Shown: positions 1 to 64,000 of the stretch, piece after piece | Layout of the letters: every line of letters begins with the position of its first letter | Position numbering within the stretch: the stretch's first letter is position 1 | From: Lactococcus termiticola | GTDB lineage: Bacteria > Bacillota > Bacilli > Lactobacillales > Streptococcaceae | Direction of reading: 5' to 3' | NCBI RefSeq assembly: GCF_003116835.1 | Contig: NZ_BFFO01000004.1 | Location: forward strand, 1-64,000 | Length of the DNA stretch: 64,000 nucleotides | The notes under the pieces: model-generated | Databases searched by the model: none | What the model saw: only the letters and a program-made list of their open reading frames with translations | Told to the model about the DNA's origin: nothing | Made by a program: the position numbers and the translations under genes

Positions 1-85
1 TAGAATCAAACATAAATCTTATCTTTCTTTCGGTATTTGTGTGGTTACTTATATCTTAGAGATAAGATTTTTCTTTTGCAAGAAA

Positions 86-115
86 AAATCGTGTGGGACA
101 TTTCCCACACGATTT
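86..115. terminator. Perfect hairpin near the left window edge
   Basis: The arms AAATCGTGTGGGA and TCCCACACGATTT pair perfectly around a short loop. A run of A precedes the stem on the + strand, so it would work as a Rho-independent terminator for leftward transcription. No leftward gene is visible to its right, so its owner is unknown. Confidence 0.5.
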
Positions 116-139
116 ATTATAGAGCCAGAATAATTTGTG

Positions 140-162
140 AAAGTCCCTTTCGGGGCTTTTTT
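140..162 (+). terminator. Rho-independent terminator-like hairpin
   Basis: The stem AAAGTCCC / GGGGCTTT has a TTTC loop and is followed by a T run. It could end a rightward transcript entering from outside the window. Confidence 0.5.
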
Positions 163-166
163 GCTA

Positions 167-216
167 CAGTTTTGAGGCAAAAATGCGGCCTAAGAGAGCA
201 TTCTTGCCCAAAACTG
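167..216. repeat. Family 2 palindromic repeat, copy 2a
   Basis: This is an interrupted palindrome: CAGTTTTG, GGCAA and AATGC pair in order with GCATT, TTGCC and CAAAACTG, with single unpaired bases between the blocks. The AATGC/GCATT block under an apical loop of about 11 nt is shared with the copies at 266-509 and 63117-63186. No coding sense is visible. Confidence 0.6.
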
Positions 217-265
217 TGCAAAGCTTTCCTTATTTATGCCTTGCAGGCAGCTTTGTCCCTTCGGG

Positions 266-509
266 TTGGGGATGTTTCTAATAATGGAGTGCTCGGGGCT
301 TGCTTGGCTAAGCTTTTGAGACAGCAATGCGACCAAGGGGAGCATTGAGGCCCAAAAGCTTCCAAGCAAGGTTACAAATAAAGAAAGCGAAGCTTTCTTC
401 CGTACTTCGACTATTTCTAAGTGCCTCGACGGCTCCCGAAGGGAGACTAAGAGGGGCTTAGAGTTGCTCGAAGCTAGTTCCGCGAGCACCCACTACTAGA
501 AACATCCCC
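266..509. repeat. Family 2 compound palindrome, copy 2b
   Basis: The outer arms at 268-295 and 483-509 pair over about 27 bp with a few mismatches. Nested inside, CTTGCTTGG and AAGCTTTTG (299-318) pair with CAAAAGCTT and CCAAGCAAG (353-370), and AATGC (326-330) pairs with GCATT (342-346). Further short hairpins fill 381-480. Reading frames in this stretch are products of the palindromes and look non-coding. The remainder of 1-549 shows nothing else recognisable. Confidence 0.55.
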
Positions 510-549
510 AGCTCAAAGGGAATAGCCGACTGCAAGCCAATTCTATGCC

Positions 550-578
550 TTGAAAAAAGAAAAGCTAAGTGTTAAAAT
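550..578 (+). promoter_or_regulatory. guaB promoter
   Basis: TTGAAA (550-555), a 17-nt spacer and TAAAAT (573-578) lie about 50 nt upstream of the guaB start. A small palindrome (GGCCAATGGCC) lies in the leader. No purine riboswitch fold is apparent. Confidence 0.6.
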
Positions 579-626
579 AGTGAAAATACAAAAAGGCCAA
601 TGGCCAAAATAATTGGAGGATATTGA

Positions 627-2111
<1,485 letters not shown>

Positions 2112-2112
2112 G

Positions 2113-2138
2113 AAAAAGGCTAGTGTTCTAGCTTTTTT
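2113..2138 (+). terminator. guaB terminator
   Basis: The stem AAAAAGGCTAG / CTAGCTTTTTT has a TGTT loop and a T run. It starts 2 nt after the guaB stop codon. Confidence 0.85.
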
Positions 2139-2217
2139 ATTTTCACCAAAAACCGTCTAGCTGAGCAAAGAAGCTGTTTTCATCCCGCTTTTCAGACGTG
2201 GCATTTAAGGGAAGAAA

Positions 2218-2227
2218 CTGATATAAT
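2218..2227 (+). promoter_or_regulatory. Extended -10 promoter for the HAD/cyclophilin operon
   Basis: TGATATAAT is an extended -10 element about 24 nt upstream of the HAD gene start. No good -35 element is visible. Confidence 0.5.
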
Positions 2228-2250
2228 TAAGACTAAGTAAGGAGTTCAGG

Positions 2251-3054
2251 ATGACAGATTTATTAGACAAGGCTTCAAAAATTAAGATTATCTTCTTTGA
2301 TATTGATGACACACTGAGGGTCAAGACGACGAGCTTCATGCCTGAGTCCATCAAGCGAGTCTTTAGCGCCCTCAAGGCCAAGGACATCCTGACTGGGATT
2401 GCGACAGGTCGCAATCTCTACGGTGTCGTCCCTGAGATCCGGGCCCTAAATCCAGACTTCTTGGTGACCATCAACGGAGCCTATGTCGAAGACGGCAAAC
2501 ACCAGCCCATCTACCAGCAGTCCTTTTCAGACGAGCTGGTGGAGGGTATCGTTGATTGGATGAAGGCTGAAAAGAGCGACTATGCCTATGTCGCGGCTGA
2601 CGACCTCCGGGTATCAGCCTGGAATGACCTGATTGATGAAGCCATCCAGCCGATTTATGGGACCCTCAAGGTAGAGCCAGATTATTATCAGTCTGAGAAA
2701 GTCTATCAGATGCTGACCTTCTCGGACCATGATGACAAGATTAAATTGCCTGAAAGCTTAGTCAAAGAAGTCCGCCTGGTCCGCTGGCATGAGCATAGCT
2801 CAGACATTGTGCCGGTCGAAGGCAGTAAGGCCATCGGCTGTCAGAAGGTCCTTGACCAGCTAGGACTCAAGCCTGAAGAGGCCATGAACTTTGGCGATGG
2901 CCTCAACGACCGGGAGCTCTTTGACTGGGCTGGCCTCTCTGTGGCCATGGAAGTCTCTCATCCTGAAATTTTAGAAAAGGCCGACTACATTACCGACAAG
3001 GTCGAGAATGACGGCATTCTAAAAGCTTTACAAGAATTAAAAATTATAGATTAA
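2251..3054 (+). CDS. Cof-type HAD-IIB hydrolase (sugar-phosphate or nucleotide phosphatase)
   Basis: This is a 267-residue HAD phosphatase. The nucleophile motif FFDIDDTLR is near residue 15 and the C-terminal metal-binding motif NFGDGLNDREL near residue 213. The cap between them fits the Cof (IIB) subtype. Substrates of this group are usually phosphosugars or FMN-like phosphates; the actual one cannot be read from sequence. The next gene, a cyclophilin, starts 12 nt downstream. As I recall, many streptococci carry these two domains as one bifunctional protein of similar combined length. The RBS GGAG lies 9 nt before the ATG. Confidence 0.88.
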   Translation: MTDLLDKASKIKIIFFDIDDTLRVKTTSFMPESIKRVFSALKAKDILTGIATGRNLYGVVPEIRALNPDFLVTINGAYVEDGKHQPIYQQSFSDELVEGIVDWMKAEKSDYAYVAADDLRVSAWNDLIDEAIQPIYGTLKVEPDYYQSEKVYQMLTFSDHDDKIKLPESLVKEVRLVRWHEHSSDIVPVEGSKAIGCQKVLDQLGLKPEEAMNFGDGLNDRELFDWAGLSVAMEVSHPEILEKADYITDKVENDGILKALQELKIID

Positions 3055-3066
3055 AGAGGAAATACA

Positions 3067-3654
3067 ATGACATATCCACAAACTGACCTGAACAATGTAA
3101 AAGGCCCTAAGGCCACAATCCACACCAATTTTGGCGACCTCAATATCCAACTCTTTGAAGAACAAGCTCCAAAAACTGTCAAAAACTTTGTTGAACTCAG
3201 CAAAAAAGGCTACTATGACGGCGTGATTTTCCACCGGATCATCAAGGACTTTATGATTCAGGGTGGTGACCCTACAGGGACCGGCATGGGTGGTGAGTCT
3301 ATCTATGGCTCAAAATTTGAAGATGAATTTTCGACAGATGTCTTCAACATCCGCGGAGCCCTCTCTATGGCTAATGCTGGCCCAAATACCAACGGTAGCC
3401 AGTTCTTTATCGTCCAAAACAAGAACCTGCCTTATCCTAAGGACGCCCTCCTTGAAGGTGGTTGGCCTGAAGAAGCAGCAGACGCCTACCAAAATGGCGG
3501 TACACCTCATTTGGATGGCCGTCATACCGTCTTTGGCCAGCTCGCTGACGAAGCTTCCTACAAGGTCCTCGACGACATTGCAGCCACTGAGACAGGGGCT
3601 CAAGACCGGCCAGTCAAGGATGTTGTGATTGAAGGCATCGATATTACTGAATAA
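3067..3654 (+). CDS. ppiB: Cyclophilin-type peptidyl-prolyl cis-trans isomerase
   Basis: This 195-residue single-domain cyclophilin catalyses proline isomerisation during protein folding. The family signature around [19 protein letters not shown] (about residues 54-72) includes the catalytic arginine. GSQFFIV, a [14 protein letters not shown] block and the C-terminal PVKDVVIE stretch follow the usual order. No signal peptide or membrane anchor is seen, so it should be cytoplasmic. It is translationally coupled to the HAD gene (12-nt gap, RBS AGAGGA) and is followed after 1 nt by the S1-domain gene, giving a three-gene operon. Confidence 0.92.
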
Positions 3655-3655
3655 A

Positions 3656-4060
3656 ATGGACAAGAATGTAAAAATTGGAGATGTCGTTGAGGCTGAAATC
3701 ATCGGTTTGCAGGACTATGGTTGCTTTGTGAAATTTCATATCACTGCTGAAAAAATCCTGGAATACAAGGGCCTCATCCACATCTCTGAAATCCAATCTG
3801 GCTTCATCAAAAATATCCACGAAGTGGTCAAGCTCAATCAAAAAATTAAGGCTCAAATCATTGATATTGATGAGTACTCAGGAAAAATCAGTCTCTCTAT
3901 GCGGAGCCTAGAAGAGGCCCCTAAGGTCCACCACTACTATCGGAAGAAATATTTCACAGATAACCGCTTAAATATTGGCTTTTCAAGCTTAGACAAGCAT
4001 TTGAAGGACTGGGTGCGGGAAAATGAAGCTTATTTGAGCCAACAACAAAAGCGGAAGTAG
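3656..4060 (+). CDS. cvfD: S1 RNA-binding domain protein (CvfD / general stress protein 13 type)
   Basis: This is a 134-residue protein with one S1 domain at about residues 3-75 (VGDVVEAEIIGLQDYGCF, then GLIHISEI and ISLSMRSL). That architecture fits the CvfD/GSP13 family of Firmicutes, which binds RNA or ribosomes and affects post-transcriptional regulation. The start at 3656 is preferred because an upstream in-frame ATG lies inside ppiB. The C-terminus is basic (HHYYRKKY, QQKRK), suiting nucleic-acid binding. It is the third gene of the HAD-cyclophilin operon. Confidence 0.82.
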   Translation: MDKNVKIGDVVEAEIIGLQDYGCFVKFHITAEKILEYKGLIHISEIQSGFIKNIHEVVKLNQKIKAQIIDIDEYSGKISLSMRSLEEAPKVHHYYRKKYFTDNRLNIGFSSLDKHLKDWVRENEAYLSQQQKRK

Positions 4061-4071
4061 AGGGTCTGCCT

Positions 4072-4677
4072 TTGAATGAACAAGTCTTAAAATATGTGAA
4101 AAGGACCTTTAATATCCTGACCATACTGGGACTGGTGGCGACCATTGTCGGCGGCATCTACCTTTGGAGGATAGGGGCCTTTCAAAATCAAGAGGCCCTC
4201 AGGCAGGTCATTTTGGCCCATCATTACATGGGACCGCTGATTTTCTTTTGCCTGCAAATCCTGCAGGTGATTGTCCCGATTATCCCGGGTGGCATCACGA
4301 TGGCGGCTGGTGTTCTCATCTTTGGCCCGGTCTGGGGCTTTATCTACAACTACGTCGGCATTGTCCTTGGCTCCCTCCTTCTGTTTTATTTTGGAAAGAA
4401 GTATGGCCAGAGCTTGGTCAAGACCTTCATCAAGGAAAAGTCCTACAACAAGTACATGGGCTGGCTCGACAAGGGGCAGAAACGCTTTAATATCGTCTTT
4501 ACCCTCTTGATTCTCTCGCCGGTCGCACCAGATGACGCCCTGGTCTTGATTGCCAGCCAGACCCGGATGAGCTGGAAGTATTTTACGCTGGTCATGTTTC
4601 TTTGTAAGCCCCTGCCCATCTTGTTTTATTCTTATTTCCTGATTTTTGGGGGAGATTTTATTGGGCATTTCTTATAA
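4072..4677 (+). CDS. TVP38/TMEM64 (DedA-like) membrane protein
   Basis: This is a 201-residue integral membrane protein with about five to six hydrophobic segments. The central pattern VPIIPGGITMAAGVLIFGP, followed by GSLLLFYFGKKYG, is typical of the TVP38/TMEM64 (VTT, SNARE-associated) family, some members of which act in lipid scrambling or transport. The start is a TTG 11 nt after cvfD; an ATG at 4076 is out of frame. Upstream purines AGAGG serve as a weak RBS. The exact function is not inferable. Confidence 0.8.
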   Translation: MNEQVLKYVKRTFNILTILGLVATIVGGIYLWRIGAFQNQEALRQVILAHHYMGPLIFFCLQILQVIVPIIPGGITMAAGVLIFGPVWGFIYNYVGIVLGSLLLFYFGKKYGQSLVKTFIKEKSYNKYMGWLDKGQKRFNIVFTLLILSPVAPDDALVLIASQTRMSWKYFTLVMFLCKPLPILFYSYFLIFGGDFIGHFL

Positions 4678-4689
4678 ATAGCTACTATA

Positions 4690-4708
4690 GAGTGGAACGC
4701 AACGAACC
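4690..4708. repeat. Possible arm-less scar of a family 1 repeat
   Basis: GAGTGGAA runs directly into CGCAACGAACC. These resemble the left flank (GAGTGGA..GGAAG) and right flank (GGAACGAAACGGACCC) of family 1 repeats with everything between them missing. The match is short and could be chance. Confidence 0.3.
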
Positions 4709-4715
4709 TTATCTG

Positions 4716-4745
4716 AACTCTTAACTCCCTGTTGAGAGTTTTTTC
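4716..4745 (+). terminator. Weak terminator after the TVP38 gene
   Basis: AACTCT (4716-4721) pairs with AGAGTT (4735-4740), followed by a T run. An alternative AACTC / GAG.GTT pairing is also possible. Confidence 0.5.
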
Positions 4746-4781
4746 ATTTTCATTTTTATCCAAAAGTTAAGCAAAAAAAGG

Positions 4782-4787
4782 TATAAT
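4782..4787 (+). promoter_or_regulatory. -10 element of rodA
   Basis: TATAAT lies about 40 nt upstream of the rodA ATG. The -35 region (AAGTTAAGC) is poor. Confidence 0.5.
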
Positions 4788-4826
4788 AGAAAGGAAATTC
4801 TAGTGAAGTGATAGAGAGGGAATAAA

Positions 4827-6128
4827 ATGCCCGAAGCAATAAATAATAAAGCAAAAAATAAAGCGAAAAATAAACAAGTCAGACGATTTACCTTTGACAG
4901 CCGGATTGACTATGCCGTCATCCTCCCGGTCCTCCTTTTGATCGTGATTGGCCTCTATGCCCTCTGGGTGGCCGTTTCTCATGATTATCCTAACCAGGCG
5001 ATGACCTTCGTCCTCCAGCAGGGCTCCTGGGTCATCATCGGCCTGGTCATTGCCTTTCTGGTCATGCACCTCGATGCCAAGTGGCTCTGGCAGTTGACAC
5101 CAGCCTTTTATTTCATCGGCCTGGCCTTATTGGTCCTCCCGCTCTTCTTATTTGACCCCAATCTGGTCGCCTCGACCGGGGCGAAAAACTGGGTCTCTAT
5201 TGGAGGCCATACCCTCTTCCAGCCCTCAGAGTTCATGAAGATTACCTATATCCTTATGCTCTCCCGCTGGATTGTGAGTTTTCAAGATAAGTTAGAGACC
5301 CGTGAGCTCAAGGACGACTTCCGCCTGATTGGCCGGCTTTTCCTGGCCACATTGCCCGTCGCCGTCCTTAGTGTTTTCCAACATGACTTCGGGACCTTCC
5401 TGGTCTTCGTTGTCATCCTGGCTGGTTTGATTCTGGTTTCAGGTGTTTCCTGGAAGATTATCCTGCCGGCAGTCCTCGCTGTTGTCCTGATCATTGTCGC
5501 TGTTGTCCTCCTGGTCATGAATCCGACAGGTCAAAAATTCCTAGGCGAGGTCTTCAGTCAGTACCAGGTTAACCGCTTTGTCGCCTGGCTCCATCCTTTT
5601 GAATACACAGAGACCTTCTCTGCCCAGCAGGCTGCTGCCCTGACGTCGGTCGGCATTGGTGGCCTCTTTGGAAAGGGCCTTGGCATGGCCAATGTCCACG
5701 TCCCTGTCCGTGAGTCAGACATGATTTTTACCGTCATTGGCGAAGATTTTGGCTTCATTGGTGGTGTGGTCGTGATTGTCCTTTATTTCATCCTGATTGC
5801 CCGGATGATTCGTGCGACCTTCCAGTCCAACAACCCCTTCTATACCTACATTTCGACCGGTTTTATCATGTTATTACTCTTCCACGTCTTTGAAAATATC
5901 GGGGCTGCCATTGGCGTCGTGCCACTGACCGGAATTCCACTGCCCTTCATTTCTCAAGGGGGGTCAGCCCTCATGGCTGACCTGATTGGTGTCGGCCTCG
6001 TCTTGTCGATGAAGTATAATCAGCTCCCTGACTGGTTCAATGCCAGAGACCAGGCCAGACGAAATCTGGAGATTAAGAAGAACAAGCGACGGCGGGCCAA
6101 GGCCAGCCAAATGGCTTCTAAGTCTTGA
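4827..6128 (+). CDS. rodA: RodA, SEDS-family peptidoglycan glycosyltransferase
   Basis: This is a 433-residue SEDS membrane protein with about ten transmembrane segments. It polymerises lipid II into glycan strands together with a class B PBP. FQPSEFMKITYIL and the C-terminal signature GIPLPFISQGGSALMA (about residues 366-381) place it in FtsW/RodA/SpoVE. The Q in ISQGGS and the separation from division genes favour RodA over FtsW. The N-terminus and the last 35 residues are strongly basic and cytoplasmic. The RBS is GAGAGGG before the ATG. Confidence 0.88.
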   Translation: MPEAINNKAKNKAKNKQVRRFTFDSRIDYAVILPVLLLIVIGLYALWVAVSHDYPNQAMTFVLQQGSWVIIGLVIAFLVMHLDAKWLWQLTPAFYFIGLALLVLPLFLFDPNLVASTGAKNWVSIGGHTLFQPSEFMKITYILMLSRWIVSFQDKLETRELKDDFRLIGRLFLATLPVAVLSVFQHDFGTFLVFVVILAGLILVSGVSWKIILPAVLAVVLIIVAVVLLVMNPTGQKFLGEVFSQYQVNRFVAWLHPFEYTETFSAQQAAALTSVGIGGLFGKGLGMANVHVPVRESDMIFTVIGEDFGFIGGVVVIVLYFILIARMIRATFQSNNPFYTYISTGFIMLLLFHVFENIGAAIGVVPLTGIPLPFISQGGSALMADLIGVGLVLSMKYNQLPDWFNARDQARRNLEIKKNKRRRAKASQMASKS

Positions 6129-6310
6129 CAGGTCTTCGGACTTATGATAGACTGATGCTATCATTTATCGGAGGTAAGGTCTATTGATTCTTTAAGTCAC
6201 TGTACAATTTAACATTCCATATCGCATGGTTTTTTGTCAGGACTTAAAGAAGAGAGAGATTGACCTTTTATTATCATAAAAGCTCTTTTTGCAGTCCTGT
6301 GAAAGGAGTT
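6125..6310 (+). promoter_or_regulatory. Promoter and structured leader, possible attenuator of the ABC-F gene
   Basis: TTGACA (6125-6130), a 17-nt spacer and TAGACT (6148-6153) make a strong promoter. The leader then has GGAGG (6170-6174), followed after 9 nt by a three-codon frame TTG ATT CTT TAA (6184-6195). CTTTAAGTC (6190-6198) pairs with GACTTAAAG (6241-6249). A hairpin CTTTTAT / ATAAAAG is followed by CTCTTTTT, a plausible terminator. GACTTAAAGAAGAG can alternatively pair with CTCTTTTTGCAGTC. Such leaders commonly couple antibiotic stalling to expression of ABC-F genes; that role here is inference. Confidence 0.5.
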
Positions 6311-6314
6311 TTTT

Positions 6315-7763
6315 ATGTCCAATATTCACATTTCATCACTCAATCTATCTTATGGCTCCAAGGTCATCTTTGACAATGCTGAGCTCAATATCGACCTCAG
6401 CTGGCAACTGGGCCTAGTCGGTAGAAACGGCCGGGGAAAGACTAGCCTGCTTAAGCTTCTGGCAGAGCGAATCCCAGTCAGTCAGTACTTTCCGCAGACA
6501 ATCCCAAACCCCAGCCAGCTGACCTTCTACCTGCTCCAGGATCTAATCGCTGTCGAGCAATGGCAGATCGAGCGGGAACTCAATCTTCTCAAGGTCGATT
6601 TGGACTGCCTTTGGCGACCTTTTGAGAGCCTCTCTGGTGGCGAGAAGACCAAGTGCTTGCTGGCCCTGCTCTTTCTTGATGAGGGAGGATTTTCCCTGAT
6701 TGATGAGCCGACCAATCATCTGGACCAGGCTTCAAGAGAGGATTTGCTCTATTATCTCAATCAAAAAAAGTCTGGCTTTATCATCGTCAGCCATGACCGT
6801 GACTTTCTCAATCGGGCGACCGACCATACGCTAGCCATCGAGCGACAGGACATCCGTCTTTATCAGGGCAATTATGCGACCTATGAGGCGGAAAAGGCCT
6901 TGACAGACCAGCAAGAAGCCAGTGAAAATCAAAAGCACGAACGTGAAATCGCCAGGCTCAAGCTCACCGCCAGAAGCAAGGCCGACTGGTCGGGCAAGCG
7001 GGAGAAGTCTAAAAACAAAGGCGAGTTCTCAGACAACGGCTTTGAATCGGCCAGGGCTGCTCGGATGATGAAAAAGTCCAAACAACTTGAGCGAAGGCTC
7101 CAGCAGGAAATCACAGAAAAAGAAGGCCTCCTGAAGAACATCGAGAAGATTAATCCGCTGACTATGAATACCAAAAAGAGCAAGAGTCCTGTATTACTGA
7201 GCCTCGAGGAAGTCATCCTCTCTTATGATCAGCCCCTCTTTGAGCCCGTCAGCCTTGACCTAAAAGCTGGCGACATCCTGTCTATCGAAGGACCTAATGG
7301 CTCAGGCAAGACCAGCCTCCTAAAGGCGATATTATCAGATTTTGATGCTAGTCTATCCGGAGAGATTAAAAAAGCGCATCAACTTAAAATCTCCTACCTC
7401 AGTCAGAATCAGAGCTACAGAGGCCAGCTAAGAGACTTGGCCGAATACTATCATCTGGACCTCGAGCTCTTTTATAACAATCTCAGAAAACTCGGACTCG
7501 AGCGAAAGAGCTTTGAACAGGCTATCGAGAGCATGAGCCAGGGCGAGCAGAAGCGGGTCGCCCTCGCCAAGTCCCTCACAGAGTCGGCTGAGCTCTATCT
7601 CTGGGACGAACCCTTAAATTATTTGGACGTCTTTAATCAAGACCAGTTGATTGACCTGATTCATCAACATCGGCCCAGCATGATTCTGATAGAGCACGAC
7701 CGGCGATTCCTAGAGGCTGTCAGGGCCGAGACTATCCAGCTCGCTCCTACGCAAAGTCGCTGA
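6315..7763 (+). CDS. Lsa-type ABC-F ribosomal protection protein
   Basis: This is a 482-residue soluble protein with two ABC domains and no transmembrane segments. Domain 1 has Walker A GRNGRGKT (about residue 37), LSGGEKTK and SLIDEPTNHLD. Domain 2 has GPNGSGKT, MSQGEQKRVALAKSL and WDEPLNYLDVF. The spacing and motifs such as YFPQT, WRPFESLSGGEKTK and WDEPLNYLDVFN match the Lsa group. Lsa proteins displace lincosamides, streptogramin A and pleuromutilins from the ribosome. The specific resistance phenotype is inference. The strong promoter and structured leader fit inducible expression. Confidence 0.85.
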   Translation: MSNIHISSLNLSYGSKVIFDNAELNIDLSWQLGLVGRNGRGKTSLLKLLAERIPVSQYFPQTIPNPSQLTFYLLQDLIAVEQWQIERELNLLKVDLDCLWRPFESLSGGEKTKCLLALLFLDEGGFSLIDEPTNHLDQASREDLLYYLNQKKSGFIIVSHDRDFLNRATDHTLAIERQDIRLYQGNYATYEAEKALTDQQEASENQKHEREIARLKLTARSKADWSGKREKSKNKGEFSDNGFESARAARMMKKSKQLERRLQQEITEKEGLLKNIEKINPLTMNTKKSKSPVLLSLEEVILSYDQPLFEPVSLDLKAGDILSIEGPNGSGKTSLLKAILSDFDASLSGEIKKAHQLKISYLSQNQSYRGQLRDLAEYYHLDLELFYNNLRKLGLERKSFEQAIESMSQGEQKRVALAKSLTESAELYLWDEPLNYLDVFNQDQLIDLIHQHRPSMILIEHDRRFLEAVRAETIQLAPTQSR

Positions 7764-7782
7764 AATATGGTAAAATAAGAGC

Positions 7783-8346
7783 ATGATTATAAATCTCGTC
7801 ATCATTATCCTCTTGATTTGGGCCTTTATGATTGGCTATTCAAGAGGCCTGATTTTACAGGTCATCTATAGTCTGGCAGCCCTTGTGGCCGCAGTTATTG
7901 CAGGGATTGGCTATCAGGGTCTGGCTAAGACGCTGACGAGCTGGGTGCCCTTTGCCAGTGCGACGCAGGACTCTAAGCTCTTGTTTTTTGGAAATCCCCA
8001 GCTCTTGTTTCGTGCCGACGATGCCTTTTACGCTGGCTTGGCCTTCCTGATTATCTTTCTGGTCGTCTTTACGATTGCCCGCCTGCTGGGCCTCCTACTC
8101 CATATTGTTGCCATGCCTTTTGGGCGAAAGGGCAAGATTATTGCCGGTATCCTAGGCCTTGCGACGACCTATTTTGGCCTCCAGATGGCCTTTACCCTAT
8201 TGGCCCTTGTGCCGATGGGCAATGTCCAAGAACAGCTCTACGCTTCAGGACTGGTCCGCTTTATGGTCCTCCACACACCGATTAGCTCGAGCATCTTGCA
8301 AAATACCTTTATCCAAAACATCACACATCTCAATCCTCTGGGTTGA
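7783..8346 (+). CDS. CvpA family membrane protein
   Basis: This is a 187-residue membrane protein with about four hydrophobic segments. The N-terminal pattern (LVIIILLIWAFMIGYSRGLILQVI) is typical of CvpA, the colicin V production family; its molecular role is poorly defined. It starts 20 nt after the ABC-F gene and ends 18 nt before mutS2. CvpA next to mutS2 is a common arrangement in streptococci and lactococci. The RBS is weak (AAGAG). Confidence 0.85.
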   Translation: MIINLVIIILLIWAFMIGYSRGLILQVIYSLAALVAAVIAGIGYQGLAKTLTSWVPFASATQDSKLLFFGNPQLLFRADDAFYAGLAFLIIFLVVFTIARLLGLLLHIVAMPFGRKGKIIAGILGLATTYFGLQMAFTLLALVPMGNVQEQLYASGLVRFMVLHTPISSSILQNTFIQNITHLNPLG

Positions 8347-8363
8347 GTTTTATTTGAGAAATT

Positions 8364-10700
8364 ATGAATTCAAAAATATTAAATATCCTGGAATTTGACC
8401 AGGTCAAGGCCCAGTTTGAGTCTGGCCTTGTCACAGCCCAGGGCAAGCAGGAGCTGGCTGAGCTTCAGCCCTTGATCAGCCGAAAAAAAATCCAGGCCCT
8501 CTTTGATGAGATGGCTGATTTTCAGGCTTTGCAACAAGAAAACGGGCCGATCGGTCTTAGCAAGACCACTGACCTCTCAGAGAGCCTCCGCCGCCTAGAG
8601 CTAGACGCTAGCCTTAACGGTCCTGAGTTTGCAGAAATTAAAAAAGTCATCCAAGCAGGCATTAATTTGACCCGCTATTTTGAGGCTGCGGTCAATGTTC
8701 AAGTGCCAAGCCTAGAGGACTTGTTTGGAAAGTTCATTGACCTCTCAAGTCAGAATGCCGCCCTGAGTATCTTTGATGCGGCCGGTAGCATTTATGATGA
8801 GGCCTCAGCAGCACTTCTCAGTATTCGGACCAGCATTAAGCGGCATCAGTCCGATATCCGTAAAATCATGCAGGAGCTCCTGTCTAAGAACACGAGCTAT
8901 CTCACAGAGTCCATCGTGACTATCCGTAATGACCGGCAGGTCCTGCCAGTACGTGCAGAGAGTAAAAACCGAATTCCCGGTGTGGTGCACGACATGTCAG
9001 CTTCTGGCCAGACCCTCTATATTGAGCCTAATGCTGCAGTCGCTGCCAACAACGCCCTCCATCAAAAGCGGATTGAGGAGAAAAATGAAATTGCAAGAAT
9101 TCTTCAGGCTCTTGCCGAAGAACTCAAGCCGCATACAGAAGACATCCGCCAAAACGCCTGGCTGATTGGTCATATTGACCTGATTGCTGCAAAGGTCGAC
9201 TATATGGTCAAATCCAAAGCCAGCATCCCCGAGCTTTCTAGCAAAAAGACCATCAAGCTCTTTGAGGCCCGCCATCCCCTGATTGACCCTAAGGTCGTTG
9301 TGGCCAACACGATTGATTTTGACGAACAGCTCAATAGCATTGTCATCACAGGCCCGAATACAGGTGGGAAGACGATTACCCTCAAAACGGTCGGCCTGCT
9401 CAACCTGATGGCCCAGTCCGGCCTGCCGATTCCTGTTAAGCTGGGCAGTCGCCTGCATGTCTTTGATGACATCTTCGCGGACATCGGGGATGAGCAGTCC
9501 ATCGAGCAGAGTCTGTCGACCTTCTCCAGCCACATGACCAATATTGTCAATATCCTGGCCAAGGCGACCGACAACAGCCTGGTCCTCTTTGATGAGCTTG
9601 GGGCAGGGACCGACCCTAAAGAGGGGGCAGCACTTGCCATTGCCATCCTTGAAGATTTAAGAAGTCGGAAAATTAAGAGCATGGCATCGACCCACTACCC
9701 TGAGCTCAAGGCCTACGGCGTCGAGACAGCTGGTGTCCTCAATGCCAGCATGGCCTTTGACATTGATGAAATGAAGCCGACCTACCGCCTACAACTTGGT
9801 GTACCTGGACGCTCCAATGCCCTTGAAATCTCAAGGCGTTTGGGCCTGCCGGAGAATATTGTCCAGGGGGCGAGCAGTCAGATTTCAGATTCTGAGCAGG
9901 ATGTCAATCAGATGATTGCCCGCCTTGAAGAAAAGACGCTCGAAGTGGCTGAGCGGGCCGATAATATTCGCCAGCTAGAGCTGGACAATCAAAGGCTCCA
10001 CAAGGACCTCAGCAAGGCCCTGAAACAGCTGGAACGCAACCGAGAGCATGAGATGGAAAAGGCCAGAAAAGAAGCTGAAGAGGTCGTCAAGACTGCCTCA
10101 GCTGAGGCCCAAGAAATTCTCAAACATCTTAATGAAAAGTCTCTCCTTAAACCACACGAGATTATCGCCGCCCGTGGCGAGCTTGAAGACCTGATTCCCA
10201 ATGTGGATGTCAGCAAAAACAAGGTCCTCAAGAAGGCCAAAGCTCAGCGCGGCCTCAAGCAGGGGGCTGAAGTCATGGTCCTCGGCTATGGTCAACGTGG
10301 TAAACTGGTCCGCCTCGAAAAAGACGGCCGTTGGACCGTCCAGATGGGCTCTGCCACTACAAAGCTTGCCGAGTCAGAATTTGAATTGACCGAAGAAGAA
10401 AAGGCCAAGAACCAGCCCGCCAAGACCAAGCAGGTCAGCCGAAAGGTCAGCAATAATGTCAAGGCACAGCTCGACCTGCGGGGTATGCGCTATGAAGAGG
10501 CCGAGCTGGCCCTAGATAACTATATCGACCAGGCCCTGCTCGCCAATCTGATTCAAATCACGATTGTCCACGGGATTGGGACAGGGGTTATCCGTGAGAT
10601 GGTCCAGAAGAAGCTCCAGAAACACCGCCATATCAAGGGTTACGAATATGCTCCGATTAATGCAGGAGGCTCTGGTGCGACGATCGCTACTCTAAAATGA
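8364..10700 (+). CDS. mutS2: Endonuclease MutS2
   Basis: This 778-residue protein belongs to the MutS2 family, which suppresses homologous recombination and splits collided ribosomes (B. subtilis RqcU role). The core ATPase has Walker A TGPNTGGKT at about residue 330, with FDELGAGTDPKEGAAL and STHYPELKAYG after it. A long coiled coil spans about residues 520-600. A KOW-like segment and then a C-terminal Smr nuclease domain follow from about residue 702 (LDLRGMRYEEA, VHGIGTGVIRE). Domain set and length are complete. Confidence 0.95.
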   Translation: MNSKILNILEFDQVKAQFESGLVTAQGKQELAELQPLISRKKIQALFDEMADFQALQQENGPIGLSKTTDLSESLRRLELDASLNGPEFAEIKKVIQAGINLTRYFEAAVNVQVPSLEDLFGKFIDLSSQNAALSIFDAAGSIYDEASAALLSIRTSIKRHQSDIRKIMQELLSKNTSYLTESIVTIRNDRQVLPVRAESKNRIPGVVHDMSASGQTLYIEPNAAVAANNALHQKRIEEKNEIARILQALAEELKPHTEDIRQNAWLIGHIDLIAAKVDYMVKSKASIPELSSKKTIKLFEARHPLIDPKVVVANTIDFDEQLNSIVITGPNTGGKTITLKTVGLLNLMAQSGLPIPVKLGSRLHVFDDIFADIGDEQSIEQSLSTFSSHMTNIVNILAKATDNSLVLFDELGAGTDPKEGAALAIAILEDLRSRKIKSMASTHYPELKAYGVETAGVLNASMAFDIDEMKPTYRLQLGVPGRSNALEISRRLGLPENIVQGASSQISDSEQDVNQMIARLEEKTLEVAERADNIRQLELDNQRLHKDLSKALKQLERNREHEMEKARKEAEEVVKTASAEAQEILKHLNEKSLLKPHEIIAARGELEDLIPNVDVSKNKVLKKAKAQRGLKQGAEVMVLGYGQRGKLVRLEKDGRWTVQMGSATTKLAESEFELTEEEKAKNQPAKTKQVSRKVSNNVKAQLDLRGMRYEEAELALDNYIDQALLANLIQITIVHGIGTGVIREMVQKKLQKHRHIKGYEYAPINAGGSGATIATLK

Positions 10701-10731
10701 TAAATTCCCATCGACTTTACAAACAAATCTT

Positions 10732-10760
10732 TTGCAAATAAAAAAGCCTTGCTCTATAAT
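10732..10760 (+). promoter_or_regulatory. trxA promoter
   Basis: TTGCAA (10732-10737), a 17-nt spacer and TATAAT (10755-10760) lie upstream of the AAGGAG RBS at 10777-10782. Confidence 0.75.
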
Positions 10761-10790
10761 AAGTCTATCATCTAATAAGGAGATCCAAAA

Positions 10791-11105
10791 ATGGAATATA
10801 CCGTAACTGACGCAACATTTGAAGAAGAAACAAAAGAAGGCCTCGTCCTCATCGATTTCTGGGCAACATGGTGTGGCCCTTGTCGCATGCAAGCCCCAAT
10901 CTTGGAACAACTTTCAGAAGAACTTGACGAATCAGAACTTAAGATTGTCAAGATGGACGTTGATGAAAACCCAGGTACTGCTCAAAGCTTCGGCATCATG
11001 AGCATCCCTACTTTGATGTTCAAAAAAGACGGCGAAGTAGTGAAGCAGATCGTTGGAGTGCATACTAAGGCGCAATTGAAGAATTTGGTTGCTGAATTAG
11101 CATAA
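10791..11105 (+). CDS. trxA: Thioredoxin
   Basis: This 104-residue thioredoxin reduces protein disulphides in the cytoplasm, with electrons from thioredoxin reductase. The active site WCGPC sits at residues 27-31 inside [15 protein letters not shown], and the cis-proline motif SIPT follows near residue 73. The length is typical. It is separated from mutS2 by its own promoter and is followed by a strong terminator, so it is probably monocistronic. Codons are A/T-rich and regular, as expected for a highly expressed gene. Confidence 0.96.
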
Positions 11106-11109
11106 TTGA

Positions 11110-11131
11110 AACAGGCTTAGGCCTGTTTTTT
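11110..11131 (+). terminator. trxA terminator
   Basis: The stem AACAGGC / GCCTGTT is followed by a T run, 4 nt after the trxA stop. Confidence 0.85.
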
Positions 11132-11155
11132 GTTTTCTCAGGAATTAGAGATTGC

Positions 11156-11199
11156 AAAAAAATCCCAGTCAAAAATGGATTTGGCTGGGATTTTTTTTT
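11156..11199. terminator. Bidirectional terminator between trxA and the toxin gene
   Basis: AAAAATCCCAG(T)CAAA pairs with TTTGGCTGGGATTTTT, allowing one G-U pair. It has A runs on the left and T runs on the right, so it can stop transcription from both converging units. Confidence 0.75.
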
Positions 11200-11275
11200 G
11201 CTCTCTATTATCTATAAATTCGCTAGTAAAGTATTGAAGCGGGCTGATATAGATACTTTATCTCTGGCCCTAGCC

Positions 11276-11596
11276 CTAAAAAAGGAGGGTATAATCCTGC
11301 TTCTGATGAATTATATGCTGGATAAAAACCATATCTCTTACTTCATCATAATGGTAGAGAATGACATAGCTACTTACTAGAAGTCGTCGAAAATCAACGC
11401 CCTCTGTGTCAATGCCAGGAATGAGATCGGTGAGTAGTGGGTAAGATTCAGGCCTTTGAGCAAGAAGCTTCATCTTATCATATAATGCAGTCAGTAAGTT
11501 TTTTTCAGCCTGAGGATTCTGAAGCGTGAAACGAAGGTAAAAACGGATGTTTTTAAGTTGTTCTTGAGCTTTGGGGAGGACTTTAACTTCTGTCAT
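11276..11596 (-). CDS. RelE/ParE family type II toxin
   Basis: This is a 106-residue basic protein with the RelE/ParE fold signature: an N-terminal helical hairpin (PKAQEQLKNIRFYLR), a PESYPLL turn, then RRLLVSSYVILYHY and VFIQHIIHQKQDY at the C-terminus. ParE members poison gyrase and RelE members cleave mRNA on ribosomes; sequence alone does not decide between them. It is the second gene of a leftward pair, 12 nt after the antitoxin, with RBS GGGAGGAG. It ends just before the bidirectional terminator. Confidence 0.82.
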   Translation of the reverse strand: MTEVKVLPKAQEQLKNIRFYLRFTLQNPQAEKNLLTALYDKMKLLAQRPESYPLLTDLIPGIDTEGVDFRRLLVSSYVILYHYDEVRDMVFIQHIIHQKQDYTLLF

Positions 11597-11608
11597 CAGG
11601 TCTCCTCC

Positions 11609-11899
11609 CTAGGTCCTGGGTCCTGTGCCCCAGTCTAAATCATCAATGTCAACGTAGTTTTCTTCTTCGACATCCTTCATTCCTTGGCGAAGGTCATTTT
11701 CTAGCTGACGAAGTTGCTTCCAGTATTCTTTTTCAACTTCAAGTTGATGAAAGTGATTGAGCATTTCTTCGGAAATGACAACGGCGTTCCTTCCGGTCTT
11801 TAGGGTAATCGTCAGTTCTTTTGAGTTATCAGCGACATCTTCGAGCAGATGAAAGAGGTTGGCCCTAAATTTTGTGGGCGTGGTGGCGAATTGTTCCAT
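11609..11899 (-). CDS. Phd/YefM-type antitoxin
   Basis: This is a 96-residue protein. The N-terminal half (ATTPTKFRANLFHLLEDVADNS, then ELTITLKTGRNAVVISEEML) matches the Phd/YefM DNA-binding fold. The acidic C-terminal half would wrap the toxin. Antitoxin-first order with a 12-nt gap is usual and allows autoregulation. It has a strong leftward promoter immediately upstream. Confidence 0.75.
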   Translation of the reverse strand: MEQFATTPTKFRANLFHLLEDVADNSKELTITLKTGRNAVVISEEMLNHFHQLEVEKEYWKQLRQLENDLRQGMKDVEEENYVDIDDLDWGTGPRT

Positions 11900-11922
11900 G
11901 CTGATCTCCTTTCAGATTCTTT

Positions 11923-11957
11923 ATGTTCATTATAACGTACATCGGAAAACTCGTCAA
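11923..11957 (-). promoter_or_regulatory. Toxin-antitoxin promoter with possible operator
   Basis: On the minus strand, TTGACG, a 17-nt spacer and TATAAT (complement of 11929-11934) precede the antitoxin. An imperfect inverted repeat, ATGTAC / GAACAT, straddles the -10 element and is a candidate autoregulatory operator. Confidence 0.65.
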
Positions 11958-11976
11958 ATGACTTGCCCCCCGAATA

Positions 11977-11985
11977 TGCTATAAT
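11977..11985 (+). promoter_or_regulatory. Extended -10 promoter of the uup-like gene
   Basis: TGCTATAAT lies about 37 nt upstream of the ATG at 12022 and is divergent from the toxin-antitoxin promoter. Confidence 0.55.
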
Positions 11986-12021
11986 TAAAAGCAAGTAAAA
12001 ACAAGGGAAAACACAGTTAAA

Positions 12022-13875
12022 ATGCCAGACTTCATTAGTAGCAATCTCACCAAATCCGTCGGCGATAAGACGGTCTTCAATAACATCAGCTTTATGATTC
12101 ACGACCTGGACAGGATTGGCCTACTCGGAATCAACGGGACGGGGAAGACGACCCTCCTCAACGTTATCTCAGGCCAATCAGGCTTCGACGGAGACCGCTC
12201 TCCCTTTGATAAGCCCAGCAACTATAAGATTACCTACCTGACTCAAGAGCCTGATTTTAGCGAAGAAGACAGCATTCTTGAGGCGGTGCTTGATGACGAA
12301 CTGCCACAAATGCGGGCGATTAAGGCTTATGAGGCGGCCCTGACAGACCTGGACAAGCTAGAAAACGCTCAGAGTCAGATGGATGCCCTGGATGCCTGGC
12401 AGGTAGAGGCGGATGTGAAGACGGTCCTATCAAAGTTAAAGCTTCCTGACCCGAGCACAAAAATCAAGGGCCTTTCTGGTGGCCAGAAGCGCCGAGTTCA
12501 GCTGGCTCAGGCCCTGGTCAACGACAGTGACCTACTGCTTTTGGATGAACCGACCAACCATCTGGACGTCGACACGATTGCCTGGCTACAAAATTACCTG
12601 AAAAATGCTAAGCGGACCGTCCTTTTCGTGACCCACGACCGTTATTTTTTGGATAATGTGGCAACCCGGATTTTTGAGCTGGACAACAGTCAACTCAAGG
12701 AGTACCAGGGTAATTATCAGGACTATCTGGCAAAGAAGGCCGAAGATGATGAGCGTGAGGCCGCGGCGACCCATAAGGCCAAGCAGCTCTACAAGTCAGA
12801 GCTGACCTGGATTCGCAAGTCTCCGCAAGCCCGGGCAACCAAGCAGCAGGCCAGAATCCAGCGTTTTGAGGACCTGGAAGACAGTCTGAAGACTGGGAAA
12901 GCCGAAGGCGACTTGGCTGTGAATATTGCCAGTCAACGTCTGGGTAAAAAGGTCATCAACTTTGAAGTGGCAGGCTTTAGCTATCCTGACCGTAAGATTT
13001 TCAGTGACTTTAACCTGATTGTCCAACCCCGGGCCCGGCTTGGGATTGTTGGCGACAACGGGGTCGGCAAGTCAACCCTGCTCAACATCATCGCAGGCGA
13101 GCTGGAGCTGACTTCTGGCAAGCTAGACATCGGCGAAACCGTTAATATTGGCTATTTCAGCCAGGAAATCCGTGGACTTGATGAAAATAAGCGCATCATT
13201 AATTTTCTAGAAGAAGTCGCTTCTGCCAGTCAATTAAAATCTGGCGAACAGCTTTCTGTCGTAAATTTGTTGGAGCAATTTCTCTTTCCACGTTCCACAC
13301 ATGGGACGCTTATTAGCAAGCTTTCTGGTGGCGAAAAGAAACGGCTCTATCTCTTGAAAATCCTGCTTCTCCAGCCTAATGTCCTCCTGCTTGATGAGCC
13401 GACCAATGACTTGGACATTGCGACCTTGACGGTCCTTGAAGACTTTCTGGCAGACTTCCCAGGGGCAGTCATAACGGTCAGTCACGACCGCTATTTCCAG
13501 GATAAGGTGTCGACGGAGCTTCTGGCCTTTGAAGAGGGAGCGATTAACCACTACTTTGGAGCTTATTCAGATTATCTGGCTGTGAAGTCAGAGGTAAAGG
13601 CAGAACTTCCAAAAATGGAAACGGATAGCAAGCCCGCGATCAGCCGCCGGCAAACGGAGAAAGTCCGCATGACCTATCAGGAAAAGCAGGAATGGGCAGT
13701 CATTGAAGATGAGATTGAGGCTTTGGAAAATCGCATTGAATCCATCAACGATGAAATGCTGGCCAATGGCTCGGATTCTGCCCTCTTGTCCGATCTTCAA
13801 AAGGAGCTGGACGAGAAGTCCGCCGAGCTTGAGGGCAAGTACGAACGCTGGGAGTATTTGTCTGAAAAAGCTTAG
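12022..13875 (+). CDS. Uup-type ABC-F ATPase
   Basis: This is a 617-residue soluble protein with two ABC domains. Domain 1 has GINGTGKTTLL, LSGGQKRRVQLAQAL and LLDEPTNHLD. Domain 2 has GDNGVGKSTLL, LSGGEKKRLYLLKILL and LLDEPTNDLD. A C-terminal coiled coil at about residues 548-617 (MTYQEKQEW, then Glu/Leu-rich) is the ABC-F CTD found in Uup and absent from EttA. Uup-like factors act on ribosomes or branched DNA. It differs from the shorter Lsa-type gene at 6315-7763. Confidence 0.85.
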   Translation: MPDFISSNLTKSVGDKTVFNNISFMIHDLDRIGLLGINGTGKTTLLNVISGQSGFDGDRSPFDKPSNYKITYLTQEPDFSEEDSILEAVLDDELPQMRAIKAYEAALTDLDKLENAQSQMDALDAWQVEADVKTVLSKLKLPDPSTKIKGLSGGQKRRVQLAQALVNDSDLLLLDEPTNHLDVDTIAWLQNYLKNAKRTVLFVTHDRYFLDNVATRIFELDNSQLKEYQGNYQDYLAKKAEDDEREAAATHKAKQLYKSELTWIRKSPQARATKQQARIQRFEDLEDSLKTGKAEGDLAVNIASQRLGKKVINFEVAGFSYPDRKIFSDFNLIVQPRARLGIVGDNGVGKSTLLNIIAGELELTSGKLDIGETVNIGYFSQEIRGLDENKRIINFLEEVASASQLKSGEQLSVVNLLEQFLFPRSTHGTLISKLSGGEKKRLYLLKILLLQPNVLLLDEPTNDLDIATLTVLEDFLADFPGAVITVSHDRYFQDKVSTELLAFEEGAINHYFGAYSDYLAVKSEVKAELPKMETDSKPAISRRQTEKVRMTYQEKQEWAVIEDEIEALENRIESINDEMLANGSDSALLSDLQKELDEKSAELEGKYERWEYLSEKA

Positions 13876-13916
13876 GCATTATGCTAAAATTGAGCTAAGA
13901 AATTGAGGAAATGAAA

Positions 13917-14609
13917 ATGACTGAAAAAGTTGACTATACGCTCTATTACTGGCCGGTTCCCTTTCGGGGCCATTTCTTGCGGGCCATTTTGACCTATGCA
14001 GGGGCGAGCTGGACTGAAGGTGAGGACATTCCTGCTTTCATGCAAAAGACATCGGCTGAACAGCCCATTCCCTTTATGGGCCCTCCTTTTTTGATTGACC
14101 ACGAGGCGGGTGACTTTGCGCTTTCCCAGATGCCTGCCATTGCCCTTTATCTTGGTGAACAGCTCGGCTTGATTCCTGATGATGCGACCAGCCGGGCAAC
14201 GACCGTCAAGATTGTGGCCGATGCCAATGACCTGATTGATGAACTCACGCTTCAGGGTGGCCGTGAAATGTGGACAGCTGAGAAGTGGCAAGCCTTTTTG
14301 CCTCGATTTAAGAAGTGGATGAGCTTCTGGGAGGCAGAGTTGGCAGCTTCTAAGACGGGCCTCTTACTCGATACAGAAGATCTGACGGTCGCTGATATTG
14401 TCTCTGCTACGCTCTGGATGACCATGGCAGAACGCTTTGAGGATATTTATCAGCTATTGAAAGAAGAAGCCCCCCTAACCCTAGCCTATGCCCATGAAAT
14501 CTGGCAGTTGCCCGTCTTTCAGAAGTTCTCTACGGACACTATCTCCAAATATGGAAACAGCTACTGTGGCGGACAAATCGAAGAGTCACTAAGAAAGGTT
14601 ATTAAATGA
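13917..14609 (+). CDS. Glutathione S-transferase-like protein
   Basis: This is a 230-residue protein with an N-terminal thioredoxin-like half ([19 protein letters not shown], then [25 protein letters not shown]) and a helical C-terminal half. Both match the cytosolic GST fold. FALSQMPAI aligns with the glutathione-binding SQS.AI motif, with Met in place of the usual Ser. The ATG at 13917 is chosen because GAGGAA abuts the earlier ATG at 13911. The substrate is unknown. The stop overlaps the thyA start (ATGA), implying translational coupling. Confidence 0.75.
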
Positions 14610-15448
14610 CGTTTGCTGACAAAATTTTCAAAGAAAATATCAAGAATATCATGGACAATGGCGTTTTCTCAGAGAATGCCCGGCCAAAATACAAGGATGG
14701 AAAAACCGCTAACAGCAAGTATATCACGGGTTCTTTTGTGACCTATGACTTGCAAAAAGGTGAGTTTCCCATCACAACCCTCCGCCCAATCCCTATCAAA
14801 TCGGCCATCAAAGAGCTGATGTGGATCTACCAGGACCAGACCAGCGAGCTTTCAGTTTTAGAAGACAAGTACGGTGTGAAATACTGGGGCGAATGGGGCA
14901 TCGGAGATGGCACGATTGGTCAGCGTTATGGGGCTACTGTCAAGAAGCATAATATTATCGGAAAATTGCTTGACGGCTTAGAAAAGAACCCCTGGAACCG
15001 CCGGAACATCATCAACCTATGGCAGTATGAGGACTTTGAAGAGACCGAAGGTCTCCTGCCTTGTGCCTTCCAGACCATGTTTGACGTCCGCCGTGAGGCT
15101 GACGGTGAGATCTATCTGGATGCGACCCTGATTCAACGGAGCAACGACATGCTGGTGGCCCATCACATCAATGCCATGCAATATGTGGCCCTGCAAATGA
15201 TGATTGCTAAGCACTTTTCATGGAAGGTCGGTAAATTCTTCTATTTTGTCAACAATCTTCATATTTACGACAATCAGTTTGAGCAGGCGGCTGAACTCCT
15301 TAGCCGCGAGCCAATCTCTAACAAGGAGCCTCGCCTGGTCCTCAATGTACCAGATGGGACGAATTTCTTTGACATCAAGCCTGAGGATTTTGTGCTTGAG
15401 GACTACGAGCCTGTGAAGCCACAGCTTAAATTTGACTTGGCGATTTAA
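14606..15448 (+). CDS. thyA: Thymidylate synthase
   Basis: This 280-residue enzyme makes dTMP from dUMP with methylene-tetrahydrofolate. The catalytic cysteine is at about residue 153 in [10 protein letters not shown]. The dUMP-binding block [17 protein letters not shown] and the C-terminal folate-contacting tail are present, so the gene looks intact. The start overlaps the GST-like gene by 4 nt. No dihydrofolate reductase gene lies next to it. A shared terminator follows. Confidence 0.96.
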
Positions 15449-15454
15449 TAATGA

Positions 15455-15480
15455 AAAAAACTGCCCTCTGGCAGTTTTTT
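15455..15480. terminator. Bidirectional terminator between thyA and tetR
   Basis: AAAAAACTGCC pairs with GGCAGTTTTTT around a CTCT loop, between convergent genes. Confidence 0.85.
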
Positions 15481-16094
15481 CATATATCCCGTTCAATATT
15501 CACACCCAGGACCGTCAAATGGCCGTTAGAAATCAGCTTGATAATCAGTCTGGCAAAGTCATCCGGGCTCATGCTCTGGCTATCTGCATTGACCCACCAC
15601 TTCATGGTGCCGGTCAAGATTGAGAGGATGTAGGAGAGGACGAAGTCATTGGGGACGATGATGTCTTCTTCTCTGACCTCGAGTTGGGCAAGGAGGCTTT
15701 CGTAGCGTTCGTTTAAGATGGCGAGGAAGCGGACGATGACCTTTTCGTCCTGGGCCTTGTCGATGACGATTTCGGCGAGCTCTGGATAGAGGCGGACGAA
15801 GCTGTAGAAGCGACTGAGCATGCCTTCAAGCTTTTTGACCTGGACTCGGTTTTCTTCGACGGGCTGTACCTCATCGAGGACAGCGATAAAGTCGATGATA
15901 AAGTCGTCAATCAGGCTGTCATAGAGGTCTTCCTTGTCGGCATAGTGGGCGTAGAAGGTCGCCCGGTTGATCATGGCAGTATCTGCGATTTCCTGGATGC
16001 TAATTTTTTCAAATTTTTTCTTTCTTAAAAGTTCAAAAAATGCCTGGCGGATCATGCTTCGGGTCCGTTTGATTCTCAGGTCTAATTTAGCCAT
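15480..16094 (-). CDS. TetR family transcriptional regulator
   Basis: This is a 204-residue regulator. The N-terminal helix-turn-helix (RSMIRQAFFELLRKKKFEKIS, then IADTAMINRATFYAHYADKEDLY) is diagnostic of TetR; the C-terminal ligand domain is unassigned. The start at 16094 is preferred because AGGAGG on the minus strand (16100-16105) lies 5 nt before it; an in-frame ATG 27 nt upstream lacks an RBS. The gene is divergent from the giant activase-like gene, so that gene is a likely target, along with autoregulation. Confidence 0.88.
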   Translation of the reverse strand: MAKLDLRIKRTRSMIRQAFFELLRKKKFEKISIQEIADTAMINRATFYAHYADKEDLYDSLIDDFIIDFIAVLDEVQPVEENRVQVKKLEGMLSRFYSFVRLYPELAEIVIDKAQDEKVIVRFLAILNERYESLLAQLEVREEDIIVPNDFVLSYILSILTGTMKWWVNADSQSMSPDDFARLIIKLISNGHLTVLGVNIERDI

Positions 16095-16230
16095 TTCAAC
16101 CTCCTGTTGTTTATCCATCATTTGATGAGAATCTGTTGCTTATATTATAAGCCATTCCAGAAATGGAAACACAGACTATCCTTGTCAAAGACTTTTGTCA
16201 TAATTGACAGTTCGCCTAAGATTGTCGTAT

Positions 16231-16320
16231 AAATCACATATCGCCCGAATATGATGATTCTATAAGACGGCCTATGTGATATAATTAACAATATATTAAA
16301 TAAACAACAGCTTGTTGTTT
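16231..16320 (+). promoter_or_regulatory. Activase promoter with candidate TetR operators
   Basis: An extended -10 element, TGATATAAT, lies at 16277-16285. A perfect palindrome AAACAACA-GCT-TGTTGTTT (16302-16320) lies just downstream of the expected start site, a typical repressor position. A second inverted pair, ATCACATA (16231-16238) and TATGTGAT (16273-16280), brackets the promoter. Binding by the divergent TetR protein is inference. Confidence 0.55.
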
Positions 16321-16332
16321 CAGAGGTACAAG

Positions 16333-19300
16333 ATGGAGAATTATCAGGCAGGGATTGATGTCGGCTCTACGACAGTCAAATTGGTCATTTTTAATGAAAA
16401 TCGGGAGTTGATTTTCTCCCGCTACGAACGGCATTTTTCGGATGTTAAGGCGGCGACGGTTAAGGTCTTAAATGACTTTATGGCTGAGGCGGGCGACGTC
16501 CAGCTTTCGCTTGCCATCACGGGCTCAGGTGGGATGGGGCTTGCTGAAGTGCTGGATCTGCCCTTTGTCCAGGAGGTCATTGCCTCTAGTCTGACGATTG
16601 AGGCCTTGATTCCAGAGACGGATGTCATGATTGAGCTGGGTGGTGAAGATGCCAAGATGACCTTCTTTGACAATGGTAGTCAGGAGCTCCGGATGAACGG
16701 GACCTGTGCCGGCGGGACGGGGGCCTTTATCGACCAGATGGCAGCCCTGCTCAAGGTTGATGCTAACGGTGTCAATGAACTCGCTAAAAATTACGAAAAA
16801 ATTTATCCTATCGCCAGCCGATGTGGTGTTTTTGCCAAGACCGACGTCCAGCCCCTGCTCAATGAAGGGGTCCGCAAGGAGGACATCGCAGCCAGCATCT
16901 ACCAGGCCGTGGTCAATCAGACCATCGCAGGCCTTGCCAGTGGTCGTAAAATCAAGGGCAAGGTCGCCTTTCTCGGCGGTCCCCTCTACTTTATGAGCGA
17001 GCTCCGCAAGCGATTTATTGAAACACTGAATCTGGCCGACGAAGACGTGATTTTTCCAGAAAATCCCCAGCTCTTTGTGGCCATGGGGGCCGCTCTCAAT
17101 GAAGAAAAGCGGGAGGCCAGTGTAAGCGAGCTGATTGCCGGTCTTCAAAATGATGCCAGTGACAGCCTGATTCCCCAGGACACGCTCGATCGTCTCTTTG
17201 AAAATGAAGCAGAGCTGACAGCCTTCCGTGCCCGCCATGCCCAGGCCTCTGCCAACTATAAAAACCTCTCAGACCACCATGGGCCGGCCTTTCTCGGGAT
17301 TGATGCAGGCTCTACGACGACTAAGGTCGTCCTGATTGACGGCGAGGGGAATATTCTCTTTGACCACTATGGTTCCAATAATGGAGAACCGCTGGAGTCT
17401 GTGATTTTTGTCTTAAAAGCTCTCTACAAGCTCCTGCCTGAGGATGTCTACATCGCCAAGTCTGCTGTGACGGGCTACGGCGAGCATCTGATTAAGGCTG
17501 GCCTCAAGGTCGACCTGGGCGAGGTCGAGACCATGGCCCATTATAAGGCGGCTGATTACTTTAATCCAGGCGTTGACTTTATCCTCGACATCGGTGGTCA
17601 AGACATGAAGGCCATGCGGATTATTGATGGGGCTCTGAGCTCGATTTCACTGAACGAAGCCTGCAGTTCCGGATGTGGAAGTTTTATCGAGACCTTTGCT
17701 AATTCCCTCAAGTATGATGTGAAGGACTTTGCCCAGATTGCCCTGCTGGCAGAGCATCCGGTCAACCTTGGCTCTCGCTGTACCGTCTTTATGAATTCCA
17801 AGGTCAAGCAGGTCCAAAAGGAAGGGGCGACGGTTGGTGATATTTCAGCCGGTCTGTCTTACTCTGTCATCAAGAACGCCCTCTACAAGGTCATCAAGGT
17901 CAAACGGCCTGAAGAGCTGGGGGAGAAGATTGTCGTCCAAGGTGGGACCTTCTACAATGAGGCCGTCCTCCGTGCCTTTGAGAAAATCTCTGAGCGTGAG
18001 GTCGTCCGTCCTAGTATCGCAGGGCTCATGGGGGCCTACGGCTCTGCACTGATTGCCATGGAGCATGAAGTAGCCGGCGAGATGTCCGGCATGCTGAGCC
18101 TGGCTGAGCTTGAGGCCTTTAGTACGCAAAAGGAATTTATGGTCTGTGGACTCTGCGAAAACAACTGTAAGATGACGCTGACTGTCTTTAACGACGGCAG
18201 CAAGTTTGTCACAGGCAATCGCTGTGAACGGGGCCAGGAAAAGGCGACTGAAATCAAGCTTGACCGCTCTGACAAGAAGGTCAACCTGGTCGACTACAAA
18301 TATAAAAAGCTCTTCAAATACCGGAGTCTGACCAAGAAGAAGCAGACCCAGGGCGAAATCGGGATTCCCCGTGTCTTGAACATGTATGAAAACTATCCCC
18401 TCTGGCATACCATGCTGACAGAGCTGGGCTTCCGGGTGGTGCTTTCGCCCCGCTCTGACAAGGAGCTCTTTGAAAAGGGTATTGAGACCATTCCTTCTGA
18501 TACGGTCTGCTATCCGGCTAAACTCAGTCACGGACATATCCAAAGCCTGATTGACCAGGATGTCCCGGCGATCTTCTATCCAAGTGTCCTCTATGAGCAA
18601 GAAGAGCAGAAAAATGCCCAGAACCACTATAACTGCCCGATTGTCCAGTCTTATCCTGAGGTCATCAAGAACAATATGGATGAAATCAGAAATGGCGAGG
18701 TCAAGTACCTCCATCCATTTATTAACCTGGCCAATCCTGAAAGTATGGCGAAGAACCTCCAGGCCTCGCTGACTGAAAATGGCTATAGCTTTGAGCTGGA
18801 AGCAGTGGCTGAAGCTGTTAAACATGGCTTTGAAGCCATGGAGGCATTTAAGGCTGACCTCCGTGAAAAGGCTGAGGACTTGCTTGTCAAGATTAACCTG
18901 AACAAGGAAAAGGCCATCGTCCTCTCAGGTCGTCCTTATCATCTGGACCCTGAGATTAACCATGGGATTGCTGATATCATCACGCAAGAGGGCTTCCATG
19001 TCTTGACTGAAGACAGCATTGCCCACCTGGGCGAAGTGACTGGCCTGCGGGTTGTCAACCAGTGGGTCTACCACAGCCGTCTCTATGCGGCAGCTCATGT
19101 GGTTGTAAAAAATAAGAATCTGGAACTGGTCCAGCTCAACAGCTTTGGCTGTGGCCTTGACGCTGTCACCACCGACCAGGTCGAAGAAATCATGCGGGGC
19201 CACAACAAGCTCTATACGGTTCTCAAGATCGACGAAGGCTCCAACATGGGGGCCGTCCGCATCCGCCTGCGGAGCCTGAAGGCCGCCGTGGCTGAACGCT

Positions 19301-20601
19301 CAAGACAAAATATCGAGGCCACAGAAGAAATCAAGGAAATTCTGCCTGAAATCCCGACCTTTACTAAAGAAATGAAGGCTAAGCACACCCTGCTCATGCC
19401 GATGCTCTCGCCGATTCACCAGGAGGGCTTGATTGACCTGGCCTTTACGGCTTCTGGCTATAATGTCGTCGTCCTGCCTGAAACCCAACAGTCGGTTAAC
19501 AACGGCCTCAAGTTCGTCAATAACGACTCCTGCTACCCGGCCATCATCACGATTGGTCAGTTGATTGAGGCTCTGAAATCCGGCGAATATGACGTGAACA
19601 ATACTTCCGTCATGATGACCCAGACCGGTGGCGGATGCCGGGCGACCAACTATATCCCGCTTTTGCGGAAGGCCTTGATTGACGCTGGCTTCCCACAAGT
19701 TCCTGTAGTTTCCCTCTCTATGGGTAACCAGGGAACCGAGAAGACCGAAGGCTTCAAGATGACCGTGCCGATGATTACCCGGATGATGATTGCCGTCCTC
19801 TACGGCGACCTCTTTGAGCGGGTGGTCTACCGGACCCGCCCTTATGAGGCAGTCGAAGGCTCTGTCAACGCTCTGCATGCTAAATGGCTAAAGAAGGCAA
19901 GACATAACATCAAGTCTGCCTCTATCTTTGAGTTTAACCGCAATATGAAGCAGATTGTCAAAGAATTCGATGAAATCGAACTGCTCGATATCCAGAAGCC
20001 CCGTGTGGGCGTGGTCGGCGAGATTCTCGTCAAATACAGCAAGACGGCCAATAATGACATCGTCTCCATCATCGAAGAAGAAGGTGGCGAGGCGGTCGTC
20101 CTTGACTTGATTGGCTTTATGAACTACAGCCTCTACAATCAAATCTGGAAATCCGATGAAATCGGCTTTGCTAAGAAAAATAAATTGTTTGCACAAACTT
20201 TCTTGGGCATTATCAATATGCTTGAAAAGCCAATGGATAAGGCACTGCGGAAGTCTCAGCGTTTTGATGGGATTGAGTCCATCTATGAGATTGCGGCCAA
20301 TACTGAGGACATCATCTCAGTCGGCAATCACACTGGCGAAGGCTGGTTCTTGACTGGCGAGATGATCGAGCTTCTGCAGAAGGGCGTGAAGAATATCGTC
20401 TGCCTGCAACCTTTTGGTTGCCTGCCTAATCACATTGTCGGCAAGGGGATGATGAAGGAACTCCGCCGGCAATATCCTGGGGCGAATTTGGCTCCGATTG
20501 ATTATGACCCAGGTGTGTCTGCGGTGAATCAGTTGAACCGGATTCGTTTGATGATGGCGACAGCTAAGAAGGCTGTTAAAGAAGAAGTTGTTAGTGTTTG
20601 A
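16333..20601 (+). CDS. Giant 2-hydroxyacyl-CoA dehydratase activase-like protein
   Basis: This is a 1422-residue protein. Two BcrA/BadF/HgdC-type ATPase domains lie at about residues 1-270 (GIDVGSTTVKLV) and 315-580 (GIDAGSTTTKVV). Each has the two cysteines that hold a bridging [4Fe-4S] cluster in activases: about 125 and 164 in the first, and about 445 and 483 in the second. A DUF2229 region follows (GIPRVLNMYENYPLW at about 680), then HgdB-like Cys-containing regions (NDSCYPA, GGGCRATNY). Such fused proteins are widespread in Firmicutes without a known substrate. The start at 16333 follows an AGAGG RBS; an earlier TTG (16312) lies in the operator. Confidence 0.85.
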   Translation: MENYQAGIDVGSTTVKLVIFNENRELIFSRYERHFSDVKAATVKVLNDFMAEAGDVQLSLAITGSGGMGLAEVLDLPFVQEVIASSLTIEALIPETDVMIELGGEDAKMTFFDNGSQELRMNGTCAGGTGAFIDQMAALLKVDANGVNELAKNYEKIYPIASRCGVFAKTDVQPLLNEGVRKEDIAASIYQAVVNQTIAGLASGRKIKGKVAFLGGPLYFMSELRKRFIETLNLADEDVIFPENPQLFVAMGAALNEEKREASVSELIAGLQNDASDSLIPQDTLDRLFENEAELTAFRARHAQASANYKNLSDHHGPAFLGIDAGSTTTKVVLIDGEGNILFDHYGSNNGEPLESVIFVLKALYKLLPEDVYIAKSAVTGYGEHLIKAGLKVDLGEVETMAHYKAADYFNPGVDFILDIGGQDMKAMRIIDGALSSISLNEACSSGCGSFIETFANSLKYDVKDFAQIALLAEHPVNLGSRCTVFMNSKVKQVQKEGATVGDISAGLSYSVIKNALYKVIKVKRPEELGEKIVVQGGTFYNEAVLRAFEKISEREVVRPSIAGLMGAYGSALIAMEHEVAGEMSGMLSLAELEAFSTQKEFMVCGLCENNCKMTLTVFNDGSKFVTGNRCERGQEKATEIKLDRSDKKVNLVDYKYKKLFKYRSLTKKKQTQGEIGIPRVLNMYENYPLWHTMLTELGFRVVLSPRSDKELFEKGIETIPSDTVCYPAKLSHGHIQSLIDQDVPAIFYPSVLYEQEEQKNAQNHYNCPIVQSYPEVIKNNMDEIRNGEVKYLHPFINLANPESMAKNLQASLTENGYSFELEAVAEAVKHGFEAMEAFKADLREKAEDLLVKINLNKEKAIVLSGRPYHLDPEINHGIADIITQEGFHVLTEDSIAHLGEVTGLRVVNQWVYHSRLYAAAHVVVKNKNLELVQLNSFGCGLDAVTTDQVEEIMRGHNKLYTVLKIDEGSNMGAVRIRLRSLKAAVAERSRQNIEATEEIKEILPEIPTFTKEMKAKHTLLMPMLSPIHQEGLIDLAFTASGYNVVVLPETQQSVNNGLKFVNNDSCYPAIITIGQLIEALKSGEYDVNNTSVMMTQTGGGCRATNYIPLLRKALIDAGFPQVPVVSLSMGNQGTEKTEGFKMTVPMITRMMIAVLYGDLFERVVYRTRPYEAVEGSVNALHAKWLKKARHNIKSASIFEFNRNMKQIVKEFDEIELLDIQKPRVGVVGEILVKYSKTANNDIVSIIEEEGGEAVVLDLIGFMNYSLYNQIWKSDEIGFAKKNKLFAQTFLGIINMLEKPMDKALRKSQRFDGIESIYEIAANTEDIISVGNHTGEGWFLTGEMIELLQKGVKNIVCLQPFGCLPNHIVGKGMMKELRRQYPGANLAPIDYDPGVSAVNQLNRIRLMMATAKKAVKEEVVSV

Positions 20602-20666
20602 TGCGGTGGCTTCTCTTTAGGGACATTTCTTTCACTTCACTTGCGGATTTTATTTGAGAATATGTA

Positions 20667-20698
20667 AAAAACTTCATGGCGCTTGCTGTGAAGTTTTT
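20667..20698 (+). terminator. Terminator after the activase gene
   Basis: AAAAACTTCA pairs with TGAAGTTTTT; an inner GC..GC can extend the stem. Confidence 0.7.
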
Positions 20699-20777
20699 AA
20701 TGTAATCAGGAAGGCGTGTTCTAAAATGAATGATAATGAGACTAGGTTATTGTTTTTAGACTAAAAATTAAAAATGG

Positions 20778-20851
20778 AAGAAAAGTCCCGGCCGGTGGCT
20801 TTTCTGGAGTATCCTAACCAATAAAAAAAGAACCACCAACAGGTAGCTCCA
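20778..20851 (-). terminator. Leftward hairpins downstream of the 20856-21440 gene
   Basis: AGAAAAGTCC (20779 onward) pairs with GGCTTTTCT. Read on the minus strand it is followed by T-rich sequence. A smaller minus-strand hairpin (GCTACC / GGTGGT) followed by TTCTTTTTTT lies at about 20825-20848. Either can terminate the leftward gene. Confidence 0.5.
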
Positions 20852-20855
20852 AAAC

Positions 20856-21440
20856 CTAGTAATCCAAAGCCTTCTCCGTCATATAAATCGAACTCCTCGT
20901 CTCCTGAGGGATTTCATAAAGACCTGACCCCTTGATACTGATGGTCGACTGGAGGGGCTCGTCATTTTCAGTAATCGTATAATAGTGGAAGTCGCCCTCA
21001 AAATCGCCGGTCGCGACGAGGGTCAGGCGGGGCTCGGCGTCTTGTTCGATGATTTTAATCCAGACCTGCTCATGCAGAATGTGCTGTGTGTCTGGCTCAG
21101 GATCGGCCGCAATCATATAGCTGAAACGTAGGAGGTCATCGCTCGGCGTCTGCTTTTTGACGGCTGTTTGCCGGAGGTGGATGACATCAAGTTCCAGCAT
21201 TTGCTCGAGGAGCTCAAAGGCATCCCGGGCAAATTCGGCCTGGCTGGGTGGGACGACCAGTGTCTTTTGCTTCTTGATCGGAGCCCCCTTCTTAAACTGA
21301 ATCTTGCTGGCCACAATCGGCTTGTGGGTCAGGGCCAGATTGCCCAGGATGGCCATGCCATACATTTTCTTTTTATGAGGCGACCAGGTCTTTATTTCAG
21401 AAATCTGTTCTTCGACAGTATGCAGTTCATTGGGTGTCAT
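20856..21440 (-). CDS. Hypothetical protein, 194 aa
   Basis: I do not recognise this protein. It is soluble, without signal peptide or membrane segments. A basic N-terminal third (WSPHKKKMYGMA, IQFKKGAPIKKQK) precedes an acidic, beta-rich C-terminal half (GDFEGDFHYYTITENDEPL, then ISIKGSGLYEIP). A clear AAAGGAT RBS precedes the ATG on the minus strand. It stands alone between terminators and a family 1 repeat. Codon use resembles its neighbours, so it is probably a real resident gene. Confidence 0.7.
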   Translation of the reverse strand: MTPNELHTVEEQISEIKTWSPHKKKMYGMAILGNLALTHKPIVASKIQFKKGAPIKKQKTLVVPPSQAEFARDAFELLEQMLELDVIHLRQTAVKKQTPSDDLLRFSYMIAADPEPDTQHILHEQVWIKIIEQDAEPRLTLVATGDFEGDFHYYTITENDEPLQSTISIKGSGLYEIPQETRSSIYMTEKALDY

Positions 21441-21570
21441 ATCAACAATCCTTTCATTTTTCTACGACTCATGTTCTTGTCATTATTTTATCATTTTTCT
21501 CTCATCTAAAATAACGATATACAAATTTAGAGTTTCTAAAATGAAAGTATTTTGATAAATTCAGTTGACC

Positions 21571-21715
21571 AGTGGAGTGGAAGAAAAAGGCCGAGGAATT
21601 GTGAAAAAGACAAAACTGAAGACCGCATGGGCTTCAGTTTTAGCAATGAGACGCCGGAGGCGTCTGCTTGCGGGTCACACAGTTCCTCGGCCTTTTTCTG
21701 TAACGAAACGACTCA
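21571..21715 (+). repeat. Family 1 three-way-junction repeat, copy A
   Basis: The left flank AGTGGAGTGGA leads into outer arm 21582-21604 (AGAAAAAGGCCGAGGAA..GTGA), which pairs with 21675-21699. Inner hairpin 1 is AAAACTGAAG / CTTCAGTTTT and inner hairpin 2 is AGACGCC / GGCGTCT, enclosed by GCAA / TTGC. The right flank is AACGAAACGACTC. The outer arm is unrelated to those of other copies. The rest of the 21441-21749 gap shows nothing else. Confidence 0.8.
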
Positions 21716-21749
21716 AAAGAAGAAAAATCAAAAAATCAAATCCAAATCC

Positions 21750-21778
21750 TTGCATTCTAAAAAATAAAGATTTATAAT
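21750..21778 (+). promoter_or_regulatory. marR operon promoter
   Basis: TTGCAT (21750-21755), a 17-nt spacer and TATAAT (21773-21778). The small palindrome AACGGCGTT lies just downstream of the -10 element and may be an autoregulatory site. Confidence 0.65.
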
Positions 21779-21821
21779 AATCAACGGCGTTAATAAATTA
21801 TATTGTTAGAAAGGAATGAAA

Positions 21822-22286
21822 ATGGATTACAACCAACTTGCTGAGACCTTCATGCATCGTGTCAAAGGCAAAGGTCAGACTGAGGTCTGGAGTCGTTTTC
21901 ATGCCTACACGCATGGTGAGCGTCAGGTGCTCTTCTATCTCTACAAGAGTTCAGGAAAGCCGGTAATGCCGTCAGACATTGCCAAATACACTGACACCAG
22001 TACAGCTAGAGTGGCGACCATCCTCAACAACCTCGAAGAAAAAGGCCTGGTCACCCGAGAGATTTCTCGGGAGGACCGGCGTAAAATCCTCGTAGGGATT
22101 ACAGGAAAAGGTCGTGAAATCGCTGACGCTCAAAGACAAAAAGCTATTAGCCACGTGGCAAGAATCCTTGCGGAAATGGGAGAAGAAGAGGCGACAAAAT
22201 TTGTCCAGTCTTTCCAAAATTTCCTGGAAATAGGAATTAAAATTGCCTGTGCTGAAGAACAAGAAGAGGAGGAAAAAAATGTCTGA
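21822..22286 (+). CDS. MarR family transcriptional regulator
   Basis: This is a 154-residue winged-helix regulator. The central segment SDIAKYTDTSTARVATILNNLEEKGLVTRE followed by DRRKILVGITGKG is the classical MarR DNA-binding wing. The ATG at 21822 fits the AAGG RBS (21811-21814) better than the in-frame ATG at 21816. Its stop overlaps the start of the efflux pump gene, so it probably represses its own operon and responds to a pump substrate. Confidence 0.9.
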   Translation: MDYNQLAETFMHRVKGKGQTEVWSRFHAYTHGERQVLFYLYKSSGKPVMPSDIAKYTDTSTARVATILNNLEEKGLVTREISREDRRKILVGITGKGREIADAQRQKAISHVARILAEMGEEEATKFVQSFQNFLEIGIKIACAEEQEEEEKNV

Positions 22287-23940
22287 AGAAACAAAAGACA
22301 TCTCGCAAGAGGCAACAGAAAAAGTTGATGCGACAGCGACTGAAGCAGAAGCAATGACTTCAGAAGCTTCAAATGAAGCTGAAGCATCATCAAAATCAAC
22401 TGCCCCTGCAAAAGACTACACAAAAGACGTTCATGGGAAGAAATTCTCACGCAGTCTCATGTTCGCACTGATGATGATTGCCACCTTTGGTGGGATGCTG
22501 ACCCAAACATTCTTGGGGACCGCCTATCCTACATTGATGGGCAAATTTGACATCACACTGGCAACGGCACAGGGGGCATCTACCTGGTTCCTCCTGGCCA
22601 ACGGGATTATGATTCCTGTTTCTGCCTTCTTAATTACGAAATTTTCTACGAAATGGCTTTTCTTTGCTGCCTATATCTTCATTTGGGCTGGAATCTTCAT
22701 TTCTTTCTCAGCACCTGAATCAAGCTGGGGCGTCTTCCTTGCCGGTCGTATCGTCGCAGCCATGGGTGTCGGGATTTCAATGCCACTCTTCCAAGTGGTC
22801 ATTGTCAACATCTTCCCACCTGATAAAATCGGTGTCCCAATGGGACTTGGTGGCCTGGTTATCGGACTCGCTCCTGCCCTTGGCCCAACATATGCCGGAT
22901 GGATTCTTTCTACCCATGAAAAATTCCTCGGCTTCATCCAATTGGGTGACTGGCGGACGATCTTCTTGATTCCTTTGATTTTCGTTGGGATCTCAGTGGT
23001 CCTGACCCCATTCATCATGCACGACGTCCTGCCTAACCGGGATATGAGGCTTGATGTCCTCTCACTCCTCTTGTCACTGGTCGGTTTTGGTCTCTTCCTT
23101 CTTGGATTTACCAACGTGGCTTCAGACGGCTGGGGCGATATGACTTCAGTTATCCTGCCTATCATTGTTGGTTTGATTTTGATCATCGTCTTCGTCGTCC
23201 GTCAGCTCAAGATGAAGGATCCCTTCCTGGACCTTTCAGTTTTCAAAGTGAAGCAATTTACTTGGACAACCATTATTGCGGCCATCAATACTGTGGCCAT
23301 GATGGGTGTCGAACTCATGTTGCCCGTCTACGTCCAAAACGTGCACGGCCTCTCAGCCTTCAATGCCGGCCTCCTGCTCTTGCCAGGGTCAATCATGATG
23401 GCTGTCATGTCACCTATCGCAGGTTCTATCTATAATAAACGTGGTGCCCGTCCACTTGCCTTGGTTGGTTTCATTATCTTGGCTATTGGTACCCTGCCAT
23501 ACATGTTCTTGACGGCTTCTACGCCAGAACACTTCATCACAATCACTTACTGGATGCGTTTCGTGGCCATCGGTATGATCATGATGCCGCTGATTACTTC
23601 AGCGATGAATGCCTTGCCTGTTGAAAAAGCAGCTCAAGGTTCTGCATCAAACAACACACTGCGTATGATTGCTTCATCCATCGGTGTGGCCCTGCTTGCA
23701 TCAGTAACACAAAACATTACCAACCATGCCATGCCAGCCCACAGCTTGCAGACCAGCAATCCTTTGGAATACGCTTCTAAGGCGATTGATGCCGCACTTA
23801 AAGGCTTCCACGTTTCATTTGCCATCTCATTTGCCTTTGCAGTGATTGGCTTCCTGGCAGCCTTCATGCTCCACAAGGGTAAGACAGTACATACGCCTGA
23901 TGGACGTGAAATTGACGCACTTGAAGGAGGGGAAAAATAA
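22279..23940 (+). CDS. DHA2-type MFS multidrug efflux transporter
   Basis: This is a 553-residue major facilitator protein with about 14 transmembrane segments (EmrB/QacA, DHA2 group), exporting drugs by proton antiport. GRIVAAMGVGISMPLFQ and GLGGLVIGLAPALGPTYAGWIL match the family motifs in TM4-TM5. An unusual hydrophilic N-terminal tail of about 50 residues, rich in Glu, Ala and Thr, precedes TM1. The start at 22279 has a perfect AGGAGG 6 nt upstream and overlaps marR by 8 nt. The substrate is unknown. Confidence 0.9.
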   Translation: MSEETKDISQEATEKVDATATEAEAMTSEASNEAEASSKSTAPAKDYTKDVHGKKFSRSLMFALMMIATFGGMLTQTFLGTAYPTLMGKFDITLATAQGASTWFLLANGIMIPVSAFLITKFSTKWLFFAAYIFIWAGIFISFSAPESSWGVFLAGRIVAAMGVGISMPLFQVVIVNIFPPDKIGVPMGLGGLVIGLAPALGPTYAGWILSTHEKFLGFIQLGDWRTIFLIPLIFVGISVVLTPFIMHDVLPNRDMRLDVLSLLLSLVGFGLFLLGFTNVASDGWGDMTSVILPIIVGLILIIVFVVRQLKMKDPFLDLSVFKVKQFTWTTIIAAINTVAMMGVELMLPVYVQNVHGLSAFNAGLLLLPGSIMMAVMSPIAGSIYNKRGARPLALVGFIILAIGTLPYMFLTASTPEHFITITYWMRFVAIGMIMMPLITSAMNALPVEKAAQGSASNNTLRMIASSIGVALLASVTQNITNHAMPAHSLQTSNPLEYASKAIDAALKGFHVSFAISFAFAVIGFLAAFMLHKGKTVHTPDGREIDALEGGEK

Positions 23941-24728
23941 TGATTATCTTACTTATCGTAATATTTACTGCCCTCATGGTTTTTGGTTTCTTCTTCGTGA
24001 AGGGGCCTGCCCAATATATCATCGGAGGGCTCGCAACAATCCTTGCCTTCCTGTCCATCCTTGGCCTCATTTTCCATGATAACAATCACTGGGGAATGAA
24101 GAAGGTGACCTCGACTGAGACCATGAACATTCCTGTTCAGATGGTCACAGCCATCAAGGTCGGCGACAATACTGGCAACTACGTCTTTACCTATAAGACG
24201 GCAGATGACGGGAAGGTCGGCCAGCACTTTGCTCCAGATACGAAAAACATTGTCGAAGCCACAAAGAAGACTTCTAAATATGAAGAAACTTCTGATAAGA
24301 CAGCTGAAGTCGTGACAACTACTGTCCGCTGGGAATGGGCGAATAACCTTGCCAAGACCATGTTTGGTGTCGGTGGCGAGGCTGGCGAGCTCTACAAGCA
24401 GACCAATGTTGTCCGCGTGCCTAAGGGGACCATCCTTGTCGTGAATCAAGAAGAAGCCAAGAAGCTCCAGGCCAATCAATCTAAGATTGCTGAGTCTGCC
24501 AAGGCTTCTCAAGAAGCACAGGTCAAGGCCTTGACTGAAGAACACATCAAAGAAGCCCTCGCACAACTCCCTGACGGAGCGAGCGACGAGCAAAAAGAAG
24601 CAGTGACCCAGCAAGTGACTGAAAAAGTCCAAGCTCAAGTCGCTGAAAAAATGAAAGCAGCTCAAAATGACCCAGTAGCCTATGCTCAAGCACAGGTGAC
24701 GGCGATTAAGAGCTTCTTGGAGAAATAA
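23940..24728 (+). CDS. DUF4811 domain membrane protein
   Basis: This is a 262-residue protein with two N-terminal transmembrane segments (residues 1-20 and 25-46), an extracytoplasmic or cytoplasmic globular middle, and a long Ala/Glu/Gln-rich helical C-terminus (about residues 165-250). It matches the DUF4811 proteins that accompany DHA2 pumps in lactic acid bacteria. The start overlaps the pump stop (TAATG), so it is translationally coupled and may be an accessory of the transporter; that role is inference. Confidence 0.75.
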   Translation: MIILLIVIFTALMVFGFFFVKGPAQYIIGGLATILAFLSILGLIFHDNNHWGMKKVTSTETMNIPVQMVTAIKVGDNTGNYVFTYKTADDGKVGQHFAPDTKNIVEATKKTSKYEETSDKTAEVVTTTVRWEWANNLAKTMFGVGGEAGELYKQTNVVRVPKGTILVVNQEEAKKLQANQSKIAESAKASQEAQVKALTEEHIKEALAQLPDGASDEQKEAVTQQVTEKVQAQVAEKMKAAQNDPVAYAQAQVTAIKSFLEK

Positions 24729-24735
24729 GCTTTGG

Positions 24736-24762
24736 ACATCCTCTTTTAAGGGTGTTTTTTTG
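24736..24762 (+). terminator. Terminator of the marR-pump operon
   Basis: ACATCC pairs with GGGTGT (G-U allowed), followed by a T run. Confidence 0.6.
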
Positions 24763-24769
24763 TGGTCTT

Positions 24770-24915
24770 GCCGTTCCGCTTTAGGAAGCCGGTGGAAATG
24801 CTGTGAGGCCCGCGAGCAGACCGCTTTGCGGTCTCATCGCTAAAAGTCGAGCCCGATGCTCTCGCCATTTGCCTATTTTCACGGCATTTCCACCGGCTTC
24901 CTGAAGCTTCACTGT
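24770..24915 (-). repeat. Family 1 three-way-junction repeat, copy E (reverse)
   Basis: The outer arms at 24783-24806 and 24879-24902 pair over 24 bp with one G-U. In the family orientation, hairpin 1 is GGCGAG / CTCGAC-like and hairpin 2 is AGACCGC / GCGGTCT. Its junction-closing pair is GCGA / TCGC, whereas the other copies have GCAA / TTGC: a compensatory double change that supports the fold. Confidence 0.8.
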
Positions 24916-25004
24916 AGCTGCCAAAGTTGCTTGAGTCTCTTGAAAAAAGGAAGGAAACAGCTAGAGGCCTCTTTCCATATCTGGAAGTCAGTCCCTTCGA
25001 GATG

Positions 25005-25013
25005 TGTTATAAT
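25005..25013 (+). promoter_or_regulatory. Extended -10 promoter
   Basis: TGTTATAAT lies about 35 nt before the mutase-like gene. The same GATGTGTTATAAT string occurs upstream of the HAD gene at 50469. Confidence 0.6.
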
Positions 25014-25047
25014 GGTAAAAGATTAAAGCATATTTAAGGAGTGTAAG

Positions 25048-25743
25048 ATGGTCAAAGTTTACTTGGTGCGTCATGGGAAAACGATGTTTAATACGATTGG
25101 TCGGGCTCAGGGTTGGTCGGATACGCCACTGACGGCTGAGGGTGAGCTTGGAATCACTGAGCTTGGCCTTGGTTTTAAGGAACGTGGCATCAAGTTTGAT
25201 GCGGCCTATTCGTCTGATTCTGGTCGGACGATTCAGACCATGGGCTTTATTCTTAGAAATTCTGACAATGAAGGCATTCCCTATGAGATGGACAAACGCA
25301 TCCGGGAGTGGTGTTTTGGCTCCTTTGATGGAGCCTATGATGGCGAGCTTTTTGATGGGGTTCTCCCCCGTAAATTCGCCGATGCTGGACGGGCTGGAGG
25401 GGATTTGGCTGAGATTGCCAATGCCATCTATGAGGTGGACACGGCTGGCTGGGCTGAGCCTTGGGAGGTCTTGAGAGACCGGATTTTGACCGGTTTTCAT
25501 GATATGGCTGAGCGGGCTGAAAAACGGGGCGACAAGAATATCGTCATTGTGAGCCATGGCCTGACCATCTCGACCTTTGTCAAGCTCCTGAGGCCCGATA
25601 AAGAACGTCCCCATGCCCTGGACAATGGCTCAGTGACCCTGCTTGATTATGCAGACGGAAAATTTAAGATAGAGGCCGTAGGCTCGATGGAATATCGCAA
25701 GCTCGGCTGGGAGATAATGAAGCAAAATGCAGAGAAGAACTAA
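25048..25743 (+). CDS. Histidine phosphatase (phosphoglycerate mutase-like) protein
   Basis: This 231-residue protein belongs to the histidine phosphatase superfamily. The phospho-acceptor motif VRHGKT is at residues 7-12, and the second catalytic histidine is in VSHGLTI near residue 171. Members include cofactor-dependent phosphoglycerate mutases and broad phosphatases; the long, divergent middle argues for a phosphatase rather than glycolytic GpmA. An AAGGAG RBS precedes the ATG. The 3' end overlaps the carboxypeptidase gene by 17 nt, a pairing also common in streptococci. Confidence 0.85.
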   Translation: MVKVYLVRHGKTMFNTIGRAQGWSDTPLTAEGELGITELGLGFKERGIKFDAAYSSDSGRTIQTMGFILRNSDNEGIPYEMDKRIREWCFGSFDGAYDGELFDGVLPRKFADAGRAGGDLAEIANAIYEVDTAGWAEPWEVLRDRILTGFHDMAERAEKRGDKNIVIVSHGLTISTFVKLLRPDKERPHALDNGSVTLLDYADGKFKIEAVGSMEYRKLGWEIMKQNAEKN

Positions 25744-26530
25744 AAAGAAGAAAAAACTCAAGTTGGGCCGGATTATCCCGGTCCTCTTGGTCCTGGTCCT
25801 CTTGATTGCTGGGCTTAGCTGGTTTGCTATATCAGGCCACAAGAAGAAGTCTGCTAGCTCAGAAGGCCAAAAGACCACGCTGACGAGCCAGAACAGCCAA
25901 GGCTCAAGCGACAAGTCGAGCTCTGACTCAGGCCTGCCAGACGCCAAAAAAGCCGACTGGAATCTGGTCTTGGTCAATCGTGACAACCTCAAGCCGGAGA
26001 TGAATCCGGAGCTAACGACCATCGGCTCTATCCAGGTCGACAGCCGGATTGCCCAGGCGACAAGCGAGTTTTTGGCCGCTGCCCAAAATATTGACCCGTC
26101 AGAGCACCTGATTTCTGGCTACCGCTCAGTCGCCTACCAGACCCAGCTCTTCAACCAATACGTCGAAAATGAGATGGTCGGCGGGGCCGGCAGTGTCAAT
26201 GAAGGTGGCCCAGCCATCTCTAAAGAAGAAGCGACCAAGAACGTCCAAACCTACTCACAGCCACCAGAAGCTTCAGAACACGAGACTGGCCTGGCCTTTG
26301 ACATGTCGACGGTCAACTCGCTTAATCAGTCTGACCCGAGCGTCGTTGAGCAGGTCGCAAAAATTGCGCCTGAATACGGATTTGTCCTGCGTTTTCCAAA
26401 GGACGGCATGGCTTCGACTGGGGTTGACTATGAAGACTGGCACTACCGCTATGTCGGTGTCGACAATGCCAAATACATGGTCGCCCACAATCTGACCCTC
26501 GAAGATTATCTGAAAAAACTTCCAGAATAA
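25727..26530 (+). CDS. M15B D,D-/L,D-carboxypeptidase (VanY/DacB type)
   Basis: This is a 267-residue membrane-anchored enzyme. A basic N-terminus and one transmembrane segment (about residues 14-36) are followed by a Ser/Lys linker and an extracellular M15B domain. The zinc-binding motifs SEHETGLAFD (about residues 183-192) and EDWHYRYVG (about 235-243) are complete. It trims stem peptides of peptidoglycan; whether it is D,D- or L,D-specific cannot be decided here. It is the second gene of the operon, with a 17-nt overlap. Confidence 0.87.
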   Translation: MQRRTKKKKKLKLGRIIPVLLVLVLLIAGLSWFAISGHKKKSASSEGQKTTLTSQNSQGSSDKSSSDSGLPDAKKADWNLVLVNRDNLKPEMNPELTTIGSIQVDSRIAQATSEFLAAAQNIDPSEHLISGYRSVAYQTQLFNQYVENEMVGGAGSVNEGGPAISKEEATKNVQTYSQPPEASEHETGLAFDMSTVNSLNQSDPSVVEQVAKIAPEYGFVLRFPKDGMASTGVDYEDWHYRYVGVDNAKYMVAHNLTLEDYLKKLPE

Positions 26531-26542
26531 CTAGAAAGTCCT

Positions 26543-26950
26543 ATGTTTTCAAGACCTCGATTGATTCTCTACATGAATCTTGTCCTCTTCTTTTATACAC
26601 TGATTGATTTTAACCGCAGGCTCTTTGCGGTCGATAATCTCTTTGCCCAGGTGGCCACTGGTGCCGGCAATACCTTGCGGGACCTGATGGCTGGCCTGCC
26701 CAGTCTGGTCAATCAATTTCAAGTGGTCATCTATATCATTGTCCTTGCCCTCTTGATTTTGCTGGCCCTTCGTTTTTTCAATGTCGCCTTTGTCCTGATG
26801 GAGATTGCGGTCCTCTTGACCCTGATCAATTACGCCATGCAGTGGTTTAACAACCAGCAGAATATCAACTCCCTCTTTGAGGCCGCGGTCATTCTTGTGA
26901 CACTGGCCTCTATCTGGGCCATTGCCAAGCCTTTGAAACTGGTCAAATAA
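26543..26950 (+). CDS. Small hypothetical membrane protein, 135 aa
   Basis: I do not recognise this family. The protein is very hydrophobic: one N-terminal segment and three C-terminal segments predicted by eye (about residues 59-80, 82-98 and 110-130). It starts 12 nt after the carboxypeptidase gene with a weak RBS and ends directly before the first CIRCE, so it is probably the last gene of the 25048 operon. A role in the envelope is suggested only by context. Confidence 0.65.
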   Translation: MFSRPRLILYMNLVLFFYTLIDFNRRLFAVDNLFAQVATGAGNTLRDLMAGLPSLVNQFQVVIYIIVLALLILLALRFFNVAFVLMEIAVLLTLINYAMQWFNNQQNINSLFEAAVILVTLASIWAIAKPLKLVK

Positions 26951-26955
26951 TAAAA

Positions 26956-26982
26956 TTAGCACTCTTGGATTTAGAGTGCTAA
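26956..26982. promoter_or_regulatory. CIRCE operator 1 (also terminator-like)
   Basis: TTAGCACTC, 9 nt, GAGTGCTAA: a perfect CIRCE inverted repeat. It is followed by a T run, so it may also end the upstream operon. It lies 18 nt upstream of the hrcA -35 element. Confidence 0.9.
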
Positions 26983-26999
26983 TTTTTTAGACTTTTTTC

Positions 27000-27028
27000 T
27001 TGACATGCTCTTAGAAAAGACTTATAAT
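27000..27028 (+). promoter_or_regulatory. hrcA operon promoter
   Basis: The full consensus TTGACA (27000-27005), a 17-nt spacer and TATAAT (27023-27028), flanked by two CIRCE elements. Confidence 0.92.
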
Positions 27029-27032
27029 AATT

Positions 27033-27059
27033 TTAGCACTTGAGAGTTGTGAGTGCTAA
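27033..27059. promoter_or_regulatory. CIRCE operator 2
   Basis: TTAGCACTT, 9 nt, GAGTGCTAA, with one mismatch to the consensus. It covers the transcription start, the usual site of HrcA repression. Confidence 0.92.
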
Positions 27060-27080
27060 TCTTGAGAAAGAAGGCCTGCC

Positions 27081-28121
27081 ATGGTCACGAAAAGACAGGA
27101 ACAAATCCTAAACCTGATCGTTAGCCTCTATGCTAAAGACCATGCCCCGGTGGGCTCCAAGGCTCTGCTTGAGATGGTCCAGGCCTCTAGTGCCACCATC
27201 AGAAATGACATGAAGGCACTCGAAGAGCTGGGCTACATCCAGAAGGAGCATAGCTCCTCTGGCCGTGTCCCTTCTGCCTCTGGCTACCAGTACTATGTTG
27301 AGCATGGTCTTTCTATCGAAGAGTTTAGCCAAAATGACCTCTTCCAGGTCATGAAGGCCTTCGACAAGGAGTTCTATCGTCTCTCTGACATCCTGGAACT
27401 CGCCGCAAATGTGACCTCAGATTTAACAGGACTGACCACATTTGTCTTAAATGTTCCCCAGAGTGAGCAGAGTTTGGCTAGCTTTGAGACGGTCATGCTG
27501 GACAGCCACTCGATGCTGGCCGTCAGCCGACTGAGCTCGGGCGAAGTCCGTTCGGCCCAGTTTAACCTGCCTCGTTCGATGACCGAGAAAGACCTGGAGG
27601 TCTTTGTCGAGATGGTCAATGAACGCCTGGTCGGCAAGACCCTGCTCGACGTGCACTATCGCTTGCGGACAGAGATTCCCCAGGTGGTCCAGCGTTATTT
27701 TAAGGTCACGGCAGACGCATTGAAGCTTGTCGATCACATCTTTGCAGAACTCTTTATTGAGCAGTTGACCATTGCTGGTCGCAGTAAAATCTTTGATTAT
27801 GCGACAGACAATCACGCCGAGCTCTACAAGCTCTTCTCAGATGACCAGCGGATGCTTCATGAAATCCGGGAGGTCACACAAGATGAAGAGCTCCGCAGTG
27901 TCCGCATTGATGGCGTAGGTCAGCTCTCAAGAGTCAGCCTCATCTCTCAAAAATTTGTGATTCCTTATCGGGGTCTGGGAACGATTGCCCTGGCGGGGCC
28001 AATCGACCTGGACTACCAGCGGATTCTCTCGGTCCTTGACCTAGTCGCCAAGGTCTTGAGCATGAAGCTGGCCGATTATTACCGCTATCTGGATGGCAAT
28101 CACTATGAAATACGAACTTAA
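27081..28121 (+). CDS. hrcA: Heat-inducible transcription repressor HrcA
   Basis: This is a 346-residue repressor that binds CIRCE and controls chaperone genes. The N-terminal winged helix is conserved ([27 protein letters not shown], then [18 protein letters not shown] and [15 protein letters not shown]). The GAF-like and dimerisation domains follow at normal length. It is the first gene of hrcA-grpE-dnaK and sits behind two CIRCE operators, so it is autoregulated. Confidence 0.96.
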
Positions 28122-28132
28122 AAGGAGGCTTT

Positions 28133-28684
28133 ATGTCTGAAGAAAATAAAGAAGAAATCAAAAACGAAGCAGTCGAAAACCCGACGGAAGAAGTGACAGA
28201 AGAGCTCACTGAAGAAGCGCTCGAAGACATCGTCGAAGAGGAAATCTCAGAGCTCGACCAGGCGCGTGCCGATGCTGAAGAATGGGAAAACAAGTTCCTC
28301 CGTGCCAATGCAGAAATGCAGAATATCCAGCGTCGATCGAATGAAGAACGCTTGAATCTCGTGAAATATCGCTCGCAAGACCTGGCCAAAAAAGTCCTGC
28401 CAAGCCTTGACAATCTTGAGCGGGCCCTGGCTGTTGAAGGCTTGACAGACGATGTTAAGCGTGGTCTGGAGATGGTCCAAGAAAGCCTGCTCAATGCCCT
28501 CAAAGAAGAAGGGGTGACAGAGATTGCGACCGATGGTCCTTTTGACCCGCAGCTCCATCAGGCGGTGCAGACTGTGCCGGTCGATGAAGAGCACGAGGCC
28601 GACCATATCGTTCAAGTCTTCCAAAAAGGTTATCAACTTCATGAGCGCTTGCTCCGGCCTGCCATGGTCGTAGTGGCTCAATAA
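28133..28684 (+). CDS. grpE: Nucleotide exchange factor GrpE
   Basis: This 183-residue co-chaperone releases ADP from DnaK. A highly acidic N-terminal 45 residues and a long coiled coil (about 50-100, including [14 protein letters not shown]) are followed by the conserved C-terminal beta domain ([14 protein letters not shown], then [18 protein letters not shown]). The RBS AAAAGGAGG lies 7 nt upstream. It is the second gene of the HrcA operon. Confidence 0.96.
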
Positions 28685-28732
28685 AATAAGACTCGACCGA
28701 AATGTCGTAAAACTATCCAAGAAAATAAATAA

Positions 28733-30577
<1,845 letters not shown>

Positions 30578-30598
30578 TAAGTCCTTTGGACAGTGAAG

Positions 30599-30625
30599 AA
30601 CAGCGGTTTTGAACGCTGTTTTTTT
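30599..30625 (+). terminator. Terminator of the hrcA-grpE-dnaK operon
   Basis: AACAGCG pairs with CGCTGTT and is followed by a T run. Confidence 0.85.
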
Positions 30626-30669
30626 GTGCTTGAAAACGGGATGCCTCCCTAATTATCAAGAATTTTTGT

Positions 30670-30705
30670 TATAATATAAGTTATCTATAAGTTAAAACGT
30701 TTTCA
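30670..30705 (+). promoter_or_regulatory. -10 element and cre-like site upstream of the chimeric locus
   Basis: TATAAT lies at 30670-30675. TTAAAACGTTTTCA (30692-30705) fits the CcpA cre consensus TGWAANCGNTNWCA at all but the second position and lies just after the expected transcription start. A cre is expected for a sugar operon such as fru and is odd in front of a cas9 start. Confidence 0.5.
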
Positions 30706-30720
30706 AAAAGGAAATTATTT

Positions 30721-30878
30721 ATGACAAAGAAAAATTATACGATTGGTCTGGACATCGGGACCAATTCAGTGGGATGGGCAGTCATTGACGAAAATCTTGA
30801 CCTGGTTAAGGGAAATAAGAAAATCACAGAGATAGCTGCCGATGGGACAGTGACTAAGCGAAAGAGTCGCACCAAGGA
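30721..30878 (+). pseudogene. cas9: 5' remnant of cas9 (first ~52 codons)
   Basis: The ATG, behind an AAAGGA RBS, opens a frame reading MTKKNYTIGLDIGTNSVGWA, then VIDENLDLVKGNKKI. This is the RuvC-I segment that begins type II-A Cas9, including the catalytic aspartate (residue 10) in GLDIGTNSVGWAV. Similarity stops at about codon 52 (KSRTK), where the downstream sequence is that of a PTS gene in another frame. The cas9 frame then runs on as nonsense to 31062. Bridge helix, recognition lobe, HNH and the rest of RuvC are missing. No cas1, cas2, csn2, tracrRNA or repeat array is visible. Confidence 0.85.
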
Positions 30879-31328
30879 GGCCCAATCAACAAGGCTTCAT
30901 ACATCTTTGCGACTGGAACCCTTGCTGCGACTGTGGTTCACGGAGGTTCAGTTGTCATGGCAGCCTGCATGGCGGGTGGTATGGTGCCACCGCTTGCGAC
31001 CACGATTGCTGTCCTGCTTTTCAAGAAAAAGTTTACCCCTGAAGAACGCAATTCAGGCCTGACCAATATTGTTATGGGGCTTAGCTTTATCACAGAGGGT
31101 TCTATTCCTTTTGCAGCCAGTGACCCAGCTCGTGCCATCCCGAGCTTCCTGGTTGGTGCAGCCGTCGCAGGAGGCTTGACCGGACTCGCCAACATCAAAC
31201 TCATGGCTCCCCATGGCGGTGTCTTTGTTCTTGCCCTGACCAATAACCCCCTCTTGTACCTCCTCTTTATCTTGATTGGTGCACTGGTCTCAGGTATCCT
31301 CTTTGGATTATTAAAACGTGAGAAATGA
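30876..31328 (+). pseudogene. fruA: 3' remnant of a fructose-type PTS EIIC (fruA)
   Basis: The frame starts at the junction with GGPINKASYIFATGTLAATV, a conserved loop and segment of fructose-family EIIC. It continues through GGSVVMAACMAGGMVPPLA, NIVMGLSFITEGSIPFAASDP and about three further membrane segments to a normal stop at 31328. About 150 codons remain. The EIIA and EIIB domains and the first part of EIIC, as well as fruR and fruK, are absent. It has no start codon of its own in the normal place; internal starts such as GTG 30933 or ATG 30957 are unlikely to give a working permease. Confidence 0.85.
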
Positions 31329-31334
31329 TTATAA

Positions 31335-31361
31335 AGACTTGCCTAATTTGGCAGTTTTTTA
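31335..31361 (+). terminator. Terminator after the fruA remnant
   Basis: ACTTGCC pairs with GGCAGT, followed by a T run. It is presumably the old fru operon terminator. Confidence 0.6.
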
Positions 31362-31449
31362 ATTTGCCGATTGCTGGGCATCTCTGACTGCTTGTGGCCC
31401 CACAGTTAAAGTTAGCTTTTTTTGAGCGACCACAAACAAAAGGGAAAAA

Positions 31450-31478
31450 TTGCCCAATCCCCCATTTTCCGTTATAAT
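31450..31478 (+). promoter_or_regulatory. cls promoter
   Basis: TTGCCC (31450-31455), a 17-nt spacer and TATAAT (31473-31478). Confidence 0.65.
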
Positions 31479-31496
31479 AGGATATAAGAGGTTTTT

Positions 31497-32945
31497 ATGC
31501 ACATTTTAGCAATGATAGAAGCACTGGTCTTTCTCCTCAATGTTGGCCTGTCTATGGTCATCATTTTTCGGGAGCGGAAGTCCACGTCTTCGACCTGGTC
31601 CTGGCTCTTTGTCATCAATGTCCTCCCCGTCCTTGGCTTCTTGCTCTACATCCTGATTGGCCGTGGGATTTCCCACATCCGGGTCTTTAAGGAGAAGAAG
31701 GGCTCTAACAAGGGCTTTGACATGCAGGAGGCTGATGCCAGGCAGGCCTTTCATTCGACAGATTTTATCAAAAAAATCACAGGCAATCATGTGATTGGCC
31801 AACTCATTCACATGCTTTTTGTCGAGGAAAAGTCCGTCGTCTCAAGCAATACGGGCGTTACCATCTATGATGACGGTCGAGATAAATTCGACGCACTTAT
31901 TAACGACATCAACGAGGCCGAGCACCATGTCCACTTGGAATACTATATCTTTCGGATGGACCGGCTGGGCAAGGGAATCACAGAAGCCCTCGTCAACGCT
32001 AGAAAACGGGGCGTTGAGGTCCGCCTTTTGATTGACGCCTGGGGCTCCAACGGTACCAAGCTCAAACATTTCAAAGCGCTGACCGACCTCGGTGGTCACG
32101 TCGCGATCTTCTTTCCGCTGATTTTGCCACTGATCAATCCCCGGACCAACTACCGCCTTCACAGAAAAATCGTCGTCATTGACGGAAAAATCGGCTACAC
32201 AGGTGGTTTCAACGTTGGTGACGAATATGTCAGCATCACAGAGAAATTTGGCTATTGGCGGGACACGGCGCTACGCCTGACTGGCGACGTCGTCTACTCC
32301 CTCCAGCACCGCTTTATCCTCGACTGGAACAGTCAGCATAAAAATGAAATCGACCAAGAAGAAGTCTACTTTCCTGAAGAGACCGCTGAGCCAGGCCAGG
32401 TCATCACACAGTTTGTGACCTCAGGGCCTGACGAGCGAAAAGAGCAAATCAAGCTCAACTATATGAAGATGATCTCTGGGGCCCAAGAGGAAATCATCAT
32501 CCAGACCCCTTATTTTATCCCTGATGAGGCCCTGCTCTCGAGCCTTTATCTGGCCCTGCTCTCGGGCGTGAAGGTCAAGCTTTTGATTCCCAATAAGCCC
32601 GATCATCCCCTGGTCTACTGGGCAACCTACTATTTTTCAGCCGACCTGGTCAAGCACGGGGCTGAGGTCTGGACCTATGAAAAGGGCTTTGTTCATGCCA
32701 AGATGATTATCGTCGACGGCAGTTTTGCCTCTGTCGGATCGACCAACTTTGACAACCGGAGCTTCCAGCTCGATTTTGAGGCCAATATCAACCTCTATGA
32801 CCGGGAGCTCAGTCAACAGCTCAGAAGCGACTTTATCAAGGACCTAGACGACAGCAAGCCCTTGCTCTTGTCTGACTATGAAGAACGGAGCTATGCCATC
32901 CGCTTTAAGGAGGGCCTGGCCCGCCTGATTAGCCCGATGCTTTAA
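31497..32945 (+). CDS. cls: Cardiolipin synthase
   Basis: This 482-residue membrane enzyme condenses phosphatidylglycerol into cardiolipin. Two N-terminal transmembrane segments (about residues 1-20 and 35-55) precede two phospholipase D domains. Each has a complete HKD motif: HRKIVVIDGKIGYTGG at about residue 222 and HAKMIIVDGSFASVGS at about residue 400. The RBS AAGAGG lies before the ATG. The gene has its own promoter and is followed 16 nt later by the rRNA methyltransferase gene. Confidence 0.94.
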   Translation: MHILAMIEALVFLLNVGLSMVIIFRERKSTSSTWSWLFVINVLPVLGFLLYILIGRGISHIRVFKEKKGSNKGFDMQEADARQAFHSTDFIKKITGNHVIGQLIHMLFVEEKSVVSSNTGVTIYDDGRDKFDALINDINEAEHHVHLEYYIFRMDRLGKGITEALVNARKRGVEVRLLIDAWGSNGTKLKHFKALTDLGGHVAIFFPLILPLINPRTNYRLHRKIVVIDGKIGYTGGFNVGDEYVSITEKFGYWRDTALRLTGDVVYSLQHRFILDWNSQHKNEIDQEEVYFPEETAEPGQVITQFVTSGPDERKEQIKLNYMKMISGAQEEIIIQTPYFIPDEALLSSLYLALLSGVKVKLLIPNKPDHPLVYWATYYFSADLVKHGAEVWTYEKGFVHAKMIIVDGSFASVGSTNFDNRSFQLDFEANINLYDRELSQQLRSDFIKDLDDSKPLLLSDYEERSYAIRFKEGLARLISPML

Positions 32946-32961
32946 TGTTTAAGGAGAAAAA

Positions 32962-34230
32962 ATGGAATTTCCAGCAGGATTTTTGGAGAAATATGAAGGC
33001 ATTTTAGGCGAGGAATTTCCCGCCTTCAAGGCCTCTTTTGATCAGCCTGCCGAGTCGGCCTACCGGGTCAATCCGCTCAAGGCCAAGACTGCAGACTTTC
33101 CAGATGCCATACCAAACAGTCGCTTGGGCCACTATGGCAAGGTTTCTGGCAAGTCCATCGCCCATGCGACCGGCCTGGTCTATTCGCAGGAACCAGCCGC
33201 CCAGGCCGTAGCTGAGCTTGCAGCTCCCAGACCTGGCATGAGGGTCCTTGACCTCTGTGCCGCCCCTGGTGGCAAGTCGACCCATCTCCTGAGCTTTATG
33301 GAAAACGAAGGACTCCTCATTAGCAATGAAATCTCGGGCAAACGCTCGAAAATCTTAGTAGAGAATATTGAACGCTTCGGAGCCAAAAACACCGTCGTCT
33401 TGAACGAAAGCCCAGAGCGACTTTCCAAGGTCTTTCCAGACTACTTTGACCTGATTGTCATTGACGCCCCCTGCTCAGGCGAGGGGATGTTCCGCAAGGA
33501 CCCGGATGCTATGCAATACTGGACGCCGGATTATCCTCTGGAATGCTCGATCCTGCAAAAGGAAATCCTTGAAGAAGCCATGAAGATGCTGGCTCCTGCC
33601 GGAAGCCTGGTCTACTCGACCTGCACCTGGGCCCCTGAAGAGGATGAGCTGATGACCAGCTGGCTCCTCGAGCAGTATCCTTCGCTTGAAAAGACGGCTG
33701 AGACCAAGTGCTGGCCCCATCTCCAGCGGGGAGAAGGACAGTATCTGGCCCGGCTCAAAGATCGCAGAGAAAAAGATGACCGGCCCAAGCTCAAAGCCGC
33801 CAAGTCTAACTGGAACAAGGGTCAAAAAGAGCTCTGGCAGGCCTTTGAAAAAGAGGCTTTGACCGTCCAGCTGCACGGAGTCTACCAGGTCTTTGGCGAC
33901 CAGCTCTATCTCCTGCCTGAGGCTACGCCAGACTTGGGCAGACTTAGAATCGCAAGAAATGGCCTACATCTGGGAACCTTTAAGAAAAACCGCTTTGAGC
34001 CAAGCTTTGCCCTGGGTCTGGCCCTGAGGCCTGACGAGGTCAAACAACATGTCAGTCTAAATGAGTCTGACTTTGCCAGATATGTCGCAGGCGAGGCCCT
34101 GCCAGGCCAAGAGGCTACTGTCAAAGGCTGGGTCCAGGTCCTGTCTGAAGGCAACGGTCTAGGTTTTGCCAAGGTTGCCAATCAAACACTGAAAAATTAC
34201 TATCCTAAGGGATTAAGATTTTATATTTAA
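32962..34230 (+). CDS. rsmF: RsmF-type 16S rRNA (cytosine-C5) methyltransferase
   Basis: This is a 422-residue RsmB/NOP-family enzyme that methylates a cytosine of 16S rRNA with SAM. The SAM-binding motif VLDLCAAPGGKSTHLL is at about residue 93, the motif IV cysteine in DAPCSGEGMFRKDP at about 168, and the motif VI cysteine in YSTCTWAPEEDE at about 219. Both catalytic cysteines are present. The C-terminal RNA-binding region fits the Firmicute RsmF architecture. The RBS AAGGAG is well placed; rapZ follows 9 nt later. Confidence 0.9.
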   Translation: MEFPAGFLEKYEGILGEEFPAFKASFDQPAESAYRVNPLKAKTADFPDAIPNSRLGHYGKVSGKSIAHATGLVYSQEPAAQAVAELAAPRPGMRVLDLCAAPGGKSTHLLSFMENEGLLISNEISGKRSKILVENIERFGAKNTVVLNESPERLSKVFPDYFDLIVIDAPCSGEGMFRKDPDAMQYWTPDYPLECSILQKEILEEAMKMLAPAGSLVYSTCTWAPEEDELMTSWLLEQYPSLEKTAETKCWPHLQRGEGQYLARLKDRREKDDRPKLKAAKSNWNKGQKELWQAFEKEALTVQLHGVYQVFGDQLYLLPEATPDLGRLRIARNGLHLGTFKKNRFEPSFALGLALRPDEVKQHVSLNESDFARYVAGEALPGQEATVKGWVQVLSEGNGLGFAKVANQTLKNYYPKGLRFYI

Positions 34231-34239
34231 GGAGGAATC

Positions 34240-35187
34240 ATGGACAATAACACACTTGATATTGTGATCATCACAGGGATGTCAGGGGCAGGCAAGACCG
34301 TCGCCATCCAGTCTTTTGAGGACATGGGCTATTTTACGGTCGACAATATGCCACCAAATCTGATTACTAAATTTGTCGAATTATTAACAGCCGACTCAGC
34401 CCCTTATGATGCTGTGAAATTTGACGAAGGCGACCAGGCTGTCGAGCCAAAGAAGCCAGGCATCAATAAGCTGGCCATGGTCGTCGACATGCGGAGCCGG
34501 GCCTTCTTTGATGAGCTCCAAGACATTGTTACTGAGCTCTCAGACCGGCCTCATGTTAACTTCAAGCTCTTGTTCTTGGATGCCAAGGATGAAGAGCTGG
34601 TCGCCCGCTACAAGGAAACCCGTCGGAGCCACCCACTAGCCGTTGACGGCCGGGTCCTTGACGGCATCACAATTGAACGTGAAATCCTCTCTGACCTGAA
34701 AAATCTGGCTGAGGTCGTCATTGACACCTCTGAGCTGACCCCTCGTAATCTTCGTGCCCAGATTCTCCAGAAATTTACCGGCTCGACTGAGTCTAGCTTC
34801 AGGATCGAAGTCATGTCCTTTGGCTTTAAGTATGGCCTGCCTCTGGATGCTGACCTGGTCTTTGATGTCCGTTTTTTGCCGAATCCCCACTACATTCCTG
34901 AGCTGAGAAACAAGACCGGCCAAGACCAGGACGTCTACAACTATGTCATGGAGCACAAGGAGTCTGAGGATTTCTATAGCCACCTGATGGCCATGCTCGA
35001 GCCAATCCTGCCGGCCTATCAAAAAGAAGGCAAGTCTGTCCTCAACATCGCCTTTGGCTGTACCGGTGGTCAACACCGCTCTGTCGCCTTTGCTGAACGG
35101 GTCTCAAAAGCTCTCAAAGACAACTGGCATTTGAACACCAGCCACCGGGACAAGGACCGTCGCAAAGAGACGGTCAATCGCTCATAA
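34240..35187 (+). CDS. rapZ: RapZ/YvcJ nucleotide-binding protein
   Basis: This is a 315-residue P-loop protein of the RapZ family (RNase adapter in E. coli; YvcJ in Bacillus). Walker [10 protein letters not shown] is at about residues 12-20, followed by [17 protein letters not shown]. The C-terminal domain ends with [18 protein letters not shown]. It is about 20 residues longer than usual because of a hydrophilic insertion at about residues 52-70 ([17 protein letters not shown]). It starts the conserved rapZ-yvcK-whiA block. Confidence 0.93.
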
Positions 35188-35205
35188 GAAAGTTACTATA
35201 TTTTA

Positions 35206-36183
35206 ATGAATAAATCTAAAATTGTCGTCATCGGGGGCGGGACTGGGATTCCCGTCCTTCTTGATGCCCTCCGCAAGGAAAACATTGACCTGACTGCTGT
35301 CGTGACGGTTGCCGACGACGGTGGCTCTTCAGGAAAAATCCGCAACGCTGTCAATATCGCGCCGCCAGGCGACTTGAGAAATGTCCTCATCGCCATGTCT
35401 GACATGCCGCAATTTTACGCTGACATCCTCCAATATCGTTTCGATGAGACTGACGGCCCGCTGGCTGGCCATCCGCTGGGGAACCTCCTGATTGCTGCGG
35501 TCTCTGAAAAGCAGGGCTCGATTTCGACGGCCATCCGGACCCTGGGGCGCTTCTTCCATATTTCCGGTAATATCTATCCATCGAGCGACCAGGCCTTGAC
35601 TCTGCATGCCGTCTTTGAAGACGGGACAGAGGTCGCTGGCGAGAGCTCGATTGGCAAGCATGAGGGCCTGATTAGTCATGTCTACCTGACCGATACTGAT
35701 ACAGGTGGGGCTCCGATTGCCTCGCAAAATGTGGTCAACTGCATCATGGATGCTGACATGGTCGTCATGGGGCCGGGCTCGCTCTATACTTCGATTTTGC
35801 CCAATGTCGTCATTCCTGACATTAACAAGGCACTTTTAGAGACAAAGGCTAAAGTTGTCTATGTTTGTAATATTATGACCCAGCGGGGGGAGACAGAAAA
35901 CTTTACTGACGCCGACCATGTCCGGGTCCTTCACGAGCACCTGGGCAAGAAGGTCATTGACCATGTTCTGGTCAATATCGAGCAGGTCCCGCAAGACTAT
36001 ATGGACAATAATGCCTTTGATGAGTATCTGGTCCAGGTCAAGCACGACTTTGCCGGCCTCAAAGAGCAAGAGGTCAAGGTCATCTCCAACAACTTCCTCA
36101 GGCTGGTCAAGGGTGGAGCCTTCCATGATGGCGAGGCGGTCGCCCGGGAAATCATGGGCTTATCCAAGAGGCAGGCTGACTGA
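35206..36183 (+). CDS. yvcK: YvcK/GlmR, UDP-GlcNAc-binding gluconeogenesis factor
   Basis: This is a 325-residue CofD-like protein. The N-terminal GGGTGIPVLLDALR and VVTVADDGGSSGKIR motifs are typical, as are GDLRNVLIAMSD and MGPGSLYTSILPN. In Firmicutes it binds UDP-GlcNAc and helps balance carbon flow into cell wall precursors. It sits between rapZ (18 nt) and whiA (1-nt overlap), the standard order. Confidence 0.93.
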   Translation: MNKSKIVVIGGGTGIPVLLDALRKENIDLTAVVTVADDGGSSGKIRNAVNIAPPGDLRNVLIAMSDMPQFYADILQYRFDETDGPLAGHPLGNLLIAAVSEKQGSISTAIRTLGRFFHISGNIYPSSDQALTLHAVFEDGTEVAGESSIGKHEGLISHVYLTDTDTGGAPIASQNVVNCIMDADMVVMGPGSLYTSILPNVVIPDINKALLETKAKVVYVCNIMTQRGETENFTDADHVRVLHEHLGKKVIDHVLVNIEQVPQDYMDNNAFDEYLVQVKHDFAGLKEQEVKVISNNFLRLVKGGAFHDGEAVAREIMGLSKRQAD

Positions 36184-37088
36184 TGAGTTTTTCAAGTGAC
36201 ATCAAAAAAGAACTGACCAGCCTTCCAGCCAGCAAGACCAGCCTCCTTGCCCTGATTCGGATGAACGGCAGTCTTGGGATTTCTGGTCAGCTAACCCTCA
36301 GCATCCAGACGGAAAATGCCGCCATCGCCAAGTACATCTACCAGATGCTCCAAGATTTCTACGATGTCAAAGGGGAAATCCGGGTCCATCAAAAGACGAC
36401 CTTATCCAAAAACCGGGTCTACCAGGTTTTCTTAGATGAAAATGTCAATCAACTCTTAGACGAGCTCCAGCTGGCCGATAGCCTGATGCTGGAGACCGGC
36501 TTACCTGCCAGTGTTAAGGCAGACGTCAAGCTCCAGCCAGAATACCTGCGGGGGGCCTTTCTGTCCAATGGCAGTATCCATAATCCTGAGTCGGGCGAGT
36601 ACCAGCTCTCGATTGCCAGTGTCTACCAAGAGCATGCTGAAGAGCTCCAGGCCGTCTTCATGAATTTTGACCTGAATGCCAAGGTCATTGCCAGGAAAAA
36701 TCGCTACATTCTCTACCTGACCAAGGCTGAAGAAATCATGGACTTTTTGACCCTGATTGGGGCCATGCAGGCCAGGCTCAAGTTTGAAGAGGCCAAGATG
36801 ATGCGGGAGATGCGGGGCCTGGCTAACCGCCAGTCAAATTTTGAGAATGCCAATATCAATAAGACAGTCTCGGCCGCCCAGGAGGCGATTGAGGCTATCC
36901 GTCTATTAAAGGAAAAGCAGGCCCTGGTCAAGCTCTCGCCCCAGCTGGTCGAGATTGCTGAACTCAGGCTGGCACATCCAGAGAGCTCGTTGAAAGAGCT
37001 GGGAGAATTATTAGAAAAGCCTGTCGGCAAGTCGGGCGTGAACCATCGCCTGAGAAAGCTGATTGAAGCCGCAAATGAGCTTAAATAA
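36183..37088 (+). CDS. whiA: DNA-binding protein WhiA
   Basis: This is a 301-residue protein of the WhiA family. A degenerate LAGLIDADG-like N-terminal domain (YLRGAFLSNGSIHNPE) is followed by a C-terminal helix-turn-helix (LAHPESSLKELGELLEKPVGKSGVNHRLRKL). In Firmicutes it associates with DNA and affects chromosome segregation and division. The start overlaps the yvcK stop by 1 nt. Confidence 0.94.
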   Translation: MSFSSDIKKELTSLPASKTSLLALIRMNGSLGISGQLTLSIQTENAAIAKYIYQMLQDFYDVKGEIRVHQKTTLSKNRVYQVFLDENVNQLLDELQLADSLMLETGLPASVKADVKLQPEYLRGAFLSNGSIHNPESGEYQLSIASVYQEHAEELQAVFMNFDLNAKVIARKNRYILYLTKAEEIMDFLTLIGAMQARLKFEEAKMMREMRGLANRQSNFENANINKTVSAAQEAIEAIRLLKEKQALVKLSPQLVEIAELRLAHPESSLKELGELLEKPVGKSGVNHRLRKLIEAANELK

Positions 37089-37102
37089 GAGCTCTTTTTT
37101 TA
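37075..37102 (+). terminator. Terminator overlapping the whiA stop
   Basis: GAGCT (within the last whiA codons) pairs with AGCTC, followed by a T run. Confidence 0.6.
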
Positions 37103-37125
37103 ATGTCAAATTTCCAGTTAAATAG

Positions 37126-37155
37126 TTTGACCTTTACTGACCAAAGCGTTATAAT
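37126..37155 (+). promoter_or_regulatory. clpB promoter with CtsR box
   Basis: TTGACC (37127-37132), a 17-nt spacer and TATAAT (37150-37155). On the minus strand the heptad repeat GGTCAGT-AAA-GGTCAAA (37126-37142) fits the CtsR consensus and covers the -35 element, the expected repression site. Confidence 0.88.
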
Positions 37156-37217
37156 GAAAAGGTAGTGAGAAATAAATGAGATTATCCTACAAGTTTTTAT
37201 GACAGGAGTTTATAAAA

Positions 37218-39818
37218 ATGGACATTGAAAAAATGACAACAAGCTTGCAGCAGAGCCTTGCGGCAGCACAACAAATTGCACAAACTAGACAACATCAAAA
37301 TATCGAAATTCCTCATCTTTGGAGAGCTCTGATCGAGCCCAATAGTTTTTCTGAAAACTTTTATAAGGACTTGGGACTTGACACAGAAGCCTTTATTCAG
37401 GCTATCGAAAAGGAAATCGACAAGATTCCGACAGTCCAAGGCGATACTATCCGCTATGGCCAGAGCCTCTCAAATGAACTCTTCCAACTTTTTAATGAAG
37501 CAGATAAAGAGGCCAAGAAGCTCGGCGACGAATACCTGTCGACAGAGGTCCTACTTTTGGCCCTCTTCAGCCTGAAGAAGAACGCACTGACGGCCTATCT
37601 GACAGCCGCAGGCATTGACCAAAAAAAGGCTCGAGAAGCCCTCGAAAAACTCAGAGGAGGAGAACGCGTGACATCACAAAATGCAGAAGAAACCTACAAG
37701 GCCCTCGAAAAATACGGGGTCGACCTGGTTGCCCAGGTCAAATCTGGCAAACAGGATCCAGTCATCGGTCGTGACGAAGAAATCCGTGACGTCATCCGGG
37801 TCCTCTCTCGAAAGACCAAGAACAATCCTGTCCTCATCGGCGAGCCCGGGGTCGGTAAGACCGCTATCGTCGAAGGCTTGGCCCAGCGGATTGTCCGTCG
37901 GGACGTGCCTGAAAATCTGAAGGACAAGACCATCTTTTCACTGGACATGGGAGCCCTGATTGCGGGTGCCAAGTTCCGTGGTGAGTTTGAAGAACGTCTG
38001 AAGGCCGTCCTCAATGAAGTTAAAAAGTCAGACGGCCAAATCATTCTCTTTATCGACGAGCTTCATACGATTGTCGGTGCTGGGAAGACCGAGGGTTCGA
38101 TGGATGCGGGCAATCTCTTGAAGCCGATGCTGGCCCGTGGCGAGCTCCATCTGATTGGGGCAACGACCCTGGACGAATATCGCAAGTACATGGAAACAGA
38201 CAAGGCGCTGGAACGGCGTTTCCAGAAGGTCTTGGTGACGGAACCTACGGTTGAAGACACGATTTCAATCCTGCGTGGCTTGAAAGAACGCTTTGAGATT
38301 CACCACAGCGTGACGATTCACGATAACGCGCTGGTTGCCGCTGCGACACTTTCAAACCGCTATATTACTGACCGCTTCTTGCCAGACAAGGCCATTGACC
38401 TGGTCGATGAGGCTTGTGCAACGATTCGTGTGGAAATGAATTCTTTGCCGACCGAGCTTGACCAGGCCAACCGCCGGCTTATGCAGCTGGAGATTGAAGA
38501 AGCCGCTCTTAAAAAGGAGACGGACGATGCTTCTAAGAAACGTTTAGAGATTCTCCGGGCTGAAATTGCTGAGCTCCGCGAAGAAAATAACCAGCTCAAG
38601 GCCCAGTGGGAGGCTGAAAAGAAGGAAGTCAATGCGATTTCTGACAAGCGGACCGAGTTGGAGCAGGCCCGCCATGAGCTAGAAGAAGCGCAGAACAATA
38701 ATGACCTCGAAGCTGCTGCAGCCCTTCGCTACGGCAAGATTCCAGAATTGGAAGCTGGCTTGAAGGCACTCGAAGAAAAGAGCAAGTCTGAAGACCTGAG
38801 CCTGGTTCAGGAATCTGTCACTGAAGAACAAATCGCTGAAGTGGTCGGTCGGATGACCGGAATCCCAATTACGAAGCTGGTCGAAGGGGAACGTGAAAAA
38901 CTCCTCCATCTGGACGAGACCCTTCATCAACGGGTGGTGGGTCAGGACGAGGCTGTCGAAGCCGTTTCTGATGCGATCATCCGTGCCCGGGCCGGTATCC
39001 AAGACCCTAACCGGCCGCTCGGTTCCTTCCTCTTTCTGGGCCCTACGGGTGTCGGTAAGACCGAGCTGGCCAAGGCCCTGGCTGAAAACCTCTTTGACTC
39101 CGAAGAGCACATGGTCCGGATTGACATGAGCGAATACATGGAAAAGCATAGCGTCTCTCGTCTTGTCGGAGCCCCTCCAGGATACGTTGGCTATGATGAG
39201 GGTGGCCAGCTGACGGAAGCCGTCCGCCGCAATCCTTATACCATCATCTTGCTTGATGAGATTGAAAAAGCCCATCCCGATGTCTTTAACATCCTCCTTC
39301 AAGTACTGGATGACGGCCGTCTGACAGATAGCAAGGGTGTCCTCGTCGACTTCAAAAACACCGTCTTGATTATGACCTCAAACGTTGGTTCACAGCTCTT
39401 GCTGGACGGTTTGTCTGACAATGGCGAGCTGACAGAAGAAACGCGTGAAGCTGTTCTTAGTCAACTCCGGATGCACTTCAAGCCTGAGTTCCTCAATCGT
39501 ATTGACGATACCATTCTCTTTAAGCCGTTGACCATTGATAATGTCAAGAACATCATCGTCAAGATGACTGGTCAACTTAAGGCCCGCCTTGAAGAAATGG
39601 AAGTCAGTTTGGAGCTCTCTGACGAGGTCCAGGGCTGGATTGCTGAAAATGCCTATGAGCCAGCCTATGGTGCACGTCCGCTGAAACGTTATCTGACGAA
39701 GGCGATTGAAAATCCTTTGGCGAAGCTGATTATTGCTGGGAAGATTCCGGCTGGGTCTAAGGTTGTTGTCAAGCTTGTGGATGACAAGATTGATTTTGAG
39801 ATTTTGGCAAGCGAATAA
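37218..39818 (+). CDS. clpB: ClpB disaggregase
   Basis: This is an 866-residue Hsp100 ATPase that extracts proteins from aggregates together with DnaK. It has an N-terminal Clp_N double repeat (residues 1-145), AAA-1 with GEPGVGKT (about 208), a coiled-coil middle domain (about 400-525) and AAA-2 with GPTGVGKT (about 609). It lacks an IGF/L ClpP loop, as expected for ClpB. The RBS AGGAG is at 37204-37208. Control is by CtsR, while dnaK is under HrcA. Confidence 0.97.
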
Positions 39819-39828
39819 GTGAATGAGA

Positions 39829-39859
39829 ATCTGCTGACAATTTTGTTGGTGGATTTTTT
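39829..39859 (+). terminator. clpB terminator
   Basis: ATCTGCTGACAA pairs with TTGTTGGTGGAT through several G-U pairs, followed by a T run. Confidence 0.6.
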
Positions 39860-39929
39860 CTTCACTCTGGTGAAAATAAATGTAAGAAAGTGATACCAAA
39901 GCCTTGTTGTCGTTTCAAGCAATTTCAGT

Positions 39930-39935
39930 TATAAT
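39930..39935 (+). promoter_or_regulatory. -10 element of the DUF177 gene
   Basis: TATAAT lies about 30 nt before the start, with TTGTCG/TTTCAA-like sequence upstream but no clear -35. Confidence 0.5.
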
Positions 39936-39965
39936 ATAACTAATAACTTGCAAAGGAAAAATCCC

Positions 39966-40517
39966 ATGAAATGGTCACTCTCAGAAATAAATAAAAAAAA
40001 GTACATCGATTTTAATGAAAGCCTGGAACTAGCAGAAGAGCTCAAAGGACGCTCTCAGGAAATCTTGGATGCTAAGAATGTCCAAGCCATCGGCTCTGTC
40101 GCTTATGACGACGGCCTCTACTATCTGGACTATCAGCTCAAGGCCAATCTGACCCTGCCTTCATCTCGCTCGCTCAAGCCGGTGGATTATCCGATGGAGG
40201 TCTTTGTCTCAGAAATTTTCTCGACAGAAGATGAAATGAAGAATAATGAGGAGTTACTCAACTCGGACATGATTTTCAATCTTGAAAAAGACCTGATTGA
40301 CTTGGACGAATCTGTGGCCGATAATATCCTCTTAGAAATTCCCTTAAAAATTCTGGCAGAAGACGAATCAGAAGAAGATGAAGCGCTTCCGGCAGGTCAA
40401 AATTGGACGGTGCTTTCTGAAGAAGCCTATGCTAAGGCCCAGGCTGAAAAGGAAAAAGAGGCCAAGGAAAAAGCCTCTCCATTCGCTGGATTAAGCGATT
40501 TTCTCAACGAAAAATAA
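39966..40517 (+). CDS. YceD/DUF177 family protein
   Basis: This is a 183-residue acidic protein of the YceD (DUF177) family, linked to 23S rRNA or ribosome biogenesis in bacteria and plastids. The N-terminal WSLSEI and the central beta region with YQLKANLTLPSSRSLKPV and PMEVFVSE are characteristic; the C-terminus is Glu/Lys/Ala-rich. The ATG at 39966 is chosen because AAAGGAAA lies just upstream; an in-frame ATG at 39948 lacks an RBS. rpmF, its partner in many genomes, is absent. It precedes covRS, as in streptococci. Confidence 0.85.
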   Translation: MKWSLSEINKKKYIDFNESLELAEELKGRSQEILDAKNVQAIGSVAYDDGLYYLDYQLKANLTLPSSRSLKPVDYPMEVFVSEIFSTEDEMKNNEELLNSDMIFNLEKDLIDLDESVADNILLEIPLKILAEDESEEDEALPAGQNWTVLSEEAYAKAQAEKEKEAKEKASPFAGLSDFLNEK

Positions 40518-40622
40518 TCAAGAAAAAATCTCAAGAATAGAGCTTGCAACTTTATGAGAAATATATTATAATAAAACTACGGTTGTTAGAAAATCTTATA
40601 ATTATCTCATAAAGGAGAAGTC

Positions 40623-41318
40623 ATGCCAACTAAAAAAATCTTGATTATTGAGGATGAGAAAAATCTTGCCCGCTTCGTATCACTTGAATTAGAACATGAA
40701 GGCTATACTACTGAAATCAGAGAAAATGGACGGAAAGGACTGGACGAGGCCCTCTCTAAAGACTATGACCTCATTTTGCTCGATTTGATGCTGCCAGAAC
40801 TTGACGGCTTTGAAGTGGCCCGCCGCCTGCGTAAGGAAAAGCAAACGCCGATCATCATGATGACGGCCCGGGACTCTACGATGGACCGGGTGGCCGGCCT
40901 GGACATCGGTGCTGATGACTATATCACCAAGCCCTTTGCCATCGAAGAACTCCTGGCCCGTGTCCGGTCATTCTTCCGTCGGACAGAGCAGATCAAAGGC
41001 CCTGAAAACAAGGGCGACAACACCAAATTCCGTGACCTGGTCATCGACAAGAGCAACCGGACCGTCCAACGTGACAATCAGATCATTGACTTGACCCGCC
41101 GTGAGTACGATCTCCTCTTGACCCTCATGAAAAATGTGGGCGACGTCGTGACCCGTGAACACTTGGTCTCACAAGTCTGGGGCTACGAAGAAGGGACAGA
41201 GACCAATGTCGTCGATGTCTACATTCGTTACCTGCGTAATAAAATTGACGTCATGGGACAGGAAAGCTACATTCAAACCGTGCGTGGCCTTGGCTATGTC
41301 ATGCGTGAACACAACTAA
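40623..41318 (+). CDS. covR: OmpR-family response regulator CovR
   Basis: This is a 231-residue response regulator. The receiver domain (residues 1-120) has acidic pocket EDE (10-12), phospho-acceptor Asp54 in LLDLMLPELDGF, and KPF near residue 105. The C-terminal winged helix (about 135-230) has LTRREYDLLLTLM and VDVYIRYLRNKID. Overall similarity is highest to CovR/CsrR, a global regulator in streptococci. A strong hairpin separates it from its kinase gene. Confidence 0.9.
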   Translation: MPTKKILIIEDEKNLARFVSLELEHEGYTTEIRENGRKGLDEALSKDYDLILLDLMLPELDGFEVARRLRKEKQTPIIMMTARDSTMDRVAGLDIGADDYITKPFAIEELLARVRSFFRRTEQIKGPENKGDNTKFRDLVIDKSNRTVQRDNQIIDLTRREYDLLLTLMKNVGDVVTREHLVSQVWGYEEGTETNVVDVYIRYLRNKIDVMGQESYIQTVRGLGYVMREHN

Positions 41319-41319
41319 T

Positions 41320-41347
41320 TAAGGGGCCATGTTTTGATGGCCCTTTT
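41320..41347 (+). terminator. Hairpin between covR and covS
   Basis: AAGGGGCCAT pairs perfectly with ATGGCCCCTT around a 6-nt loop, followed by TT. It sits in the 41-nt gap between the two genes and could attenuate covS or stabilise the covR message. Confidence 0.7.
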
Positions 41348-41359
41348 CCTAAAGGAAAT

Positions 41360-42886
41360 ATGACCGCAAAATTTTTATTTGACCGCCTCGAGCGATTTAT
41401 CACAAGGATCAAACGAAAGAACCCTTCTGCTAGGCATTCGATCATGCTCAGATGGGCTTTTGCCAATACCATCTTTTGTTTTGTGACCTTTACGATTTTC
41501 TCCATCCTGATTTATCAGCTGACCCTCTCGACCTTTATTTCTGAAGAAAAGCGGAATATGCTCTCAGCCATGGACAATGTCGAGCGGGCCCTGTCGGCCT
41601 CTGAGGTGCCTCTGAGCTTTACCAACCTGCCCAATTTCCTGCAAAATGCCCAGGAAAACGAGGTTCATCATGAAGAGCAGGCCGATGATGAGAAGGTCCT
41701 ACAGCCACTGACGCTGAGCGAGATGGTCGGGGCCAGAAAGTCTTTTTATGTCTACAATGTCGACCGGCGTTTGATTTACTCGACCTCAAAGATTACCTAC
41801 AGTCTCAGGGGGACAGCGGATAACACGATTCATGAGGTGGGTGGCGATACGCCAGGCTATATGGCTGAGCGGCGGATTATTTCCCGGACGACGGGTCAGG
41901 TCATCGGCTATCTGCAGGCCTTTTATGACATGAGCTTTTACTATAGTATCCGGACCCGGCTTTTGGTCAGCCTGGTAATCTTAGAAATTCTGGCGATTTT
42001 CATTGCCCAGTTTGCCGGCTACTTTATGGCGAGTCACTTTATGCGACCGCTTGAAAAACTGCACGATGCCATGGTCAAGCAGGCCAAGGACCCGACAAGG
42101 GCCTACAAGCCACTGGTTATTGAGACCAGAGATGAGATTGAAGACCTGGCCGAGGCCTATAATACCATGGTCAAGCAGATCAATTCCTACATCGAACGGC
42201 AACAACGCTTTACCTATGATGCCAGCCACGAGCTGAGGACGCCACTGGCGGTCCTTGACGGCCATATCAGCATGCTCAACCGCTGGGGCAAGGACGACCC
42301 TGAGATTCTGGAGGAAAGCCTCCAGGCCAGCCTTGAAGAAACCCGGCGGATGAAGAGCCTGCTCGAGGACATGCTGACACTCAGCCGGCTGGGAAATGCC
42401 ACCGACGAGCACCAGCACGAAGTAACTGACCTTGAAAACTCGATTGAGCACATGGTCAAGAACTTCCGGGTTATTAATCCTGAGCTGGACATCAGCTTTG
42501 ATTGCCAGGTCCAGCAGGCCATCGCTCAAATCTATGAAAATCACTATGAGCAGGCCCTGACCATCTTGATAGACAATGCCATCAAGTACTCGCCAGAGGA
42601 CCGCTGTCATATCAAGGTCAAGCTGACCGAAGACGACGGCTACTTGATGACCTCTGTTGCTGACAGTGGCTACGGTATCAGCGAAGAAGATATTGAACAC
42701 ATCTTTGACCGCTTTTTCCGGGCAGACAAGGCTAGAAACCGGGACGTCGGCGGAAGCGGTCTGGGACTTTCTATCATCAGCCATATCGTAGAAAATTATC
42801 AGGGCTCGATAGAAGTCCAGTCTGCACTTGGCGAGGGGACGACCTTTATTATGAAGATTCCTAAGATTAAGGAAGTTTTGATTTAA
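41360..42886 (+). CDS. covS: Sensor histidine kinase CovS
   Basis: This is a 508-residue membrane kinase. Two transmembrane segments (about residues 33-55 and 195-217) flank an extracellular sensor. A HAMP domain, a HisKA domain with H290 in ASHELRTPL and a HATPase domain with DNAIKYSP and GGSGLGLSI follow. It is the partner of CovR; in streptococci CovS senses Mg2+ and host peptides, but the signal here is unknown. The RBS AAAGGAA lies just after the intercistronic hairpin. Confidence 0.9.
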   Translation: MTAKFLFDRLERFITRIKRKNPSARHSIMLRWAFANTIFCFVTFTIFSILIYQLTLSTFISEEKRNMLSAMDNVERALSASEVPLSFTNLPNFLQNAQENEVHHEEQADDEKVLQPLTLSEMVGARKSFYVYNVDRRLIYSTSKITYSLRGTADNTIHEVGGDTPGYMAERRIISRTTGQVIGYLQAFYDMSFYYSIRTRLLVSLVILEILAIFIAQFAGYFMASHFMRPLEKLHDAMVKQAKDPTRAYKPLVIETRDEIEDLAEAYNTMVKQINSYIERQQRFTYDASHELRTPLAVLDGHISMLNRWGKDDPEILEESLQASLEETRRMKSLLEDMLTLSRLGNATDEHQHEVTDLENSIEHMVKNFRVINPELDISFDCQVQQAIAQIYENHYEQALTILIDNAIKYSPEDRCHIKVKLTEDDGYLMTSVADSGYGISEEDIEHIFDRFFRADKARNRDVGGSGLGLSIISHIVENYQGSIEVQSALGEGTTFIMKIPKIKEVLI

Positions 42887-42887
42887 G

Positions 42888-42909
42888 AAGGAGCTAAGGC
42901 TCTTTTTTA
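42888..42909 (+). terminator. covRS terminator
   Basis: AAGGAGC pairs with GCTCTT, followed by a T run. Confidence 0.75.
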
Positions 42910-43013
42910 GTTAGTGAGACGACTGAAATGCCCTCCCAGCAACGGCTTGAATTATCCCCAAAATAGCGGTAAAATAGGGAGATAATAAAAAATCAAGAAA
43001 ACGAAGTGTAGGA

Positions 43014-44375
43014 ATGAAAAAGATTTCAGACTATGAAAATAAAAAGGTCCTGGTGCTTGGTCTGGCCAAGTCGGGGCTTGCGGCAGCTCAGCTCTTGATG
43101 GAGCTGGGAGCTAAGATTACGGTCAATGATGGCAAGGCTTTTGAAGGCAATAATGAAGCGAAAATCCTGTCAGAACAAGGGATTCAAGTCATCTGTGGCA
43201 GTCATCCAGTCGAGCTCTTTGACCAGGAAGACTTTGAGCTTTTGGTAAAAAACCCAGGGATTCCCTATGAAAATCCAATGGTGGAGCGGGCGATGGCACT
43301 TGGAATTCCCGTCATCACTGAAGTTGAGCTAGCCTATCAGGTCTCAGAAGCCGACATTATCGGCGTGACGGGGACTAACGGCAAGACGACGACTGTGACC
43401 ATGATTGCGGACATTTTGAATGCTGCTGGTCGCACTGCCAAGCTGGCGGGAAATATCGGTTTTCCCTCATCAGAAGTGGCAAGCACCGCCAAGGCCGATG
43501 AGCTCTTAGTCACTGAGCTTTCGAGCTTCCAGCTGATGGGGATTCGGAGCTTCCGGCCTAAGATTGCCCTCATTACCAATATCTTTTCTGCCCACCTGGA
43601 CTACCACGGTTCACAAGAAGCCTATGAGGCGGCCAAGTGGGAGATTCAGAAGAACATGACACATGAGGATGTCTTGATTCTTAATTTTAATCAGGAAAAA
43701 TCGCTGGCACTGGCTGAAAAGACTCAGGCAAGGGTCCTGGCCTTTGCGACAGGCCGTGAGGTCGATGGGGCTTATAGTCTGGACGGCAAGCTCTATTACA
43801 AGGGCGAAGTCGTGATGGCGGAGGCTGACCTAGCCCTGCCTGGCGAGCACAATCTTGAAAATGCCCTTGCAGCGATTGTGGTGGCCAAGCTCCTCGATAT
43901 TGGCAAGCAGGCTATCCAGGAGACCCTCAGCCATTTTTCAGGTGTCAAGCACAGAAATCAATACCTGGGCGAGGTCGCTGGCGTCAAGGTCTACAATGAC
44001 AGCAAGGCGACCAATATTCTGGCGACTCAAAAGGCGCTTTCTGGCTTTGACAACAGCAAACTCTGGTTATTGGCTGGCGGGCTCGATCGGGGCAACAGCT
44101 TTGACGAGCTGGCTGAGTACATCTCGGGCCTCAAGGGCATGATTGTCTTTGGCGAAACAGCTCCGAAACTCGAAGCCCTGGCTGATGAGCTGGCGATCCC
44201 AGTCATCAAGTCTGAAAATGTTGCGACAGCTTTAGCTTTGGCGCTTAGTCAGGCTGAATCTGGCGATAGCATCCTCTTGAGCCCGGCCTGTGCCAGCTGG
44301 GACCAGTACAAGACCTTTGAAGAACGGGGCGACCTCTTTATTTCCGCCTTTGAAACTGCTCAAAAAGGAGCCTAA
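43014..44375 (+). CDS. murD: UDP-MurNAc-L-alanine:D-glutamate ligase
   Basis: This 453-residue cytoplasmic ligase adds D-Glu to UDP-MurNAc-L-Ala. The ATP-binding motif GTNGKTTT is at about residue 119. ELSSFQL, HLDYHGS and the C-terminal domain with NDSKATN and [12 protein letters not shown] are complete. A TAAAAT -10 element lies upstream. The stop codon is directly followed by the murG ATG, starting a murD-murG-divIB unit. Confidence 0.97.
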
Positions 44376-45449
44376 ATGAAACTACTCGTTACAGGTGGTG
44401 GGACGGGAGGACATATCTATCCTGCCCTTGCCTTTATTAACTACTTAAAAACACAAGATGAAAATTTAGAAGTCCTCTATGTCGGGACCCAAAAAGGCCT
44501 AGAAAGCAAGATTGTGCCCCAGGCTGGCCTGGCCTTTAAGACGGTCGACATCCAGGGTTTTAGACGCTCGCTTTCGCTGGAAAATTTCAGGACGGTCGCT
44601 AAATTTTTGAAGTCGGTTGGCCAGGCAAAAAAAATCATCAAGGACTTTGCTCCGGATGCGGTCCTGGGGACCGGAGGCTATGTGGCTGGCCCTGTGGTCT
44701 ATGCAGCGGCCCAGCTCAAGATTCCTACACTTATCCATGAGGGAAATTCTTATCCGGGCGTGACCAACCGCTTTTTGGCGAAACGCGTCACAAAGATTGC
44801 GGTCGGCTTTCATGCGGCAGAGTCATATTTCCCAGCTGAAAAGACCAGTTTTACTGGCAATCCACGGGCCCAGGAAATCGCTGACTCGGCTAAGGTCAAT
44901 CAAAAATTTGACCAGCCGACCGTCGTGATTTTCGGTGGCTCTCGGGGAGCTTTGACTCTGAACGAAGCCTTTGTGTCTGCCCTGCCTAAGCTGGCTGAGG
45001 CCCCTTTTAAGACCATCTATGCCTCAGGCGAGATTTATTATGAAGACTACAAAGAAACCTTTGAGCAGTATCGTGACAAGGAAAACATTGAAATCCAGCC
45101 CTACATCAACAACATGATTGACCTGCTCTCAAAGAGCCATCTCTTCCTCGGTCGCTCTGGCTCAACGACCATCGCTGAAGTGACGGCCTTGGGGCTCCCT
45201 GCCATCTATGTGCCGAGCCCTAATGTGACGGCTGACCAACAGACTAAAAATGCCCAGGAATATGTTGACCAGGGGGCTGCAGTCATCGTCAAAGATGCTG
45301 AGCTCACGGCTGATAAGCTGGTGCAAGCTATTTCCGAAATTCTCGAAAATAAGGTAAAATATGAGGAGATGCATAAGGCCAGCCTTCTGGCAGGTGTGCC
45401 AGATGCAAGCGAACGCCTTTATCAACTCCTTAAAGAAATGGTGCAATGA
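44376..45449 (+). CDS. murG: UDP-GlcNAc:lipid I GlcNAc transferase MurG
   Basis: This is a 357-residue peripheral membrane GT28 enzyme that makes lipid II from lipid I. The N-terminal glycine motif TGGGTGGHIYPALAF and the second one, GTGGYVAGPVVYAA, are intact. The UDP-GlcNAc site near GRSGSTTIAEVTALGLPAIYVPSP is conserved. It begins immediately after murD and overlaps divIB by 4 nt. Confidence 0.97.
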   Translation: MKLLVTGGGTGGHIYPALAFINYLKTQDENLEVLYVGTQKGLESKIVPQAGLAFKTVDIQGFRRSLSLENFRTVAKFLKSVGQAKKIIKDFAPDAVLGTGGYVAGPVVYAAAQLKIPTLIHEGNSYPGVTNRFLAKRVTKIAVGFHAAESYFPAEKTSFTGNPRAQEIADSAKVNQKFDQPTVVIFGGSRGALTLNEAFVSALPKLAEAPFKTIYASGEIYYEDYKETFEQYRDKENIEIQPYINNMIDLLSKSHLFLGRSGSTTIAEVTALGLPAIYVPSPNVTADQQTKNAQEYVDQGAAVIVKDAELTADKLVQAISEILENKVKYEEMHKASLLAGVPDASERLYQLLKEMVQ

Positions 45450-46696
45450 CAGAAAACGACAAGAAGACGGACCTGACCCCCTGGCAACAGAAGCACCTGG
45501 AATACCAGGAAGAGCTCGCCAAGGCCAATCCTCAAGCTGAATCAATAGAAAAAGGCGGGAAGGCCCGTCATCTTTTTGGACGCAAGAAAAAAGAGGATGA
45601 AGTGGAAGAGGAAAGTTCTTATGAGGCTGAGGGCGAAGGCTTTTCTGAGGAAGAAGCTGAGCCTTATGAGGCTGAAGGGCTTTCTGATGAAGCATTTGAT
45701 GAAGCATTTGATGACGAGACCTTTGAGGAAGTAGAAGAAGACGAGAAAAGGCCCTACTGGCTGACCATCCGTCCTATCTTTATCAAGATGTGGCCGGCCC
45801 TGGCGGTAGTTCTCGTTGTCCTGCTCGGCTCGCTTTACTTCATGTCGCCGATGAGCAAGATTGGTGCCTTTGCCGTAACTGGCAACAAGCATGAGGAGAC
45901 GTCGGCTGTCGTCAAGAGCTCTGGCCTCCATCAGGGCGACTCTATTTTCTCTATTTTACGCCATAAAAAGATCATTGAAGGGAAAATCGCCAGTGAATAT
46001 CCTTATGTTGAGGCGGTCAAGCTTAAATACAGCTTTCCAAATAAGTTCACGGCCCTAGTAACCGAGCATGCCCCTGCGGCCTATGTCCAGCAGTCCAACA
46101 AGAGCTATCTGGTCCTGGACAATGCCTATATTGACAAGAGCAAGGAGATTGCTGATGTCAAAGGCCTACCGGTCTTGGTTAATTTCAGCGATGAGCAGAC
46201 CAAGACCTTTGTCCAGGCCTACGAAAGTCTGAAGCCTAGTCTGCAAAAGCTGATGACGACGGTCAATAAGACGCCGACCGATGCGACCAAAGACTTTATT
46301 TCCATCGACATGACGGATGGCAATCAGGTCCGGGTGCCACTGAGTCAGATGGCGATTAAATTGCCTTATTATCCTAATGTGGCCAAGCAGATCACGGCTC
46401 CGCAGGTGGTTGACATGGAGGCTGGTATCTATGCCAAGTCCAAGGACGCCTATGCGGCTGACCTGGCTTCTATTTCAGAGTCTAAGTCGTCTTCTATTCA
46501 GGCTTCGATTGATGCCAAGGCTTCATCGGAGGCGAATGCTTCATCATCTTCGTCATCATCTTCAGATGGAGATAGCAGCTCGAGCACTGATGATAGTGCT
46601 AGCGATAGTAGCGATGCTTCGGCGGATGACTCTGCTACGGGCGATGCTGTACCGGCTGACAGTACGACAGAGGCTGCAACAGCTGAGAGTCAGTAA
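45446..46696 (+). CDS. divIB: Cell division protein DivIB/FtsQ
   Basis: This is a 416-residue bitopic division protein. An acidic cytoplasmic region of about 105 residues is followed by one transmembrane segment (about 112-133), then the POTRA domain (GAFAVTGNKHEETSAVVKSS) and the DivIB beta domain. An extracellular tail of about 70 residues is almost entirely Ser, Asp, Ala, Thr and Glu, as in other lactic acid bacteria. It links FtsL and FtsB at the septum. The ATG overlaps murG (ATGA). Confidence 0.93.
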   Translation: MTENDKKTDLTPWQQKHLEYQEELAKANPQAESIEKGGKARHLFGRKKKEDEVEEESSYEAEGEGFSEEEAEPYEAEGLSDEAFDEAFDDETFEEVEEDEKRPYWLTIRPIFIKMWPALAVVLVVLLGSLYFMSPMSKIGAFAVTGNKHEETSAVVKSSGLHQGDSIFSILRHKKIIEGKIASEYPYVEAVKLKYSFPNKFTALVTEHAPAAYVQQSNKSYLVLDNAYIDKSKEIADVKGLPVLVNFSDEQTKTFVQAYESLKPSLQKLMTTVNKTPTDATKDFISIDMTDGNQVRVPLSQMAIKLPYYPNVAKQITAPQVVDMEAGIYAKSKDAYAADLASISESKSSSIQASIDAKASSEANASSSSSSSSDGDSSSSTDDSASDSSDASADDSATGDAVPADSTTEAATAESQ

Positions 46697-46700
46697 AGAA

Positions 46701-46729
46701 AAAAATCATTCCAGAGGGGATGATTTTTT
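46701..46729 (+). terminator. Terminator of the murD-murG-divIB operon
   Basis: AAAAATCAT(T)CC pairs with GG(G)ATGATTTTTT. Confidence 0.8.
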
Positions 46730-46739
46730 AATATAGAGA

Positions 46740-46880
46740 TTGTGCCTGGGCTTCGCTTCACTCCGCTCGAAGGGAAGCTAATCGGCGGAACATGCTCTGA
46801 GTTCTAATTTGCCGATGATCTTCCCAGGCTTCGTTCTGCTTGGCAAGTGCTGTAAGGCTGTAGCTGATTTTTAAGGAGTT
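46740..46880 (+). repeat. Family 3 repeat, copy 3a
   Basis: It begins TTGTGCCTGGG. It contains the two-block stem GGGAAG-CTA-ATCGGC / GCCGAT-GAT-CTTCCC around a loop of about 24 nt, then TTCGTTCTGCTTGGCAAGTG. The same order occurs at 49826-49945 and, inverted, at 50262-50378. The AT-rich 46881-47059 between 3a and 3b has no supportable gene. Confidence 0.65.
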
Positions 46881-47059
46881 CTACTGCGTCATTGTTAAAA
46901 GAGCGTTAGCTTTGCTTTTTCTTTGAGATTACTTTGGAATGCTTAGAACGATTCTTATAAGTAGGAGTCCTAGCAATCTTGAGCAACAAGCCTATCCTCA
47001 ACCTCCAGTCATCAGTAATAATGCTCTTCAGTCCTCAGAAAAGCTGTTAGACCGATTAA

Positions 47060-47107
47060 AGATTAGCAGTAGCCACTAAGCGAAACGGAGCGAATCTTAG
47101 GCACAAA
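47060..47107 (-). repeat. Family 3 repeat, shortened inverted copy 3b
   Basis: Read on the minus strand it begins TTGTGCCTAAGATTCGCTCC and continues TTTCGCTTAGTGGCTACTGC. The central stem-loop of the full copies is missing. With 3a it forms an inverted pair about 370 bp long with TTGTGCCT at both outer ends. Confidence 0.55.
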
Positions 47108-47110
47108 TCA

Positions 47111-47138
47111 AAAAAGAAGGCAATCTAACCTTCTTTTT
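47111..47138. terminator. ansA terminator
   Basis: AAAAAGAAGG pairs with CCTTCTTTTT. The A run on the left gives a T run for the leftward ansA transcript. Confidence 0.8.
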
Positions 47139-47149
47139 TCTGTTCTACT

Positions 47150-48130
47150 TTAGTTTTCCATAAACGATTTCAGGCTGGCTAATTTTAAGCCGGCGTTGAT
47201 ACCGATGATAAGCTTGAGTCGGGCTTTTTGGGAATTGACCTCAGGGGCAAACATGATGCCGGATTCTTGCAGGGCTTGTCCCCCGCCCTCGTAAGAATAG
47301 ACGGGCTCTGCGATGCCATTGAAGCAACGAGAGACGAGGACGATAGGGATTTCTTGACTGAGCAATGGTTTGAGTTTTTCATAGGCCTGAGGGGGGAGAT
47401 TCCCGGCACCCAGGGCTTCGACAACCAGGCCGTCCAGCCGGTCGATGTCAATCATGTCAAAGATTTCCCCGGTCATGCCAGCGTAGGCCTTGATGATAGG
47501 GACCTTGCCCTTGGCTGACTCGACATTGAGCTGTTGGTGCTCGGTGTCCTGGTGGAAATAGATAATCCTGTTCTTGGTCAGGAGTCCCAGAGGGCCGTGG
47601 GTCGGCGTCTGAAAAGTCGAGATATTGGTCGTGTGGGTCTTGGTCACATAGCGGGCCGAGTGAATCTCGTCATTGAGGACGACCAGGACGCCACGATTTC
47701 TTGAGTCGTTGTTGATGGCAACACGGATGGCAGAGAGGAGGTTGTAAATCCCGTCAGTCCCGAGCTCATTGCTTGACCGCATAGCACCCGTCATGACGAT
47801 AGGCTTGCCACGGGGAATGGTCAAATCAAGGAAATAAGCCGTCTCCTCGAGCGTGTCCGTCCCGTGCGTGATGACCGCCCCATCAAAGCTCTCTTCATTG
47901 AAGGCCCGAATCAGGCGTTCTTTCAAGACTAGCATGTGGTCGAGGGTAATGTGGGGGCTGGGCAGATTAAAGATGTCTTCGGTGACCAACTCAATATTGT
48001 CCAGTGGAATGGTCGCCGAAACCATCGGATTTTCAGCATTGGGATGGACGTGGCCATTAGCATCTTCAGCCATCGAAATGGTCCCACCAGTATGGAGGAC
48101 CAGAATTTTTTTCAAGGTCGTTTTAGTCAT
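47150..48130 (-). CDS. ansA: Type I L-asparaginase
   Basis: This 326-residue cytoplasmic enzyme hydrolyses asparagine to aspartate and ammonia. The two active-site threonines lie in LVLHTGGTISMAED (about residue 16) and ITHGTDTLEETAYFLDL (about 89). No signal peptide is present, which fits type I. The ATG at 48130 has no Shine-Dalgarno sequence, and a good promoter is placed so that transcription would begin at the start codon itself, suggesting a leaderless mRNA. Confidence 0.92.
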   Translation of the reverse strand: MTKTTLKKILVLHTGGTISMAEDANGHVHPNAENPMVSATIPLDNIELVTEDIFNLPSPHITLDHMLVLKERLIRAFNEESFDGAVITHGTDTLEETAYFLDLTIPRGKPIVMTGAMRSSNELGTDGIYNLLSAIRVAINNDSRNRGVLVVLNDEIHSARYVTKTHTTNISTFQTPTHGPLGLLTKNRIIYFHQDTEHQQLNVESAKGKVPIIKAYAGMTGEIFDMIDIDRLDGLVVEALGAGNLPPQAYEKLKPLLSQEIPIVLVSRCFNGIAEPVYSYEGGGQALQESGIMFAPEVNSQKARLKLIIGINAGLKLASLKSFMEN

Positions 48131-48136
48131 AGCTTA

Positions 48137-48165
48137 ATTATAGCGGATTTGGCTGGAAAGGACAA
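48137..48165 (-). promoter_or_regulatory. ansA promoter, leaderless configuration
   Basis: On the minus strand, TTGTCC (48160-48165), a 17-nt spacer and TATAAT (48137-48142). The expected +1 is at or next to 48130, the A of the ansA ATG. Confidence 0.7.
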
Positions 48166-48234
48166 TGTTTGGGGTGCTGATTGCTTTGTTTAGTCATTGA
48201 TTATAGTATAGGTTAATAGGGATAAGGAAGCTAG

Positions 48235-48281
48235 TTGGACTTAGTTTCGCTTTTCCGGAATGAAACGAATCTAAAGACCAA
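48235..48281. repeat. Small inverted repeat with family 1-like end
   Basis: TTGG.CTTAG.TTCG.TT..CC pairs with GGAATGAAACGAATCTAAAG..CCAA. The right half resembles the family 1 right flank (GGAACGAAACGGACCCAAAG). It may be a degraded end of that family. Confidence 0.35.
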
Positions 48282-48321
48282 GGATTTTTGCCTAAGCAGT
48301 GAAAAAAACATAAAAATAGCT

Positions 48322-48327
48322 TATAAT
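48322..48327 (+). promoter_or_regulatory. -10 element of the HAD-pyrophosphatase gene
   Basis: TATAAT lies 39 nt upstream of the ATG at 48367. No convincing -35 element is present. Confidence 0.5.
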
Positions 48328-48366
48328 TTAATCTATAAGCCAAGTTCATATTCATACGGAGGAGCA

Positions 48367-49761
48367 ATGGAAATCAAGGCAGTTTTCTTTGACTTGGACG
48401 GGACCCTATTTAACTCGATGCGGTCCGTCTCAAATTCAACCCGGCAGGCCATCGTCGACCTGCACCGGAACGGCATTTATGTCGGCATCGCCACAGGGCG
48501 AGGCCCGGCCTTTTGCCTGCCCTTGATGGAAGAGCTCAGCCTTGATTTTGCCGTCGTTTACAACGGCCAATATATTTTCACCCCCAAAGAAGTCCTCTAC
48601 GAAAAGCCGATGGACAAGAAGGTTGTCCGCAAGCTCATCCGCTATGCCCAGAAAAATGCCCGGGAAATCTCGCTGGGAACTGCCCACGGTGTTGGTGGCT
48701 CAGGCCTCTTGAAATTTGGCGAGACCCGACTTGCCAGCATGCTGGCAGGCATCCTTCCTTCAGGGACCTCAGGCATCGCGAGAAATTCCTTTAAGCACGT
48801 CGTCCGCAGGCTTGCTCCAAAAAATAATTACCTGAAACTTTTAAGAGAACCGATTTATCAGATGATGATGGTGGCGACCGCCAAGGAGACCGACAGCATC
48901 GCGGCCGAGTTCTCTGAGCTCTCGATTACACGCTCAAACTCCTACTCGATTGACCTGATTCCAAAGGATGCTGGTAAACTCTCAGGCATCCAGTGGCTGG
49001 GCGAGCACTACGGCTTTGATATCCACGAGACCGTCTGCTTTGGGGATTCTGACAACGACCTCTCCATGCTTGAAGCGGCCGGCTACGGTGTGGCCATGGG
49101 AAATGCCAGCCCTGCCATCAAGGAGGTCGCCGACTACGTGACTGACGGCAACAACCAGGATGGGATTGCCAAGGCCCTTGATTTTTATGGTCTGGTCCAA
49201 TATATCCCCGGCAAGTCCTTTGTGTCTAAAGACCGGAATTTCAACCAGGTCAAGGAGTTTCACAAGAAGATGGACGGTCGGACCCAGGAATACCCGATTG
49301 CCTACGAGGCTGAAGAGGCCAGCCACCGGGCTGACTTTAAGGTCGAGGAAATCGTGGAATTTCTCTATGCGGCCTCAGAGCACAATCCGGATGTCTTTAG
49401 GCTTTTGGTAGACCAGCTCCACGCCGATGTTGACAAGGCGGTCAAGAAGGTCAAACGCAAAGAACATCCAGAGGACAAGCTGACCGGTCAGGTCGATGCC
49501 TTGATGGACCTGCTCTATCTGACCTATGGTAGTCTGGTCCTCTCAGGTGTTGACCCTTATGAAATCTTCCAGGCCGTCCACACCTCAAATATGGCCAAGA
49601 TTTTCCCAGACGGCAAGGCCCATTTTGACACAGAGACCCATAAAATCTTGAAGCCAAAGCACTGGGAGCGATTTGCCCCCGAGCGGAAAATCAAGCGGGA
49701 GCTCGACCGCCAGAAGCGGGTGGCTAAGAAGAAGTGGCCACAGTTGGATGTGGAGGATTGA
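48367..49761 (+). CDS. HAD-IIB phosphatase fused to a MazG-like domain
   Basis: This is a 464-residue two-domain protein. Residues 1-280 are a Cof-type HAD hydrolase (VFFDLDGTLFNS; CFGDSDNDLSMLEAAGYGVAMGNA). Residues 295-464 resemble all-alpha NTP pyrophosphohydrolases: EEIVEFLYAASEHN supplies an ExxE-like helix and DALMDLLYLTYGS a D..D helix. The fusion suggests nucleotide hydrolysis followed by dephosphorylation, which is inference. The start at 48367 follows GGAGGAG; longer in-frame extensions lie upstream of the promoter. Confidence 0.8.
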   Translation: MEIKAVFFDLDGTLFNSMRSVSNSTRQAIVDLHRNGIYVGIATGRGPAFCLPLMEELSLDFAVVYNGQYIFTPKEVLYEKPMDKKVVRKLIRYAQKNAREISLGTAHGVGGSGLLKFGETRLASMLAGILPSGTSGIARNSFKHVVRRLAPKNNYLKLLREPIYQMMMVATAKETDSIAAEFSELSITRSNSYSIDLIPKDAGKLSGIQWLGEHYGFDIHETVCFGDSDNDLSMLEAAGYGVAMGNASPAIKEVADYVTDGNNQDGIAKALDFYGLVQYIPGKSFVSKDRNFNQVKEFHKKMDGRTQEYPIAYEAEEASHRADFKVEEIVEFLYAASEHNPDVFRLLVDQLHADVDKAVKKVKRKEHPEDKLTGQVDALMDLLYLTYGSLVLSGVDPYEIFQAVHTSNMAKIFPDGKAHFDTETHKILKPKHWERFAPERKIKRELDRQKRVAKKKWPQLDVED

Positions 49762-49781
49762 TGGATTTCCGGAAACGTAAG

Positions 49782-49807
49782 AAAAGTCCCATGTACGGGG
49801 CTTTTTT
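49782..49807 (+). terminator. Terminator after the HAD-MazG-like gene
   Basis: AAAAGTCCC pairs with GGGGCTTTT, followed by a T run. Confidence 0.8.
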
Positions 49808-49825
49808 ATATGCGGGATATATAGA

Positions 49826-49945
49826 TTGTGCCTGGGATACGCTTCACTCCGCTCAAGGGGAAGCTAATCGGCGGAACATGGTCTGAATTCTAATTTGCCG
49901 ATGAACTTCCCACACTACGTTTTGCTTGGCGAGTGCTGTAAGGGT
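49826..49945 (+). repeat. Family 3 repeat, copy 3c
   Basis: It begins TTGTGCCTGGG and has the stem GGAAG-CTA-ATCGGC / GCCGAT-GAA-CTTCC, then ACGTTTTGCTTGGCGAGTG. It is the left arm of an inverted pair with 50262-50378. Confidence 0.7.
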
Positions 49946-49961
49946 GGATCTGTCTGTGTTT

Positions 49962-50224
49962 ATGTGTTTATTCATTTCAAAGCGAGGAGTCGAGGAAACT
50001 GTCTTGACATTGCAAAACATGAAGGTTGCCTGAGCAAGTAATCTGGACTTGACGGATAAACAGTTTGCGTGGAAGCATATAGAAGGATCTGGCGAGAAGC
50101 TCAGTGGTCCAGATGGTAATTTTGTGAAAGACGGTGTGCGTTTGTGAGAGGTCAATTATCATTCTGGCCTGTTGATAAGGCCTTTGCCATCACTGCGGTG
50201 GATAGTAATATTGTGTTTCATTGA
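49962..50224 (+). pseudogene. Possible decayed coding fragment between family 3 arms
   Basis: Frame 49962-50146 reads MCLFISKRGVEETVLTLQNM.., one in-frame stop at 50031, then ASNLDLTDKQFAWKHIEGSG and ..LSGPDGNFVKDGV. After an apparent frameshift near 50138 it continues as QLSFWPVDKAFAITAVDSN to 50224. The amino-acid composition looks protein-like, but I recognise no family. The opposite strand is also partly open, so this is a weak call. Confidence 0.3.
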
Positions 50225-50261
50225 GAGAAGTAGGAGAGCCTACAAATTAGACCGCCAAAGC

Positions 50262-50378
50262 TTAGCAGTACCACCCAAGCGAAACGAAGCGTCTGAAAAT
50301 CATCGGCAGTTTAGAACAAAGACCATGTTCCGCCGATTAGTTCCAGCTTGAGCGGAGTGAAGCGAATCCCAGGCACAA
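50262..50378 (-). repeat. Family 3 repeat, inverted copy 3d
   Basis: On the minus strand: TTGTGCCTGGGATTCGCTTC, then the stem CTGGAA-CTA-ATCGGC / GCCGAT-GAT-TTTCAG. The outer stem block differs from 3a and 3c yet still pairs. With 3c it bounds a unit of about 550 bp. Confidence 0.7.
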
Positions 50379-50444
50379 ACAAAAAAAGCATTTCCAGCCC
50401 CAAACACCCCAGCTAAAGAAAGCCCGGACATCTCCCCCTAGATG

Positions 50445-50453
50445 TGTTATAAT
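50445..50453 (+). promoter_or_regulatory. Extended -10 promoter
   Basis: TGTTATAAT lies 15 nt upstream of the ATG at 50469, giving a very short leader with GAGG as RBS. Confidence 0.55.
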
Positions 50454-50468
50454 AGAAACGAGGTATTT

Positions 50469-51119
50469 ATGACAGTAAAAGCGATTATCTTTGATATGGA
50501 TGGTGTCCTGGTAGACACTGAAAACTACTATCTGAAACGCCGGGAGGATTTCTTTGCCAGTCAGGGGATTTCTCTGGCCGGCTTTCCCCACAGCTTTTTC
50601 ATCGGTGGTAAGATGCAGGATGTTTGGGACAAGATTTTAGGCGATGCCTACAGTCCTGAGGAGAAAGCAAAGATTCTCTCAGCCTATGATAAGCATAAAA
50701 AGGGCAATGTCCTGCCCTATACAGAGTTGCTCTTTCCAGATGTCAGAGATATTTTAGAGTTTCTGAAAAATAAAGGCATCCGGATGGCACTGGCTTCAAG
50801 TACAGCCATGTCAGATATTGAGCACAATCTCAAGGTCAATGAGCTGGCAGGATATTTCGAACTGCTTCGCTCTGGCTCTGACCTGAAGCACTCTAAACCT
50901 GACCCAGAAATCTACCTGATCACGCTTGAGGCCTTGGGGCTCGCCAAAGATGAAGTGATCGTCATCGAAGACTCAGAAAAAGGCATCGCTTCAGCTAAGG
51001 CGGCTGGCCTCGAATGCTGGGCCATCAAGGATGACCGTTTTGGTATGAATCAAGAGGCGGCAGACCAGATTTTTCCGAGTCTGACCGCAGTAAAAGAAAA
51101 ATTAGCAGAAATGTTATAA
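50469..51119 (+). CDS. HAD-IA phosphatase (beta-phosphoglucomutase-like)
   Basis: This 216-residue protein resembles beta-phosphoglucomutases and related phosphatases. The nucleophile motif IIFDMDGVLVDTENYY is at residue 8 onward, LASSTAMSDI is the second motif and VIEDSEKGIASAKAAG the third. The DMDG aspartate pair is intact. The start at 50469 is chosen because the ATG at 50442 lies upstream of the promoter -10. The substrate is unknown. gdpP follows after 21 nt. Confidence 0.85.
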   Translation: MTVKAIIFDMDGVLVDTENYYLKRREDFFASQGISLAGFPHSFFIGGKMQDVWDKILGDAYSPEEKAKILSAYDKHKKGNVLPYTELLFPDVRDILEFLKNKGIRMALASSTAMSDIEHNLKVNELAGYFELLRSGSDLKHSKPDPEIYLITLEALGLAKDEVIVIEDSEKGIASAKAAGLECWAIKDDRFGMNQEAADQIFPSLTAVKEKLAEML

Positions 51120-51140
51120 AATCAGAGAGGAGGAAATCTG

Positions 51141-53099
51141 ATGCAAGAGAATGATCGCTTGACCCGCTTTATCATCGCTATGATGGTCATTGTCCAAATT
51201 TTGCAGACGGCAGGCCTCTTTTTGTTTGAAGAAAAACGGATCATTTTCGTCTATCTACTGGTCCTGAATATCGTCATTAGCATCCTACTTTTGAGGCAGG
51301 CCAGACAAAACCAAATCCGCCGTTTTAATTTTATCCGAAAAATTAATGACGAGGCTGAAAACTCGCTCAATGCCACGCTTGACAATATGCCAATCGGTGT
51401 CATCCGCTATACGGCAGAGAGCTTTGAGCCTGAGTGGTTCAACCCCTATGTCGACTTTATCTACCGGGGCAATGAAAGTCAGCTGACAGCCAAGACCATC
51501 CAGGACATCGTGGTCAGAGCCAGCGACGAGGGCTATCTGGCCGTCGGCGACCGGAAATACAGCATCCGCATCGATGAAGAAAAGAAGCTGATTTACCTGG
51601 CTGAAGCGACCAAAGAAGCCGAGCTCAGAGGCGACTACAACGATGCCCGGGCCGTGATTGGCGCGATTTCTGTTGACAATTACGACGACGCGACCGACCT
51701 CCTCTCAGATGCTGAGCGGATTAAAATTAACAGTTTTATTACGAGCTTCTTGGAGGACTTTACCAAGGAGAAGAACATCTATCTCCGCCGCCTCAATGCT
51801 GAACGCTATTATTTCTTCTCAGATTATAAGACTTTATCATTTTTGATGGAAGATAAGTTTTCTATCCTCAATGAATTTCGGACCTTGTCAGCTGAACAAG
51901 GCAGTCCACTGACCCTCTCTATCGGGGTCTCTTACGGTTTCGACGACTTCCCCAATATCGGCCGGGTCTCTCAAAACAACCTCGAACTCGCACAGGTCCG
52001 GGGTGGCGACCAGGTGGTCGTCAGAGAAAATGCTCAAAACGCCCATCCTGTCTACTTTGGTGGGAATTCTGAGTCGGTCTCTCAAAAGAGTCGGACCCGG
52101 GCACGTGCCGTGGCGACCGCCCTCAAGACCATCATGACTGAGTCAGACAATGTCTTTATCATGGGCCACCGCTATCCCGACATGGATGCCTTTGGGGCCG
52201 GCGTGGCCATGAAGGCCTTTGCCAACATGACCGGCAAGGAGGCCTTCGTCGTCTACGATGAAGAGCAACTCCTGCCAGACGTGAGCCGGGCCATTGAGAT
52301 GCTCAATCAGACTGAAGACGGCCAGAGCCATATTCTCAGGCTCCAGACGGCCAAGAAGCACAAGAAGGCCAATTCATTGCTGATCATGGTCGACCATTCT
52401 AAGACCGCTCAGACGCTGAATCTGGACTTCTACAAGTCTTTTGGCAAGGTGGTCGTTATTGACCATCACCGCCGTGATGAAGACTTCCCCAATCAGGCCC
52501 TGCTCTCTTATATCGAGTCGTCGGCCAGCTCAGCTTCTGAGCTCTCTGTCGAGCTCCTGCAATTTCACTCGAGCGGTCGCAGATGGATGTCTGTCCCTGC
52601 GGCCTCAGTGGTCCTCGCCGGGATTTCAATGGATACCAAGGGCTTTACCAAGTCAACAACCTCAAGGACCTTTGAGGCAGCCGCCTATCTGAGAAGTCAG
52701 GGGGCTGACAACAACCTCATCAAGTCTATGATGGCGACCGACTTTGAGGATTACAAGCAGGTCAATGAAATCGTCCTTCAAGCTGAAATGGTCGCAGACA
52801 AGATGGTCTTGTCAGTGGCACCAGAAGACAAGAAGTATGATTCTGTGACCACGGCCAAGGCCGCTGATACACTGATCGACATGGCCGGTGTCCAGGCAGC
52901 CTTTGCACTCAGCCATCATCCCAATGGCTATATTTCTATTTCCGCCCGCTCATTTAACGGCTTTAATGTCCAGAGCATCATGGAGGAAATGGGCGGTGGT
53001 GGCCACTTCAACAGCTCGGCCGCCCAGATTTATGAAAAGCCCATGGCTGAAGTCAAGGCTGACCTGATTCAAATCATTAAAAATCATCAAGAAAATTAA
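51141..53099 (+). CDS. gdpP: Cyclic-di-AMP phosphodiesterase GdpP
   Basis: This 652-residue membrane enzyme degrades c-di-AMP. Two N-terminal transmembrane segments (residues 10-55) are followed by a PAS-like domain (about 80-150), a degenerate GGDEF domain (about 170-300) and a DHH-DHHA1 module. MGHRYPDMDAFGAG (about 342) and VVIDHHRRDED (about 440) carry the metal ligands, and GGGGHFNSSA is in DHHA1. The RBS GAGGAGG is strong. It heads the gdpP-rplI-dnaB operon, conserved in streptococci. Confidence 0.96.
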   Translation: MQENDRLTRFIIAMMVIVQILQTAGLFLFEEKRIIFVYLLVLNIVISILLLRQARQNQIRRFNFIRKINDEAENSLNATLDNMPIGVIRYTAESFEPEWFNPYVDFIYRGNESQLTAKTIQDIVVRASDEGYLAVGDRKYSIRIDEEKKLIYLAEATKEAELRGDYNDARAVIGAISVDNYDDATDLLSDAERIKINSFITSFLEDFTKEKNIYLRRLNAERYYFFSDYKTLSFLMEDKFSILNEFRTLSAEQGSPLTLSIGVSYGFDDFPNIGRVSQNNLELAQVRGGDQVVVRENAQNAHPVYFGGNSESVSQKSRTRARAVATALKTIMTESDNVFIMGHRYPDMDAFGAGVAMKAFANMTGKEAFVVYDEEQLLPDVSRAIEMLNQTEDGQSHILRLQTAKKHKKANSLLIMVDHSKTAQTLNLDFYKSFGKVVVIDHHRRDEDFPNQALLSYIESSASSASELSVELLQFHSSGRRWMSVPAASVVLAGISMDTKGFTKSTTSRTFEAAAYLRSQGADNNLIKSMMATDFEDYKQVNEIVLQAEMVADKMVLSVAPEDKKYDSVTTAKAADTLIDMAGVQAAFALSHHPNGYISISARSFNGFNVQSIMEEMGGGGHFNSSAAQIYEKPMAEVKADLIQIIKNHQEN

Positions 53100-53113
53100 T
53101 AAAGGAGTAACTC

Positions 53114-53566
53114 ATGAAAGTTGTATTTTTAGCAGATGTTAAAGGCCAAGGAAAAAAAGGCGAAGTCAAAGAAGTCCCATCAGGCTACGCTCAAAACTTT
53201 CTCTTCAAGAAAAAATTAGCCAAGGAAGCGACAGCCCAGGCCATCTCTGAGGTCAAAGGCCAAGCCAAGGCCAACGAAAAGAAGGAAGCTGAACTCCTTG
53301 CTGAAGCAAAAGAGCTCAAGGCCAAGCTTGAAGCCGAAGACTTTATCGTTGAAATCGGCGAAAAGGTGGGTCAAGACGGCCGGCTCTTCGGTGCGGTCAA
53401 CTCTAAGAAAATCGCTGAAGCCCTGGAAAAACAGTATAAAATCAAGCTCGACAAGCACAAGCTGGTCCTTGACAATCCTGTCCGTGCCCTCGGCATCAAA
53501 GACGTGCCAGTCAAGCTCTACAAGGATGTGACAGCGACGCTTAAAGTCAGGGTTGGAGAAGCCTAA
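53114..53566 (+). CDS. rplI: 50S ribosomal protein L9
   Basis: This is the 150-residue L9. The N-terminal RNA-binding domain ([26 protein letters not shown]) matches the family signature, followed by the long connecting helix and the C-terminal domain with [16 protein letters not shown]. An AAAGGAG RBS lies upstream, and dnaB begins 3 nt after the stop. Confidence 0.98.
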
Positions 53567-53568
53567 GC

Positions 53569-54936
53569 ATGCCAGAAATTAACCTATTGAGGACGCCGCC
53601 CCAGGATGATGAGGCAGAAAAAGCTGTCCTGGGGGCGATTATTCTGGATGAAGACCGCCTAATTGAAGTCAAGGAATTTATTACTGCCGACGACTTCTAT
53701 AAGACGGCCCACAAGATTCTCTTCCAAGCCATGGAGCACCTGAGCGACAACCGGATCAACATCGACCCGCTGACCCTCCGTTCCCGCCTTGAGAGCCAGG
53801 GCGACCTTGAGACCATTGGCGGGGTGTCCTACTTTGCTGAGGTGGCCAATAGCGTAGTGACGGCTGCCAATGCTGAATACTACGCCAAGATTGTCGCTGA
53901 GAAATCCCTCCTTCGCCAGCTTATCAGAAAGCTGACGACCAGCGTTGACAAGGCCTATGAGCAGGACGGTCCGGCTGAGGACATCCTGGCTGAGGCAGAA
54001 AAAGCCTTAATCGATGTCCAGCAGGGTAGAAATAGCTCAAGCTTCCGCAAGATTGCTGATGTCCTTGAGCTCAATTATGACGACCTGCAACAGCGGGCCC
54101 AGCAGGACTCGAATATCACAGGGATTGCGACTGGCTATCATGAGCTGGATGCCATGACGACCGGCCTTCACGCAGAAGAGCTAATTATCTTGGCCGCACG
54201 TCCCGCCGTGGGTAAGACCGCCTTTGCACTGAACATCGCCCAAAACATTGCCACCAAGCAGAAGAAGGCCGTAGCCATCTTCTCTCTGGAAATGGGGGCG
54301 GAGAGCCTGGTCAACCGGATGCTGGCTGCTGAAGGCTTGATTGAGTCCATGCACCTGCGGACCGGTCAGCTCGATGATGAAGAGTGGAACAAGTACTTTA
54401 TCGCCATGGGGACGCTGGCAAACTCTGATATTTATATTGATGACACGCCAGGGATTAAAATCACAGAAATCCGTGCTCGCTCAAGAAAGCTAGCCCAGAC
54501 TAATGACCTTGGCCTGATTGTCATTGACTATCTCCAGTTGATTTCAGGGACTGGCCGGGAAAACCGCCAACAAGAGGTCTCTGAGATTTCCCGTCAACTC
54601 AAGATTTTGGCGAAAGAATTGAAGGTGCCGGTCATTGCCCTCAGTCAGCTCTCCCGTGGGGTGGAGCAACGGCAAGACAAGCGACCTGTCCTTTCCGACA
54701 TCCGTGAATCCGGCTCGATTGAGCAGGATGCCGACATCGTTGCCTTCCTATACCGGGATGACTACTATGAGCGGGGAGACAGCGACGATGAAAGCCCAGG
54801 CCTGCCTGCGGAAATCGATAACAAGGTCGAAGTCATTATTGAAAAGAACCGCTCCGGAAGCCGGGGGACAGTAGAGCTCCTCTTCCTCAAGGAATATAAC
54901 CGCTTTTCAAACATCGAGAATCGCTTTCCAGACTAG
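53569..54936 (+). CDS. dnaB: Replicative DNA helicase (DnaB type; Bacillus DnaC)
   Basis: This 455-residue hexameric helicase unwinds DNA at the fork. The N-terminal helical domain begins PPQDDEAEKAVLGAIILD. The RecA-like domain has Walker A RPAVGKTAFALNIA (about residue 209), Walker B LIVIDYLQLI, and SRGVEQRQDKRPVLSDIRESGSIEQDAD. It starts 3 nt after rplI. Its loader, DnaI, is encoded at 58851. Confidence 0.97.
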   Translation: MPEINLLRTPPQDDEAEKAVLGAIILDEDRLIEVKEFITADDFYKTAHKILFQAMEHLSDNRINIDPLTLRSRLESQGDLETIGGVSYFAEVANSVVTAANAEYYAKIVAEKSLLRQLIRKLTTSVDKAYEQDGPAEDILAEAEKALIDVQQGRNSSSFRKIADVLELNYDDLQQRAQQDSNITGIATGYHELDAMTTGLHAEELIILAARPAVGKTAFALNIAQNIATKQKKAVAIFSLEMGAESLVNRMLAAEGLIESMHLRTGQLDDEEWNKYFIAMGTLANSDIYIDDTPGIKITEIRARSRKLAQTNDLGLIVIDYLQLISGTGRENRQQEVSEISRQLKILAKELKVPVIALSQLSRGVEQRQDKRPVLSDIRESGSIEQDADIVAFLYRDDYYERGDSDDESPGLPAEIDNKVEVIIEKNRSGSRGTVELLFLKEYNRFSNIENRFPD

Positions 54937-54982
54937 ATTTTTAGGCCTGATTCATGTTATAATATCTAGCGAATGTCTTTGG

Positions 54983-55125
54983 GCGTTCCGTCACAGTTTT
55001 TTCGCAAAAGCACTGTGAGGCCGCAAGCGAAGCCTTCGGCTTCCATTGCTAAATGTCGAGCCCTTTGGTCTCGCCATTTGCCATATTTCACAGTGTTTTT
55101 GCGTAAAAACTGTGACTCCACTTAT
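54983..55125 (-). repeat. Family 1 three-way-junction repeat, copy F (reverse)
   Basis: The outer arms at 54990-55018 and 55088-55116 pair over 29 bp with one mismatch and one G-U, the longest stem of the family. Inside are GAAGCC / GGCTTC and CGAGACC / GGGCTCG-type hairpins. Its GTGGA end faces copy B. The 55126-55227 spacer holds no recognisable feature. Confidence 0.8.
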
Positions 55126-55227
55126 GCCTATTTACAACATGAATGAGGACCTTTTGGGATAGGTCTCTGCTCATGGAGTAGCTTACCACTAACACGACAA
55201 GTTTTTGGTGATTATAAAATAGTCACG

Positions 55228-55376
55228 AGTGGAGTGGAAGAAATCTGCCCGATTGGCCGTGAAAATTGGCAAATTGGGAGACCCGTAGGGGCTCACGATT
55301 TAGCAATGGAACGGCGTAGCCGTTCGCTTGTGGCCACACGGTCAATCGGGCAGATTTCTGGAACGAAACGGACCCA
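55228..55376 (+). repeat. Family 1 three-way-junction repeat, copy B
   Basis: The left flank is GAGTGGAGTGG. Outer arm AGAAATCTGCCCGATTG (55239-55255) pairs perfectly with 55343-55359, extended by CCGTG / CACGG. Hairpin 2 is GAACGGC / GCCGTTC. The right flank is GGAACGAAACGGACCC. It is head to head with copy F and lies about 50 nt upstream of veg. Confidence 0.8.
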
Positions 55377-55428
55377 AAGAGCAGAAACCCCAACCAAATT
55401 CTTCAAAAAGAAGAGAAAGAGGTAAAAA

Positions 55429-55689
55429 TTGGATAATCAAAATCAAGAAGTAGGAAAAATCGTCGATATTCGTGAACAAGTGCAGGCTCACTTGGGTCAA
55501 ACGATTGAAATCACATCGCAATTTGGCCGTAAGCGGGAAAACCGTCATAAGGTCAATTTGATTGAAGCCTATGCCACGCACTTTGTCATCGAAAATATCC
55601 CCCTGCGTGGCCCTAAGACTACTGAGTCTTACCAGTACGCTGATATTTTGACACAGACCATTTTGATTCACTACCCTGACCACAAATAA
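55429..55689 (+). CDS. veg: Veg family protein
   Basis: This is an 86-residue protein similar to Bacillus Veg (DUF1021), a small conserved protein that affects biofilm genes. VQAHLGQTIEITSQFGRKRE and YQYADILTQTILIHY match the N- and C-terminal blocks of the family. The start is TTG, with AAAGAGG 5 nt upstream; no ATG is available in the conserved region. ccrZ follows after 40 nt. Confidence 0.8.
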   Translation: MDNQNQEVGKIVDIREQVQAHLGQTIEITSQFGRKRENRHKVNLIEAYATHFVIENIPLRGPKTTESYQYADILTQTILIHYPDHK

Positions 55690-55729
55690 GTCAATACAAT
55701 TTCACATTCTATAGAAAGGAGGGAGAAGG

Positions 55730-56494
55730 ATGAACTGGGACATGACCCCTATCAAGGGAAGTTCAGGCAATGCCTACTCAGCCAGAGTAGACAAGGAACG
55801 CCTCTTCATTAAAAAGAACGGCAACCCCTTCCTGGCATCCATCGTCATGGAAGGCATCACGCCACGTGTCCTCTGGACCAGCCGGACCATCGAGGGCGAT
55901 ACGCTCTCAGCCCAGCCCTGGATTTCTGGTCATACATTGAGCCCAGACGACATGACGGACACCCAGATCAACGTCATCCTCTCCCACCTCCACCGCTCCC
56001 ACAAGCTGGTCGAGTCTTATAAGAAAATGGGAAGTCAGCTGGTCACGCCGGCTGTACTCCTTGAGCAGGCGGAAAATTCCGTCGACTTGCTCAAGACCAA
56101 TTCTTACCTGACCAAGGTCATCGCAGAGCTCAAGGCCAGTATCCCTGAGCTCAAAGAAGATGAGATTCGTGTCGTCCATGGCGATGTCAACCACAAGAAC
56201 TGGATGCTTGAAGACAAGACCCAAAAGCTTTATCTAGTCGACTGGGACACGGTCTTCTTGAGCGACCCCTGTGTCGACATTGCCCATATTCTGAGCCACT
56301 ATATCAAACCTTCTGACTGGAAGGCCTGGCTCCAGTATTCTGGCTATGTCCCGACGGATAAGCTGATGGAGAAGATTGCCTGGTATGGGAAATTGAGCTT
56401 CCTACGTCAGATTGCTGTGGACGCAGGCCATGGTGACTTAAAAAATGTGAATGAAGAAATCCTGGCTCTTCGAGCCTTCAACGATTTATTCTAG
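55730..56494 (+). CDS. ccrZ: Cell cycle regulator CcrZ (phosphotransferase-like)
   Basis: This is a 254-residue protein with the choline-kinase-like fold. The catalytic loop VHGDVNHKNWMLED (about residue 148) and VDWDTVFLSDPCVDIAHIL (DxD metal site, about residue 171) are intact. The gene is next to trmB, as is ccrZ in streptococci, where CcrZ couples division to DnaA-driven replication initiation and phosphorylates ribose-type nucleosides. The RBS AAAGGAGGGAG is strong. Confidence 0.87.
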   Translation: MNWDMTPIKGSSGNAYSARVDKERLFIKKNGNPFLASIVMEGITPRVLWTSRTIEGDTLSAQPWISGHTLSPDDMTDTQINVILSHLHRSHKLVESYKKMGSQLVTPAVLLEQAENSVDLLKTNSYLTKVIAELKASIPELKEDEIRVVHGDVNHKNWMLEDKTQKLYLVDWDTVFLSDPCVDIAHILSHYIKPSDWKAWLQYSGYVPTDKLMEKIAWYGKLSFLRQIAVDAGHGDLKNVNEEILALRAFNDLF

Positions 56495-56542
56495 GAATGT
56501 AGAGAGGGCGACCTCTCCTTTTCGCTATTAAAAAGGAAGTTT

Positions 56543-57193
56543 ATGCGCGTAAGAAATCGTAAAGGAGCAGCAGAGCTCCTCGAGCAAAATCAACAAATCG
56601 TCGTCCAAAATCCGACCGATTTCAAGGGGAAATGGGCTGAGCGTTTTGGCAATGATCATCCCATCCATATCGAGGTCGGATGCGGAAAAGGTGGCTTTAT
56701 TACCGGCATGGCAGAAAAGCACCCAGATATCAACTACATCGCCATTGACATGCAACTCTCCGTCCTGTCCTATGCCCTTGACAAGGCCATAGAAGCAGGC
56801 CTGCCCAATGTCCAGATGATGCTGGTCGATGGCTCTCAGCTAACCGAATACTTTGCTCCAGGCGAGGTGGACTTGGTCTACCTGAACTTTTCAGACCCTT
56901 GGCCAAAGACTCGCCACGAAAAACGTCGTCTGACCCATGCCAACTTCCTCAAGACCTACCAGGAAATCTTGCCATCTGAGGGTCAGGTCCACTTTAAGAC
57001 GGACAACCGGGGCCTCTTTGAGTATTCACTGGCCAGTATGAGCCAATACGGCATGACCCTGCAAAAGGTCTGGCTGGACCTTCACAAAGACGAAGCTTTT
57101 GCTGAAGAAAACGTCATGACCGAATACGAAATGAAATTTTCTAAAAAAGGCCAGGTCATCTACCGGCTCGAGGCCCAATTCCCTAAAAAATAA
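56543..57193 (+). CDS. trmB: tRNA (guanine-N7-)-methyltransferase
   Basis: This 216-residue enzyme makes m7G46 in tRNA using SAM. The SAM motif [16 protein letters not shown] and the [15 protein letters not shown] block, which contains catalytic and tRNA-binding residues, are diagnostic. The RBS AAGGAAG is well placed. It is the second gene of the ccrZ-trmB pair, with nrdR 10 nt downstream. Confidence 0.96.
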
Positions 57194-57203
57194 GGAGAAT
57201 GCC

Positions 57204-57650
57204 ATGAAATGTCCAAAATGCCAATCTGAACATTCTAAAGTCGTCGACTCACGCCAGGCAGAGGATGCCATCCGTCGCAGACGTGTCTGTGAAGAATGTG
57301 GCAACCGTTTTACCACCTTTGAACGCATCGAACAAATGCCGATTTTGGTCATCAAGAAGGATGACAAGCGGGAGCCTTTCAGCCGGCAGAAAATCATCGA
57401 CGGCCTGGTCCGCTCGGCCTACAAACGGCCGGTCTCATCTGAAGACATCGAATCTGTGACCAATAAAATCGAGCAACGAATCCGCCAGCTCGATAGTAAC
57501 GAGGTCGAAAGCGAGACCATCGGCGAGCTGGTCATGGAAGAACTGGCCGGCATTGATGACATTACCTATGTCCGCTTTGCCAGCGTCTACCGTTCATTTA
57601 AGGACGTCCAGGAGTTGGAAGAGCTTCTGAAAAACATTACCAAGAAATAG
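57204..57650 (+). CDS. nrdR: Transcriptional repressor NrdR
   Basis: This 148-residue repressor controls ribonucleotide reductase genes. The N-terminal zinc ribbon (CPKC at 3-6 and [15 protein letters not shown] at about 31) is complete. The ATP-cone domain follows ([29 protein letters not shown]). It leads into the dnaB-dnaI replication genes, the usual Firmicute arrangement. Confidence 0.97.
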
Positions 57651-57671
57651 AAATAGTGAGTAGATAAGACT

Positions 57672-58850
57672 ATGCGAGCAGGAGATCAATTTCATATTGT
57701 GAATCGAGGAAAGGTCAGCTTTGATGCCGACGCTTTTAGCCTGCTCTATTTGCCGATTATCGGCAAGGATGCCTATGTGGTCTACCAGCTCTTGCGGACC
57801 TTTTATCAGGGCCGGATTATGGACCTGCTGGACTATCTCGACTGCAGTGTCAATGACTTTGAAGAGGCGACTGAACGTCTCTCTGCTATTGGCCTGATTA
57901 GGATTGCTGAAGATGGGGGCGATGAGTTCTATATCGAGCTGATGAGCCCGCTGGCCTTTGACGACTTTATGGCCGATGACTTTTATAAGCAGCTACTGGC
58001 CTATTATATCGGCGAGCAGAAGGTCTCAGCCCTCAGCTTCAGAGAAGAGCTCAAGGGCCAGGAGATTTCTAAAAAATTCTCAGATGTTTATCCGGTCCAA
58101 TTTGACAAGGGGCCAAGTATCCGGGCCTCAAGAAGCAATTTTGACCTCTACAATTTCAAGAAAATCATGCGGGACCGGAGCATCCGCTTTAATGATGAAG
58201 GGGCTGACACGCTCAGTATCGTCAGCATGGCTGATAAATTTGGCCTCGACTGGTTTGAGCTTTTTACACTGGCGACTGAAAACTTAAACGAGGATCAGAC
58301 CATCAATACCAGTAGGATGCTGGACAAGCTCTCTGTTAAGGCTTCAGGCCAGGCCAAGACGACGGATTTGACCGTCACCGAGCGGGAAATCATCCGAACG
58401 GCCAAGGCTCACAAGCCAGAAGACTTCTTGCTCCGTCTGAAGAAGCAAAAGAATACCAGCATCACAGACGATGAGAAGCACCTTCTGGTGGATCTGGGCA
58501 AGTTTAACATCAGTCCAGAAGTTCAGAATCTGATTTTCTATTATTATTTAGCCGTCCAACAAAAGGCCAACATCAACCGAAACCAGGCTCAAAACCTGGC
58601 CAATGACTGGACAGCCAGCAAGATTTTGACAGCTGAGCAAGCGATTGAGCGGATTAGAAGTTGGGGAGCTCAGCAAAAAGAGAAGCAGGCGAAGCAACTA
58701 CAAACGAAGCCTGCATTTGCTCAAAAGCAAGTTAAGAAAGCCCCCGAATGGTCAAATAGCAACTATGTGAATCAGACCACTGCCGAAGAGCAGGCTGAGC
58801 TTGACCGTATCCGTGAGGAAGCCCTCAGGAAAATTGAAGGAGACAAGTAA
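57672..58850 (+). CDS. Replication initiation and membrane attachment protein (Bacillus DnaB type)
   Basis: This 392-residue protein belongs to the DnaB/DnaD family of Firmicutes; it is distinct from the helicase at 53569. Two DnaD-like regions are seen: an N-terminal winged-helix part (about 1-120) and a C-terminal region with FYYYLAVQQKANINRN and NLANDWTASKILTAEQAIE (about 295-325). The last 60 residues are Gln/Lys/Glu-rich. It helps place the helicase at oriC together with DnaI. It ends exactly where dnaI begins. Confidence 0.9.
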   Translation: MRAGDQFHIVNRGKVSFDADAFSLLYLPIIGKDAYVVYQLLRTFYQGRIMDLLDYLDCSVNDFEEATERLSAIGLIRIAEDGGDEFYIELMSPLAFDDFMADDFYKQLLAYYIGEQKVSALSFREELKGQEISKKFSDVYPVQFDKGPSIRASRSNFDLYNFKKIMRDRSIRFNDEGADTLSIVSMADKFGLDWFELFTLATENLNEDQTINTSRMLDKLSVKASGQAKTTDLTVTEREIIRTAKAHKPEDFLLRLKKQKNTSITDDEKHLLVDLGKFNISPEVQNLIFYYYLAVQQKANINRNQAQNLANDWTASKILTAEQAIERIRSWGAQQKEKQAKQLQTKPAFAQKQVKKAPEWSNSNYVNQTTAEEQAELDRIREEALRKIEGDK

Positions 58851-59732
58851 ATGGAGTCAATTGGTGAAATCCTAAAAAAACGTGGCGATATCAAGCAGCA
58901 ATTTGATGGCCTCGTTGCTGAAACTTTGGCTCATCCAGAAGTAAAGGCTTTTATAGCAGAACATAAGCTAAGTACAGATGAGATTCAACGCTCTTATTCT
59001 AAATTTTATGAATATGTCAAAGCTAAAGCTGCTTTTGATGCTGGTGAAGATTCAGCAACATCAGGCTATGAACCAAAGCTTGTTATGAATCAAGGCTATG
59101 CGGATGTCTCTTATAAGACGACAGCTGAACTGGCAGCACTTCAAGAAAATCAATCGCAGCGGCGGCGCGTTCAAGTCATCGGCTTACCAAAGACGATGAA
59201 AGATGTGCGATGGAAGGATGTCCTTCTGGACGATAAGTCTCGGATAGAGGTTTATCAAGCGATTTCCAATTTTATTGCGGAGCCAAAAACAGAAAAAGGC
59301 CTGTATGTCTACGGAGATTTTGGGACAGGAAAGTCTTATATGATGGCTGCCATGGCGACAGAGCTTGCTAAAAAAGGCATTACCACAACACTGATTCACT
59401 ACCCAACCTTTGTTCTTGGAAATAATTTTGATACGGTTATTGAACGAGCTGAAGAAGTTAAGCGTGCTGAGGTCTTAGTCCTTGATGACATCGGTGGGGA
59501 AACCAACAATGCTTGGATTCGTGACTCGATTCTTCAAGTTATCCTTCAACATCGTATGCAAGAAGACTTACCAACTTTCTTCACATCAAATCTTTCGATG
59601 GAAGATCTTACACAGCACCTTGCTGAAACCAAGCGTCAAGAAGATATATGGCCTGCACAGCGTGTTATGGAACGAATCAAATACTTGGCTCGTGAACTTA
59701 GACTAGAAGGAGGCAATCGCCGACATGGATAA
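58851..59732 (+). CDS. dnaI: Primosomal protein DnaI (helicase loader)
   Basis: This is a 293-residue AAA+ loader of the replicative helicase. Walker A GDFGTGKSYMMAAMA is at about residue 155, Walker B VLVLDDIGGETNNAW at about 205, and an arginine-finger region MERIKYLAREL lies near the C-terminus. The N-terminal domain binds the helicase. The gene is visibly AT-richer than its neighbours. The ATG abuts the dnaB-type stop, and its own stop overlaps the nitroreductase gene by 8 nt. Confidence 0.93.
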   Translation: MESIGEILKKRGDIKQQFDGLVAETLAHPEVKAFIAEHKLSTDEIQRSYSKFYEYVKAKAAFDAGEDSATSGYEPKLVMNQGYADVSYKTTAELAALQENQSQRRRVQVIGLPKTMKDVRWKDVLLDDKSRIEVYQAISNFIAEPKTEKGLYVYGDFGTGKSYMMAAMATELAKKGITTTLIHYPTFVLGNNFDTVIERAEEVKRAEVLVLDDIGGETNNAWIRDSILQVILQHRMQEDLPTFFTSNLSMEDLTQHLAETKRQEDIWPAQRVMERIKYLARELRLEGGNRRHG

Positions 59733-60441
59733 TGTGATTGATTTAATGAAAAAACATACTTCTGTTCGTAATTTTACGGAGGAAGTCATTCCCGATGAGG
59801 TCATCAAAGACCTGATTGAGGCGGGACGAGCCGCTTCAAACTGGAAGAATTTCCAGTCTTACTCAATCATCGTCGTCAAGAGCAAAGAGCAAAAAGAGGC
59901 GATTTACGAGCACCAGCCTCAGAAGTCGATTATTAATAGTTCGCACTATCTCGTCTTTGTTGGCGACCTCAAGCGGGCGGAGACGGCGGTCACAATGAAC
60001 GGTGGGGATTTCCAGCCAGCTGGTGTAGAGTCTCTGCTTATCAGCTCGATTGATGCGGCTTTGGCTGCTGAAAATATTTTGGTCGCAGCGGAAAGCCTGG
60101 GTTACGGCGGTGTTATGGTCGGCTTGATTCGTGACCAGTCGGCTGAAATCTCAGATGTGATGGGCCTGCCAGACTATACCTACCCGCTCTTTGGCATTGC
60201 CCTAGGTAAGCCAGCCCGACTCAATGAAGTCAAGCCCCGTCTGCCTTATGAGACGGTCGTCTTTCCTGAGAAATATGTCGTCCAAGATGAAGAAGTCATC
60301 AAGGCTTACGATAAGGTCCAGACTGATTATGCAGGCCAACGTCGTGTCGACTCCACCTGGTCAGAACGCATGGTCAGCCAATGGGGACAGCCTGAGCTCA
60401 AGAGCTCAACAGAAAATTTGAAAGCAAAAGGCCTTTTATAA
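59725..60441 (+). CDS. NADPH-dependent nitroreductase/FMN oxidoreductase
   Basis: This is a 238-residue flavoprotein of the nitroreductase superfamily (NfsA/FRP-like). KKHTSVRNFTEE and the FMN-binding AGRAASNWKNFQSYSIIVV are typical, as are SLGYGGVMVGLIR and PLFGIALGKPA. It reduces flavins, quinones or nitro compounds; the substrate is unknown. It overlaps dnaI by 8 nt. Its stop lies inside the perfect palindrome GCCTTTTATAAAAGGC (60431-60446). Confidence 0.88.
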   Translation: MDNVIDLMKKHTSVRNFTEEVIPDEVIKDLIEAGRAASNWKNFQSYSIIVVKSKEQKEAIYEHQPQKSIINSSHYLVFVGDLKRAETAVTMNGGDFQPAGVESLLISSIDAALAAENILVAAESLGYGGVMVGLIRDQSAEISDVMGLPDYTYPLFGIALGKPARLNEVKPRLPYETVVFPEKYVVQDEEVIKAYDKVQTDYAGQRRVDSTWSERMVSQWGQPELKSSTENLKAKGLL

Positions 60442-60465
60442 AAGGCTTCAGTCTGCTGTATTGGT

Positions 60466-60612
60466 TCGTTCCGTTTCAGCCTTTCGGCTAAATTGCTGTG
60501 GGGCCCGCAAGCAGACCGCTTTGCGGTCTCATTGCTAAATTTGGAGACTTTAGGCTCCAAATTTGCCTTATGCCACGGCAATTTATCCAAAAGGCTGGAA
60601 CTCCACTCGTGC
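60466..60612 (-). repeat. Family 1 three-way-junction repeat, copy D (reverse)
   Basis: The outer arms at 60478-60501 and 60573-60596 pair over 24 bp with two mismatches and one G-U. The inner hairpins are AGACCGC / GCGGTCT and TTTGGAG / CTCCAAA. Its ACTCCACTCG end faces copy C, about 40 nt away. Confidence 0.78.
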
Positions 60613-60648
60613 CTAAAATCTTAAACCTTTTATAGGTTGGGAAGGAAT

Positions 60649-60790
60649 GAGTGGAGCGGAAGGAATCTGAATGATTTACTATGAAAAAGGCAAATGGCGA
60701 GACCGAAGGGCTCGACATTTAGCAATGAAAGCGAAGCTTTGCTTGCGGCCCATAGTAAATCATTCAGATTCCTGTAGCGAAACGGACCCC
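60649..60790 (+). repeat. Family 1 three-way-junction repeat, copy C
   Basis: Outer arm AGGAATCTGAATGATTTAC (60661 onward, 23 bp) pairs perfectly with 60751-60773. The inner hairpins are CGAGACC / GGGCTCG and AAAGC / GCTTT, enclosed by GCAA / TTGC. The right flank is AGCGAAACGGACCCC. It is head to head with copy D, directly upstream of der. Confidence 0.82.
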
Positions 60791-60816
60791 AATCCAGAAG
60801 ACTAGAAAGTAACACT

Positions 60817-62127
60817 ATGACACTACCAACTATTGCCATCGTCGGCCGACCTAATGTCGGAAAATCGACGATTTTCAACCGGATTGCCGGTGAACGGATT
60901 TCCATTGTCGAAGACACGCCTGGCGTGACCCGTGACCGGATCTATGCCCAGGGCGAATGGCTCACTCGCAAATTCAATATCATTGACACTGGAGGGATTG
61001 AGCTTTCTGACGAGCCCTTCATGACTGAAATCCGTGCCCAGGCAGAGATTGCCATGGAAGAAGCCGATGTCATCGTTGCTGTTGTCGACGGGGAAACCGG
61101 CATTACTGATGCTGACGAGGCCGTCGCACAAATTCTCTATCGGACCGATAAGCCCGTTATTCTTGTGGTTAACAAGGTCGATAATCCAGAGCGACGGATG
61201 GAAATCTTTGATTTCTATAGCCTGGGTCTTGGTGACCCTTATCCCGTCTCTGCCGTTCATGGCCTGGGGACCGGTGACCTGCTTGATGCTATCGTCAAAG
61301 AGCTTCCGATGATCGAAGAGGAAGACGATGAGGATGTGATTAAATTCAGCTTGATTGGCCGTCCTAATGTCGGCAAGTCTTCCCTGATTAACGCCATCCT
61401 CGGCGAAGAGCGGGTCATCGCCTCACCGATTGCTGGGACGACGCGTGACGCCATTGACACCCACTTTACAGACGAGACCGGCCAAGAGTTTGTCATGATT
61501 GACACGGCCGGAATGCGTAAATCTGGGAAAATCTATGAGAATACTGAAAAGTACTCTGTCATGCGTGCCATGCGTGCCATTGACCGATCAGATATTGTTT
61601 TGATGGTCATCAATGCTGAAGAAGGCATCCGGGAATACGACAAGCGTATCGCTGGCTTTGCCCACGAAGCAGGTAAAGGCATCATCATCGTTGTCAATAA
61701 ATGGGATACCCTCGACAAGGACAATAAGACTATGCAGCAATGGGAAGAAGACATCCGCTGGGAATTTAAGTACCTGGACTATGCCCCTATCATGTATGTC
61801 TCAGCCAAGACCGGCCAACGCCTCGGCAAAATCCCTGATAAAATCAAGGAAATCTCTGCCAGCCAGAAACTCCGGATTACCAGCTCTGTCTTGAACGACG
61901 TCATCATGGACGCCGTCGCTATCAACCCGACACCGACCGACAAGGGCAAACGCCTGAAAATATTTTATGCGACCCAAGTGGCCATCCAGCCACCGACCTT
62001 CGTCGTCTTTGTTAATGAAGAAGAGCTCATGCACTTTTCATACATGCGTTTCCTTGAAAATCAAATCCGTAAGGCCTTTGTCTTTGAAGGAACCCCAATT
62101 CACATGATTGCTAGAAAGCGGAAATAA
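60817..62127 (+). CDS. der: Ribosome biogenesis GTPase Der
   Basis: This is a 436-residue double GTPase needed for 50S assembly. G1 motifs GRPNVGKS occur at residues 8-15 and about 179-186, NKVD and NKWD at about 120 and 290, and a C-terminal KH-like domain closes the protein. The RBS is weak (AGAAAG). The gene follows the repeat pair D-C and touches the acetyltransferase gene directly. nrdR-dnaB-dnaI-der order matches streptococci apart from the inserted nitroreductase and repeats. Confidence 0.97.
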
Positions 62128-62718
62128 ATGGAATTCAGACTCGCCAGGCCAGAAGATGCAGCAGAACTGTTGGCCATCTACAAGCCCTATGTCGAAAAGA
62201 CGGCGATTACCTTTGAGTACGAGGTCCCAAGTCTCGAAGCATTTGAAGCAAGAATCAAGAGCATTTCAGCTCTTTTTCCTTATATCGTCGCTGTTGATGA
62301 AGAAAGCGGAAAAATCCAAGGTTACGCCTACGCTGGTCGTTATCGTGAACGCAAGGCCTACGACTGGGTCGTTGAACTCTCGATATACCTTGCCGAAGAA
62401 GCCAGAGGAAAAGGCCTTGGTAAGCCCCTATATCACCGCCTCCTCAAGCTCCTGACTGCCCTTAACTATCAGCGTGCCTACGCCTGTATCACCGTCCCTA
62501 ATCCCGGTAGTATCCATTTCCACGAGAAGCTCGGCTTCAGCTTGATTGGCCAATTTAACGGCTCAGGCTACAAGTTTGAGCAGTGGTACGGGATTGCTTG
62601 GATGGAGCTGGTCTTGCAGGAGGAGCAGGTCAAGCCTGTTTTAGGGATTGCTGACTTGGATTGGGATGTGATTGCTAGGATTTTGAGGGATATTGAGAAG
62701 AATAGTATTGAAGATTAG
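62128..62718 (+). CDS. GNAT N-acetyltransferase (phosphinothricin acetyltransferase-like)
   Basis: This is a 196-residue GNAT protein closest in pattern to the Pat/Bar group: IYKPYVEKTAITFEYEVPS at the N-terminus, then GYAYAGRYRERKAYDWVVELSIYL and the acetyl-CoA loop EEARGKGLGKPL at about residue 91, then NPGSIHFHEKLGF. Such enzymes acetylate amines, including phosphinothricin or methionine sulfoximine; the natural substrate is not known. The ATG follows the der stop with no gap. Confidence 0.85.
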   Translation: MEFRLARPEDAAELLAIYKPYVEKTAITFEYEVPSLEAFEARIKSISALFPYIVAVDEESGKIQGYAYAGRYRERKAYDWVVELSIYLAEEARGKGLGKPLYHRLLKLLTALNYQRAYACITVPNPGSIHFHEKLGFSLIGQFNGSGYKFEQWYGIAWMELVLQEEQVKPVLGIADLDWDVIARILRDIEKNSIED

Positions 62719-62912
62719 ATGAGGATTGATGCGGAGTTTTATGAGAATCAATCAGAGGAACAGTTCGCAGAAGGATTGGGCCTAAGTATAGATGACTATA
62801 GGTTTTATCAACAGCATCATGAGTTAATATTAAAGTGTTTGATATCAATCGCTCAGATAACAAAATTCAAGACATGATAGCCCGCTACAAAGAAAAAAAC
62901 AATCTCAAATAA
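62719..62912 (+). pseudogene. Short frameshifted gene after the acetyltransferase
   Basis: The frame from ATG 62719 reads MRIDAEFYENQSEEQFAEGL, then GLSIDDYRFYQQHHELILK. It then loses sense and stops at 62875-62877. In another frame, KVFDINRSDNKIQDMIARYK runs to a stop at 62910-62912. Joined, the two parts give a coherent polypeptide of about 64 residues, suggesting one frameshift near 62830-62838. I recognise no family. Confidence 0.4.
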
Positions 62913-62918
62913 TCAGAC

Positions 62919-63053
62919 AGAGTGGAAGAAATCCCGCCCCAATGCTGTGAAAAAGACAAAAGTCGAGACCGAAAGGGCTCGACTTTTAGCAATGAAAGCG
63001 AAGCTTTGCTTGCGTGTCTCACAGCATTGGGGCGGGATTTCTGGAACGGTCCC
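62919..63053 (+). repeat. Family 1 three-way-junction repeat, copy G
   Basis: The left flank is GAGTGGA. Outer arm 62927-62950 (AGAAATCCCGCCCC...) pairs perfectly with 63019-63042 over 24 bp. Hairpin 1 is GTCGAGACC / GGGCTCGAC with a GAAA loop; hairpin 2 is AAAGC / GCTTT within GCAA / TTGC. The right flank GGAACGG is shortened. Confidence 0.85.
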
Positions 63054-63116
63054 TTTGCATAGAGATACCGCCTAATGTTCGCATTGCTACTTTAGCAGTA
63101 TCTTCTAAGCACCTGG

Positions 63117-63186
63117 AGGCTTGGAGATCTCAGGCCTTCAATGCTCCCCTCGGTCGCATTGCTAACTCAGAGCTCTAATCCAAGCT
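63117..63186. repeat. Family 2 palindromic repeat, copy 2c
   Basis: GGCTTGGA pairs with TCCAAGCT and GAGATCT with AGAGCTC; AATGC / GCATT is at the apex. Read on the minus strand, the apical loop GACCGAGGGGA nearly equals GACCAAGGGGA of copy 2b. Confidence 0.6.
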
Positions 63187-63216
63187 AAAAACCTTGAGCG
63201 AAGCTCAAGGTTTTTT
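63187..63216. terminator. Bidirectional terminator overlapping the TetR stop codon
   Basis: AAAAACCTTGAGC pairs with GCTCAAGGTTTTT around GAA. The stop codon of the leftward TetR gene lies within the stem. Confidence 0.8.
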
Positions 63217-63783
63217 ACTAAGAATCTCAAAAGGTGCCATCTTCATCGCCTCAATAAACTTATCCGCAAAGAGCGACGAAGGCTCAGCCTTATCCGCCAT
63301 CAGCCAGGCTGAGGTAATCCCCATGATCTGCTTGACGATGATCCGGGCCAGAAACTCAGTCGGGACGTTCGAGTTATTCCCCTGGCGTTCGATATAGATG
63401 ACGGCCAGTGGCGTATATTTATCCTCCAAAAACTGAATCCAGTAGGGATCCATCCCCGTATAATACAAGAGCCTCATCCATTCCTTTTTACTATAGAGAA
63501 AGGGAAGAAAGTCCTGCTTGATGAAGTTAATCATGTCTTCTTCAGAACCTTTACCGCAGTCTAAGAAATCCTCAAACATCTGGGTCAAATCTTGCTCGAT
63601 AATCTTGTGGATGTGGTTGAGAATCGCATCCGTGTTCTTGAAATGGTACTTGATGATACTCTCTCGTCTGATGCCGATTTTTTCAGCAATCATCTTGAGG
63701 CTGATACGTTTTCCCTTCTTTTCTTCTGCCAATGAAAAATAGGCATCTATAATCTGTTGCTGCTTCTCCGTTGTAATCTTCAT
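63205..63783 (-). CDS. TetR family transcriptional regulator
   Basis: This is a 192-residue regulator. The N-terminal helix-turn-helix (EKQQQIIDAYFSLAEEKKGKRIS, then MIAEKIGIRRESIIKYHFKNTDAIL) is TetR-like. The C-terminal domain carries the usual Trp-rich helices (EWMRLLYYTGMDPYWIQ). The RBS AGGATATT precedes the ATG on the minus strand. Its target is not in view; the palindrome at 63830-63846 may be its operator. Confidence 0.85.
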   Translation of the reverse strand: MKITTEKQQQIIDAYFSLAEEKKGKRISLKMIAEKIGIRRESIIKYHFKNTDAILNHIHKIIEQDLTQMFEDFLDCGKGSEEDMINFIKQDFLPFLYSKKEWMRLLYYTGMDPYWIQFLEDKYTPLAVIYIERQGNNSNVPTEFLARIIVKQIMGITSAWLMADKAEPSSLFADKFIEAMKMAPFEILSKKP

Positions 63784-63829
63784 AATATCCTAATTTTACC
63801 ACGAATGAAAACCCTCCACAAAAAAAATG

Positions 63830-63846
63830 GGACACACCGTGTGTCC
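63830..63846. promoter_or_regulatory. Perfect palindrome upstream of the TetR gene
   Basis: GGACACAC-C-GTGTGTCC. It could be a TetR operator, or, since the minus strand continues into a T run, a leftward terminator. A second pair, GACACA / TGTGTC, lies just to the right. An extended -10, TGCTATAGT (63951-63959), may serve a rightward gene outside the window; nothing else is seen in 63847-64000. Confidence 0.45.
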
Positions 63847-64000
63847 TCTTATTCAAAAATGAAAGTTACGAAGCCTTGACACACGAATATCAAGGGCTAC
63901 AAGATGTGTCTCATTGATTATTTTGCTTTATGAAATTGTGTGCTATAGTATTATTTGTAAGCAAGTTTTATTCTAAATGAACCGCATGAGGACTGATCAT

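Follow-up and report, generated by a model that had tools for sequence, protein, structure and literature searches.

How do the two arms of a long hairpin stay complementary to one another while the sequence of the stem changes? This question is raised by an element at positions 60649-60788 of the window, the whole stretch of 64,000 nucleotides analysed here. The element is one copy of a hairpin-repeat family in a 1.73 Mb Streptococcaceae genome, recognised at E = 6.6e-39 by R1, a covariance model that we built from 53 copies. Its arms, 60661-60683 and 60751-60773, are complementary at 23/23 positions, and its predicted fold is a three-way junction in which the outer stem encloses two inner hairpins (Table 1). 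Positions 60649-60790 (142 nt) folded at -61.5 kcal/mol with a z-score of -8.4, an energy equalled by none of 200 shuffles. Furthermore, exact 18-mer inverted repeats no more than 160 nt apart were confined to three 200-nt bins of the window, every one of which holds a family copy, and none arose in five mononucleotide shuffles of the window. The fold z-score together with this 18-mer count rules out a chance inverted repeat.

The element has a nitroreductase-family gene (59725-60441) and der/EngA (60817-62127) as its neighbours, and it stands head-to-head with an opposite-strand copy (60463-60608) 40 nt away. We compared the der locus in 16 relatives, 4 of which keep the same upstream gene and 12 of which have another one. 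The gap upstream of der in those 4 measures 27 nt in G045 and G034, 106 nt in G018 and 217 nt in G012, where it is filled by other sequence, and no element was seen by eye at the orthologous site in any of them. The absence agrees with what a MITE would show, and it could reflect either a gain here or a loss there. At the gathering score, an Rfam search of the window returned no matches. With blastn (E ≤ 1e-4), neither the whole element nor a Streptococcus member of the family matched plasmids or phages, and the exact core pattern of the family was absent from viral contigs. The first-pass annotation of this DNA had suggested searching individual arms against the same genome and against mobile elements. 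Such a search, run for the arm of the 60649-60788 copy, found only its own two arms genome-wide within 3 mismatches and no exact match in viral contigs, and for this copy we reject the idea that the arm acts as a guide or target. Elsewhere, the window also contains a 136-nt direct repeat, 88% identical between 46731-46866 and 49817-49952, with the two units 3086 nt apart.

Table 1 Positions of the element, its parts and the other family copies in the window
Feature	Position	Strand	Evidence
Element under study, one family copy	60649..60788	+	R1 E 6.6e-39; fold z -8.4 for 60649-60790
Left (5') outer-stem arm	60661..60683	+	23/23 complementary to 60751-60773; unique within 3 mismatches
Right (3') outer-stem arm	60751..60773	+	Complementarity to 60661-60683
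Stem foot, 5' side: GT, open triplet GGA, GC, open triplet GGA	60651..60660	+	Fold; family triplet counts
Stem foot, 3' side: GTA, GC, GAA, AC	60774..60783	+	Fold; family triplet counts
Inner hairpin 1 (GAGACC..GGGCTC)	60692..60720	+	Fold; helix 4: 97.0% of cells paired, double changes in 7/10 pairs
Inner hairpin 2 (GCAATG..GCTTGC)	60722..60746	+	Fold; helix 5: 98.9% paired, double changes in 6/7 pairs
Head-to-head partner copy, loop 2 nearly closed (TCC/GAA)	60463..60608	-	R1 E 4.9e-32
Family copy, loop 2 closed (CAC/GTG)	54980..55123	-	R1 match; loop-2 triplets
Family copy, head-to-head with 54980-55123	55227..55374	+	R1 match
Family copy, arm positions 24/24 paired, none unpaired	62915..63055	+	R1 match; arm alignment
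Family copy	21570..21714	+	R1 match
Family copy, loop 2 nearly closed (TTC/AAA)	24768..24914	-	R1 match; loop-2 triplets

At least 150 dispersed copies of about 145 nt are present in this genome, all of them matching R1 at E ≤ 1e-5, and 7 of the 150 listed copies lie inside the window. This number is a lower bound because only 150 of 862 candidates were scored with R1; at least one further copy, which carries an inserted module, was seen by eye in a spacer of contig C12. Outside the arms, the copies have a conserved foot, GT-GGA-GT-GGA / GGA-AC-GAA-AC, made of 2-bp steps between 3x3 GNA/GNA loops. The foot (GTGGAGTGGA/GGAACGAAAC) is common to the copies and the arms are variable. Its inner step covaries, reading GT/AC in 73 copies, GC/GC in 21, AT/AT in 14 and AC/GT in 6 (n = 130). 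The GNA/GNA foot recalls a DNA structure, namely that of (GGA)2 motifs, in which sheared G.A pairs flank a base that stays unpaired. A literature search for the (GGA)2 DNA motif gave nothing on it among the matches listed, and among the papers listed in further searches none was seen to describe this repeat family. The same foot is present in a 54-nt bare hairpin and in a 111-nt form. At least five copies (L006, L008, L023, L004 and L027) were seen by eye to contain an extra folded module of about 75 nt before the right arm, which is inserted and does not replace the right half. The module (CATGCGACT..CTTAGCGAGCATGGAGAGCGTAGTGGC) looks, by eye, like folded stretches that relatives carry upstream of der (L263, L267). 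Flank logos of 137 copies showed little signal beyond the element, no target-site duplication was identified, and empty orthologous sites were too diverged to fix its ends.

The first-pass annotation had claimed that each copy has a different arm, that within a copy the two arms match almost perfectly, and that this sets the family apart from ordinary MITEs, whose terminal inverted repeats are shared among copies. The near-perfect match was borne out. In addition to the 23/23 positions of the element studied here, the copy at 62915-63055 pairs at 24/24, and for the family as a whole Watson-Crick pairs make up 94.2% of the arm positions of 137 of the 150 copies, a figure that is raised by our filter (at least 14 paired positions and at least 75% paired), which dropped the other 13. 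Among those 137, 27 are without any unpaired or gapped arm position. The unfiltered arms of all 150 copies comprise 3069 paired positions, 74 G.T, 60 A.C and 89 other mismatches, and 579 gap columns, many of which are alignment ends. The individuality of the arms stood less well. The arm of 60649-60788 is indeed unique in the genome, but the family has an arm consensus, GAAATTCTGAAAAACACTGTGA, to which left-arm identity has a median of 65%, with 5th and 95th percentiles of 17% and 91% (n = 137), and 38 of 137 copies have an arm in common with another copy at 88% or more. To call the arms copy-specific is therefore an overstatement: they share a consensus and drift from it. The contrast with MITEs is weaker than claimed because of this consensus, and those 38 copies with an arm in common show what the annotation had named as evidence against its claim. 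Even so, an arm matches its own partner at 88.7% over 24 positions, compared with 49% for arms taken from different copies.

The pairing is maintained within copies, in place. On the 53 copies used for the model, 95.3% of cells are paired, compared with 73.5% when shuffled and 34-45% when slid, and double changes occur in 38 of 43 pairs, amounting to 465 cells versus 117 in the shuffled set. When arm positions 3-10 were compared between copies, both sides differed in 34111 cases, the left side only in 1899 and the right side only in 1639. In agreement with the earlier expectation that the arms do not diverge independently, mismatch within a copy does not grow with the divergence of its arm from the consensus (rho 0.04, n = 137). 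Nearest-neighbour identity among the 137 best-scoring copies has a median of 0.79 and a maximum of 0.905. Because none of these 137 has a relative closer than 0.905 and mismatch is flat, we take these copies to be old and their pairing to have been kept where they stand.

We looked to the two loops of the foot for a trace of how this is done, since the same annotation had proposed a process in which one arm serves as the model for the other. The loop triplets were examined in 146 of the 150 copies, and 16 were dropped as out of register, leaving 130. GNA/GNA is found at loop 1 in 110 and at loop 2 in 90 of these. The remaining loop-2 types are TNC/GNA (23 copies), GNA/TNC (2), TNC/other (3) and other (12), and the number of paired positions in loop 2 is none in 75 copies, one in 22, two in 7 and three in 26. 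The 26 fully paired loops compare with 7.0 after shuffling of the 3' triplets, with a maximum of 16 over 10000 shuffles. The one-step intermediates TNA and GNC occur on the 5' side of loop 2 in 0 of 130 copies, and the 3' side shows one TNA triplet. Among the 23 TNC/GNA copies, 18 have a middle base complementary to its counterpart in their own opposite arm, versus 7.0 in shuffles. Of the fully closed loops, 18 are TNC/GNA, 2 are GNA/TNC and 6 are without GNA on either side, and in 21 of the 26 copies pairing runs exactly to loop 1, which is still open. Because the middle base is matched and the 5' intermediates are missing, rewriting from the copy's own arm is the simplest reading of loop 2, and we take its pattern as the footprint of arm-templated copying. 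The footprint is supported, not proved, by these counts, being a pattern across paralogues and not a dated event. The proposal that one arm is copied onto the other thus draws on the loop-2 closures, but loop 1 speaks less clearly for it: TNC/GNA is found there in only 3 copies, and TNA or GNC stands on its 5' side in 3 copies and on its 3' side in 3 (n = 130). Moreover, most copies keep loop 2 open and free copying would close loops, so that selection or short tracts must also act.

The closed copies do not cluster on a tree of the inner core (about 70 nt), on which closure needs 25 changes compared with a shuffled mean of 23.9; in a control on the same tree, consensus-like arms do cluster (31 changes versus a shuffled minimum of 34). 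The GC step of the foot is likewise not clustered (21 changes versus a shuffled mean of 19.9), and this core tree may therefore be blind to the foot. The closed copies have lower arm identity to the consensus (0.44 versus 0.68) and GC steps in 8 of 26 copies versus 11 of 97, features that an old closed subfamily would give too.

Neighbouring copies also follow an order. Wherever two neighbours among the 150 listed copies lie no more than 700 nt apart, which is so in 37 pairs, they are head-to-head without exception, with a spacing of mostly 36-109 nt, and the window contains two of them (54980-55374 and 60463-60788). The unlisted C12 copy is on the minus strand and has a listed copy on either side (by eye), and since it breaks the pattern the head-to-head rule is not absolute. 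We rejected inverted duplication as the origin of these pairs, because partners resemble each other no more than randomly chosen copies do (identity 0.674 versus 0.676). By eye, two head-to-head pairs of this genome (C4:70408-70709 and C6:94742-95084) enclose about 300-340 nt, maybe with small open frames, in a composite-like arrangement. With a mechanical choice of ORFs, 112 of 113 units could be placed in a gene context, which is tandem in 75, convergent in 27 and divergent in 10.

REP/BIME palindromic units resemble the family in being short, dispersed and often fixed in their orientation to one another. They differ in that the family copies are about 145 nt long with a three-way junction, and in that the present genome is without a Y1/RAYT transposase match: the Y1 transposase domain PF01797 gave 0 matches at E ≤ 1 in this genome, in a search whose control was positive in 10 of 14 genomes, which counts against a REP/RAYT element. 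The family consists of dispersed intergenic copies with an extensive fold, as do the BOX-type repeats of S. pneumoniae and S. suis, which likewise reach about 100 or more units in a Streptococcaceae genome and are intergenic, folded and modular (PMC3049150). The layout of the copies resembles that of BOX and RUP repeats, and a further likeness to BOX is the excess of convergent over divergent gene contexts, here 27 versus 10 of 112 units; the inserted modules, seen here by eye in at least five copies, may be another (PMC3049150). The likeness is one of description. The foot motif, the inner hairpins and the rewriting of arms were not found among the features described in the available part of that source (PMC3049150).

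Taken with the maintained pairing, the loop-2 closures lead us to propose, at a probability of about one half, that template switching between the arms keeps the copies of an old dispersed repeat paired, together with the weeding of copies that lose the loops or inner hairpins. The element would be one copy of an old, dispersed, intergenic repeat with a long stem on a three-way junction. The sequence of the stem would change fast, and its pairing would stay because replication sometimes takes the same copy's other arm as template. The agent would be quasipalindrome template switching, or an equivalent hairpin conversion, which would erase raw mutations in short tracts, and function or the ability to spread would then remove any copy in which the open GNA/GNA loops and the pair of inner hairpins are lost. 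Quasipalindrome template switching, as inferred from rRNA histories, similarly rewrites one arm of an imperfect hairpin from the other and gives multi-base compensatory changes in one step (PMC8794818); there the record is the history of rRNA, and here it is some 150 paralogous loci of one genome with countable loop closures. In the 25 copies with one changed side at loop 2, that side is the 5' one in 23 and the 3' one in 2. More tentatively, so lopsided a closure would point to a strand-specific process, for example copying at a stage when one of the element's strands is exposed as single-stranded DNA. The direction is opposite to that of intrastrand switching as proposed in PMC8794818, which counts against copying, as do the open state of most loops 2, the one-step types at loop 1, the RNA-like mismatches of Streptococcus members (35:6 and 13:3, below) and the better average fold of the sense strand.

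Selection at the DNA level alone is the rival that survives best, and we regard it as somewhat unlikely. Here the hairpin or cruciform, with its GNA/GNA foot and inner hairpins, would be bound by a protein, for example a nucleoid protein or an enzyme that mobilises the element, unpaired copies would be lost, and the closed-loop copies would be an old subfamily. Such selection accommodates the fact that most copies retain their open loops and inner hairpins, the strand-symmetric mismatches, the head-to-head arrangement of the 37 listed pairs of neighbours, and the differences in arm divergence and step type between closed copies and the rest. However, by itself it leaves unexplained why closures track the copy's own arm without intermediates, and the mismatch types in the arms look unfiltered (G.T 62, A.C 51 and other 67, in 137 of 150 copies). 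Furthermore, no Y1 transposase was found, and we know of no partner protein for the hairpin family.

Those mismatch types bear more directly on RNA-level selection, under which every copy would be, or lie in, a transcript with an important fold, either a small RNA or an untranslated-region element. If an RNA fold were under selection, G.T should be tolerated over A.C. In addition to the near balance in the arms, 1x1 mismatches counted over every stem of the 150 copies came to 61 G.T and 55 A.C in a fold that forbids G.U. In contrast, the acceptor and T stems of tRNAs from the same genome gave 29 G.T, 2 A.C and 10 other mismatches, in a control that set the register individually for each tRNA and covers 24 of 33 tRNAs, the other 9 being dropped, and 30 of 45 tRNA places. 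G.T and A.C are similarly frequent in either orientation to tandem genes (24:16 in sense copies, 19:20 in antisense copies, p = 0.37), and the idea that RNA-level preferences were hidden by pooling sense copies rich in G.T with antisense copies rich in A.C is not supported by this comparison, which is of limited power. The sense strand does fold better in free folds, at -69.7 versus -65.9 kcal/mol on average, as RNA-level selection would have it, but the antisense strand contains more G.U (244 of 6979 pairs versus 179 of 7037), and the copies occur in both orientations. The pairing constraint looks strand-symmetric in this genome, which argues against RNA-level selection here, and we consider this account decidedly improbable.

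Support for it comes from relatives. Under strict filters, R1 matched 13 of 98 genomes, namely the present one, 3 of the 5 labelled g2 and 9 of the 10 labelled g5, and it matched 0 of 17 other members of the window's genus. The named exact matches to the core were 8 Streptococcus contigs and one Streptococcaceae MAG, and because the g5 loci resemble these, we infer that g5 is probably Streptococcus. Two such genomes contain 30 and 21 family matches. Streptococcus members show a G.T:A.C ratio of 13:3 in 45 loci, which are non-independent. A further set was drawn from the glyQ-glyS spacer, for which a glyS-start search of 118 g5 genomes matched 85 and the best 30 were taken; 29 of the 30 carry a member that was assigned by pattern to one of three sub-types, and the remaining one, L187, was read by eye as the second sub-type. 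The three sub-types fill the same intergenic spot in different g5 species (L167-L196). Their outer arms are unrelated, yet paired. Mismatches in 30 distinct glyQ-glyS sequences favour G.T over A.C at 35:6, with a structure taken from an RNA fold that admits G.U. Among glyQ-glyS orthologues within sub-types, two Watson-Crick types occur in 5 of 156 pairs, two of those in the outer arms, and most other changes are one-sided, chiefly G.T. Many g5 copies (L227-L252) are followed after about 40 nt by a rho-independent-terminator-like sequence, as if they lay in 3' untranslated regions (by eye).

A known RNA also touches these members. Of 13 loci searched, 7, all from g5, match the Rfam family RF02616 (SSRC8_2) at E values from 9.6e-15 to 1.2e-8, over a region that takes in model positions of about 150-209, and these Streptococcus loci score 42.5-61.8 bits, below the gathering cut-off of 72. 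At E ≤ 1 there was no match for L001 and L016 of the present genome, nor for L052, L055, L090 and L091. SSRC8 is an sRNA of S. pyogenes that was seen on Northern blots and that the available part of the source describes as an sRNA, not as a dispersed repeat (PMC3675131). The family may act as RNA in Streptococcus.

Two remaining accounts fare worse. Gene conversion between copies could spread matched arms, and the 38 of 137 copies that share an arm at 88% or more are what it would leave, but most arms are without such a partner, head-to-head partners show no excess of similarity over random copies, and the middle base of the loop tracks the copy's own arm; we hold this very unlikely. That arms were perfect at the birth of a copy and then decayed neutrally, with nothing maintaining them, is hardly credible, for although the mismatches look like raw mutation, there are no near-identical copies among the 137 (the best reaching 0.905), pairing nevertheless stands at 94%, and mismatch is flat with divergence.

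By what means long stems stay perfectly paired while mutations strike at random is an open question, and template switching has been proposed as an answer from rRNA histories (PMC8794818). With some 150 paralogous hairpins, open loops that serve as built-in reporters and strand-symmetric mismatches, the rate, tract length and direction of arm copying become countable in one genome. Covariation among repeats need not imply selection on RNA. We tentatively suggest that arm copying might outrun point mutation, in which case the roughly 150 hairpins would evolve as self-templated units, their sequence drifting almost freely and their complementarity being rewritten repeatedly. If the re-copying of arms is true, the family would be a natural, and unusually readable, record of how hairpins keep their pairing.
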